From Chloroflexota bacterium (lineage in GTDB: Bacteria > Chloroflexota > Limnocylindria > Limnocylindrales > CSP1-4), in assembly GCA_003158875.1 (NCBI GenBank), contig PMLK01000080.1:1-35598 (forward strand): a stretch of DNA of 35,598 nt. The letters run 5' to 3'. The position numbers were made by a program, and so were the translations under genes. The notes under the pieces are model-generated. The model saw only the letters and a program-made list of their open reading frames with translations, was not told the DNA's origin and ran no database searches. This document shows, piece after piece, positions 1 to 35,598 of this stretch (its first letter is position 1; every line of letters starts with the position of its first letter).

Positions 1-585
1 CTGGGCGATGTTGTCCAGGATTTCGACTTCGCGAGGCGACAGCGGGGCGAAGATCGGAGCCGCCTCCTGGCCGTAGATCGCCAGTTCGCGGAATTCCTTG
101 AGAACGCGGCTGGCCACTGCCGGCTTGGCAAAGACCTTGTCGTTGATCAGGTATTCGCCACCCGCGACCCGGAGGATGATGGTGACGAGGTCCTGCGGGT
201 TGACGTCCTTCAGGATGAAGGCTGCGGCTCCGGCTTTGATGGCGTCGAAGAGCGCGTCCTCGTCCTCGTTGACCGCAAGCACGATGATCCCCGCCGACGG
301 CAGTTCGCGCTTGATTCGTTGCGTGGTCTCGATGCCGCCCGGGGCGGGCAACGAGAGGTCCATCAGGATGATGTCGGGCGATAGCTGGACCGACAGGTCG
401 AAGGCGCTTCGGGTGTCATCGGCCTCGCCGATGATCTCGAAACTGCTCTCCTGTTCCAGGATGTTGCGCATGCCCACTCGGAACAGCGCGTGGTCGTCCA
501 CGAGAAGGATCGTGGTCTTTTCTCCGGGGCGGCCACCCGGCCCCGGCCGGCGGCGTTCCGGTCCGGCGTAGTCGATCGAACTCAT
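1..585 (-). CDS. NarL/FixJ-family response regulator, partial (C-terminus beyond window)
   Basis: This is a two-component response regulator, cut off by the window start after 195 residues. The reverse-strand translation shows a receiver domain: acidic pair D30-D31 (LLVDDH), phospho-acceptor D76 in the context IILMDLSLP, and the conserved lysine K126 (FILKD). The last visible residues, LSPREVEIL, are the start of a LuxR/NarL-type helix-turn-helix, so the protein should bind DNA once phosphorylated. The ATG at 585 overlaps the stop of the upstream kinase as ATGA, which makes that kinase its obvious partner. About 23 Pro/Gly/Arg-rich residues precede the receiver fold. One oddity: the Thr/Ser that normally follows the fourth beta strand is Ala104 (IIVLAVNED), which could weaken the phosphorylation-coupled switch. 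The family is certain; the target genes are unknown. Confidence 0.93.
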   Translation of the reverse strand, partial: MSSIDYAGPERRRPGPGGRPGEKTTILLVDDHALFRVGMRNILEQESSFEIIGEADDTRSAFDLSVQLSPDIILMDLSLPAPGGIETTQRIKRELPSAGIIVLAVNEDEDALFDAIKAGAAAFILKDVNPQDLVTIILRVAGGEYLINDKVFAKPAVASRVLKEFRELAIYGQEAAPIFAPLSPREVEILDNIAQ

Positions 586-1685
586 TCGTTCTCCTCTCCC
601 ACTGGAATCGACAAGCTGACGACCGTTCCGCCGCCAGGTCGGGACCGTACCTCGAACTGCGCTCCTACGAGCTCAGCTCGTTCTCGCATGAACTGAAGAC
701 CGAAGTTCCGCCGTCCTCTGGCGGCAACCGCGCCAACCTCGAAACCGCGGCCGTCATCCGTGACCTCCATGATCCATGTTGACGACTCGAGTCGCGTAGA
801 TACGACAGTACGACTTGCGGCGGCATGCTTGCGGACGTTCTGGAGCGCTTCTTGCACGATTCGCAATACGGCGGTCTGCTGTGTCGGGTTCAGCCCCTCC
901 GCCGAAGCGGTCAAATCCGTCTGAACGGTGGCGCCTGCCAGAGCCGACATGCTCTCGACGGCGTCGACGATGGAGCCATCCAACCCCAGCTCGTCGAGCA
1001 GCGGCGGCCTCAGCTGGCTGATGAATGTTCGGACCTCACCCAGTTCGCGCCGCAGGATCTCACGCAGGAAATGCAGCTCGCTGGCGGCCATTCTGACGTC
1101 CTCGCCCAGGACCCGCTCGATGTATTCGACCTGGAAGATGGCGTTGGAGAGAGCCTGGGCCGGCCCGTCGTGTACTTCCTGGGCGAGGCGCGAGCGCTCG
1201 GCCTCCTGGGCCTGGACGACGCGCATCTGCATGTCCGTGGCCAGTCCGGCGTTGGCGATGAGGCTGGCGTCGCCGCGTTCCAGGAACAGCCAGGCGTTTT
1301 CCATGCTCCGAACGGACAGCTCGAGCTTGGAGAGTTCCTGCTGATGATGGCCCAGGTCGGAAGTCAGCCGCTCCACCTCGGTCCGCAGGGCTTTGTGGCG
1401 CGCGTCGTCGGCTCCGGCTTCGGCCGCGGCCGCTGGGTCTCCGTCTTCGCTACTCAATAGCGGAGCGCGATCGGCGACTTCCAGTTCGTCGCGCAGGCGG
1501 TGCCACCGACCGAGAGTGTCGCGATAAGCCTCGCGGTATCTCTCGGTGACTGAGCGAAGGTTGTTGGCGCCGTATCCCAGCGTCGATTTCGCTTCGGCGT
1601 ATAGCTCGTCGAAGCGTGAATCGCGCGATTCTGCGGCGCCTCGTGCAGGGTCCATACCGTTCGGAGTATACGAGGCCTCTCTCAT
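582..1685 (-). CDS. Soluble DegS/NarX-like sensor histidine kinase (HisKA_3)
   Basis: A 367-residue histidine kinase without membrane segments, so it is probably a cytoplasmic sensor. The N-terminal 150 residues are helical and charged, resembling the coiled-coil sensor of DegS. A HisKA_3 dimerisation domain follows, with phospho-acceptor H172 in the motif EVHDGPAQAL, then an HATPase domain with the N box (IVQEALQNVRKHA), a G1 box (DDGRGFEV) and a second glycine-rich segment near the C-terminus. I chose ATG 1685 because it forms an ATGA overlap with the stop of the upstream glycosyltransferase gene; a TTG at 1691 would add two residues. Its own stop overlaps the response regulator start, so kinase and regulator are translationally coupled. 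The signal is unknown. Coupling to two glycosyltransferase genes suggests an envelope-related cue, which is inference. Confidence 0.93.
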   Translation of the reverse strand: MREASYTPNGMDPARGAAESRDSRFDELYAEAKSTLGYGANNLRSVTERYREAYRDTLGRWHRLRDELEVADRAPLLSSEDGDPAAAAEAGADDARHKALRTEVERLTSDLGHHQQELSKLELSVRSMENAWLFLERGDASLIANAGLATDMQMRVVQAQEAERSRLAQEVHDGPAQALSNAIFQVEYIERVLGEDVRMAASELHFLREILRRELGEVRTFISQLRPPLLDELGLDGSIVDAVESMSALAGATVQTDLTASAEGLNPTQQTAVLRIVQEALQNVRKHAAASRTVVSTRLESSTWIMEVTDDGRGFEVGAVAARGRRNFGLQFMRERAELVGAQFEVRSRPGGGTVVSLSIPVGEENE

Positions 1686-3376
1686 GGGCAACCGATCCTA
1701 AACACGTGAATCGATGCCAGGGGTGAGTCTTTCTGGGGTTTTGCGCTCGACGCATCGCTGAGGGGCACTTCGCGGAAGCATTCAGCCGCCGCTCCGCCAC
1801 GACTCAGGACCCCGGGCCAATCGCGATTCGCTTCGTCGCCTACGACAAGCAGCTTCGCCCCGAACCTGTCGGCGAGGTTGAGAACCGATGCCGGCGACTC
1901 GTCGGGCAAGGCGAGGGTCCGGACGTGTGCGGACTCGGCCAGCCAGATCGGGGCATCGGTGATGACCGGCGCCGAGTCGTCCAGAGGCACACCCGCCCGG
2001 GCCATTGCGGCGGGAAGGGCCGCGTATCGGGCGGACGTGTCGGTCGCCTGATGCGCAATTTCCGTCACTGAAACGAAGCACAGCGGCACCGTCGACGCGA
2101 GCGCGAGAGCGGGACCGAGCCAGGCCACGGGTCTGGTCCAGTGACGGATCCGGCCGATTCGGACGACGAGTTGGTCGAGGGCGGCGACACAGCAGACGAC
2201 CGCGAGCACCAACCCGCTACCGGCGGCGTGGAGGTAGGTTCCCGATAGGGTGGCGACCGGAAAGGCCAGACTCGTCACGACGAACGTAGTCGCGGAGACG
2301 AGCAGCAGTGGCCGCAGTGCGCGGCGGCGTGACGCCCACGGGAGTGCCAGCAGGGCGATCGGGACGACCGGAAACGCGGGAACTGCCAGGACCGCGAGGA
2401 AGTCGTGGGCCAGGCCAAGCCCGTATACGCCGGCGAGAGTCGCGGGCCCCTGACCGAGGAAGCGGCCGAGCGACGGGCTGTCCTGGTAGGCGAACACGTC
2501 GGTGTAGCGAATGAAGAAAGCGTTGCCGATCGATTGACCGGGCAGTGGCGTTCCGAATGCCAGCCAGTCGCGGACGAGCCACGGGACCACGACGGCGATG
2601 GCGATAGCGGCCGGAATGGCGATCAACGCGAGTCGGCGTCGCCGGCTGCCCTGCGTCCAGAACCAGGCGACGCCGCCCCACGATAGGGCCAGCCAGATGG
2701 CCTCGCTGCGAGTCAGGGCCGCACAGCCGAGCAGCAAACCCAGGGCGATGAGACGGCGGTCGACCCTGCGAGAGGGCGCGGAGGTGGCTGCCGGGGGAGC
2801 CTGCGGTGCGGTCTTCGGGGAATTCCGGGGCGCGGTCTCCGCAGCCGCGAGGCGAGTCATGAGCAAGCACGCCGCCAGCGATAGGGCCGTGAACAGGGCC
2901 GTGGAATCGGGCAGAGCTCCGAACACGACCAGCGGCCCCAGCGACGCCGCCAGCAACCCAGATCCCACGGCCATGGTTCGGGCCCGTCCCACGGGCAATC
3001 GCATTTCCGCAGCCACGTCGGCCGCGACGCGCCACGCCATAACCGCCACGAGCGAACTCGCCACGACGGACACGAGCTGGGCGGCTCGGAACCAGTTGCC
3101 CGCTCCCGCAAGCGCCACGGGGATTGCCTCGAGCAACGACGGCAGCGGCATCCAGATTTCGAACGCGGCGCGGGGCACGATCAGCGGCTGGGTCTGGTAG
3201 CTCCACAACGCGTCGGAGATGAGCCCGCGCCCCTCTGCCAGGTTGCGCGCGACTCCGGCGTAGTACGCGGTGTCTTCCGGAACGGGGAATGCCACCGCGG
3301 CCGCGGCGGCGATCCTGATCGCGAGTGCGATCGCGAAGACTGCAGCGGCGCTGAGCCAGGCTTCGCGGCGGCTCAT
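1682..3376 (-). CDS. GT-C fold membrane glycosyltransferase, PMT/ArnT-like (paralogue A)
   Basis: A 564-residue polytopic membrane protein of the GT-C glycosyltransferase superfamily, which transfers sugars from polyprenyl-phosphate donors on the outer face of the membrane. A hydrophobic N-terminal helix (residues 8-31) is followed by an extracytoplasmic loop with the acidic segment PEDTAYY, where the family keeps its catalytic carboxylate, and then by about ten hydrophobic helices. The last 110 residues form a soluble domain. The first 120 residues align by eye with the next upstream gene (shared pattern D..YY..VAR.L..G.G...D..WS and WMPL), so the two are tandem paralogues. The start ATG overlaps the upstream stop as ATGA, and the gene's own stop overlaps the kinase start. 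Residues 185-205 are Ala/Pro-rich. Acceptor and sugar cannot be deduced. Confidence 0.82.
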   Translation of the reverse strand: MSRREAWLSAAAVFAIALAIRIAAAAAVAFPVPEDTAYYAGVARNLAEGRGLISDALWSYQTQPLIVPRAAFEIWMPLPSLLEAIPVALAGAGNWFRAAQLVSVVASSLVAVMAWRVAADVAAEMRLPVGRARTMAVGSGLLAASLGPLVVFGALPDSTALFTALSLAACLLMTRLAAAETAPRNSPKTAPQAPPAATSAPSRRVDRRLIALGLLLGCAALTRSEAIWLALSWGGVAWFWTQGSRRRRLALIAIPAAIAIAVVVPWLVRDWLAFGTPLPGQSIGNAFFIRYTDVFAYQDSPSLGRFLGQGPATLAGVYGLGLAHDFLAVLAVPAFPVVPIALLALPWASRRRALRPLLLVSATTFVVTSLAFPVATLSGTYLHAAGSGLVLAVVCCVAALDQLVVRIGRIRHWTRPVAWLGPALALASTVPLCFVSVTEIAHQATDTSARYAALPAAMARAGVPLDDSAPVITDAPIWLAESAHVRTLALPDESPASVLNLADRFGAKLLVVGDEANRDWPGVLSRGGAAAECFREVPLSDASSAKPQKDSPLASIHVFRIGCP

Positions 3377-5124
3377 GGCGCTCGGCCGCCCAGAGTTGCG
3401 CCGCCCAGAGTTGCGCCGCCCGCGATCGCCGGACCGGTCGGGGAGCCGCAGCGCGTGTCGCCGGGCCGGGTGCAGACTGGATAGACCGCCAGGGTTGGGG
3501 CGTTGTCGGAGGCCGCGTCGCCGGATCTTGGCCCCGTGTATGGAATGACGTACATCGGTGCGCCGAGCCAGACCGGCCGGACCTGACCCTCGAGGACGGG
3601 GATAAGTGGCGTCACGATGTGGGCCCGCTCAATGACGAGCCAGCGGATGTCGTAGTCGGCGGCCACTTCGCCGATCACCTCGAGCGAGTCGTTGGGCGTG
3701 ACCACGCCGCCGTGCCCGGTGAAGTACTCGATGCCGCCCGGATCGGCGCTGAGCACGAGATCCGACGCGGGGGCCGCCGCAAGGTCCAGGGCGTAACCGG
3801 CGGCCAGCATGTTGTCCCGATCGGCATTCCACGACGGTATTCCCATCGCGGTGAAGGCAGCGGCGTTGATCGCGACGGCGGCCAGCGCCGACACCAGAAA
3901 CAGGCGAGTGGCGCCATCCTCCGTCCAGGTCGGCCGATGGCGAGCGGCCCAGCGAGCGGCGATCACGGTCCCTTCGAACACCAGGATGAATGTGAACGGA
4001 ACCATGGCCACGGCCGAATGAAGGAACGTCCCGTAAGGGACGTGCACGGCGAAGAGCAAGCCCGATGCGGCGAACAGGAGGATGGCGTATACGAAGAACG
4101 GTCCAAAGTCCACGGAGCGCCGCCGAGCCCAGCCGCCGATCAGGGCGAAAGGGGCGAGCACGATCGGGATGGCGATCACGAAGTAGATCTGCAGGGCCGA
4201 GACGAGCCCCAGGACGCGGCTCTGGAGCAGCGGCCCGATGCCCTGGCTCAAGAAGCCGGACAGCGACGTGTCGCTGGTTACGCTGTCGAGCTGCTCGTAA
4301 GTCTGAATGAACAGGATTCGGCCCGAAGTAGATGACGGCGAGATGCTGCCGAATACCGCCAGCTGGCGCAGATACCACGGCCCGACGGCGAGTAGGAACA
4401 GACCGAAGCAGGCGACTGCGTAACGCCACGGTATGGCCGGGTGGCGCGTTCCCTTCGATCGCCACGTCCGCCAGCGGTCCCAGCAGAATGCCAGCCCCAC
4501 GGCCCCGCCAAGCAGGACCCCGTCGTTCCGCGTCAGGGTGGCGAGGCCAACCAGCAAACCGGCCAGGGCGAACGACCAACGCTTGCCCCTGAGCCCGCGC
4601 GCGGCCAACCATAACGCCGCAGTGCCGAGTGGCTGGAAGATGGAAAGGGTGTCCGGTTGGGCCATGAAGAGAGTCGCGGCAGCGGGCACGGCCACGGCGA
4701 TGCCTGCGGCCAGAGCCACGCGGGACGAGCAACCGATCTCGCGGGCCAGCAGCCACGTCAGCGGCGCGGCCAGCGATCCGATGACGATGAACGGGATCGC
4801 CGAGGCGAGGGCCGTGGGTCCCAGCAGCCACATCGTCGGCAGCTGGAGTATCGCGGCCAGCGGCATCCAATGAGCGTTGCTCGGAATCGGAAGCATGGGG
4901 TGGGCCGGAATCCGGCCGCCGACGTCGACGAACGACCATATGAAGTCGATGTTGAAGCCGTGTCCGGCCTGGAGCGCCCGCGCAACTTCGACGTAGTAGT
5001 ACGAGTCGGGGTAGGCGGCATCGGGGTGCAGCCCGAATACGAGACCCCGGACCAACAGGGCCAGCGCGAAGAGTCCGAATGGGATGCGCACGGCACGAGA
5101 GCGTAGCATCCAGGCCGGTCTCAC
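3373..5124 (-). CDS. GT-C fold membrane glycosyltransferase, PMT/ArnT-like (paralogue B)
   Basis: A 583-residue polytopic membrane protein and first gene of the minus-strand operon. A first hydrophobic helix (about residues 13-30) leads into a loop with YPDSYYY, matching the acidic loop of GT-C enzymes, then a WMPL segment and many hydrophobic helices. A C-terminal soluble domain of about 120 residues contains DYDIRWLVIERAH. It is a clear paralogue of the following gene, with the same order of motifs. The start given is GTG 5124. ATG 5109 is a good alternative, since GGTGAG lies about 10 nt before it. The C-terminal tail is a pentapeptide repeat (GGATL-GGATL-GGRAP) encoded by a perfect 15-bp tandem repeat at 3386-3415. 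Probable role: glycosylation of lipid, polysaccharide or protein outside the membrane; substrate unknown. Confidence 0.82.
   Translation of the reverse strand: MRPAWMLRSRAVRIPFGLFALALLVRGLVFGLHPDAAYPDSYYYVEVARALQAGHGFNIDFIWSFVDVGGRIPAHPMLPIPSNAHWMPLAAILQLPTMWLLGPTALASAIPFIVIGSLAAPLTWLLAREIGCSSRVALAAGIAVAVPAAATLFMAQPDTLSIFQPLGTAALWLAARGLRGKRWSFALAGLLVGLATLTRNDGVLLGGAVGLAFCWDRWRTWRSKGTRHPAIPWRYAVACFGLFLLAVGPWYLRQLAVFGSISPSSTSGRILFIQTYEQLDSVTSDTSLSGFLSQGIGPLLQSRVLGLVSALQIYFVIAIPIVLAPFALIGGWARRRSVDFGPFFVYAILLFAASGLLFAVHVPYGTFLHSAVAMVPFTFILVFEGTVIAARWAARHRPTWTEDGATRLFLVSALAAVAINAAAFTAMGIPSWNADRDNMLAAGYALDLAAAPASDLVLSADPGGIEYFTGHGGVVTPNDSLEVIGEVAADYDIRWLVIERAHIVTPLIPVLEGQVRPVWLGAPMYVIPYTGPRSGDAASDNAPTLAVYPVCTRPGDTRCGSPTGPAIAGGATLGGATLGGRAP
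3386..3415. repeat. 15-bp perfect tandem duplication inside a glycosyltransferase gene
   Basis: Two perfect copies of CCGCCCAGAGTTGCG (3386-3400 and 3401-3415), followed by the start of a third. They are in frame and encode the repeated GGATL tail of the upstream GT-C protein. Length changes here would add or remove five residues without shifting the frame. Confidence 0.9.
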
Positions 5125-5215
5125 CTGACTGGTACGAACGACCTATCGGTCCGGCCGGTGGAGTGGGACCAGGGCCCGCCTGACCGGACGCGCTCCGACA
5201 CCACCGACGGTGCCC

Positions 5216-5221
5216 TACACT
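5216..5221 (+). promoter_or_regulatory. -10 element of a probable leaderless promoter (GT2 gene)
   Basis: TACACT ends 7 nt before ATG 5229, and no purine-rich Shine-Dalgarno sequence lies between. Transcription would start at or next to the A of the start codon. No convincing -35 is visible. It is one of six such arrangements in the window. Confidence 0.5.
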
Positions 5222-5228
5222 CCCGCTC

Positions 5229-6038
5229 ATGGTTTCCAGCCTGTGCGTCGTTCTGCCCGCATACAACGAGGAGGGCCGCCTCGGGCCCGCGTTGGACGAG
5301 CTCTTCGCGTTTCTGTGCTCGCCACAAGCAGCTGGGCTCCCGGCCGAGGTAAGAGTGCTGGTAGTCGACGACGGCAGCACCGACGGAACCGCGGCGCTGG
5401 TGCGGGCTCGGCCCGAGTTTTCGGAAGCCGGCGCCGTGGCTTCGAGGCCGGGCTGCCCGACGCTGAGGTTGCTGGCCATCGGCCACGGCGGCAAGGGTTC
5501 CGCGGTTCGGGCGGGAATGCTCGCCTCCGATTGCGATCTGATCGTCTTCGCCGACGCGGATATGGCCACCCCGCCTGATCAGTTGATCAAACTGGTCGCG
5601 GCCCTTGAATCGGCCGACATCGCCCTGGGCAGCAGAATTCAGCCGGACGGGTCGGACATGCGGGCGACGCAGCCACCGTTCAGACGCCTTGTCGGCCGGA
5701 TCTTCCGGGTCGGTGCCCAAATCTGGGTCACCGGCGGCGTCCGCGACACGCAATGCGGCTTCAAGGGATTCACGCGCGCCGCCGCCCACGATCTGTTCGG
5801 CCGCTTGAAGGTCACGAGCATCGTCTTCGACGTCGACCTCATCTACCTGGCTCGTTGTCGCGGCTATCGAATTGCTGTGGTGCCGATCGTCTGGTCGGAC
5901 AGGCGCGGCTCGCGCATGCATGCGCGCCTTGGTCTGGCCCTGCGCGTCGCCTTCGATCTGTTCCGCATCCGCTTCGCCCACGTCGGCGTCCGCCGGTTGG
6001 ACCGTGAGGCCCGTCCCGAGGCTGAGCGCAGACCGTGA
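5229..6038 (+). CDS. GT2-family glycosyltransferase, dolichyl/polyprenyl-phosphate glucosyltransferase-like
   Basis: A 269-residue GT-A fold transferase most like the Alg5/DPM1-type enzymes that load a sugar onto polyprenyl phosphate. Visible motifs: the N-terminal nucleotide-binding segment VVLPAYNEE, VVDDGSTDGT, the metal-binding DADMATPP, then GSR and DTQCGFKGF, which are characteristic of this subgroup. There is no C-terminal membrane domain, so it probably acts at the inner membrane face as a peripheral enzyme. It could supply lipid-linked sugar donors to the GT-C enzymes encoded on either side, a pairing known for such families but inferred here. Its stop overlaps the next gene's start as GTGA, so the two are translationally coupled. 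It is divergent from the GT-C/two-component operon, with about 100 bp between. Confidence 0.87.
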   Translation: MVSSLCVVLPAYNEEGRLGPALDELFAFLCSPQAAGLPAEVRVLVVDDGSTDGTAALVRARPEFSEAGAVASRPGCPTLRLLAIGHGGKGSAVRAGMLASDCDLIVFADADMATPPDQLIKLVAALESADIALGSRIQPDGSDMRATQPPFRRLVGRIFRVGAQIWVTGGVRDTQCGFKGFTRAAAHDLFGRLKVTSIVFDVDLIYLARCRGYRIAVVPIVWSDRRGSRMHARLGLALRVAFDLFRIRFAHVGVRRLDREARPEAERRP

Positions 6039-7165
6039 GAAGTGCCCGGCCACGGCTCGCGGACTTGATCGCGCCGGTGGGCTCGGTGGCGCTGCTGCTC
6101 CTGACTATCGGCCTTGTCCTCTCCTCGGCCGGCAAGACTCTCGGTTACGACTACTCGTGCTACGAAGCCGCGGCCAGACATCTCGTCGACGGGAAGCCGA
6201 TCTACGACAACGCCTTCTCCGTCAACGTCGGAACGTGCCCCGGCACTTACACTTACCCGCCGGCCTTCGCCGCCGCCCTCGTTCCGTGGCTGCTGTTTGG
6301 GGGAGTGGCGGCAGGTGCGTGGTGCGTGGCTATGACTGCCTGCTTCCTTGCCGGAGTGGCGCTGTTGCCGGTAGGGCGCGACGTCCGCTGGACCGTGGTG
6401 GCCGTCGCCGCAATCGACTGGCCGCTGCTCTACGCCGTGAAGCTGGGCCAGGTTGAGCCGTTGCTGTTCCTCGGGTTCGCAGCCGCGTGGCGATGGCTGG
6501 ACCGGCCCTGGGTCGTCGGGACAGTGGCGGCGCTGGGTGGGCTGGTCAAGGTCCAGCCGGCCTTGCTCGGAGCGTGGGCTCTCGGAACTCGGCGATTTCG
6601 GGCGGTCGCGTGGACCGGGGCGGTTGGCGTGACGGCGGTGGCAGTCACGGCGGCCGTGACGGGGCTCGGAGCGTGGTCCGTATACGCCGATCTGCTGGCT
6701 GCCCTGAGCCGGCAATTGTCACTCGCCAACAACTACGCCCCGGGCGCAGTCGCCCATCTCGCCGGGGCATCGGACTCGGTGGCCGCGGCCGTCCAACTTG
6801 GGTCCCTGGTGCTGGCCGTGGCCGCTTTGGTTGCCGCGTGGCGCTGGATCTCGCCGGTCGGCTTCCTGCAGGCCACGATCGTGGTGAGCCAGCTGCTGTC
6901 GGCGCCGCTCCGCGACCACTACGAGGTTTTGCTGCTTCTGCCCGTGGCGTGGCTGGTGAGTCGCGGCCATAAGTGGGCGGCGGCGATCCCGCTGGTGGGC
7001 TGGCTGGCCCTCTTCGCCTTCGTGGACGGTCAGGCGCCATCCTGGCCCGCGGCCGCCAGCGTGCCCCTCGCGTTCTTTGGCGTGCTGGCGTTGGTGTTGT
7101 GGGAGGGCCGCCGGGAACGGCTCGTCTCTCTCCCGGCTGTGCGGGCAAACACCGCCACCGAGTAG
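6035..7165 (+). CDS. GT87-like (DUF2029) membrane mannosyltransferase
   Basis: A 376-residue polytopic membrane protein resembling GT87 polyprenol-phosphate-mannose-dependent transferases (PimE-like). A first hydrophobic helix (about 14-32) is followed by a periplasmic loop with GYDYSCYEAAARHL and GKPIYDN, then TYPPAFAAAL. The aspartate-containing first loop and the YPP motif are typical of the family. Eight or more further helices follow, among them VKLGQVEPLLFLGFAAA and LVKVQPALLGAW, resembling the conserved helix around the G-Q-x(2) and K-x-(Q/P)P positions of the family. It starts with GTG at 6035, overlapping the stop of the GT2 gene by 4 bp (GTGA). The adjacent GT2 enzyme is the natural candidate for producing its lipid-linked donor. 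The sugar is inferred from the family only. Confidence 0.82.
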   Translation: MRSARPRLADLIAPVGSVALLLLTIGLVLSSAGKTLGYDYSCYEAAARHLVDGKPIYDNAFSVNVGTCPGTYTYPPAFAAALVPWLLFGGVAAGAWCVAMTACFLAGVALLPVGRDVRWTVVAVAAIDWPLLYAVKLGQVEPLLFLGFAAAWRWLDRPWVVGTVAALGGLVKVQPALLGAWALGTRRFRAVAWTGAVGVTAVAVTAAVTGLGAWSVYADLLAALSRQLSLANNYAPGAVAHLAGASDSVAAAVQLGSLVLAVAALVAAWRWISPVGFLQATIVVSQLLSAPLRDHYEVLLLLPVAWLVSRGHKWAAAIPLVGWLALFAFVDGQAPSWPAAASVPLAFFGVLALVLWEGRRERLVSLPAVRANTATE

Positions 7166-7257
7166 TCGCCGGCGGCGCCGCGAAGCCCGGCTCGTACCAC
7201 GGCGTGGGCGGTCGTTCGCGCGGCAACCACTCCGCCGGCGCCTTGTGGACGTGGTGC

Positions 7258-7263
7258 TATCCT
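7258..7263 (+). promoter_or_regulatory. -10 element of a probable leaderless promoter (acyltransferase gene)
   Basis: TATCCT ends 6 nt before ATG 7270, with no Shine-Dalgarno sequence in between. The 104-bp gap after the preceding gene supports an independent promoter. No good -35 is seen. Confidence 0.5.
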
Positions 7264-7269
7264 CGGCCC

Positions 7270-8415
7270 ATGACCACCGATACCGGCGCACGCCTCGTCG
7301 CCGTTCGGCGCGCCTTCGACTCAATCCCGTCCGAAACATGGGACTCGCTGGTTGCCCGGACGCCCGCCGCGACTCCCTTCTCGCGACACTGCGTTCAGAG
7401 CGCGTGGTGGGATGCGTACGGCTCCACGGCTCACGATCAGACACTCGTGGTCGTGGATTCAGCGCGCGCCGATGAGATTGTCGGGATCGTGCCGCTCATG
7501 CATCGCCACGAGCTGGAACCCAGCGACGTCGCGGCGCGGACTACGATCCGCCAGCGCCCCGGCTGCGAGCTTCGCCCGGTACCCGCTTCCGCTACGGCTG
7601 TCTTCTTTGGGGCCAGCTATCACGCCGACTACGCCACGGTCCTGGCCGCCCCGACCGACTTGAGCTCCGTTTCCGAGGCCGTCGCCGCATTCCTGGCCAC
7701 TCAAGACGCCACGCATTGGGACGTGGTGGATTTGCGGCGGCTGCGGGCCGGAGATCTCGCCACGGACGCGCTCGCCAAGGCGCTCGAGTGGGAGGCGCCG
7801 TCGGCGGGCTGGGTCGTCACGCGGGAGCAGGAGGATGTCTGCCCCGTCGTGACATTCGCCGCCGGCGCCGACTTCGAGGCGTACCTGGGCACGCTCGGCG
7901 GCAAGGAAAGACACGAGATCAGACGCAAGGTTCGCCGAGCCGAGGCGGTTGGTCGAATCGTACTGGAGCCTTCCGCCAACCCTATCGACGACCTGGACGC
8001 GTTCGTGGAGCTGCATCAGAAGCGCTGGGGTGCCGAGGGCCTGTTCCCGCCGACGGCGGGAGGCGCCGCCAGCCGCCGCTTCTTCGAGGGTTTGTTCCGC
8101 GACTGCGCCGCAGTCGGGGTCGTGGAGTTGAACTTCTTGACGGTCGAGGGTCGCAGAATCGCTGCCGGAGTGACTTTCGACGATGGCAAGGTGATCTACT
8201 ACTACAACGCCGGCGTCGATCCGGACGCGCGGGAACTCTCGCCCGGAGTGGTCATGGTCGCGCGCTACATCGAACGGTCCATCCGGCTCGGTCGCGGACG
8301 CCTCGACTTCTTGCGTGGCGACGAGCCCTACAAGTACGAATGGGGAGCCGTGGACGAGCCCATAGAGCGGCTGCTGGTCCAACGAGTCACGGTTTCGGGC
8401 GAGGTGAACAGGTAA
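7270..8415 (+). CDS. FemAB/BioF2-like GNAT-fold acyltransferase (Acetyltransf_6)
   Basis: A 381-residue soluble protein of the double-GNAT FemAB/BioF2-like type that often occurs in polysaccharide clusters. The family signature is visible in the middle: a basic helix GGKERHEIRRKVRRAEA (about residues 210-226), then the segment with FVELHQKRWGAEGLF. A C-terminal GNAT half contains VIYYYNAGVDPDARELSPGVVMVARYIERS and ends in LDFLRGDEPYKYEWG, a typical C-terminal motif of this family. ATG 7270 was chosen because the family fold begins just after it and a -10-like hexamer sits directly upstream; in-frame codons further upstream lie inside the preceding gene. It is followed after 2 nt by the GT4 gene. 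It probably acylates or aminoacylates a glycan or lipid intermediate; the substrate is unknown. Confidence 0.78.
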   Translation: MTTDTGARLVAVRRAFDSIPSETWDSLVARTPAATPFSRHCVQSAWWDAYGSTAHDQTLVVVDSARADEIVGIVPLMHRHELEPSDVAARTTIRQRPGCELRPVPASATAVFFGASYHADYATVLAAPTDLSSVSEAVAAFLATQDATHWDVVDLRRLRAGDLATDALAKALEWEAPSAGWVVTREQEDVCPVVTFAAGADFEAYLGTLGGKERHEIRRKVRRAEAVGRIVLEPSANPIDDLDAFVELHQKRWGAEGLFPPTAGGAASRRFFEGLFRDCAAVGVVELNFLTVEGRRIAAGVTFDDGKVIYYYNAGVDPDARELSPGVVMVARYIERSIRLGRGRLDFLRGDEPYKYEWGAVDEPIERLLVQRVTVSGEVNR

Positions 8416-8417
8416 CG

Positions 8418-9623
8418 ATGGGCCACGACATCGATCACGCGGAGTTCTGCGGCGACGACATGCCGGTCCGCGCGCCGCTGGCCGGCGGGCGTGTCCGAGT
8501 CGTGGAAGTTATGGCCACCGGCACCAACGGCGGCGCCCAGGAACACGTCTACTCGCTTGTCAGCCGCATGGATCGGGAGCGGTACGACGTCCGCGTCGTG
8601 TCGCTGTCGCACGGCTCCAGCGTGCGCCGTCTGGAGAAGGCCGGCATCGAAGTCGCGGTGATCGACGAGCCGGACGATCGGGACGCGGTCGGGGCGCTCG
8701 CGGAGTTGCTGGCGCCGCTCGAGCCGGAAGTGATCCACAACCACATGTTCCGGGCCGAAGTTGTGGGCACGCGAGCCGCGTTACTCCTGGGCGAGAAGGG
8801 CTGCAAGAGGCCGGCCGTCGTCTCGACCGTCCATTCGAGTCGCGTCCGCTGCTCCGAGGATCGCCAGACGATGCGCCAGCTGACGCCCCTCATGGATCGA
8901 CTGATCGTGGTGTCGAAGGCCATCGAGCGGAAGATCCGCGAGGAGGGCCGCTACGGCGCACCCGTCAGCCTGATCTACAACGGCGTCGACCTGCAGCGCT
9001 ACAACCATCAGCAGCCGTGCTGCACTTTGCGTGAGGAATTCGGAATTCCGGAAGGCGCACCGGTTGTTGGGGTCGTCGCCCGCCTGGAGGCCGAAAAGGG
9101 CCACCGAACCCTGGTCGATGCCTGGCCGCCGGTCCTGCTCTCGCACCCCGACGCCCGTCTCCTGATCGTGGGCGAGGGTTCGGAGCGGAACTCGCTCGAA
9201 GCTCAGGCCGCGTCGTTGGGGATCGCCGACAGGGTCGTGTTCACAGGTCGACGTGAGGACGTTCCGGCCGTGACCGCCGCCCTGGATATCGCCGTTCTGC
9301 CCTCATACCGGGAGGCTCAGGGGTTGAGCGTCCTGGAGGCCATGGCGCTGGGCCGGCCTGTGGTCGCGTCCAACGTCGGCGGGATCCCGGAAATGGTCGA
9401 GGACGGCGTGAGCGGATTGCTCGTGCGTCCGGGCGACTGCGACGCTCTGGCGGCCGCGATCGTCCGGCTGCTGTCCAACCACCCTCTGGCGGACACGCTG
9501 GCCAGGCGCGGCCACGACCTCGTCCACGAGCGGTTCTGTATCGAGATCATGACGAACTCGATCGAGACGGTATACGACGAGATGGCCGCCAGGCTGCGGG
9601 CATCGGCGGGCGTGCCGGGATAG
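8418..9623 (+). CDS. GT4-family glycosyltransferase
   Basis: A 401-residue retaining glycosyltransferase of the GT-B fold, family GT4. The N-terminal acceptor-side half opens with RVRVVEVMATGTNGGAQEHV, the usual glycine-rich loop, and contains PEVIHNHMF. The C-terminal donor half carries GVVARLEAEKGHRTLVDAW, LLIVGEGSER, VVFTGRREDVP and the E-x7-E region around EAQGLSVLEAMALG followed by RPVVASNVGGIPEMVEDG. It uses a nucleotide-sugar donor in the cytoplasm. ATG 8418 lies 2 nt after the preceding stop; ATG 8461 is possible but would remove nothing essential. It ends the glycan cluster and converges on the minus-strand gene at 9671. Donor and acceptor cannot be told. Confidence 0.9.
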   Translation: MGHDIDHAEFCGDDMPVRAPLAGGRVRVVEVMATGTNGGAQEHVYSLVSRMDRERYDVRVVSLSHGSSVRRLEKAGIEVAVIDEPDDRDAVGALAELLAPLEPEVIHNHMFRAEVVGTRAALLLGEKGCKRPAVVSTVHSSRVRCSEDRQTMRQLTPLMDRLIVVSKAIERKIREEGRYGAPVSLIYNGVDLQRYNHQQPCCTLREEFGIPEGAPVVGVVARLEAEKGHRTLVDAWPPVLLSHPDARLLIVGEGSERNSLEAQAASLGIADRVVFTGRREDVPAVTAALDIAVLPSYREAQGLSVLEAMALGRPVVASNVGGIPEMVEDGVSGLLVRPGDCDALAAAIVRLLSNHPLADTLARRGHDLVHERFCIEIMTNSIETVYDEMAARLRASAGVPG

Positions 9624-9636
9624 CGCTCGCGATACA

Positions 9637-9665
9637 GGGCGTTTGCGGCGCGATCGAACGCGCCC
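9637..9665. terminator. Possible bidirectional terminator hairpin between convergent genes
   Basis: GGGCG at 9637-9641 can pair with CGCCC at 9661-9665; the stem continues with TTTG/CGAA after a bulge. It lies in the 47-bp gap between convergent genes, but no T-run follows on either strand, so this is a weak call. Confidence 0.3.
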
Positions 9666-9670
9666 GCGAC

Positions 9671-10132
9671 CTAATTCGACGGCGAAGCGACCACGGTCGG
9701 GGTGGACACGGCGGCCGATGCGGCCGGCGAAGCCGCGACCCGGGCCGTGGGAACGGTGAGGGGCGTGAGCTCGGGGCCGTTGGGGGCCGCCAGGTTGGTG
9801 CCGAACCACGCGATCGCGAGAACCGCGATCAGGGCTGCGGCGCAAACCAGGGCGAAAATGGCGGAGGGCGCGTCGTTGATGTGGACGCGCTCGTGCGACT
9901 CGCGCACGGAGCCGATCGGGTGCTTCTCTTCGTCGGTGCTGCCGCCGCTCTTTCGGCCGAAGCCGAAACGACCCGCGCTCGGAGCGGCAGCCGCAGCCTC
10001 GAATTCCCCGTCGTCGTCTTCGCCCGCTTCGGTGGCTTCGTCGAGCCCTTCCGGCTCTTCGGCTTCCTCGTCCGCGGGAAGATCGGCGTCGTAAAGGGGC
10101 TTGCTGTCTTTGTCCTTGGTGGGATCGGCCAT
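9671..10132 (-). CDS. Hypothetical acidic single-pass membrane protein
   Basis: A 153-residue protein of no family that I recognise. Residues 1-90 are hydrophilic and strongly acidic (a run of E/D from about residue 21 to 45), with a short basic/glycine stretch GRFGFGRKSGG. One transmembrane helix follows (about residues 90-110, AIFALVCAAALIAVLAIAW), and then a roughly 40-residue Pro/Ser/Thr/Val/Ala-rich tail, probably extracytoplasmic. The topology would be N-in/C-out. ATG 10132 is preceded by AGGAG about 13 nt upstream, a poorly spaced ribosome site. It follows the MFS gene on the same strand after 121 bp, so it could be transcribed separately; a TAAACT hexamer at 10213-10218 (minus strand) is a possible -10. 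Codon pattern and clean reading support a real gene. Confidence 0.7.
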   Translation of the reverse strand: MADPTKDKDSKPLYDADLPADEEAEEPEGLDEATEAGEDDDGEFEAAAAAPSAGRFGFGRKSGGSTDEEKHPIGSVRESHERVHINDAPSAIFALVCAAALIAVLAIAWFGTNLAAPNGPELTPLTVPTARVAASPAASAAVSTPTVVASPSN

Positions 10133-10253
10133 TGCCGTCGGTCACTCCTGATTTCGGCGTTGTGTCGATGCGAGCCGCCGCTATGACGGAATCGGGCGCA
10201 TCACTGAGCGGCAGTTTAGCCGACGCGTCCGGTTGCCGCGTTGCGTTGCTGCG

Positions 10254-12179
10254 TCACGCTCGTCGAATCGACCTGAACGCCAGTCCGGCCAGGCCGGCGA
10301 TGGCGGTGAGCAGGCCGCATCCAACCAGCACCGGCCGCGTCCCGAAGGCTTGAGCGAGACCGCCAGACGTGGCCATGGCCAGCGCCAGGACACCGTTGAC
10401 GAGAGCCAGTCGAATAGCGACGACGCGGCCGAGGGCATGGCTCGGGGTGTGTTGCTGGAAGAGAGTCTGGCTGGGCACTACGAAAGTGACGTTGGCGATT
10501 CCCACGGCAGCGGCCAGGATGAGGGCCACGCGCAGATCGCCCGTGATGCCCAGTCCGATGAGCGCGGCACCTGCCGCAGTGAAGGCGGCGATGATCGCCG
10601 GGCCCTTGGGCAGCCGCTGAGCGCAAGCGCCGAGGACAATGCCGCCGCCGACGAGACCGACTCCAGTGGCCATCTCGAAGAAGCCGTAGGCGGCAGGGGC
10701 GTCCAATCCGCCCAGGGCCAGAGAAGCCACCAGCAACGGAGAGAGCGCGGTGAGCGCGCCCAGCCCGTACTCGGCGACCGCGGCCTGGATGGTGGTCGCG
10801 AGCATGGCCGAATCGCCGCGCAGGATGTGCCAGCCTTCGGCCATCTCGGCCAGGATCGAGGTCAGCGAGGCGACGACGCCGGATCGATGTGTGGTCGCGG
10901 CCGTGGTCGTGGTCGGGTCGGAGGCCGCCCCAGCGTGCGTGGCGGGTTCCGTGGCGCGCACGACCGGCGGGATGACCACCGCCGCGACCAGAGTCGCCGA
11001 CGCCAGGTAGCTCGCACCGTCGACCCAGAATGCGAGGGCCAGTGACGATCCCAGGAACGCGACGAACAGTCCGCCCAGGGCGTAGCCCGCGAGGTCGCTA
11101 CCCGTATCCGCGATCCACATGGCGGAGTTAGCCGTGATCAGATCGTCATCCGGAACAACTTGCGGCAGCGCGGCCGTCCGGGCCGGGCGGAAGAACGACG
11201 AGACGGCCGCGACCGCGAACACCAGGACCACGACGAGCGCCACGTTGACGCCGGACGCGACGGGGATCAGGCCCACGAGCCCGGCCCGGATTAGGTCCGA
11301 ACCAACCATCGTCCATTTGCGATCCCAGCGGTCCACGAGCGCGCCGGCGATCGGCCCGACAACGGTCGCGGGAATCGTGAGCGCCGCGAACACCAGGCCG
11401 AGGGCGAGCGGCGAGTTGTTCGTGGCACGAGCGACCAGGAAGACCAGCGCCACCTGATGCAGCCGATCGCCGAGTGAACTGATGACCTGCGCCAGCCACA
11501 TCGCGGAGAAGGCGCCGTTGGTGCCGAGCCGGACGTATGGATTGCCGAGCGGCCCGAGATGGTGGACCGGCCTGGTCTGGGCGACGGCGTCAGCGCCGGC
11601 CGCAGCACCGGCGACGCCGACCAATACATCCGCGGCCGGCGCCCGGACGAGAGCCGCGAACACGAACATCGCCAGTCCGGCGGCGAGAACCACGTCGCCA
11701 ACGGAAGCCACGGCGGCGAAGACCGGCAGGGGCAAGGGGATGATGTCCACGAGCGGGCCGCCGTGGGCGAAGAACACCGCGTCTACGGGCCCTTCCAGGA
11801 CGCGGTGGAAGCCGGACTGGACAAGGTTCGGGTCAAAGCCGGCGGCAATCAGGCTGGGCCGCCAGACCGGCATCCAGCCGCCGTTGGCGACGATGGCAAT
11901 ACCGTTGGCGGCGGTCCCAAGTGCGGCTGCCGTCAACCCCGGGCATGATCTGTTGACCAGCAGCAGGACGGTGAGTGCCAGGTATGCCGCCACGACCAGC
12001 CACAGCCGGACTCCCGCCCCAATTGCTCCGGCGGACAGTTCGGCATCCAGAACGATGAGCGCCACGGCCGACAGGACGACTGCCGGCCACCAGCGCAGCC
12101 GAACGCCCATGACGTTGTCCAGCTTGCCGCCGGCGAGCATGCCCAGCCCAAGCCCCAGGAGAACTCCAAACGCGGGCAT
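10254..12179 (-). CDS. MFS transporter with N-terminal DUF5317-like membrane domain
   Basis: A 641-residue polytopic protein in two parts. Residues 1-175 contain about five hydrophobic helices and the segment GIAIVANGGWMPV, resembling stand-alone DUF5317 proteins. Residues 215-641 form an MFS transporter of the enterobactin-exporter/MFS_3 type: SAMWLAQVISSLGDRLHQVAL, then the inter-helix loop ALVDRWDRKWTMVGSDLIRA, FFRPARTAALPQVVPDDDL, and further helices ending near the C-terminal SIRRA. A loop of about 30 residues (near 450-470) is rich in Ala/Thr. Ordinary MFS proteins of this type have about 400-430 residues, so the extra length is real and in frame. It starts 3 nt after the HD-GYP stop and is surely co-transcribed with it. 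Efflux of a small molecule is likely; substrate unknown. Confidence 0.82.
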   Translation of the reverse strand: MPAFGVLLGLGLGMLAGGKLDNVMGVRLRWWPAVVLSAVALIVLDAELSAGAIGAGVRLWLVVAAYLALTVLLLVNRSCPGLTAAALGTAANGIAIVANGGWMPVWRPSLIAAGFDPNLVQSGFHRVLEGPVDAVFFAHGGPLVDIIPLPLPVFAAVASVGDVVLAAGLAMFVFAALVRAPAADVLVGVAGAAAGADAVAQTRPVHHLGPLGNPYVRLGTNGAFSAMWLAQVISSLGDRLHQVALVFLVARATNNSPLALGLVFAALTIPATVVGPIAGALVDRWDRKWTMVGSDLIRAGLVGLIPVASGVNVALVVVLVFAVAAVSSFFRPARTAALPQVVPDDDLITANSAMWIADTGSDLAGYALGGLFVAFLGSSLALAFWVDGASYLASATLVAAVVIPPVVRATEPATHAGAASDPTTTTAATTHRSGVVASLTSILAEMAEGWHILRGDSAMLATTIQAAVAEYGLGALTALSPLLVASLALGGLDAPAAYGFFEMATGVGLVGGGIVLGACAQRLPKGPAIIAAFTAAGAALIGLGITGDLRVALILAAAVGIANVTFVVPSQTLFQQHTPSHALGRVVAIRLALVNGVLALAMATSGGLAQAFGTRPVLVGCGLLTAIAGLAGLAFRSIRRA

Positions 12180-12182
12180 GGA

Positions 12183-13592
12183 TCAGGCGGTAGCGGGCGA
12201 AGCTGGAGCGACGCCTCCGGTCGTGGCGGAGCCGATGCCGTCGTCGGTTTGTGCGTTGCCCACGGCCATGGTCATGGCCATGTTACCGGCCGCCTGGCCG
12301 ATCATCGGGACGTTGCGGATCTCCGGTCTGCCCGGATCCGGCACGTCGCGCACCCAGCGAGTGCGCACGAAAGCGTCGACCACGTCCGGATCGAATTGGA
12401 TGCCACCAAACTTGCGCAGCTCCCCGAGTGCCTGCTGCGACGTGAGGGGAGTCATTCGGTAGGGCCGGGCGGCGGTCATCGCCTCGAACGCGTCGGCGAC
12501 GTGCAGGATGCGCGCCAGCCGCGGGATCTCATCGGCGACGAGCCGGTCTGGATAACCGGAGCCGTTGAACCATTCGTGGTGGTGGCGAATTATCGGCAGC
12601 TCCGGAGCGAGCCGCTTGACCGGGGCGATGATCTCCGCCCCGAGGACCGGGTGCAGATTCATCTTCGTCCGTTCGTCGCGAGTCAGTCGCTCTTGCTTGA
12701 GCAATACGGAATCCGGCACGCCGATCTTGCCGATGTCGTGCAGCAGCCCGCCCCACTCCAGGGCCTCGAGCTCGCTGTCACTGACCTTCATGACCTTGCC
12801 GATGTCCACGGCGATCTTCTGGACGCGCTGGCTGTGGCCGCTGGTGAAGGTGTCGCGCTTGTCCACCGCCTCCGCCAGACTCCGGACCGTCTCGGTGAAC
12901 ATCTCGCGGACTTCCACGAAGCGCTGGTAGGCAAGGCGCGTGGTGTACAGCGGCAGCGCGAACAGCAGCACCGCCCACCACCCGGCCGACAGGTACATCT
13001 TCGCCATCAACCAGGCTACGGGCGCCAGGGCGAGCATGTTCGAGTAGGCGCCGGCGTCTGCGCGGATCAGCTTCCACATCGACTCCCCGCCGCGGACGGA
13101 AACGAAGGCAGCCGTCAGGAGAGTGTTCAGGGAAAACAGAACGGCAGCAGCTCCGATCGTTGCCACGAAATCCACAAGCAAGTTGGCGCGGCCCGGAACC
13201 AGGCTGAGCAGCCAGCCGCTGAATATGGCGGGGCCGGTGATGGTCGCCCTGTTGGCCACAATGCCGTACCAGGGTACGTCACGGCGAAGCTCGCGTGCTT
13301 GCGTGGAGCCGACTAAGGCAACGAGGCCGGCGGCCAATGGTCCGCCCAGACTCATGGTCGCGACAACCGGCGCGAAGGCAACGTCAACGACATTGCCTCC
13401 CGGCATCCGCACCGCCAACGAGGAGCCGCTCGCCGACAGGGCGATCCAAAACACCATACCCAGGAGCAGACCGCTCGGCAGCCCGGGGATAGCAAGTTCA
13501 GGGCCGATTGGGAACAACAAGATGGCACTGACAAGCAGCAAAGTACTTGTCAGTGCCATGATCGCTATCAGGGCGCCCAGCCGCCGGCTCAT
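12183..13592 (-). CDS. Membrane-anchored HD-GYP domain c-di-GMP phosphodiesterase
   Basis: A 469-residue protein. Residues 1-215 hold about six hydrophobic helices acting as a membrane sensor. A short helical linker (224-246) leads to an HD-GYP domain that hydrolyses cyclic di-GMP. Metal ligands are all present: H253 (TSGHSQRV), H285-D286 (LLHDIGKIG), H314 (NLHPVLG), H338-H339 (HHEWFNGSGYPD, containing the GYP triad at 346-348) and D367 (LHVADAFEAM). It should therefore be active. ATG 13592 was chosen because GAGGAG lies 5 nt upstream and the hydrophobic sensor begins right after; the open frame extends 16 codons further with no support. It heads a two-gene unit with the MFS transporter. The tail is Ala/Thr/Gly-rich. 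Confidence 0.92.
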   Translation of the reverse strand: MSRRLGALIAIMALTSTLLLVSAILLFPIGPELAIPGLPSGLLLGMVFWIALSASGSSLAVRMPGGNVVDVAFAPVVATMSLGGPLAAGLVALVGSTQARELRRDVPWYGIVANRATITGPAIFSGWLLSLVPGRANLLVDFVATIGAAAVLFSLNTLLTAAFVSVRGGESMWKLIRADAGAYSNMLALAPVAWLMAKMYLSAGWWAVLLFALPLYTTRLAYQRFVEVREMFTETVRSLAEAVDKRDTFTSGHSQRVQKIAVDIGKVMKVSDSELEALEWGGLLHDIGKIGVPDSVLLKQERLTRDERTKMNLHPVLGAEIIAPVKRLAPELPIIRHHHEWFNGSGYPDRLVADEIPRLARILHVADAFEAMTAARPYRMTPLTSQQALGELRKFGGIQFDPDVVDAFVRTRWVRDVPDPGRPEIRNVPMIGQAAGNMAMTMAVGNAQTDDGIGSATTGGVAPASPATA

Positions 13593-14000
13593 GTGAACTC
13601 CTCGTCTAGCCCGCGGCAATCTAGCTGTGCGATTCCCCACACGGCTATGGGATAGAGGTACTCAGAATGGCCTGTAGCTGGCTCCAGCTCCAAGCGCTAC
13701 GAGTACCGCTCCCCCGACCAGGACGAGCAGCTTCTGAATGCGATGCGACATGGTGGCTACCAAGGCCGGTTGATTGACTCGGGAGACACGGGATTCTCCT
13801 GTTCGAGCCAACGCGAAGCGGGTTGCACTGGCGGCTAGGTCCCTGCCCAAGTGCCCGAATTCGGCCGGAGCCTCGAAGCATCCTCGCGTCATCGGTCCGG
13901 TGCCGTCTGGTGCGGTTAGGTCCCGGACTGCGGCCACACTACCCGGCCAAAAGTACCAGCGTCTATACGCACAGTCCCATATTCGAGGGCATCACGTCGC
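13593..14000. other. 408-bp gene-poor gap between HD-GYP gene and SARP regulator gene
   Basis: I see no convincing gene. On the minus strand, 13662-13751 could encode a 29-residue hydrophobic peptide (MSHRIQKLLVLVGGAVLVAL and nine more residues), but it has no ribosome site. Structure: a hairpin at 13778-13107 plus 700, that is 13778-13807, pairs GGAGA (13782-13786) with TCTCC (13795-13799) and has outer arms CTCG/CGAG. AGCTGG-CT-CCAGCT near 13677 is a second short inverted repeat. A TAGATT hexamer on the minus strand about 30 nt before the HD-GYP start is a possible -10. The rest holds nothing I can name. Confidence 0.5.
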
Positions 14001-17000
14001 TCAGATCGACTCCAAAGGGGGAGGCTCGATCCCCATCTGCTCGCGCATGACTGTGGCGTAGTGGGTGTATTGCTCGGCGGCCGCCGCCTGGGCGCCCATT
14101 TGCCGGTACAGCCTGAGAAGGCACAGTTCTATCTGGTCGGCGTCTGGATCTGCCTGCATAGCGAGCTGGGCCAAGTTGAGCGCTCGCTCGAACTGTCCTG
14201 CCCTGGTATCGCCGACTATCGAGCGTTCGATTCGGTCCAGGTAGCTGGCATGCAGCATCTCGCGGAATGACGTGGCCCATTCGTCATAGATGAAGTCCAC
14301 GGCGTATGGACCTGAGTAGTTTTCGGCCAGACGTGTAACCAGCTCGGGGTCTGAATCCCGACGGATCGCCGCGATTATGCCGGCGCAGTCCTGACTGCGA
14401 CAGCCCACCAACTCGTTGTCCAACCAGATCAAATCGGACCGGCTGCGCAGGTAACCGGCGCTGTCGTCGTCGTCAGTTGCCGGCTCGAAAACGTGCCGCA
14501 GAAAGTAGGCCGACTGGTTGAGGGAGTTGGCTCCGGCGTCCGGGTCCATTTCCGGCCACAGCGCTTCAAGCACCTGTTCCCTCGTCGCGGTGAACTTCGG
14601 TCGGCTAAGGAGGAAGCACAGCAGGGATAGGACCTTCTTTCGTATCTCGGTGCCGGGTATGGTCTTGCTCCCAACCCGAATCTCAACCTTGCCGAGGTCT
14701 TCCACATAGACCCGCGGCGCCAGACGGTGGGCAAGGGCGCGCCCGGCGTCGGCCATCTTCATCGCCTTCTTCTTGCGTACCGCCCGCAGCCGAGGCAGGT
14801 CGTCGGCATCGCCGACGACCTCCAGCAGCTCGCACATCCTGCGCAGTTGACACTGGTTGGACGCGCCTGCGTCCAGGGCTCGCCTGAGAACCCATTGCCA
14901 GCGCACCGGGCGCAGAGCCGCCTCGCCCCGAACCAGACCCAGCGCGCCCTCGTTGAGGTCGCCGATTCTCCGAACCACGAGCTCGGCCTGCATGGAAAGC
15001 AGCGCCGCGTCGGTCGAACCGCCTCTTCTGAGATGCTCGCTCAAACTTGCGGCCGGCCCGATGAGCGCCTTCGTCAAGGCCGCGCTCTTCCACGACAGCC
15101 GAGCCTGCTGGCGTCGGGCAAACTCCATGGCCCTGTCGATCTCAACATGAAGCAGCGTACCTCCGGGGTCGACGGACGCCGTTATCTGCACGCTGAAAGA
15201 GAGGAGGTAGCTTCTCAGCCCCGGTGCTACGGAATTGCTCAAGACCTGTCCGAGAAGGTCATGCGCCCGGTCAGGAAGTCCTTCGATCAAGGCGATACGA
15301 GCGGCTGCACAGCGACATTCCGCATCTCCCACCTCTCGCTCGGTTTCATCGAAACCTTGTTCCAGCAGCCAGCGAGCCCTCTTCGGGTCCCCATACCTGG
15401 CTTCCATCTCCGCCGCATCGCCGTAGAGCCCCGGAAACACGTGTGGGTTTGGTTCGATCGCCCGCTCGGTGAGCGCCTGGGCCTCAGCCCACTGACCCAA
15501 ACGAGCCAGGCCCATCGCCGTGTTGATGCGGGCGCCCGAGACTTCCGGGCCGTGCTGGCATGCCGCAAGGATGCGTACCGAGTCCCTTCCCACGCGGACG
15601 GCTTCCTCCGGATCGTCGCTTTGGAGTTCAACGTTCACAAGATTGAGCAGGGAGATGCCCTCGTATCTCTTGTGCCCCCGCTGGCGATTGATCTGTGCCG
15701 CATCCAGCAGTAGCGCCCGGAGACGGTTCAGGCTCCCGTCCTCGGTGGCCTCGTAGAGCGCTCTGGTCGCCTCGGCTATTGACGCTTGCTCCCGATCCTC
15801 GCTGTTGACGAGCGAAGCGAGTGCGAGCGACCGCAGGCGCTCGTCCTCCATCACGAACGCGATGTGAAGCACCGCCAGCGCGATCGAGGAGGCCAACTGC
15901 GGGTCGGAGGGCTGAGCGCCCGAAATCAGGTTCGCGAGCCGCCGAGCCCCCGCGTGAGCTTCGGAATAGTTGCCTATGGCCTCCATCTGACGGACATGAA
16001 TGATGTCGAACCAGGGATTCGGCTCGGGATCCGGGAACGTGGTCATGAACTGGTGCGCGACGGCGAGGTCGCCTGTACCCACGATCGTCGGCGTTGCCGC
16101 GGCCACCACACGCCGCACGTCGGCGGAATCTCCGGCCGCGGCCCAGTGGCGCGCGGCGAGACGCCAGGACACGGATTCCGACACAGCCGCGAGGCGTCGG
16201 TGCATCTCGGCGATCCCGTCGCCGCCGATCTCCGCTTCCAGGTGTGAGAGCAGAAATTCGCGGACCAGCGGATGCGAGCGCCAGGTACTTCTCTCGTCGG
16301 CGCCCCTGGAGGCCAATCCGAAGCGCTCCGCGTCGAGCAGAAGATGTCGAGCTTGCTTGGTCGAGACCGACGCGGCTATCGAGGCCATCTCAGGCTCGAG
16401 GTCTTCCAGAATCGCGCTTCGAACCAGGAAGTCGCGCAGTGCCGGGTCCAGTTCCCCAACGACTTCTTCCGCCAGATAGTCGTACAGGTTCCCTTCGGCT
16501 CCGGAAAGCGAATTGACGAAATTGCGGACCTGCCGCGGCGAGCGACCCTCGACGGCAGTCCTGACGAGTTGGAGCGACGCTACCCATCCATCCGTGCGTT
16601 CCTGCAGGTCGTGGAGGACGCCCGCATCGAGCGGTTGGTGGTAGAAGTCGCGGAAGAGTCGGCCCGTTTCGAGTTCTTCAAACCTCAGTTCTTCGCGTTC
16701 CAGCTCCGCCAGCTGGCCATGAGCGCGGAGAGCCGCCACCGCCAGGTCCGGTCGTCGCCGGCTGATAACGATGGTCTGGACACCGGCTGGAAGGGCCTCG
16801 ATGAGGTGCTCTAGCACTTCGCACACGGCTTCGCCCGATGCCGCGGCGTAGAAGTCGTCCAGAACGAGCACCGACGGCGTACTTCCCAACGCCCCAAGGT
16901 CGCTGGTAACCGTCTCCAGCACGGTAGCCTGATCGACCGATTCCAGGGAGTCGTCCGACAGCAACGCGTTGGAGCGGTTGAAGACGCCGGGATCGACAGA

Positions 17001-17423
17001 CCGGCACGCCGCAACGAAGTAGCGGAGGAAGGCCAAACCGTCCGTGTCTTCCTCATCCAGCCGATACCAGAAGGTCCGCAGCCTTGACCGACGCAGGTAG
17101 TCCGCTACGAGAGTGGTCTTGCCGAACCCGGCTTCGGCGATGACATAGACAACTCGCTTCTCTGATTTGGAGCCGAGCCAGTTGAGCAGGCGTTCCCTGG
17201 GCAGCGTTTCGGCAGGGAGTGCGGGGCGCTGAATCTTGCCAAGACGCAGCGGAAAACGCTGCCGCAAGCATGTCGTCTCGGTGTCCAAGTTATCGCCGTC
17301 AGCGGGCTCAACGGGCACGCCAGACCCCTCCAACTTCCACCTCTGCCCGTCCCGAGTGGGCGGGGCGAAGGATAGGAAGTCGAGCCCTCGGATGTCAACT
17401 GAATGCGAGGCGGACGTTTGCAT
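14001..17423 (-). CDS. Giant MalT-like STAND ATPase / SARP (BTAD) transcriptional regulator
   Basis: A 1140-residue signal-transduction ATPase with a DNA-binding C-terminus. Residues 1-55 are unassigned. A MalT-like P-loop module begins at about 60 (LGKIQRPALP), with Walker A AEAGFGKTT at 97-104, Walker B SVLVLDDFY near 185, and an ISRRRPDL sensor segment. A winged region and a long helical TPR-like array (about 430-880) follow. The C-terminal 270 residues comprise an OmpR-like winged helix (VEIRVGSKTIPGTEIRKKVL, REQVLEALWPEMDPDAGANS) and a BTAD domain (RLAENYSGPYAVDFIYDEWA to the end). This is the SARP order reversed relative to classical N-terminal SARPs, with the effector at the C-terminus as in some MalT-like proteins. 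The ATG at 17423 lacks a clear ribosome site; in-frame starts nearer residue 60 are not excluded. Ligand and regulon unknown. Confidence 0.85.
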   Translation of the reverse strand: MQTSASHSVDIRGLDFLSFAPPTRDGQRWKLEGSGVPVEPADGDNLDTETTCLRQRFPLRLGKIQRPALPAETLPRERLLNWLGSKSEKRVVYVIAEAGFGKTTLVADYLRRSRLRTFWYRLDEEDTDGLAFLRYFVAACRSVDPGVFNRSNALLSDDSLESVDQATVLETVTSDLGALGSTPSVLVLDDFYAAASGEAVCEVLEHLIEALPAGVQTIVISRRRPDLAVAALRAHGQLAELEREELRFEELETGRLFRDFYHQPLDAGVLHDLQERTDGWVASLQLVRTAVEGRSPRQVRNFVNSLSGAEGNLYDYLAEEVVGELDPALRDFLVRSAILEDLEPEMASIAASVSTKQARHLLLDAERFGLASRGADERSTWRSHPLVREFLLSHLEAEIGGDGIAEMHRRLAAVSESVSWRLAARHWAAAGDSADVRRVVAAATPTIVGTGDLAVAHQFMTTFPDPEPNPWFDIIHVRQMEAIGNYSEAHAGARRLANLISGAQPSDPQLASSIALAVLHIAFVMEDERLRSLALASLVNSEDREQASIAEATRALYEATEDGSLNRLRALLLDAAQINRQRGHKRYEGISLLNLVNVELQSDDPEEAVRVGRDSVRILAACQHGPEVSGARINTAMGLARLGQWAEAQALTERAIEPNPHVFPGLYGDAAEMEARYGDPKRARWLLEQGFDETEREVGDAECRCAAARIALIEGLPDRAHDLLGQVLSNSVAPGLRSYLLSFSVQITASVDPGGTLLHVEIDRAMEFARRQQARLSWKSAALTKALIGPAASLSEHLRRGGSTDAALLSMQAELVVRRIGDLNEGALGLVRGEAALRPVRWQWVLRRALDAGASNQCQLRRMCELLEVVGDADDLPRLRAVRKKKAMKMADAGRALAHRLAPRVYVEDLGKVEIRVGSKTIPGTEIRKKVLSLLCFLLSRPKFTATREQVLEALWPEMDPDAGANSLNQSAYFLRHVFEPATDDDDSAGYLRSRSDLIWLDNELVGCRSQDCAGIIAAIRRDSDPELVTRLAENYSGPYAVDFIYDEWATSFREMLHASYLDRIERSIVGDTRAGQFERALNLAQLAMQADPDADQIELCLLRLYRQMGAQAAAAEQYTHYATVMREQMGIEPPPLESI

Positions 17424-17433
17424 GCGCGGGATG

Positions 17434-17448
17434 ATCGCGAAGCGCGAT
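17434..17448. repeat. Perfect 15-bp inverted repeat just upstream of the SARP gene
   Basis: ATCGCG-AAG-CGCGAT lies 10 nt before the ATG at 17423, inside the 78-bp gap after dodecin. It could be an operator for this regulator, a hairpin affecting initiation, or a dodecin terminator; no T-run follows. A GATAAT hexamer (minus strand) lies just upstream of it. Confidence 0.4.
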
Positions 17449-17501
17449 TATCCGCGGCTTATCGGGACGTGGCCTACGTTCAGGCTCACGCAAGCCTGGG
17501 T

Positions 17502-17720
17502 TCAGCGGTCGGCCGGACCCTCTTCGTATTCGAAGCAGAGCTTGAGCTGGACTCTGTACTCCACGATCTCTCCGCCCTCTACGACGGCTGTGGACTGGAC
17601 CACTTCCACCGTCTTGATATTGCGGACGGTCTTGCTGGCCAGGGCCACGGCCTGGCGGGCGGCGTCGCTCCACGAGTGAGAGCTGGTGCCGACCATCTCG
17701 CGGACGATGATCACGCCCAT
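17502..17720 (-). CDS. Dodecin family flavin-binding protein
   Basis: A 72-residue protein of typical dodecin length. Dodecins form hollow dodecamers that store or buffer FMN/riboflavin. Family signs: an N-terminal strand, then GTSSHSWSDAARQAVALAS with the aromatic Trp that stacks on flavin, the helix-to-strand turn KTVRNIKTVEVVQ, and the last strands GEIVEYRVQLKLCFEYEE, including the Gln (RVQLKL) that contacts the isoalloxazine ring in known structures. ATG 17720 is preceded by GGAGG at a normal distance (about 6 nt). It lies 48 bp downstream of dnaB on the same strand and may be read from the dnaB transcript. No unusual composition. Confidence 0.92.
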   Translation of the reverse strand: MGVIIVREMVGTSSHSWSDAARQAVALASKTVRNIKTVEVVQSTAVVEGGEIVEYRVQLKLCFEYEEGPADR

Positions 17721-17768
17721 CTGACTCCTCCATCTTTCGGCGGACCGAGCCGCCCGATCCGTCGCAGT

Positions 17769-19118
17769 CTAGACCGCCTCGGCGTATCGCTCCCCGGCGT
17801 AGCTCTGGAAGCGAGTCTGGCTCTTCTTGAACCAGAGCTTCACCTCGCCCGTGGGGCCGTTGCGGTGCTTGGCCAGGCGCAGGTTGATGACCTCGCCGTC
17901 CGAATCGCCTTCTTCGCCCGCCTTCTCCTTCTCGCGCCACAGGAAGAGGACCAGGTCCGCGTCCTGCTCGATGGCGCCCGACTCGCGCAGGTCGGACAGT
18001 CTGGGCTCGCGCGACTCGCGCATCTCCGGCTGGCGCGAGAGCTGCGACAGCGCCACAACCGGCACCTTCAGCTCGCGGGCCAGGCCCTTGAGTCCGCGGC
18101 TGATTTCGCTGACCTCCTGGACGCGGTTGGCGTCGCGGTTTGAGCTGCTGCCCTGCATGAGCTGCAGATAGTCCACGATGAGCAGGTCCAGGCCGCGTTC
18201 CGCCTGGAGCCGGCGGGCCTTGGTCCGCAGCTCCATGGTGCTGATGCTGGGCGTGTCGTCTATGAAGATGGGCGCGTCCGAGAGCTGCTGCAGGGCCGGC
18301 GCGATCCGGGCGAAGTCCAGCTCCTCCAGGAAGCCGGAACGGAGCCGCTGCGAGTCGATCGTGGCCACGCTGGACAGCAGGCGCAGGACGAGCTGCTCCT
18401 TGCTCATTTCCAGGCTGAAGACGCCTACGGTCTTGCCTTCCCTGACGGCTGCGTGTTCCGCGACGTTGAGCGCGAAGCTCGTCTTGCCGACGCTGGGGCG
18501 GGCGGCCAGTACCACAAGGTCGCTCGCCTGGAAGCCGGTGGTCAGCTGGTCCAGATCCGCGAAACCGGACGGGATGCCGATGATCTCGCCGCGGTGGGCG
18601 TGCAGGAAGTCCAGCCGGTCGTAGGCGTCGTGGAGGAGCGTCTTGAGGGGGCTGAAGCCGTCCGCGCCACGGTGCTGGCTGACCGTGAACAGCTCCGACT
18701 CGGCCCGGTCTATGGCCTCCTGGACATCCGCACCGTCTTCGTAGCCGATTGCGGCGATCTTGCCGGCGGCGCCGATGAGGCGGCGAAGCACGGCCTTGCG
18801 CTCCACGATGCGGCCGTACTGGGCCACGTGGACCGCAGTGGGAGTGTCGTTGCCGAGCGTGGCCAGGTAGCCGGCGCCGCCGACGGACTCCAGGTCGTTG
18901 TCGCGTTCCAGGGCCTCGGCGACGGTGACGACGTCTATCGGCTCGCGATGCTCGAAGAGCTGGAGCATGGCGCCGAAGATGCGGCCGTGGGCCTGGCGGT
19001 AGAAATCCTCGGCGTGCAGGAAGTCCGCCACTTCGATGATGGCGTCGCGGTCGATCAGGATGGAGCCCAGCACGGCCTGCTCGGCGTCCATGTTCTGTGG
19101 CGGTAGTCTGTCGATCAC
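17769..19118 (-). CDS. dnaB: Replicative DNA helicase DnaB
   Basis: A 449-residue replicative helicase, the hexameric motor of the replication fork. The N-terminal domain begins with RLPPQNMDAEQAVLGSILID, the normal DnaB opening. The RecA-like domain carries Walker A ARPSVGKTS (206-214), Walker B LLIVDYLQLM, and the motif with VVALSQLSRQPEMR and RLSDLRESGAIEQDAD, all canonical. There is no intein. The start is GTG at 19118. The next in-frame ATG (residue 10) would cut into the conserved N-terminus. A run of nine C lies between the GAAGGA ribosome site and the GTG, an unusual leader. It follows lexA on the same strand after 173 bp, while rplI, a frequent dnaB neighbour elsewhere, is about 6 kb away on the other strand. 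Confidence 0.97.
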   Translation of the reverse strand: MIDRLPPQNMDAEQAVLGSILIDRDAIIEVADFLHAEDFYRQAHGRIFGAMLQLFEHREPIDVVTVAEALERDNDLESVGGAGYLATLGNDTPTAVHVAQYGRIVERKAVLRRLIGAAGKIAAIGYEDGADVQEAIDRAESELFTVSQHRGADGFSPLKTLLHDAYDRLDFLHAHRGEIIGIPSGFADLDQLTTGFQASDLVVLAARPSVGKTSFALNVAEHAAVREGKTVGVFSLEMSKEQLVLRLLSSVATIDSQRLRSGFLEELDFARIAPALQQLSDAPIFIDDTPSISTMELRTKARRLQAERGLDLLIVDYLQLMQGSSSNRDANRVQEVSEISRGLKGLARELKVPVVALSQLSRQPEMRESREPRLSDLRESGAIEQDADLVLFLWREKEKAGEEGDSDGEVINLRLAKHRNGPTGEVKLWFKKSQTRFQSYAGERYAEAV

Positions 19119-19120
19119 GT

Positions 19121-19129
19121 GGGGGGGGG
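19121..19129. repeat. Nine-base G/C homopolymer in the dnaB leader
   Basis: Nine consecutive G on the plus strand (C in the mRNA) separate the dnaB Shine-Dalgarno-like GAAGGA from the GTG start by 11 nt in total. A change of tract length would alter ribosome-site spacing. Such tracts are also prone to sequencing error. Confidence 0.85.
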
Positions 19130-19291
19130 TCCTTCAGGGCCGGGCCTTGTCCATGCCAATGGTGAGGCCGGGCGGCGACGCAGACTATGGGCTTACCAAC
19201 GAACTGGGCCGGCGATCTCGCGGTATTCGTTGATAAGCCGGGTCCCAGTGGGGATAACTGCCCCGGGCAGGACTCGCGCCGCGTGGTGCGG

Positions 19292-19942
19292 CTAGTCCAG
19301 CCTGCGGATGACCCCGATCAACTTGCCCTGGATGCGGACGTCGGTGTAGAACATCGGCGCGTAGGCGTCGTTGGCGGGCTGCAATCGAATCCGGCCCTGC
19401 TCTTTGAAGAACTGCTTCAAGGTCACGGCATTCTCTTCCACCTGGGCCACCACGATGTCCCCGTCACGGGCCGTCTGCTGGGGGCGGATCAGGACAAAGT
19501 CGCCGTCCTGGATGTGGGCATTGATCATCGAGTCGCCGCGGACACGCAGCACGTAAGCATCGCCCGACGGCGCGAGCAGGTCCGGGACCGCCATGCTCTC
19601 CGATGCGTCCTGATACGCCTCGATAGGGCCGCCGGCGGCGATCTCGCCGATGATCGGCAGGACGTGAGCTTCCGGCGCCGCGGACTGCGGCATCAGCTCG
19701 CCCGACAATCCGAGCCGCAACGCCGCTGTGGGCGTCAGGCGCAGGGCGCGCGACTGGGCGGCGCCGCGCTCCAGATAACCCTCACGCTCCAGCATCTGGA
19801 GGTGGTGGTGAACGGCCGAAGTTGAGGCCAGGTCCACCGCGACCGCGATTTCGCGAACGGACGGAGGATAGCCGCGGGTCCGCAATGTGGCCGCGATGAA
19901 GTCTAGGATCTTGCGCTTACGATCTGCGTCGTGTTTGGTCAT
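19292..19942 (-). CDS. lexA: LexA repressor, SOS regulon master regulator
   Basis: A 216-residue LexA. The N-terminal winged helix has YPPSVREIAVAVDLASTSAVHHHL, then a variable linker and the S24 self-cleavage domain: scissile bond A103-G104 in GEIAAGGPI, nucleophile S138 (VRGDSMINAHIQDGD) and general base K176 (AVTLKQFF). RecA-stimulated autocleavage should therefore work. ATG 19942 is supported by AAAGGGG about 7 nt upstream; the longer open frame would run through the promoter and operator. The protein represses itself through the box at 19976-19987 and probably the gene at 32927, which carries the same box type. It is divergent from the lipoprotein gene and upstream of dnaB on the same strand. 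Confidence 0.97.
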   Translation of the reverse strand: MTKHDADRKRKILDFIAATLRTRGYPPSVREIAVAVDLASTSAVHHHLQMLEREGYLERGAAQSRALRLTPTAALRLGLSGELMPQSAAPEAHVLPIIGEIAAGGPIEAYQDASESMAVPDLLAPSGDAYVLRVRGDSMINAHIQDGDFVLIRPQQTARDGDIVVAQVEENAVTLKQFFKEQGRIRLQPANDAYAPMFYTDVRIQGKLIGVIRRLD

Positions 19943-19967
19943 CGGGCGACCCCTTTCGCTTTGGGGG

Positions 19968-19996
19968 AGCGTACAGAACGCCCGTTCGATTGTCAA
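19968..19996 (-). promoter_or_regulatory. lexA promoter with embedded LexA (SOS) box
   Basis: Reading the minus strand: -35 TTGACA (19996-19991), 17-bp spacer, -10 TACGCT (19973-19968). The spacer contains a perfect 12-bp palindrome GAACGGGCGTTC (19976-19987) of the GAAC-N4-GTTC type used by LexA in Gram-positive bacteria and Chloroflexota. LexA bound there would exclude RNA polymerase, giving autoregulation. Confidence 0.9.
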
Positions 19997-20071
19997 GACG
20001 ATCGGCCGCCCATGCCGGTGGCATACTCATCGTGGCGCGCCGGTCGTTGCCACGAGCGGGAGGTCCGAGCC

Positions 20072-21094
20072 ATGCGAGGACGATGGGGATTTGCCGGGGC
20101 CGCTCCTGCGGCCGCTCCGGCGGTCGCGTTGCTGGTTGCGGTGCTGGCCGCTTTGCTGGCGGGCTGCGGCAGCAGTGCGTCGCCGGCGCCGTCCAGTGAC
20201 GGAGTGCCACAGTCATCGATGTCGTCGAGCGCATCCGCGACGGCGACATCTGAGTTCTCGGTCCAGCCCATCGCCGCTTCCGAGGCCACGGACACGACCG
20301 CGCCGGTTGCCACGGCCGCCGCCACGCCCGCAGCCACCGCGACGCCGGCCACATCGTCCGGCCTGTACCTGCGTTATTGGTCCGTGGCTCCGATCGGGCC
20401 GGTCAACACGTTCGGCAACGCGCCAACGGTGATCTCCGACGGCAAGCTGCTGGCGGTCCCGTACCCGTCCGGTGGAGACTCGCCCCTGTTCGCGCCACCG
20501 GCGAGCCGGACGCTCACGAAAGCGGCCGTGGCGAGCATCGTCGCCGAGGCCCAGAGCGACGGCCTCCTGGGCAAGTCCGCGGCGCTGGTGTGCCCCCATG
20601 CGGCCGACGCGCCGATGATGGCGGGCACGGCGACCGAGCATCTGGTGCTGACCGTGAACGGCTCTACGGCAACGTTGACGGCGAGTTGCCCGTACCAGCA
20701 GCCAGCGGCGAACAGCAAGCCCGCGGCGGGGACGTGGGCCGCGTTCGAGAAGCTCAAGAAGCTCCTCGCCGATCCTGTTGCGTGGCTTGGTTCCGGGGCG
20801 GGGAATCTCACTCCCTACGACCCCGACCGGCTCGCCGTCCTGGCCGAGGTCGACGACACGTCCGGGGAAAGACCGCTCGTCGCCGATTGGCCACTCGCGC
20901 CGTTCGCTTCGTTTGGGGTCGACTTCGCGGGCGGGCGGTGCGCGGTCGTGACGGGCGCGGATGAGGCGGCGCTGCTTCCCGTTGTCAAGGCCGCGACCGA
21001 AAGCACGGCCTTCCGTGACGATGACGATGCCCTGGCCGACTTAGTCGTTCGGGCGTTCATGCCGGGTGAGCCGGATCCCTGCCAGGGGTCTTAG
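20072..21094 (+). CDS. Hypothetical secreted lipoprotein
   Basis: A 340-residue exported lipoprotein of no family I recognise. The signal peptide runs from the Met to a clear lipobox LLAGC (Cys at about residue 33). A low-complexity Ser/Ala/Thr/Pro linker of about 60 residues follows, then a globular domain beginning SGLYLRYWSVAPIGPVNTFG. Four further cysteines in the domain (VCPHAAD, ASCPY, GRCAVV, DPCQGS) may form disulfides. ATG 20072 was chosen because the hydrophobic signal starts there and GGGAGG lies about 10 nt upstream. It is divergent from lexA, but the LexA box lies about 85 bp upstream of it, so joint control cannot be excluded. Its end is 12 bp from the convergent hybrid kinase end. 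Confidence 0.82.
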   Translation: MRGRWGFAGAAPAAAPAVALLVAVLAALLAGCGSSASPAPSSDGVPQSSMSSSASATATSEFSVQPIAASEATDTTAPVATAAATPAATATPATSSGLYLRYWSVAPIGPVNTFGNAPTVISDGKLLAVPYPSGGDSPLFAPPASRTLTKAAVASIVAEAQSDGLLGKSAALVCPHAADAPMMAGTATEHLVLTVNGSTATLTASCPYQQPAANSKPAAGTWAAFEKLKKLLADPVAWLGSGAGNLTPYDPDRLAVLAEVDDTSGERPLVADWPLAPFASFGVDFAGGRCAVVTGADEAALLPVVKAATESTAFRDDDDALADLVVRAFMPGEPDPCQGS

Positions 21095-21106
21095 CCCGCG
21101 GCGATT

Positions 21107-23812
21107 TCACCGATCGTCAGGCTTCGGTGCCCGCCGATCCAGGATGTCGCGCACCGCGTTGGTCAGTTCATCGGCGGTGAAGGGCTTTCGAAGGTACGGC
21201 AGGCCGTCGTGGACGATCGCCGGATCCAGAACGCCCTCGTCGGCATATCCGGACGCGTAGATGACCGGCAATCCGGGCCGCGACGCCGCAAGGTTGGTCG
21301 CCAGCTCAATACCGCTCATACCCGGCATCACCACGTCTGTGATCAACAGGTCCAGCTTCGGCAGATCGACCGCCGTCGCGATCGCACCCTTGCCGTGCGG
21401 CGCGGAGAAAACCCGATACCCGGCCCCGGCGAGTACGCGCATGACGAACTCCCGAACGGCGTCTTCGTCCTCGGCCACCAGGATCGTTTCGCTTCCGCCG
21501 CGTGCCTTGCCGCTCCCGACCGGGCTCGCCTCCGGAACGGAGTCGCCCAGATGCCGCGGCAGACTCACCGTGAAGACGGTGCCGGCTTTGGGCTTGCTCT
21601 TGACGGCTACGTAGCCGCCGCTCTGGGCAACGATCCCAATCGCCGTCGACAGTCCCAGGCCGGTGCCCTTGCCGCGCTCTTTGGTTGTAAAGAATGGCTC
21701 GAAGGCATGCTCCAGAACTTCCGGAGTCATGCCGGTTCCGGTGTCGGCGACGGTCAGGGAAACGTAGGGTCCCGCGACGGCCCCGACGTGGGCGCGGGCC
21801 CCCGATGTGTCCAGGTGCGTGTTGGACGTGGTGAGGGTCAGCTTCCCGCCCGAAGGCATCGCGTCCCTGGCGTTCACGGCCATGTTCACGACGACCTGTT
21901 CCAGTTGGGCGCGGTCGGCCATCGTAAGGCCCAGCTTCGGCGCCAGCTTCACGACCAGATCCACGTCCTCGCCGATGAGGCGTCCCAGCATGGGCGTCAG
22001 CCCGTTGAGAACATCGTTCAAGTCGATCAGCCGGGGCTGCATGACCTGACGGCGGCTGAACGCGAGCAGCGCCCGGGTCAGCGCCGCCGCCCTATCCGAG
22101 GCGCGAAGTATCTGGGCGATGTCCGGAGCCACCGGATGATCGTCGGGAAGCTCGGCGGCGGCCAGTTCGGCGAAACCGCTGATGGCGGTCAGGATGTTGT
22201 TGAAGTCGTGAGCGATGCCGCCGGCAAGACGGCCCACTGCCTCCATGCGCTGGGCCTGAGCGAGCTGCAGTTCCAGAGCCCTTTCGTGGGAGACGTCCCG
22301 CGCGACGGCCACGGAGCCGCCGATGGCGTTGGCGGCATCACGCAGCGGTGCGACGGTCATGTCGATGTCGATCGATGTCCCATCGGGGCGCTTCAGGGTC
22401 AGGAGGCCGGCCCAGCTTTCGCCGCGACGCAGAGCATCCGTCATCTCGGCGAGAGCTTGAGCGTCGAGGTACCGGCGGAACATGGCGGGATCGCGACCGA
22501 CTATGGCATCAGTGGGAGATCCGATGAGGCGGCCGAAGGCTCGATTGACGTAGGTGATGTGGCCGGCGCGGTCCGTCGTGAAAATCGCCTCAGCCGCCTG
22601 GTCGACTGCCGCCGCCAACCTCTCCCTCTCAGCAGCCGCGAAGCTGGCATTCAGTCGGGAGGTCACGGCCAGACGCAGGAGTGCCAGGCCAATCAAGAGC
22701 CCCGATGCCGGGACGTGCAGTCGCAGCTTGTCGACCTCGTCCCATGCTCCGATAACCGGCAGCACGAAGGCGAGAGTCATCGCGACGTAAGTCACGAGCG
22801 GGAACGTTCGAGCGTAGCCCTGGAGTCCGACTACCTGCCGATCGTCGTCCGCAACGCGCCACTGCAAATACGCGGCCAGAGCCATTGCCAGCCAGGCGAC
22901 GGAGTAGAGCGTGCCCGAAGCCCCGCCGCCTGAGTAAACCTGGCGAAGGATTTCCGTCTCGGCAACCATGTCGCCCAGGAAAACCATGCTCAGGGCACAG
23001 GCGGCGACGATGAGGGCGACTGTGGTACTCCGGCGGAGCCCTCTCAGCACCAGCGCCACCAGGGTCAGGACGAGTGCGATATCGAGCGTCGGAAAGACGG
23101 CCGCGCCGATTGACGCAAGGATGCTCTGGTGCGCGTCATGGGCGATCTGGTAGATGACCAGATGCCACAGCAGCATCGCCACGCTCCAGGCCACTATGGC
23201 AAGGTCGAGGCTGAAGAGAGCTATGTCGTAGCGGGTAGTGCCCGGTAGCTTAGGCAGGAGTGACAGGCCCAGTCCCACAGCCACGTATGCCGCGACTTCG
23301 AAGACCACGCCGAAGGCGGGGATGCCTCCCAGGCCCGGAATGAGTCCGACGGTCAAGTTGATCAGCGCGCCAAGCCCATAAAGCACGGTGGCGAAACCGA
23401 TCGCGTACCAGACTCGCCTGGTTCCAAGGTCGGGTTTGTCTGTGCGGCGCATTCGAATCACGGTCAGGATCAACAAGAAGCCGGATGGCGCCGCGGCGAG
23501 GCCGGTCAGCCGATCGGACATGCTTGTGCTGAATTGGCCCTTCGCCCACCAGGGCAAGAAGAACAGAAGGAAGACGCCCAGGGCCACGATGCCCCAGGCG
23601 ATCGGATCGCGGCGGGACATGTAGCCCACTAGTGAAGACGGGCGTAGTACGGGCGCCGCCGTTCCGGGTGTCGGCGCTCCGGGTGTCGGCGCTCCCCGCG
23701 TCGGCTCAGTCGTGGTCCCCGACGCGGAGTCGGAGGCCGAGTTACCGCCCAAATTGGGGCGTGCGGTGGTCGCGTGGACGCGACCAGCAAATGACGGTTT
23801 CCGCCCGCTCAT
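21107..23812 (-). CDS. Membrane-bound PAS hybrid histidine kinase with C-terminal receiver
   Basis: A 901-residue hybrid sensor kinase. Residues 1-65 are low complexity with an APTPG repeat. About ten transmembrane helices span 70-385. A PAS domain lies at about 395-510 (AEAIFTTDRAGHITYVNRAFGRLIG). HisKA has H535 in GGIAHDFNNIL; HATPase_c has N and G boxes (NMAVNARDAMPSGG, ADTGTGM, GKGTGLGLS). A C-terminal receiver has acceptor D826 (LLITDVVMPG) and lysine K876 (LRKPF). This resembles kinases that pass phosphate internally from H535 to D826; no DNA-binding output is present. ATG 23812 is used; ATG 23620 (residue 65, MSRRDPIAWG) is a plausible alternative that skips the low-complexity leader. 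The membrane region is not a known ligand domain to me. Confidence 0.9.
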   Translation of the reverse strand: MSGRKPSFAGRVHATTARPNLGGNSASDSASGTTTEPTRGAPTPGAPTPGTAAPVLRPSSLVGYMSRRDPIAWGIVALGVFLLFFLPWWAKGQFSTSMSDRLTGLAAAPSGFLLILTVIRMRRTDKPDLGTRRVWYAIGFATVLYGLGALINLTVGLIPGLGGIPAFGVVFEVAAYVAVGLGLSLLPKLPGTTRYDIALFSLDLAIVAWSVAMLLWHLVIYQIAHDAHQSILASIGAAVFPTLDIALVLTLVALVLRGLRRSTTVALIVAACALSMVFLGDMVAETEILRQVYSGGGASGTLYSVAWLAMALAAYLQWRVADDDRQVVGLQGYARTFPLVTYVAMTLAFVLPVIGAWDEVDKLRLHVPASGLLIGLALLRLAVTSRLNASFAAAERERLAAAVDQAAEAIFTTDRAGHITYVNRAFGRLIGSPTDAIVGRDPAMFRRYLDAQALAEMTDALRRGESWAGLLTLKRPDGTSIDIDMTVAPLRDAANAIGGSVAVARDVSHERALELQLAQAQRMEAVGRLAGGIAHDFNNILTAISGFAELAAAELPDDHPVAPDIAQILRASDRAAALTRALLAFSRRQVMQPRLIDLNDVLNGLTPMLGRLIGEDVDLVVKLAPKLGLTMADRAQLEQVVVNMAVNARDAMPSGGKLTLTTSNTHLDTSGARAHVGAVAGPYVSLTVADTGTGMTPEVLEHAFEPFFTTKERGKGTGLGLSTAIGIVAQSGGYVAVKSKPKAGTVFTVSLPRHLGDSVPEASPVGSGKARGGSETILVAEDEDAVREFVMRVLAGAGYRVFSAPHGKGAIATAVDLPKLDLLITDVVMPGMSGIELATNLAASRPGLPVIYASGYADEGVLDPAIVHDGLPYLRKPFTADELTNAVRDILDRRAPKPDDR
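23664..23693. repeat. 15-bp perfect tandem duplication in the hybrid kinase N-terminus
   Basis: Two perfect copies of CCGGGTGTCGGCGCT (23664-23678, 23679-23693), in frame, encoding the repeated Ala-Pro-Thr-Pro-Gly stretch near residue 45. Confidence 0.9.
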
Positions 23813-23848
23813 ACAACCCCACTAACCCAAGCACTCGCGGATAGTCAG

Positions 23849-23877
23849 ATCCTACCGCCATGAGTGGTTTGTGGCAG
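23849..23877 (-). promoter_or_regulatory. Candidate promoter of the hybrid kinase gene
   Basis: On the minus strand, CTGCCA (23877-23872), a 17-bp spacer, and TAGGAT (23854-23849). Transcription would start near 23842 and give a leader of about 30 nt. The two 9-bp arms CTAACCCAA/TTGGGTTAG flank this promoter symmetrically. Confidence 0.4.
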
Positions 23878-24112
23878 CTAATTGGGGGGTACTTTTGGGT
23901 TAGCGCTGATCCCCCAAGCGGCTCCTTCGCGTCGCGGCAGGCGGTCCCGCCGGCCGGCATCGGGGACTATCCCTATCTATCTCACGTTGGCGGTTCCGGC
24001 CGCCGATCACCAGCGCAGAGGCCGCAATAGTCGAAATCCGATACCGCTCCGAGCGGCCTCCCGCATCGCACATATCCGCCGCCGGGTCCAACTTCCGGCA
24101 GTGAGGTTCTCG

Positions 24113-24144
24113 GCTGGAGGTGGCGCTTGCGCTGCCTCCAGCCA
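24113..24144. repeat. Strong two-tier hairpin (9 bp + 4 bp stems)
   Basis: GGCTGGAGG (24113-24121) pairs perfectly with CCTCCAGCC (24136-24144). Inside, after a TG/TG mismatch, GCGC pairs with GCGC around a TT loop. No T-run follows on either strand, so it is not an ordinary intrinsic terminator. Function unknown. Confidence 0.7.
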
Positions 24145-24363
24145 CCCTCTCCCGGGACTGCCACCCCGCAGATGGCCGGCATCACGCGTCGAGCCTACGT
24201 GCCTGCCCCTCTCGTAGTCTCGAGTCGCGCCTGCTAGACTCTCGATTCCCCGGAGAGCATCAGCAAATTGGGCTGTCCGGCGGCGAGAGCCAGGTGTGGC
24301 GGCGGCAGAATGGCGGGCACGAGTTCGGTGTGTGAGAAGAGTCGGCGGCGCAAGGGAAGCCTA

Positions 24364-24831
24364 ATGCGCTCACTTCGGTGGCTGGCCTTCGTTCCACTCG
24401 CCTCTCGAGTTCCTACTTACGCGAGCCTCATCTGGGCGCTGGCGATGGACTCGCGAATTCCGGCCAGCCGGAAGGCGATCCTCGTGGGTGCCGCCGGGTA
24501 CGTTCTGCTGGGCCGCGACCTGATCCCGGACGACATTCCCGTCCTGGGCGAGATCGACGACCTGGCTGTCGTGGTCCTCGCGGTCGAAGTCTTCTTCGAC
24601 GGCATCCCGGCCGAGATCCTCGATGAGAAGCTCGTCGAGCTCGAAATCGACAAGGAAGCGTTTCGGCGCGACATGGATCAGGTGCGCCGCCTGACTCCGG
24701 CTCCGGTGCGGAGAATCATTCGACGGCTGCCAGAGGCGTTCGACGCTGCGGGCCGTTTCGTCAAGCAATCCGGGATCGAGACACATGTTCGATCCTGGGT
24801 CACGGACGCTCGGCTGAGCCGACCGTCATAG
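24364..24831 (+). CDS. DUF1232 (YkvA-like) membrane-associated protein
   Basis: A 155-residue protein with a DUF1232 domain at about residues 25-70 (SRKAILVGAAGYVLLGRDLIPDDIPVLGEIDDLAVV), a short module of unknown function with a hydrophobic hairpin and the typical L-I-P-D-x-I-P and G-x-x-D-D motifs. The C-terminal 80 residues are charged and probably helical. ATG 24364 is preceded by GGGAAG 5 nt upstream; the open frame extends further upstream without support. Its TAG stop is fused to the AGGAGG ribosome site of rplI (24830-24835), so the two are one transcription unit, and translation to the end of this gene would cover the rplI ribosome site. Confidence 0.83.
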   Translation: MRSLRWLAFVPLASRVPTYASLIWALAMDSRIPASRKAILVGAAGYVLLGRDLIPDDIPVLGEIDDLAVVVLAVEVFFDGIPAEILDEKLVELEIDKEAFRRDMDQVRRLTPAPVRRIIRRLPEAFDAAGRFVKQSGIETHVRSWVTDARLSRPS

Positions 24832-24845
24832 GAGGAATCTTTCGC

Positions 24846-25292
24846 GTGAAGGTCATCCTGACCGCCGACGTCGACAAGCTCGGCAAGAGCGGTGAGATGA
24901 AGGAAGTCGCCGAAGGCTACGCCCGCAACTTCCTGATCCCTCGAAAAGTTGCCGTTCCCGCCGCGGGCGGTGCATTCCGCGCCTGGCAGCACGACATTGC
25001 CAGCCGCGAAGAGAAGCGTGCTCGCGAGCGCGAGGAAGCGGAGATCGCGGCCACTCGTATCAGCAGCACTACCTTGACCATGGGTGTGAAGGTCGGCGAC
25101 GGCGGCAAGCTCTACGGCTCGATCACGGCCAAGGAGATCGCGGAAGCCCTCGCACGGCGCGGCATCACCGTCGACCGCCACAAGATCGACCTGCCCGAGC
25201 CACTGAAGACACTGGGCACCTACAAGGTCGCGATCAAGGTCCTGGCCGGCATGACGCCCGAAGTGACAGTGGTGGTCGAACCCAAGGGCTAG
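24846..25292 (+). CDS. rplI: 50S ribosomal protein L9
   Basis: A 148-residue L9, normal length. The N-terminal RNA-binding domain begins MKVILTADVDKLGKSGEMKEVAEGYARNFLIP with the expected G-x-x-G-x-x-x-V-x-x-G-Y-x-R-N-x-L-x-P pattern. A long charged connecting helix (about residues 42-75) and the C-terminal domain (GDGGKLYGSITAKEIAEAL, then LGTYKVAIKVLAGMTPEVTV) follow. It binds 23S rRNA near the L1 stalk base and helps keep reading frame. The start is GTG at 24846, with AGGAGG 10 nt upstream overlapping the DUF1232 stop. The usual rpsF-ssb-rpsR partners are not in this window; dnaB, a frequent neighbour, lies about 6 kb away in opposite orientation. Confidence 0.97.
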   Translation: MKVILTADVDKLGKSGEMKEVAEGYARNFLIPRKVAVPAAGGAFRAWQHDIASREEKRAREREEAEIAATRISSTTLTMGVKVGDGGKLYGSITAKEIAEALARRGITVDRHKIDLPEPLKTLGTYKVAIKVLAGMTPEVTVVVEPKG

Positions 25293-25301
25293 CTAGCCAG
25301 C

Positions 25302-25335
25302 GGTCGGTTCGCACGTTTCGCACGTTTCGCGACCG
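25302..25335 (+). terminator. Possible rplI terminator
   Basis: CGGTCG (25302-25307) pairs with CGACCG (25330-25335), followed by TTCCT. The 22-nt loop contains the short tandem TTCGCACG-type repeats. The weak T tract makes this a tentative call. Confidence 0.35.
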
Positions 25336-25362
25336 TTCCTCGCGGCACGCAGTGGATGGCGT

Positions 25363-25460
25363 CTCTCATTCAGCCACCACGTGAGTGGTATCGACCCGGG
25401 GCGGCTCAGAAGCTCTCATCCAGTCACCACGTGACCGGTATCGGAGTTAGGGGCGGTTAG
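25363..25460. repeat. Imperfect direct repeat, two copies, period 50 bp, with CACGTG cores
   Basis: Copy 1 (25363-25410) and copy 2 (25413-25460) share CTCTCAT, CAGnCACCACGTGA, GGTATCG and GGGCGG at the same spacing. Copy 1 also has the dyad CCAC-CACGTGA-GTGG. Preservation of the palindromic core suggests paired protein-binding sites; nothing more can be shown. Confidence 0.7.
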
Positions 25461-25588
25461 ATAGCAGGCTCCGACCGTACCGGCGCCGCACCTGAGCGTG
25501 TTTCGGAGTGAAGCTGTGCCTCAGACCGATCCGGAGGGGCATCGCGACTTGATACGAGTCGTGTGGTGAATAGGTGCGAGGTCGCCCG

Positions 25589-25735
25589 TCGCCGGAGCGA
25601 GGTCTGTGGCCGGAGCGAGGTCAGTCGCCGGGCCGCCGCGAGGTCGTCGTCGCCGGAGCGAGGTCTGTCGCCGGAGCGAGGCCGCCGCCGCCGCGTCGCC
25701 GCCGCGAGGTCGTCGTCGCCGCTGCCAGGTCGCTC
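25589..25735. repeat. Degenerate GC-rich tandem repeat, unit about CGCCGGAGCGAGGTCTGT
   Basis: Near-identical 18-nt units begin at about 25590, 25608, 25651 and 25669, separated by GCCGCCGCGAGGTCGTCGT variants that also repeat (about 25633 and 25701). GAGGTC recurs throughout. No reading frame looks protein-like. Confidence 0.7.
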
Positions 25736-25867
25736 GGGAATGGTTCGATGCCGACAGGTCGGTCTTGCCCGTGGCGGGTTCTCCCGCCATGCCTCGACCA
25801 TCCCGGGGTGCTACCGTTCCGGCGAACGCATCGAGCCGGATGCGGCGGCGTTAGTGGGAGGGTTCAA

Positions 25868-26785
25868 ATGGCACTCGCCGGAGGGGCTTCGATTGGCACG
25901 GCCGCCCTGGTCGCCCACGGTCTTAGCAAGCGGTTCAAGAAGAAGGTTGCGCTCGACAAGGTCGATCTGACAGTCCCGGCTGGCAGCGTAACCGCGCTTG
26001 TTGGGCCGAATGGCGCAGGCAAGACGACGCTCATCCGCGTTTGCATGGCCTTCGAACGGCCGAACGCCGGCGGCGTCGAGGTCGACGGTGTCGACCCATG
26101 GAAGCACCGCAGCGAGGCCCTTCGGCGAGTCGGATACGTGCCGCAGACGCCCGCCGTCTACCGAGGCCTGAGCGTTGAGGAACACCTGTCGATGGCCCGC
26201 AGCCTTCATTCGGGCTTTGACGCCGACTACGCGCGGCGCCGCCTCGACCAACTGGGGATCCCACTCGACCAGCGGGCCGACACACTCTCTGGCGGGCAGG
26301 CGGCCCAGCTCGGGCTGGCCGTGGCCCTGGGCACGCGGGCCAGGATCCTGCTGCTCGACGAACCCCTCGCCAATCTGGATCCGCTCGCCCGCCGCGAGTT
26401 CATCCAGGTTCTTCTCGACGCGGTCAAGTCGGACGGTTCGACCGCCCTCCTCTCGTCGCATATCGTCACCGACGTGGAAGACGCGTGCGATCGGCTGGCC
26501 ATTCTCGGCGGCGGCAAGGTCAGGCTCGACTGCCCGCTCGAGGAAGCCAGACAGACGCATCGACTCACCGAGGCCGACTCGCCGCCTCCGGGCGCGACCG
26601 CGGTCGGCTCGTTCCTCGGCAAGGGCGGGAAGACCGTCATGACGCTGTGGCGGCTCGCGCCGGGCGACGACCCGGGCTCCGCCCCCAACTCCGGCCCCGG
26701 AGAGACGTCGGAGGCGGCCAGCCTCGAGGACGTCGTCTTGGGCTACCTCGCCGCGGGGCGGGGCATCGGCCTGCAACTCAACTGA
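25868..26785 (+). CDS. ABC-2 type transporter, ATP-binding subunit
   Basis: A 305-residue ATPase of the exporter type that pairs with ABC-2 permeases. Visible motifs: Walker A GPNGAGKTT (about residues 47-55), Q-loop YVPQTPAVYRGLSVEEHL, signature LSGGQAAQLGLAVALG (normal LSGGQ with a slightly unusual second half), Walker B ILLLDEPLANLDP and the switch His in SSHIVTDVEDA. About 85 C-terminal residues beyond the core are Pro/Gly-rich and may be regulatory. ATG 25868 is well supported by GGGAGGG 6 nt upstream. The permease gene follows after 11 nt. The pair resembles bacitracin/lantibiotic-type or YtrB-like exporters; the exported substrate is not identifiable and no GntR regulator is adjacent. 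Confidence 0.93.
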   Translation: MALAGGASIGTAALVAHGLSKRFKKKVALDKVDLTVPAGSVTALVGPNGAGKTTLIRVCMAFERPNAGGVEVDGVDPWKHRSEALRRVGYVPQTPAVYRGLSVEEHLSMARSLHSGFDADYARRRLDQLGIPLDQRADTLSGGQAAQLGLAVALGTRARILLLDEPLANLDPLARREFIQVLLDAVKSDGSTALLSSHIVTDVEDACDRLAILGGGKVRLDCPLEEARQTHRLTEADSPPPGATAVGSFLGKGGKTVMTLWRLAPGDDPGSAPNSGPGETSEAASLEDVVLGYLAAGRGIGLQLN

Positions 26786-26796
26786 GGGGGACGACG

Positions 26797-27876
26797 ATGC
26801 TCACGAGAATCTGGCTCACGTATAAGCAGCACCGCTTCGAGACGATCGCGATTGCGCTTGTCTGTCTCGGGCTGGCCGCTGCCGCACTGATTGAGGCCTA
26901 TCGGCTGAACTCGATGAATGTGCCCCTCAAGTGCCTCGAGAGCTGGCAGGGCGCATACATGGTGGGTCCGGGCCAACCGCCCCTGGACGCCGCGACCCAG
27001 CGCTGCAACGACATGGCCCAGGCATTCTCCAACATCAAGACGGGCACCGACGCAGGGCTCGTCCGCATGTTGCTAGCCTTCGCGCCGCTCCTGGTCGGGA
27101 TCGTCTTTGGGGCGCCGATCGTGGCCCGGGAGATAGAGACCGGCACCGCGCCGCTGTCGTGGGCGCTCTCCGGATCGCGACGACGCTGGCTGTTTAGCAA
27201 GGTTCTTGCCGGGGTCTTGCTGATCGTGCCGTTGATGCTCGTGGTGGGGCTGGCCGCGGATGTCTTTGAAGCCGCCCAATACCCCGACCTGAACGTGTAC
27301 GCCTCCTATATCGACTACGTCAGCAGGGGCGCCATCCTCGTCTTCTGGGCTCTCGCGGCCTTTGCGGGGACATTCGCGCTGGGCACTCTCCTGGGTCGGA
27401 CCATGCCCGCCCTCATCGTCGCGCTCGTGGTTTGCTTCTTCGTAAGGGGTTCGTGGGAAGCGGGGATGAACCACTTCGTCCTGCGCCCGTTCGCGGTTCA
27501 GACATCTCTGGAACAGAGCGCGAACTACACCCCCGACTCGTGGTACAACGACATTTCGCTCTACCAGACCGTTTACATGGACGGCAAGCCGTGGGACGGA
27601 GACGTCAACGCCTGGTGGATGGAGCATCAGCAGGTCCAGGTCTCGGCGACCCCCGACGCGAGTGGATTCGTGCCGGGCGGCGGCGAGCCGGTGTACGTCG
27701 ATCCCGCCACGAACAAACCGCTGGCCCCGAGCCAGGTGCCCACATATGTCAACTTCGTAATCCCGGGCGCCTGGTACTGGAACGTCGTCGTGCTGGAGTC
27801 GGGTCTGCTGCTGCTGGGCTCGCTGTTCTGCGGCGTAATCGCCTTTGTCTGGGTGGACCGGCGGCGGCCCTACTGA
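26797..27876 (+). CDS. ABC-2 type transporter, permease subunit
   Basis: A 359-residue membrane protein and partner of the preceding ATPase. A first helix (about 16-36) is followed by an external loop of about 60 residues. Then come helices near 91-112 (LLAFAPLLVGIVFGAPIVA), followed by EIETGTAPLSWALSGSRRRWLFSK, the coupling-helix region typical of ABC-2 permeases, and helices near 137-155, 175-200 and 205-220. A large extracytoplasmic loop (about 225-320) contains several Trp and Tyr residues (SWYNDISLYQTVYMDG, NAWWMEH). A last helix (325-350) ends in a basic tail. ATG 26797 follows GAGGGGG about 7 nt upstream. It converges on the oxidoreductase gene with 25 bp between. Confidence 0.87.
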   Translation: MLTRIWLTYKQHRFETIAIALVCLGLAAAALIEAYRLNSMNVPLKCLESWQGAYMVGPGQPPLDAATQRCNDMAQAFSNIKTGTDAGLVRMLLAFAPLLVGIVFGAPIVAREIETGTAPLSWALSGSRRRWLFSKVLAGVLLIVPLMLVVGLAADVFEAAQYPDLNVYASYIDYVSRGAILVFWALAAFAGTFALGTLLGRTMPALIVALVVCFFVRGSWEAGMNHFVLRPFAVQTSLEQSANYTPDSWYNDISLYQTVYMDGKPWDGDVNAWWMEHQQVQVSATPDASGFVPGGGEPVYVDPATNKPLAPSQVPTYVNFVIPGAWYWNVVVLESGLLLLGSLFCGVIAFVWVDRRRPY

Positions 27877-27901
27877 CCGAGGAGTGGCGCGTCCGGCTCT
27901 G

Positions 27902-28783
27902 CTAGAACCTCGGTGGGCCGGCGTCTATGCGGCGCCGCATCTCGCCGAGATCCCCGCGCGAGGTGTTGATCCGCTCCGTCCACCACGTGCCCCCGGCCTC
28001 GGCGAACTCGGCGGCGATGGCGGCGGCGCGGAACGGGTCGTCGGCGGGAGTTGAACCGGCCACGAGCACGTCATACGGCCGCGCCTCCGGCCCCTCGCCC
28101 AGTCCGGCGGGGAGTCCCGCGGCGGATCGCTCTTCGGCGATCATCGCGCAGACGCCGCGAATATCGTCCGGAGCCATGTCCTCGCTCTCGCCTTCGGCGT
28201 TTCGGCGAAGCGGCCACGTTCCGTCGAAGCGGGCGGCGCGGCGGATCGGTGCGCGAATCGGCCACGTCGACGCCAGCCAGATCGGCATCCTGGGTCGCTG
28301 GAGTGGCACAGGCAGGAACTCCACGTCGTTCAGCGTGTAGTGCTCGCCGGCAAAACTGAACGGCCGGCCGGTGCACAGACCGTCGATGATCGCAAGGCCT
28401 TCGTCCAGCTTGGCGGCCCGAATCCGCAGATCCCACTCCTCGCCGAAGGCCGTGTATTCGCGAATCGGGCTGCCGTTCCCGACCCCCAGCGTGAACCGCC
28501 CGCGGGAGAGAATGTCCAACGTGACCGCCTCGCGGGCGACCAGCCAGGGACGGCGGCGCGGCAGTGGCGTGACCATCGGGCCCATCCGGATCCGTTCCGT
28601 GGCGAGGGCGATGGCAGTCAGCAGGATCCACGGGTCCGCATACGGCACGCCGGCGTCTCGCTGGACGTGATCCCAGACCCAGACCGCGTCCCATCCGGCG
28701 GCCTCCGCGTCGCGGGCGATCTGGGCCGTAAGTCGCGTGTCGGCGAAATCGCCGAAATTGGGAATGTCGATGGCGTAGCGCAT
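27902..28783 (-). CDS. LLM-class (luciferase-like, probably F420-dependent) oxidoreductase
   Basis: A 293-residue TIM-barrel oxidoreductase of the bacterial-luciferase-like superfamily. Visible signs: MRYAIDIPNFGDFADTRLTAQIARDAEAAGWDAVWVWDHV at the N-terminus, DPWILLTAIALATERIRMGPMVTPLPRRRPWLVAREAVTLD, and SRGRFTLGVGNGSP, the usual cofactor-binding order. The barrel continues with LDEGLAIIDGLCTGRPFSFAGEHYTLNDVEFLPVPLQRPRMPIWLAS. F420 rather than FMN is inferred from the similarity of this pattern to actinobacterial and Chloroflexota F420 enzymes. The substrate is unknown. ATG 28783 has no ribosome site; TAGGAT ends 7 nt upstream on its strand, suggesting a leaderless mRNA. It is divergent from the GT-C/dinB operon. 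Confidence 0.9.
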   Translation of the reverse strand: MRYAIDIPNFGDFADTRLTAQIARDAEAAGWDAVWVWDHVQRDAGVPYADPWILLTAIALATERIRMGPMVTPLPRRRPWLVAREAVTLDILSRGRFTLGVGNGSPIREYTAFGEEWDLRIRAAKLDEGLAIIDGLCTGRPFSFAGEHYTLNDVEFLPVPLQRPRMPIWLASTWPIRAPIRRAARFDGTWPLRRNAEGESEDMAPDDIRGVCAMIAEERSAAGLPAGLGEGPEARPYDVLVAGSTPADDPFRAAAIAAEFAEAGGTWWTERINTSRGDLGEMRRRIDAGPPRF

Positions 28784-28790
28784 ATCGGTG

Positions 28791-28796
28791 ATCCTA
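28791..28796 (-). promoter_or_regulatory. -10 element of a probable leaderless promoter (LLM oxidoreductase)
   Basis: On the minus strand TAGGAT ends 7 nt before ATG 28783, with no Shine-Dalgarno sequence between. Confidence 0.5.
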
Positions 28797-28886
28797 ACGG
28801 TTCGGCGGCCGACCGAGTGAACTCGGGTACATAGTGCCCGGGCGTGTCGCGCCCCAGACCGCGACTGCGGTGACGCCGCCCTTCCC

Positions 28887-28892
28887 TATACT
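28887..28892 (+). promoter_or_regulatory. -10 element of a probable leaderless promoter (GT-C/dinB operon)
   Basis: TATACT, the closest match to TATAAT among the set, ends 6 nt before ATG 28899. No Shine-Dalgarno sequence is present. It would drive the membrane protein gene and the coupled dinB. Confidence 0.6.
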
Positions 28893-28898
28893 CTTGCG

Positions 28899-30128
28899 AT
28901 GAGCCGCCCTCGCTTGTCGCCAGAGGCCTCCCAAGCCGACACGACCCCTGCCGACGACCCCCAGCCGACGGCCCTCTTCTCCCGGCCGGCGATGGCGACC
29001 GGCTTGCCCGCCATGATCGTGCTGGTTGCTCTCACGCTGTCGGCGAGCGGCCAGGCCCGCGAGAGCTTGAACCCTTCCGTCCTCCGGCTCGCGGTTGTCC
29101 TGGCATGGCCGCTGGCGGTCTATCTACTGGCCCTGACCGGCCGGACCTGGATTGCCGCGGCCTATTGCGTGGCAGCCGGGGCCGTCCTGCGGTGGAACAA
29201 CTTCTGGCCCGGCGGCTCGTCGGATGTCATCAGGTCGGTCGATGAGGCGTTTCGGACGTTGTTCTCTGGCGGCAACCCGTACGACCACTACTACGTCTCG
29301 ACCTCGCCGCCCGGCTCGAGCATGCCCTATCCGCCCGGACAGCTTCTGCTGCATCTGCCCGGCTGGCTGCTCGGCGGCTACGACGGCGCGCGTCTGACCG
29401 AGCTCGCGGCGGCGATCGCCGGCATGGTCGTCCTCGCCTGGCTCGCGCTGCGCTTCGCCCCCACGGTCGGTCTGGTGGGCCTCGCGCTGTACGCCGGCCT
29501 GCCGAACCTCATCCAGCTCACCGGCGACGGCAGCAACGACACGAGCGCGGGCGTAATGGTCCTCGTGGCGGTCGCCGCGATGGCCTGGGCCGCCGGGCGC
29601 TCGATGACGGGCCGGTGGGCCGCTGCCGCGGGAGTCGCCGTGGGGCTGATGATGGCGACTAAGCAGTCCACGCTGCTGTTCGCGATCGCCCTGTCGCTCT
29701 ACGTTCTGTTCGTCCATAGAACTGCCCTGGCCCATTATCTGGCGGGAATGTTTGCGACCCTGCTGATCGTTTCCGTGCCGTTCCTGCTGATGGGCCCGGC
29801 CGCATACATCCACGGCATCACCGCGATCGCGTCGCACGGCAACACCTACGGCTGGAACGTGTGGATCCTCATGAACCAACTCGGCTGGGCGACGCCGGAC
29901 TCGCTCATCGTGAGCGTCGTGAACCTCTTCGTGACCATCGACGTCCTGGTTGCCGTCGCCGTCTTGTGCCGCCGGGGAGTCGGGGCGGCTGTGCTTGCCG
30001 GCGCCCTGGTCACGCTCGCGGCCCTGCTCACTGCTCAGTGGACCTCGCCGTCGTACTTCGCGCTCGTGCTGGCGCCACTCGCGGCGATCCCGGCCCTCAT
30101 GACATGGGACGACGCGGCCGCGGCATGA
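28899..30128 (+). CDS. GT-C/GT87-like membrane glycosyltransferase or DUF2029-type protein
   Basis: A 409-residue polytopic membrane protein. About 30 hydrophilic N-terminal residues precede the helices. The first large loop contains GSSDVIRSVDEAFRTLFSGGNPYDHYY followed by SMPYPPGQLLLHLP; the acidic residue, the G-x-N-P-Y segment and the Y-P-P motif match the arrangement in the GT87-like gene at 6035. At least eight further helices follow, including the motif MMATKQSTLLFA, which resembles the conserved K-x-x-(P/T) helix of such enzymes. ATG 28899 is set by the leaderless promoter just upstream. Its stop overlaps the dinB start as ATGA, so dinB translation depends on it. Why a membrane transferase would be coupled to a DNA polymerase is unclear. 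Confidence 0.75.
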   Translation: MSRPRLSPEASQADTTPADDPQPTALFSRPAMATGLPAMIVLVALTLSASGQARESLNPSVLRLAVVLAWPLAVYLLALTGRTWIAAAYCVAAGAVLRWNNFWPGGSSDVIRSVDEAFRTLFSGGNPYDHYYVSTSPPGSSMPYPPGQLLLHLPGWLLGGYDGARLTELAAAIAGMVVLAWLALRFAPTVGLVGLALYAGLPNLIQLTGDGSNDTSAGVMVLVAVAAMAWAAGRSMTGRWAAAAGVAVGLMMATKQSTLLFAIALSLYVLFVHRTALAHYLAGMFATLLIVSVPFLLMGPAAYIHGITAIASHGNTYGWNVWILMNQLGWATPDSLIVSVVNLFVTIDVLVAVAVLCRRGVGAAVLAGALVTLAALLTAQWTSPSYFALVLAPLAAIPALMTWDDAAAA

Positions 30129-31381
30129 CCGGCGGCCTCCACATCATTCACGTCGACCTTGACGCGTTCTTCGCCGCGGTGGAGCAGCGGGATCGCCCCG
30201 AGCTGCGCGGCAAGCCCGTTATCGTCGGCGGCGACCCGCGTTCGCACGAGTACACGCGCGGCGTCGTGAGTACCTGCAGCTACGAGGCCCGCAAGTTCGG
30301 GGTGCATTCGGCGATGCCGCTGACGACGGCCCTGCGGCTCTGCCCGCAAGGAATCTTCGTGCCCGTAGACGGTGCCAAGTACCAGCGTGTCAGCCGCGAA
30401 GTGATGACCGTGTTCCGCCGTTTCACCCCTGTGGTCGAGCAGGTCTCGATCGACGAAGCCTTCCTCGACGTGGCCGGCACGGAGGCTCTCTTCGGTCCCG
30501 CTCCGGAACTCGCCCGCCGGCTCAAGCGCGAAGTCGTCGAGACGACGGGGCTCACCGTCTCGGTCGGTGTCGCGACCAACAAGCTGATCGCCAAAGTCGG
30601 TAGCGACCTGCGCAAGCCCGACGGACTGGTCGTGGTCGAACCAGGCGATGAGGCGGCGTTTCTGGCCCCGCTCGAAATCCGGCGCCTCTGGGGTATCGGA
30701 CCCAAGACGGCCGATCGGCTGCACGAACTCGGTGTCACGACGATTGGTCAGCTGGCGGCGCTGCCGCTCGAGTCGCTCACCCGGGCGCTGGGCGATCACG
30801 GGGCCACGCTTCACGATCGGGCTCTGGGCATCGACTCCGATCCGGTCACGGGCGGCGGTGAGGCGGCCCAGTCGGTCAGCCACGAAACGACCTTCGCGGT
30901 CGACGCCACCGACCAGGCCGAAATCGAACGGACGTTGCTGGCGTTGACCGAAGGCGTCACGGCTCGACTGCGCTCGGCGGGCATCCGTGCCGGAACGGTG
31001 TCCGTCAAGATTCGAGATGCGCACTTCCGGACGATCACGCGTCAGCGGACGCTTCCCGAACCGAGCGATCTCACCGACACGATCTGGCGGGCGGCTGTGG
31101 AGCTGGCCCGGCCCGAAACTCGCGGCAAGAAGATCCGGCTCCTCGGTGTCTCGGCGACTCAGCTGGGAGCCCCCGAACAGATGGGCATGTTCGAAATCGT
31201 GGATGAAAAGCGCCGCCGAGTCGTCGACGCCACCGACGCCGTCCGTCGCCGCTTTGGGGATAGAGCCGTCACGCGAGCGAGCCTGCTGGAGCGGGGATTG
31301 CCCGCTCCCTTCGAGCGCGACCCGGCTTCGGCCGTGGAGGGGCGAGTCGGTATTCCGAAGGTCGAGGACGACGTCGAGTAG
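30125..31381 (+). CDS. dinB: DNA polymerase IV (Y-family, DinB)
   Basis: A 418-residue translesion polymerase. The palm opens with HVDLDAFFAAVEQ (metal ligand D11, steric-gate aromatic F16), then YEARKFGVHSAMP, the second catalytic pair SIDEAFLDV (D110-E111), and the thumb/little-finger order LSVGVATNK-like TVSVGVATNKLIAKVGSDLRKP (interrupted only by my shorthand), GIGPKTADRLHELG and SVSHETTF. QMGMFE near residue 357 is a plausible sliding-clamp binding motif, but about 60 residues follow it, as in other high-GC lineages. ATG 30125 overlaps the upstream stop by 4 bp (ATGA). No LexA box sits at the operon promoter, so SOS control of this dinB is not evident. It converges on ada-ogt, with 114 bp between. 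Confidence 0.95.
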   Translation: MTGGLHIIHVDLDAFFAAVEQRDRPELRGKPVIVGGDPRSHEYTRGVVSTCSYEARKFGVHSAMPLTTALRLCPQGIFVPVDGAKYQRVSREVMTVFRRFTPVVEQVSIDEAFLDVAGTEALFGPAPELARRLKREVVETTGLTVSVGVATNKLIAKVGSDLRKPDGLVVVEPGDEAAFLAPLEIRRLWGIGPKTADRLHELGVTTIGQLAALPLESLTRALGDHGATLHDRALGIDSDPVTGGGEAAQSVSHETTFAVDATDQAEIERTLLALTEGVTARLRSAGIRAGTVSVKIRDAHFRTITRQRTLPEPSDLTDTIWRAAVELARPETRGKKIRLLGVSATQLGAPEQMGMFEIVDEKRRRVVDATDAVRRRFGDRAVTRASLLERGLPAPFERDPASAVEGRVGIPKVEDDVE

Positions 31382-31495
31382 CGGCGCCCCGGGGCGAGTG
31401 GCGGTCAGCGCGCCGCGCGGTCGCAGTCCGAGTGGCAGCCCCGGCGCCCTGAGCCGAAGTGGCGCCTGCGGCGGTCGCCGTCCGCGGCTACGTCT

Positions 31496-32638
31496 CTACG
31501 CGCCGCCCGACTCCGCGTCGAGCAGCTGCTTCTTGCGCGCCAGCCCGTAGGCGTAGCCGTGCAGGGAGCCGTCGGAGCCGATGACTCGGTGGCAGGGCAC
31601 CACTATCGGGATGGGGTTCTCGGCACAGGCCGAACCCACGGCCCGAGCCGCTCGCGGCGCTCCGACCGCCGCCGCGATCTGGCCGTAGGAGCGCGTCTCA
31701 CCGGCTGGGATGTGGCGGAGCGCCTCCCATACGCGCCGCCGGAACGCGGTTGCGTGAACGTCGAGGGCCAGCGCGTCGGCCTCGGGCCGGCGGCGGCCGT
31801 TCGCCAGATCCGTGACGAGCGACGCCACTTCGGCGAGGGCGGAGTCGTCGCGCACAACCAGGGCCCCCGGGAACTCGGCCCGCAGCTCGGCCTCGAGCGC
31901 GGCCGATTCAACGCCGAGTCGGATGGAGCACAGACCGCGGTCCGTGGCCGCGACCAGGGCCACTCCATCCGGGATGGCGGCGATCGTCCAGCGGATCGAC
32001 TCGCCCGCGGCCCCGGCCCGAAACCGGCCCGGAGCCATGCCGAGGTGTTCGGCCGCGGCTTCGTAGGCGGCACTCGCCGAGCCATAACCCGAGTCGTATA
32101 GCGCCGCGGTCACGTTCTGGCCGCCCGCGAGCCGCGACCGCAACCTCTCCGCCCGCCGGGCCGCGACCCAGCCTCTGGGAGTGACGCCGAGCGACTCTCG
32201 GAATAGGTTGCGCATCCGGCGTTCGGGGATTCGGAGTTCGGCCGCGAGGCCCCGTTCGGTCGGGATATCGTCTCCGCAATCGATCGCCGCGGTCAGCAGC
32301 GCCACGGCGGCACGAACCGGATCGGAGTAGCGCGTCGATTGAACGCCGAACTCGCCGGCGTCGCCACGACCTGGCTCGGTGCCGGCGATCTCCAGACCAC
32401 GGTCCGGGTGGCAGCGTAAACACGGCCGCGCGCCCGCCTCGAGCCCCTCGCCCACAGACGCAACCACGCGCACCCGGTCGCGTGCCGGGTGGCGGGCCGG
32501 ACAACTCGGGCTACAGATCACGCCGGTGCTCGTGACGACGAACACGAATCGGGGCGACGACCGGCGGGCAGCGATGGCTTCCCATTCCGAATCGGTCGGA
32601 GGTCGGCCGGCCATCATCAGCAGCTGCTTAGCGCTCAT
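31496..32638 (-). CDS. ada: Ada-type bifunctional DNA repair methyltransferase and regulator
   Basis: A 380-residue protein with the full Ada layout. Residues 1-80 form the zinc-bound methylphosphotriester acceptor with the four cysteines C42, C46, C73 and C76 (VICSPSCPARHP, RPCLRCHPD). Residues 105-205 are an AraC-type helix-turn-helix (LAAELRIPERRMRNLFRESLG). Residues 215-380 are the O6-alkylguanine-DNA alkyltransferase with active-site C349 in IVVPCHRVIG and the following GLARKKQLL. It repairs alkylated DNA by suicide transfer and, when methylated on the first domain, would activate its own promoter as in the E. coli prototype. ATG 32638 was chosen because the acceptor domain begins soon after and TATGCT lies 6 nt upstream on its strand; the longer frame uses rare starts. 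It is divergent from the SOS gene at 32927. Confidence 0.95.
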   Translation of the reverse strand: MSAKQLLMMAGRPPTDSEWEAIAARRSSPRFVFVVTSTGVICSPSCPARHPARDRVRVVASVGEGLEAGARPCLRCHPDRGLEIAGTEPGRGDAGEFGVQSTRYSDPVRAAVALLTAAIDCGDDIPTERGLAAELRIPERRMRNLFRESLGVTPRGWVAARRAERLRSRLAGGQNVTAALYDSGYGSASAAYEAAAEHLGMAPGRFRAGAAGESIRWTIAAIPDGVALVAATDRGLCSIRLGVESAALEAELRAEFPGALVVRDDSALAEVASLVTDLANGRRRPEADALALDVHATAFRRRVWEALRHIPAGETRSYGQIAAAVGAPRAARAVGSACAENPIPIVVPCHRVIGSDGSLHGYAYGLARKKQLLDAESGGA

Positions 32639-32644
32639 GGCGCG

Positions 32645-32650
32645 AGCATA
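32645..32650 (-). promoter_or_regulatory. -10 element of a probable leaderless ada promoter
   Basis: On the minus strand TATGCT ends 6 nt before ATG 32638; no Shine-Dalgarno sequence. No consensus -35 is visible, as expected if an activator such as methylated Ada is needed. Confidence 0.5.
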
Positions 32651-32812
32651 GATGCCGCCGCGCGAGTGAGCTTCCTGCATTCGGCTTTGGATCAACGTCT
32701 CCAGTCGACGCAAATCGACAATTAGTTCGGGTGCACGAGTCGGCCGTTCGACTGTGCCATACAGGTGTCACAAGCGTTTGCGAGTATCGCGGCAGACAGG
32801 CGACGAGACGCA

Positions 32813-32869
32813 TTGACACAGAACGCCTGTTCGCATATTCTGCGTGAGAAATCAATAGAACGTCCGTTC
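32813..32869 (+). promoter_or_regulatory. SOS promoter with two perfect LexA boxes
   Basis: -35 TTGACA (32813-32818), 17-bp spacer, -10 TATTCT (32836-32841). LexA box 1, GAACGCCTGTTC (32821-32832), fills the spacer exactly as in the lexA promoter. Box 2, GAACGTCCGTTC (32858-32869), lies 37 bp downstream (centre to centre), just after the predicted transcription start near 32848. Two boxes should give tight repression. Confidence 0.9.
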
Positions 32870-32926
32870 ATCCGCTCAGTGCCCGAGCGAACGACGGCCA
32901 ATACCAAGAGAAGAGGAGCGTCCTCG

Positions 32927-33196
32927 ATGGCCATCGTCCGCATGGAACCTGTGAATGTTCGAGTCCGAGCCGATTGGTTCGACGGGACACCCAAGGAAAT
33001 CACCTGGGGTCGAGTCAGACTGCCTGTGACCCGGCTCACGGCAGTCCGCCGCGAGTCCTCGGCCTACAAGGTCGAGCTTGGCCCGCGCACCATATTCGAG
33101 GTCGAAACGCCCGGCGCCAGGCTCGCCCTGGCCTTCCAGCATCGCTCGCGGCGCTGGACGGTCGATGGCGTCGATGACGAAGTCGGTCTCTCTTAG
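32927..33196 (+). CDS. Small LexA-controlled protein, DUF6504-like
   Basis: An 89-residue basic protein (IVRMEPVNVRVRADWFDGTP, then KEITWGRVRLPVTRLTA, YKVELGPRTIFEVETPG, and a Trp-rich end RSRRWTVDGVDDE). The alternation of short strands, with a W-x-G/R core and a final R-W-x-V-D, resembles DUF6504 proteins that accompany or are fused to Y-family polymerases such as ImuB; I make that link from memory of the pattern and hold it loosely. ATG 32927 is supported by GAGGAG 8 nt upstream and by the promoter position; the longer frame would run through the promoter. It is controlled by the double LexA box upstream, is divergent from ada and lies 55 bp before the fchA operon on the same strand. A role in DNA-damage tolerance is likely; biochemical function unknown. 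Confidence 0.8.
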   Translation: MAIVRMEPVNVRVRADWFDGTPKEITWGRVRLPVTRLTAVRRESSAYKVELGPRTIFEVETPGARLALAFQHRSRRWTVDGVDDEVGLS

Positions 33197-33202
33197 GGGA
33201 CC
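33185..33202 (+). terminator. Weak hairpin at the end of the SOS gene
   Basis: GGTCTC (33185-33190) pairs with GGGACC (33197-33202), one G-U pair included, around the stop codon. No T-run follows, so readthrough into the folate operon is possible. Confidence 0.25.
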
Positions 33203-33239
33203 AAACAACTCCAATGGCCCAAAGAGCGGCCACCTTGCC

Positions 33240-33245
33240 TACAAT
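33240..33245 (+). promoter_or_regulatory. -10 element of a probable leaderless promoter (fchA-folD-fhs)
   Basis: TACAAT ends 6 nt before ATG 33252; no Shine-Dalgarno sequence. It gives the folate operon a start of its own, independent of the SOS promoter. Confidence 0.55.
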
Positions 33246-33251
33246 CGGCGG

Positions 33252-33920
33252 ATGGAACAGGCACGATCGTCGGAATCCTTCGCCGGGGTCACAGTCGGCG
33301 AGTTCGTAGAGCGACTCTCGAGCGGTGAACCCGTGCCCGGAGGAGGGGCGGCTTCGGCGGTCGCGGCGGCGCTCGGGGCGTCTCTCGTCTCGATGGTTGC
33401 GGCGCTATCCAAGGGCAAGCCCAAGTACGCAATCTACGGCCAGACCCTCGGTCGGTGCGAGGCCGTCGGCCGCGAACTGGGAGCCGAACTCCTGGCCCTG
33501 TCCGATCGCGATGCCGAGGCCTACGCCGGCTACTCGGCGGCGCTGAAGATGCCTCGAGAGACGGACGATCAGCAGAAAGCCCGGCGGTCGGCGATCCAGA
33601 TAGCGGCCCGGGACGCCTCCGATGCGCCGTTCGCCTGCGTCAAGGCGTGCGCCCGCTTGCTGGTCGCTGCCGAGGCGCTGGCCGGCCGCAGCAACGTCAA
33701 CGCTGCCAGCGACGTGCTCGTGGCCGCATTGCTCGGCGAAGCCGCGGCGCGGGGAGCGGCCGAGAACGTGCTCATCAATCTGCCTATGACCGGCGACGAG
33801 TCGTATTCGGAGTCGATGCGCTGGCAGGTAGACGTCGTTCTCCACGAGATTGCCGCCGGAGCGGCTCGAACTCGCGAGATCGTTCTGTCCGGTCAGTCTC
33901 GAGATCCGGAGCAAGCGTGA
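33252..33920 (+). CDS. fchA: Cyclodeaminase/cyclohydrolase family protein (FchA, methenyl-THF cyclohydrolase)
   Basis: A 222-residue, mainly helical protein of the formiminotransferase-cyclodeaminase C-terminal family. The signature is PVPGGGAASAVAAALGASLVSMVA (residues 28-50), followed by GKPKYA and later ASDAPFACVKACARLL and GRSNVNAASDVLVAALLGEAAARGAAENVLINL. Stand-alone members act either as formimino-THF cyclodeaminases or, as in methylotrophs, as methenyl-THF cyclohydrolases (methenyl-THF to 10-formyl-THF). Position before folD and fhs, with GTGA and ATGA overlaps, argues for the cyclohydrolase role, strengthened by the missing lysine in the adjacent FolD. ATG 33252 is set by the leaderless promoter; upstream in-frame codons belong to the preceding gene region. 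Confidence 0.9.
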   Translation: MEQARSSESFAGVTVGEFVERLSSGEPVPGGGAASAVAAALGASLVSMVAALSKGKPKYAIYGQTLGRCEAVGRELGAELLALSDRDAEAYAGYSAALKMPRETDDQQKARRSAIQIAARDASDAPFACVKACARLLVAAEALAGRSNVNAASDVLVAALLGEAAARGAAENVLINLPMTGDESYSESMRWQVDVVLHEIAAGAARTREIVLSGQSRDPEQA

Positions 33921-34843
33921 GCGGCGGACGCGACGGCGCGGCCCTGTTGAACGCGGACCGAGGACTCGCATCGGAGCCGCGCCTCCTTCTCGGCGGCCCC
34001 ATCGCCACGGAAATCCGCGCCGGTCTGGCAGAGGATTTCGCCGCGTTCAAGGCGCGCTGGGGGAAGGTGCCGACACTGGCCATCGTGCTCGTCGGGGCCG
34101 ATGCGCCGTCCGCCGTATATCTGCAGCAGATCCTTCGCTCCTGCCAGAAGGTCGGCGTAGACGGTCGCCTCGTCGAGATCGGCGGCGACGTCACTCCGGA
34201 CGCGGTCTGCGAGCAAATCGAACGACTCAACGCGGACCCGTCAGTTGCCGGGATCATCGTCCAGATGCCGCTCCCGTCCCATATTTCGCTCCGCACCGTT
34301 ATCGACAGCATCGACCCGGCCAAGGACATCGATGGCATCCATCCCCGCAACGCCGGTCTGCTCTCGCTGGGTTACGACGGCTTCCTGCCGGCTACTGCAC
34401 AGGCTTCCGTCGAGATCCTGAAACGCTCGGGAATCGAGATCGCCGGCAAGCGCGTGGTCGTGGTTGGCCGCTCCAATGTCGTCGGCAAACCGGCGGCGCT
34501 GCTCCTCATCCGCGAGCACGGCACGGTGACGGTTCTGCATTCGCGGACTCGCGACCTGGGCCACCACACCCGCGACGCGGAGATACTCGTCGTGGCGGCG
34601 GGCAAGCCCGGACTCATAACCGGCGAGATGCTCTCGCCGGGCGCCGTTGTAGTCGACGTCGGCATCAATGTGGTCCCGGACGGTGCCGGGGGCGAGAAAC
34701 TGGTGGGCGACGTGGACTTCGACTCGGCCAGGGGCGTCGTCTCAGCCATCACGCCGGTCCCGGGCGGGGTAGGGCCGCTGACCAACGCCCTGCTTCTGAG
34801 CCACTTGCTCCAAGCCGCCACGGATCAAGAGGCGCGGCGATGA
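33917..34843 (+). CDS. folD: FolD-like methylene-THF dehydrogenase, apparently lacking the cyclohydrolase lysine
   Basis: A 308-residue FolD family protein (usually about 285-300). Folate-side motifs: SAVYLQQILRSCQKVGV (Y68), GIIVQMPLPSHI (Q116) and PAKDIDGIHPRNAGLL (D139). The nucleotide-binding half has VVVVGRSNVVGKPAA and PGGVGPLTNALLL. The residue four after the tyrosine, lysine in E. coli FolD (Y50-V-A-S-K54) and essential for cyclohydrolase activity, is isoleucine here (I72, codon ATC). The usual PCTP is PATA. The dehydrogenase features look intact. GTG 33917 overlaps the fchA stop (GTGA), and its stop overlaps the fhs ATG. I infer a dehydrogenase-only enzyme that hands methenyl-THF to FchA. 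The first 20 residues are an extra N-terminal stretch. Confidence 0.92.
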   Translation: MSGGRDGAALLNADRGLASEPRLLLGGPIATEIRAGLAEDFAAFKARWGKVPTLAIVLVGADAPSAVYLQQILRSCQKVGVDGRLVEIGGDVTPDAVCEQIERLNADPSVAGIIVQMPLPSHISLRTVIDSIDPAKDIDGIHPRNAGLLSLGYDGFLPATAQASVEILKRSGIEIAGKRVVVVGRSNVVGKPAALLLIREHGTVTVLHSRTRDLGHHTRDAEILVVAAGKPGLITGEMLSPGAVVVDVGINVVPDGAGGEKLVGDVDFDSARGVVSAITPVPGGVGPLTNALLLSHLLQAATDQEARR

Positions 34844-35598
34844 GCGGCCCCATGCCCAGCAGCCTCGAGATCGCCCGCTCCGTAACCCCGCGGCCGATCA
34901 TCGAGCTCGCCCGCGAACTCGGCCTCCACGACGACGAAGTGGAGCAGTACGGGCCCTACAAGGCCAAGGTCTGCCTGGACGGCGTGGAGCGCCTCGAGCG
35001 CGAGTCTTACGCCAGCGGCCGCCGCGGCAAGTACGTGGTCGTCACCGCGATAACCCCGACGCCGCTCGGCGAGGGCAAGACCACTACCAACGTCGGCCTC
35101 GTTCAGGGGCTCAACCGAATCGGCCACCGCGCGGCGGTCTGCATTCGCCAGCCGAGCCTCGGCCCCGTGTTCGGAATCAAGGGCGGGGCTGCCGGCGGCG
35201 GCTACAGCCAGGTGATCCCCATGGAGGACTTCAACCTCCACCTCACCGGCGACAACCACGCGGTCGGGTCCGCCCACAACCTGCTCGCGGCCTTCGTCGA
35301 CAACTCGCTGACCCACAACAATCCTCTCGGCATAGACCCTCTCGGCGTTCTGTGGCCGCGAGTCGTCGACATCTCGGACCGGGCTGTGCGGCACGCGATC
35401 GTGGGGCTGGGCGGCCGCGAAAACGGATATCCCCGAGAAACCGAGTGGCAGATAACCGTGGCGTCGGAAGTGATGGCCGCCCTGGCGTTGGCGTCCGACA
35501 TCCACGACCTGCGCGCCCGGCTCGGGCGAATGGTCGTCGCCACGAGCTTCGACGGTCGGAGGATCACGGCCGAAGACCTCAAGTGCGCCGGCTCGATG
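34840..35598 (+). CDS. fhs: Formate--tetrahydrofolate ligase (10-formyl-THF synthetase), partial
   Basis: The first 253 residues of Fhs (normally about 550-560), cut by the window end. It joins formate to THF using ATP to give 10-formyl-THF. Visible motifs: SLEIARSVTPRPIIELARELG at the start, P-loop PTPLGEGKTTT (73-83), RQPSLGPVFGIKGGAAGGGYSQV, the segment with MEDFNLHLTGD, and NPLGIDPLGVLWPRVVDISDRAVR. All are canonical, so the enzyme should be active if the rest is intact. ATG 34840 overlaps the folD stop as ATGA; no separate ribosome site is needed. With FchA and FolD it makes a complete linear route between formate and methylene-THF. Confidence 0.97.
   Translation, partial: MSGPMPSSLEIARSVTPRPIIELARELGLHDDEVEQYGPYKAKVCLDGVERLERESYASGRRGKYVVVTAITPTPLGEGKTTTNVGLVQGLNRIGHRAAVCIRQPSLGPVFGIKGGAAGGGYSQVIPMEDFNLHLTGDNHAVGSAHNLLAAFVDNSLTHNNPLGIDPLGVLWPRVVDISDRAVRHAIVGLGGRENGYPRETEWQITVASEVMAALALASDIHDLRARLGRMVVATSFDGRRITAEDLKCAGSM

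Follow-up and report, generated by a model that had tools for sequence, protein, structure and literature searches.

The window, a stretch of 35,598 nucleotides from a Chloroflexota bacterium, ends in an operon of fchA, folD and the first part of fhs, in which the two steps of a bifunctional FolD are probably divided between FolD and FchA, with FchA most likely acting as a cyclodeaminase as well. The three genes are adjacent and translationally coupled, as the first-pass annotation had described: this is borne out by the reading frames, by the Pfam families, and by four-base overlaps between fchA and folD (GTGA, 33917-33920, where the GTG start of folD lies on the fchA stop) and between folD and fhs (ATGA, 34840-34843). 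The formate-THF ligase matches FTHFS (PF01268, Pfam) with 354.7 bits in the part inside the window, and its C-terminal part, with 349.3 bits, follows on the same contig beyond it; two undetermined bases (NN) lie just past the window end, at L375:100-101. The positions of all features are collected in table 1. A profile search found one FolD and one FTCD_C protein in the whole source assembly (2.64 Mb, 91% complete). The nearest named records in a scan of named genomes were "Chloroflexi bacterium" MAGs from fens and CSP1-4, one of them named Candidatus Limnocylindrales.

Table 1. Features of the fchA-folD-fhs operon, selected FolD codons and downstream genes. Positions are those of the window unless prefixed L375, a stretch of the same contig that starts at contig position 35500. 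The names HutH and HutI rest on broad Pfam families and context.
Feature	Position	Strand	Remarks
fchA	33252..33920	+	ATG 33252, TGA 33918-33920; stand-alone FTCD_C (PF04961), 222 aa
folD	33917..34843	+	GTG 33917, TGA 34841-34843; 308 aa; PF02882 and PF00763; predicted lysine-less methylene-THF dehydrogenase
Tyr68 codon	TAT 34118-34120	+	Y of Y-x3-K, kept
Ile72 codon	ATC 34130-34132	+	occupies the position of the cyclohydrolase lysine (K54 E. coli, K56 human), by alignments to solved FolDs and family alignment
Gln116 codon	CAG 34262-34264	+	Q98 in E. coli, kept
Asp139 codon	GAT 34331-34333	+	D121 in E. coli, kept
Asn290 codon	34784-34786	+	V268 in E. coli by motif spacing; I/V/R in intact FolDs
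fhs, N-terminal part	34840..35598	+	formate-THF ligase; ATG 34840; PF01268; runs off the window end
Aromatic amino acid lyase, histidine-ammonia-lyase type (HutH)	L375:3647-5305		downstream of fhs, same contig
Urocanase	L375:8838-10559		downstream of fhs, same contig
Glutamate formiminotransferase	L375:12158-13156		FTCD_N and FTCD domains (L375:12158-13153); same contig
Amidohydrolase, HutI by context	L375:13153-14448		same contig

The FolD of the window is a member of the FolD family by both of its domains and by its fold. THF_DHG_CYH_C (PF02882) scores 201.8 bits and THF_DHG_CYH (PF00763) 109.8 bits, both above the Pfam cut-off; solved FolDs align with it down to an E value of 3.5e-69; and an AlphaFold2 model (mean pLDDT 90.9, with residues 1-17 poor) matches solved FolDs over the whole fold, with a TM-score of 0.95 to 4b4u (normalised by target). 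The Y-x3-K lysine found in bifunctional FolDs is replaced by Ile72, and the glutamine and aspartate of their active site are both present, as Gln116 and Asp139. These residues had been read from the sequence in the first-pass annotation, and its gapless placing of Ile72 is matched both by alignments to solved FolDs and by the family alignment; the lysine column of the latter holds Lys in 197/197 intact FolDs, where "intact" is defined as having the Y-x3-K lysine plus the active-site glutamine. Ile72 is no sequencing error, because Ile occupies the lysine position in 39/39 fchA-linked FolDs of the nearest relatives. The PCTP motif, also recorded earlier as altered, does read PATA (residues 158-161), although as a marker of the split this change is weak: the Cys column is Ala in 28/197 intact FolDs, compared with 74/128 lysine-less fchA-linked ones. 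No column of the family alignment gains Lys or Arg throughout the lysine-less group, and thus no displaced lysine is visible in the sequence. Among the 25 of 30 matching NCBIfam models listed, no bifunctional FolD model reaches its cut-off (the best of those scoring 297.1 vs 421), which says little because these models are narrow.

A FolD altered at its lysine or glutamine and accompanied by fchA is the combination expected of the monofunctional FolD in a FolD/FchA split, and the FolD of the window presents it. FolD sequences were gathered from a scan of named genomes (peptide patterns without the lysine motif), from relatives, from further stretches and from four evenly drawn phylum samples: 111 genomes of Chloroflexota, 61 of a Clostridia-type phylum around a Mogibacterium MAG, 50 of Actinomycetota around an Arthrobacter and 45 of Pseudomonadota around a Sphingopyxis. 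The 447 matches gave 386 rows, 61 being dropped as duplicates or for having no letter at one of four sites (such as L236, fchA-adjacent with a gap at the lysine). Whether lysine loss tracks fchA had been posed earlier as a test, and loss of lysine or glutamine does track it: after de-duplication, 0/136 FolDs adjoining fchA keep both lysine and glutamine, versus 197/250 of those not adjoining it, so that at least one of the two residues is altered in 136/136 adjacent cases. The lysine is absent from 128/136 fchA-adjacent FolDs (Ile in 85, Val in 19, Leu in 16, Ala in 8), the glutamine being lost as well in 42/128; the other 8/136, all 8 from Clostridia, keep the lysine and have the glutamine changed to glutamate. 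Adjacency alone is too narrow a predictor, as the fchA of many altered FolDs lies at another place in the genome (L083 and L084 among them). Within the local stretch, no fchA was found beside the lysine-less FolDs of G021, G028 and G036.

The association was also counted over whole genomes, 267 from the four phyla, of which 260 have a usable FolD row and 7 do not. Stand-alone FTCD_C is encoded in 101/101 genomes with only altered FolDs; intact FolDs alone occur in 144 genomes, and the two kinds together in 15. Where a FolD is present and stand-alone FTCD_C is not, an intact FolD is found in 140/140 genomes. An intact FolD is nevertheless kept in 19/120 genomes with a stand-alone FTCD_C (12 with intact FolDs only; 7, all Actinomycetota, with both kinds), and the FTCD_C is therefore insufficient by itself. 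Genomes with only a long fused-type FTCD (11 + 3) or a weak FTCD_C (5) were scored as having no stand-alone FTCD_C, sorted partly by frame lengths; scoring the 5 weak ones as present gives 24 exceptions instead of 19. The FTCD_C lies near a formiminotransferase in 6 of the 12 intact-only genomes (G219, G226, G228, G239, G254, G297) and near urocanase and amidohydrolase in G242, and in G214, G218, G257, G261 and G286 no histidine gene was found near it among the part of the neighbours checked. Because 7/12 intact-only genomes have their FTCD_C near histidine genes, possession of a histidine-type FTCD_C is not in itself enough to free a FolD from its lysine. Fisher's test on the genome counts gives 4e-53, which we do not take as proof because it ignores kinship. 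In a mixed set of 45 genomes, one row of which was unreadable, stand-alone FTCD_C occurs in 14/15 genomes with a lysine-less FolD, the fifteenth FolD lying at a contig end; among the 29 genomes with the lysine it occurs in 1 (L101/G198, with a formiminotransferase near by), the long fused type in 4 and weak matches in 3. The Pseudomonadota sample holds one genome with FTCD_C, G346, in which the FolD-domain match is only 28 bits.

The lysine substitution belongs to old and widespread FolD subfamilies. A recent loss in this lineage is ruled out, with lysine-less FolDs found in Limnocylindrales-type relatives, other Chloroflexota, Actinomycetota, Clostridia and others. In phylogenetic analysis with the motif columns left out, a FastTree tree of 254 rows requires 11 changes between intact and altered FolDs and an IQ-TREE tree of 137 rows 7, and strongly supported branches force only 2; the altered FolDs fall into two large groups, with several isolated changes besides (G234, G245, G250 and the pair G106/G159). 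An independent-pairs phylogenetic test has no power here (median p 1). The correlation of the lysine with fchA rests on few events, and its strength lies in having no exceptions in one direction. The earlier reading, in which FolD keeps the dehydrogenase and FchA takes over the cyclohydrolase, stands in that loss of lysine or glutamine tracks fchA, both by adjacency and by genome; the loss is not recent, however, the arrangement was already known, and a probable role in histidine breakdown is indicated by genes that lie beyond the window.

A further residue shifts with these alterations. Of the 196 intact FolDs with a letter at residue 290, 175 have Ile or Val there and 21 have Arg; N, T, S, H or D occupies the position in 167/187 altered FolDs versus 0/196 intact ones; Thr is found in the single events G234 and G250 and in the Gln-to-Glu group, and Ile in G245. 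According to passages of PMC5688156, carolacton contacts P260, G261, P265 and V268 of E. coli FolD, V268 touching the inhibitor in the active site as K54 does; from the spacing of these contacts we equate residue 290 with V268. Since residue 290 shifts with the alteration of lysine or glutamine, the active site of the altered FolDs looks rebuilt, not merely decayed. The same passages report that E. coli FolD K54N has about 19% of its dehydrogenase activity left and undetectable cyclohydrolase, that Q98H has about 8% dehydrogenase and roughly 1% cyclohydrolase, that the K54N strain is viable but slow-growing, and that methenyl-THF also hydrolyses spontaneously. The co-varying residue offers a mutagenesis hypothesis for what sustains dehydrogenase activity without the lysine, given how little E. 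coli K54N retains; that Asn or Thr at 290 restores this activity is a guess. The dinucleotide site was judged by Thr289, Gly184 and Gly190, a six-residue test that included Asn251 having been dropped as Asn251 varies freely in normal FolDs. Six genomes encode a lysine-less FolD plus a second FolD copy that has the lysine and is changed elsewhere, G106, G235 and G263 being among such pairs; two FolDs of this kind would reach the same split by a second route that needs no FchA.

The FchA of the window matches FTCD_C (PF04961) with 179 bits against a Pfam cut-off of 24.5. Its best solved relative is 7vg4, a methenyl-THF cyclohydrolase (E 4.1e-29), followed by 1tt9, an FTCD (E 1.7e-23), and it scores 145.3 on the NCBIfam FchA equivalog NF045657, below the cut-off of 275. 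By sequence it thus resembles FchA while falling outside this equivalog, and appears not much nearer to the cyclohydrolase than to the cyclodeaminase, a choice that sequence alone leaves undecided. On the FTCD_C tree it stands among folD-linked rows only (groups of 22 and 45 rows). Of the stand-alone FTCD_C rows with a folD or formiminotransferase neighbour, 132/142 have folD only, the formiminotransferase having been looked for within about 1.5 kb, so that histidine genes may exist farther away.

Four genes of histidine degradation lie downstream of fhs on the same contig (table 1), the formiminotransferase about 14 kb from fchA. The formiminotransferase pathway requires a cyclodeaminase, and a formiminotransferase near by, here on the same contig, is what would be expected for a cyclodeaminase of histidine breakdown. 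In the downstream stretches of 20 relatives, urocanase occurs in 12/20 and formiminotransferase in 9/20; among the 8 same-genus stretches of at least 19 kb, the counts are 8/8 for urocanase, 7/8 for formiminotransferase and 7/8 for the lyase. All four histidine genes are found in G032 (same family) and three in G059 (same class); they are absent from the downstream stretch examined in the more distant relatives L535 and L539. A formiminotransferase lies beside FTCD_C in other genomes with altered FolDs (G064, G135, G150, G250), and in G064 formiminotransferase, FTCD_C and folD are together. No second FTCD_C was found in the 91% complete window assembly or in same-genus G019. The histidine genes downstream, and the finding of no other FTCD_C protein, make it probable that FchA also acts as a formimidoyl-THF cyclodeaminase, perhaps even as its main role. 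PMC8305020, considered because it might connect cyclohydrolase with histidine breakdown, deals with a different protein family.

We propose that the FchA of the window is both a methenyl-THF cyclohydrolase and a formimidoyl-THF cyclodeaminase. In the scheme that we infer, for the enzyme activities as for the direction of flux, FolD would interconvert 5,10-methylene-THF and 5,10-methenyl-THF, Ile72 in place of the catalytic lysine leaving it little or no cyclohydrolase activity; FchA would interconvert 5,10-methenyl-THF and 10-formyl-THF, and Fhs would link 10-formyl-THF to formate. FchA would also convert 5-formimino-THF to 5,10-methenyl-THF and ammonia. By this route histidine would deliver its formimino carbon at the level of methenyl-THF, from which it could be used for purines, yield formate with formation of ATP, or pass via FolD to methylene-THF. 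A tentative history, which we regard as possible rather than probable, is that one FTCD_C enzyme serves as cyclodeaminase and cyclohydrolase and that its recruitment freed the FolD lysine, the site then being remodelled (Lys to Ile, residue 290 to Asn or Thr); without FTCD_C, some lineages would have made the split with a pair of FolDs, one confined to the dehydrogenase and the other to the cyclohydrolase.

Were FchA a cyclodeaminase only, with no cyclohydrolase activity, the methenyl/methylene-THF pool (serine, glycine, histidine) and the 10-formyl-THF pool of Fhs would have no connection other than slow spontaneous hydrolysis. The slow survival of E. coli K54N without enzymatic cyclohydrolase (passages of PMC5688156) is consistent with such a state, as are the single FTCD_C of the assembly with its downstream histidine cluster and the score under the NCBIfam FchA cut-off. 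This reading is nonetheless rather unlikely: fchA adjoins folD in lineages without a formiminotransferase within about 1.5 kb (the 132/142 rows, where distant histidine genes are possible), the closest relative with a solved structure is a cyclohydrolase, and lysine loss would be predicted wherever FTCD_C adjoins histidine genes, which at least 7 genomes contradict. That same nearest relative, together with the coupling of fchA to folD, its distance from the formiminotransferase and its folD-linked relatives on the FTCD_C tree, would suit an FchA that is a cyclohydrolase only, the cyclodeaminase being another protein that either falls in the missing part of the 91% complete assembly or has no relation to FTCD_C. 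We consider this unlikely too, a second FTCD_C having been found neither in the assembly nor in same-genus G019, and G064 having formiminotransferase, FTCD_C and folD together.

It is very improbable that FolD is still bifunctional through another residue, with the link to fchA a chance of descent. The retained Gln116 and Asp139 and the small number of independent events would fit; against it stand the lack of any column gaining Lys or Arg throughout the lysine-less FolDs, the different change at the same site beside fchA in Clostridia (Gln to Glu with Lys kept, 8/8), and the undetectable cyclohydrolase of E. coli K54N in the passages of PMC5688156.

A division of labour between FolD and FchA, which we favour for the window, is as such already known. 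In Clostridium perfringens, FolD, FchA and Fhs are reportedly separate proteins, FolD acting as dehydrogenase only and FchA as cyclohydrolase, in work from 2016 ascribed to Aluri et al. The window shares the three separate proteins with this set; it differs in coming from the Chloroflexota, in its GTGA/ATGA coupling, in the histidine genes that follow and in FchA being the only FTCD_C protein found. The Methylobacterium-type Fch is likewise an FTCD_C protein acting as cyclohydrolase, as proposed for the FchA of the window (best solved match 7vg4); in these methylotrophs the dehydrogenase partner is MtdA, not FolD. FTCD and the stand-alone cyclodeaminase of histidine breakdown belong to the same family (PF04961), and the window contig too has a formiminotransferase and a urocanase; unlike FTCD, the window fchA is fused to nothing and is coupled to folD. 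Yeast MTD1 is a monofunctional dehydrogenase of the FolD family, distant from the FolD of the window (1edz, E 1.2e-4). Together with a FolD-family dehydrogenase of Peptostreptococcus productus, called monofunctional in passages of PMC6443876, it shows the FolD fold carrying dehydrogenase but no cyclohydrolase activity, as proposed here. Passages of PMC7219735, PMC10472528, PMC3584212 and PMC7325909 describe FchA as a protein of its own in acetogens and C. perfringens. The fhs-fchA-folD methyl-branch cluster of Acetobacterium woodii has the same three genes together, with FchA taken as cyclohydrolase; there it belongs to the Wood-Ljungdahl pathway (passages of PMC10472528 and PMC3584212), and no other Wood-Ljungdahl genes were found in the scanned parts of the window contig.

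New here are the histidine link, the covariation of residue 290 and the FolD/FolD pairs: the literature searched (titles, abstracts and passages, with most subscription papers outside its scope) contained no recognised report of any of them. NCBIfam and other pipelines label such proteins bifunctional FolD; checking two residues, and whether the genome has a stand-alone FTCD_C, would put right annotation and metabolic models for whole phyla. The histidine link suggests how a catabolic enzyme can take over a central folate step.

In the genome samples, a FolD lacking the cyclohydrolase lysine of the Y-x3-K motif occurs together with a lysine-bearing FolD in eight genomes without a stand-alone FTCD_C protein (PF04961, the FchA/cyclodeaminase family), counting among these G235, which does have a weak FTCD_C match. 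Thr289 (E. coli T267) is gone from the lysine-bearing copy in five of the eight; it is present in 180/181 other intact FolDs (Lys and active-site Gln both kept) and in 187/188 altered ones. The sixth genome carries a substitution in the dinucleotide site of its lysine-bearing copy, and the lysine-bearing copies of the remaining two, G317 and G326, appear normal. Judged from these residues, the pairs look like a reciprocal split, in which one copy would be dehydrogenase-only and the other cyclohydrolase-only.

A further group of FolD proteins, spanning Clostridia, Chloroflexota, and Pseudomonadota and present as an additional copy, carries Gln at the lysine site, and its active-site Asp is replaced by Glu; read at positions 68, 72, 116, and 139 of the window protein, the motif is either Y-Q-Q-E or Y-Q-N-E.

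One group of Clostridia FolDs adjoining fchA retains the lysine, and the catalytic Gln is replaced by Glu (Y-K-E-D) in all eight of its adjacent rows; three further Clostridia Y-K-E-D proteins are encoded in genomes whose fchA sits elsewhere. On sequence grounds, this Gln to Glu change is a predicted alternative route to losing the cyclohydrolase step.

Two separate FolDs, one intact and one altered, are often encoded in Actinomycetota genomes, the altered one adjoining a stand-alone FTCD_C in most; this second pair may be catabolic.

Representative rows (L, sequence stretch; G, sampled genome) for the FolD groups and the fhs gap.
Group	Genome	Rows	Feature
FolD pair	G106	L187	Thr289 gone; genes side by side
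FolD pair	G159	L181	Gly184 to Ser; third, normal FolD; genes side by side
FolD pair	G235	L361	Thr289 gone; genes side by side
FolD pair	G263	L365	Thr289 gone
FolD pair	G266	L354/L373	Thr289 gone
FolD pair	G224	L369/L374	Thr289 gone
Y-Q-Q-E/Y-Q-N-E		L354, L361, L365, L190, L498	
Clostridia Y-K-E-D		L212, L213, L223, L247, L249, L255, L256, L265	region rows
Clostridia Y-K-E-D		L313, L316, L325, L331	examples
Actinomycetota, two FolDs	G197 (Arthrobacter)	L468, L100	
Actinomycetota, two FolDs	G277, G280, G291, G295, G306, G310		
fhs, window contig		L375:100-101	contig 35599-35600, two undetermined bases

Section 7 of PMC11064299 credits yeast MTD1 with cyclohydrolase function alone, and the title of the work cited there names a monofunctional dehydrogenase; the statement is apparently a slip.

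It should be noted that the window ends within fhs directly before the undetermined bases, and that the remainder of the gene is found past them on the same contig.
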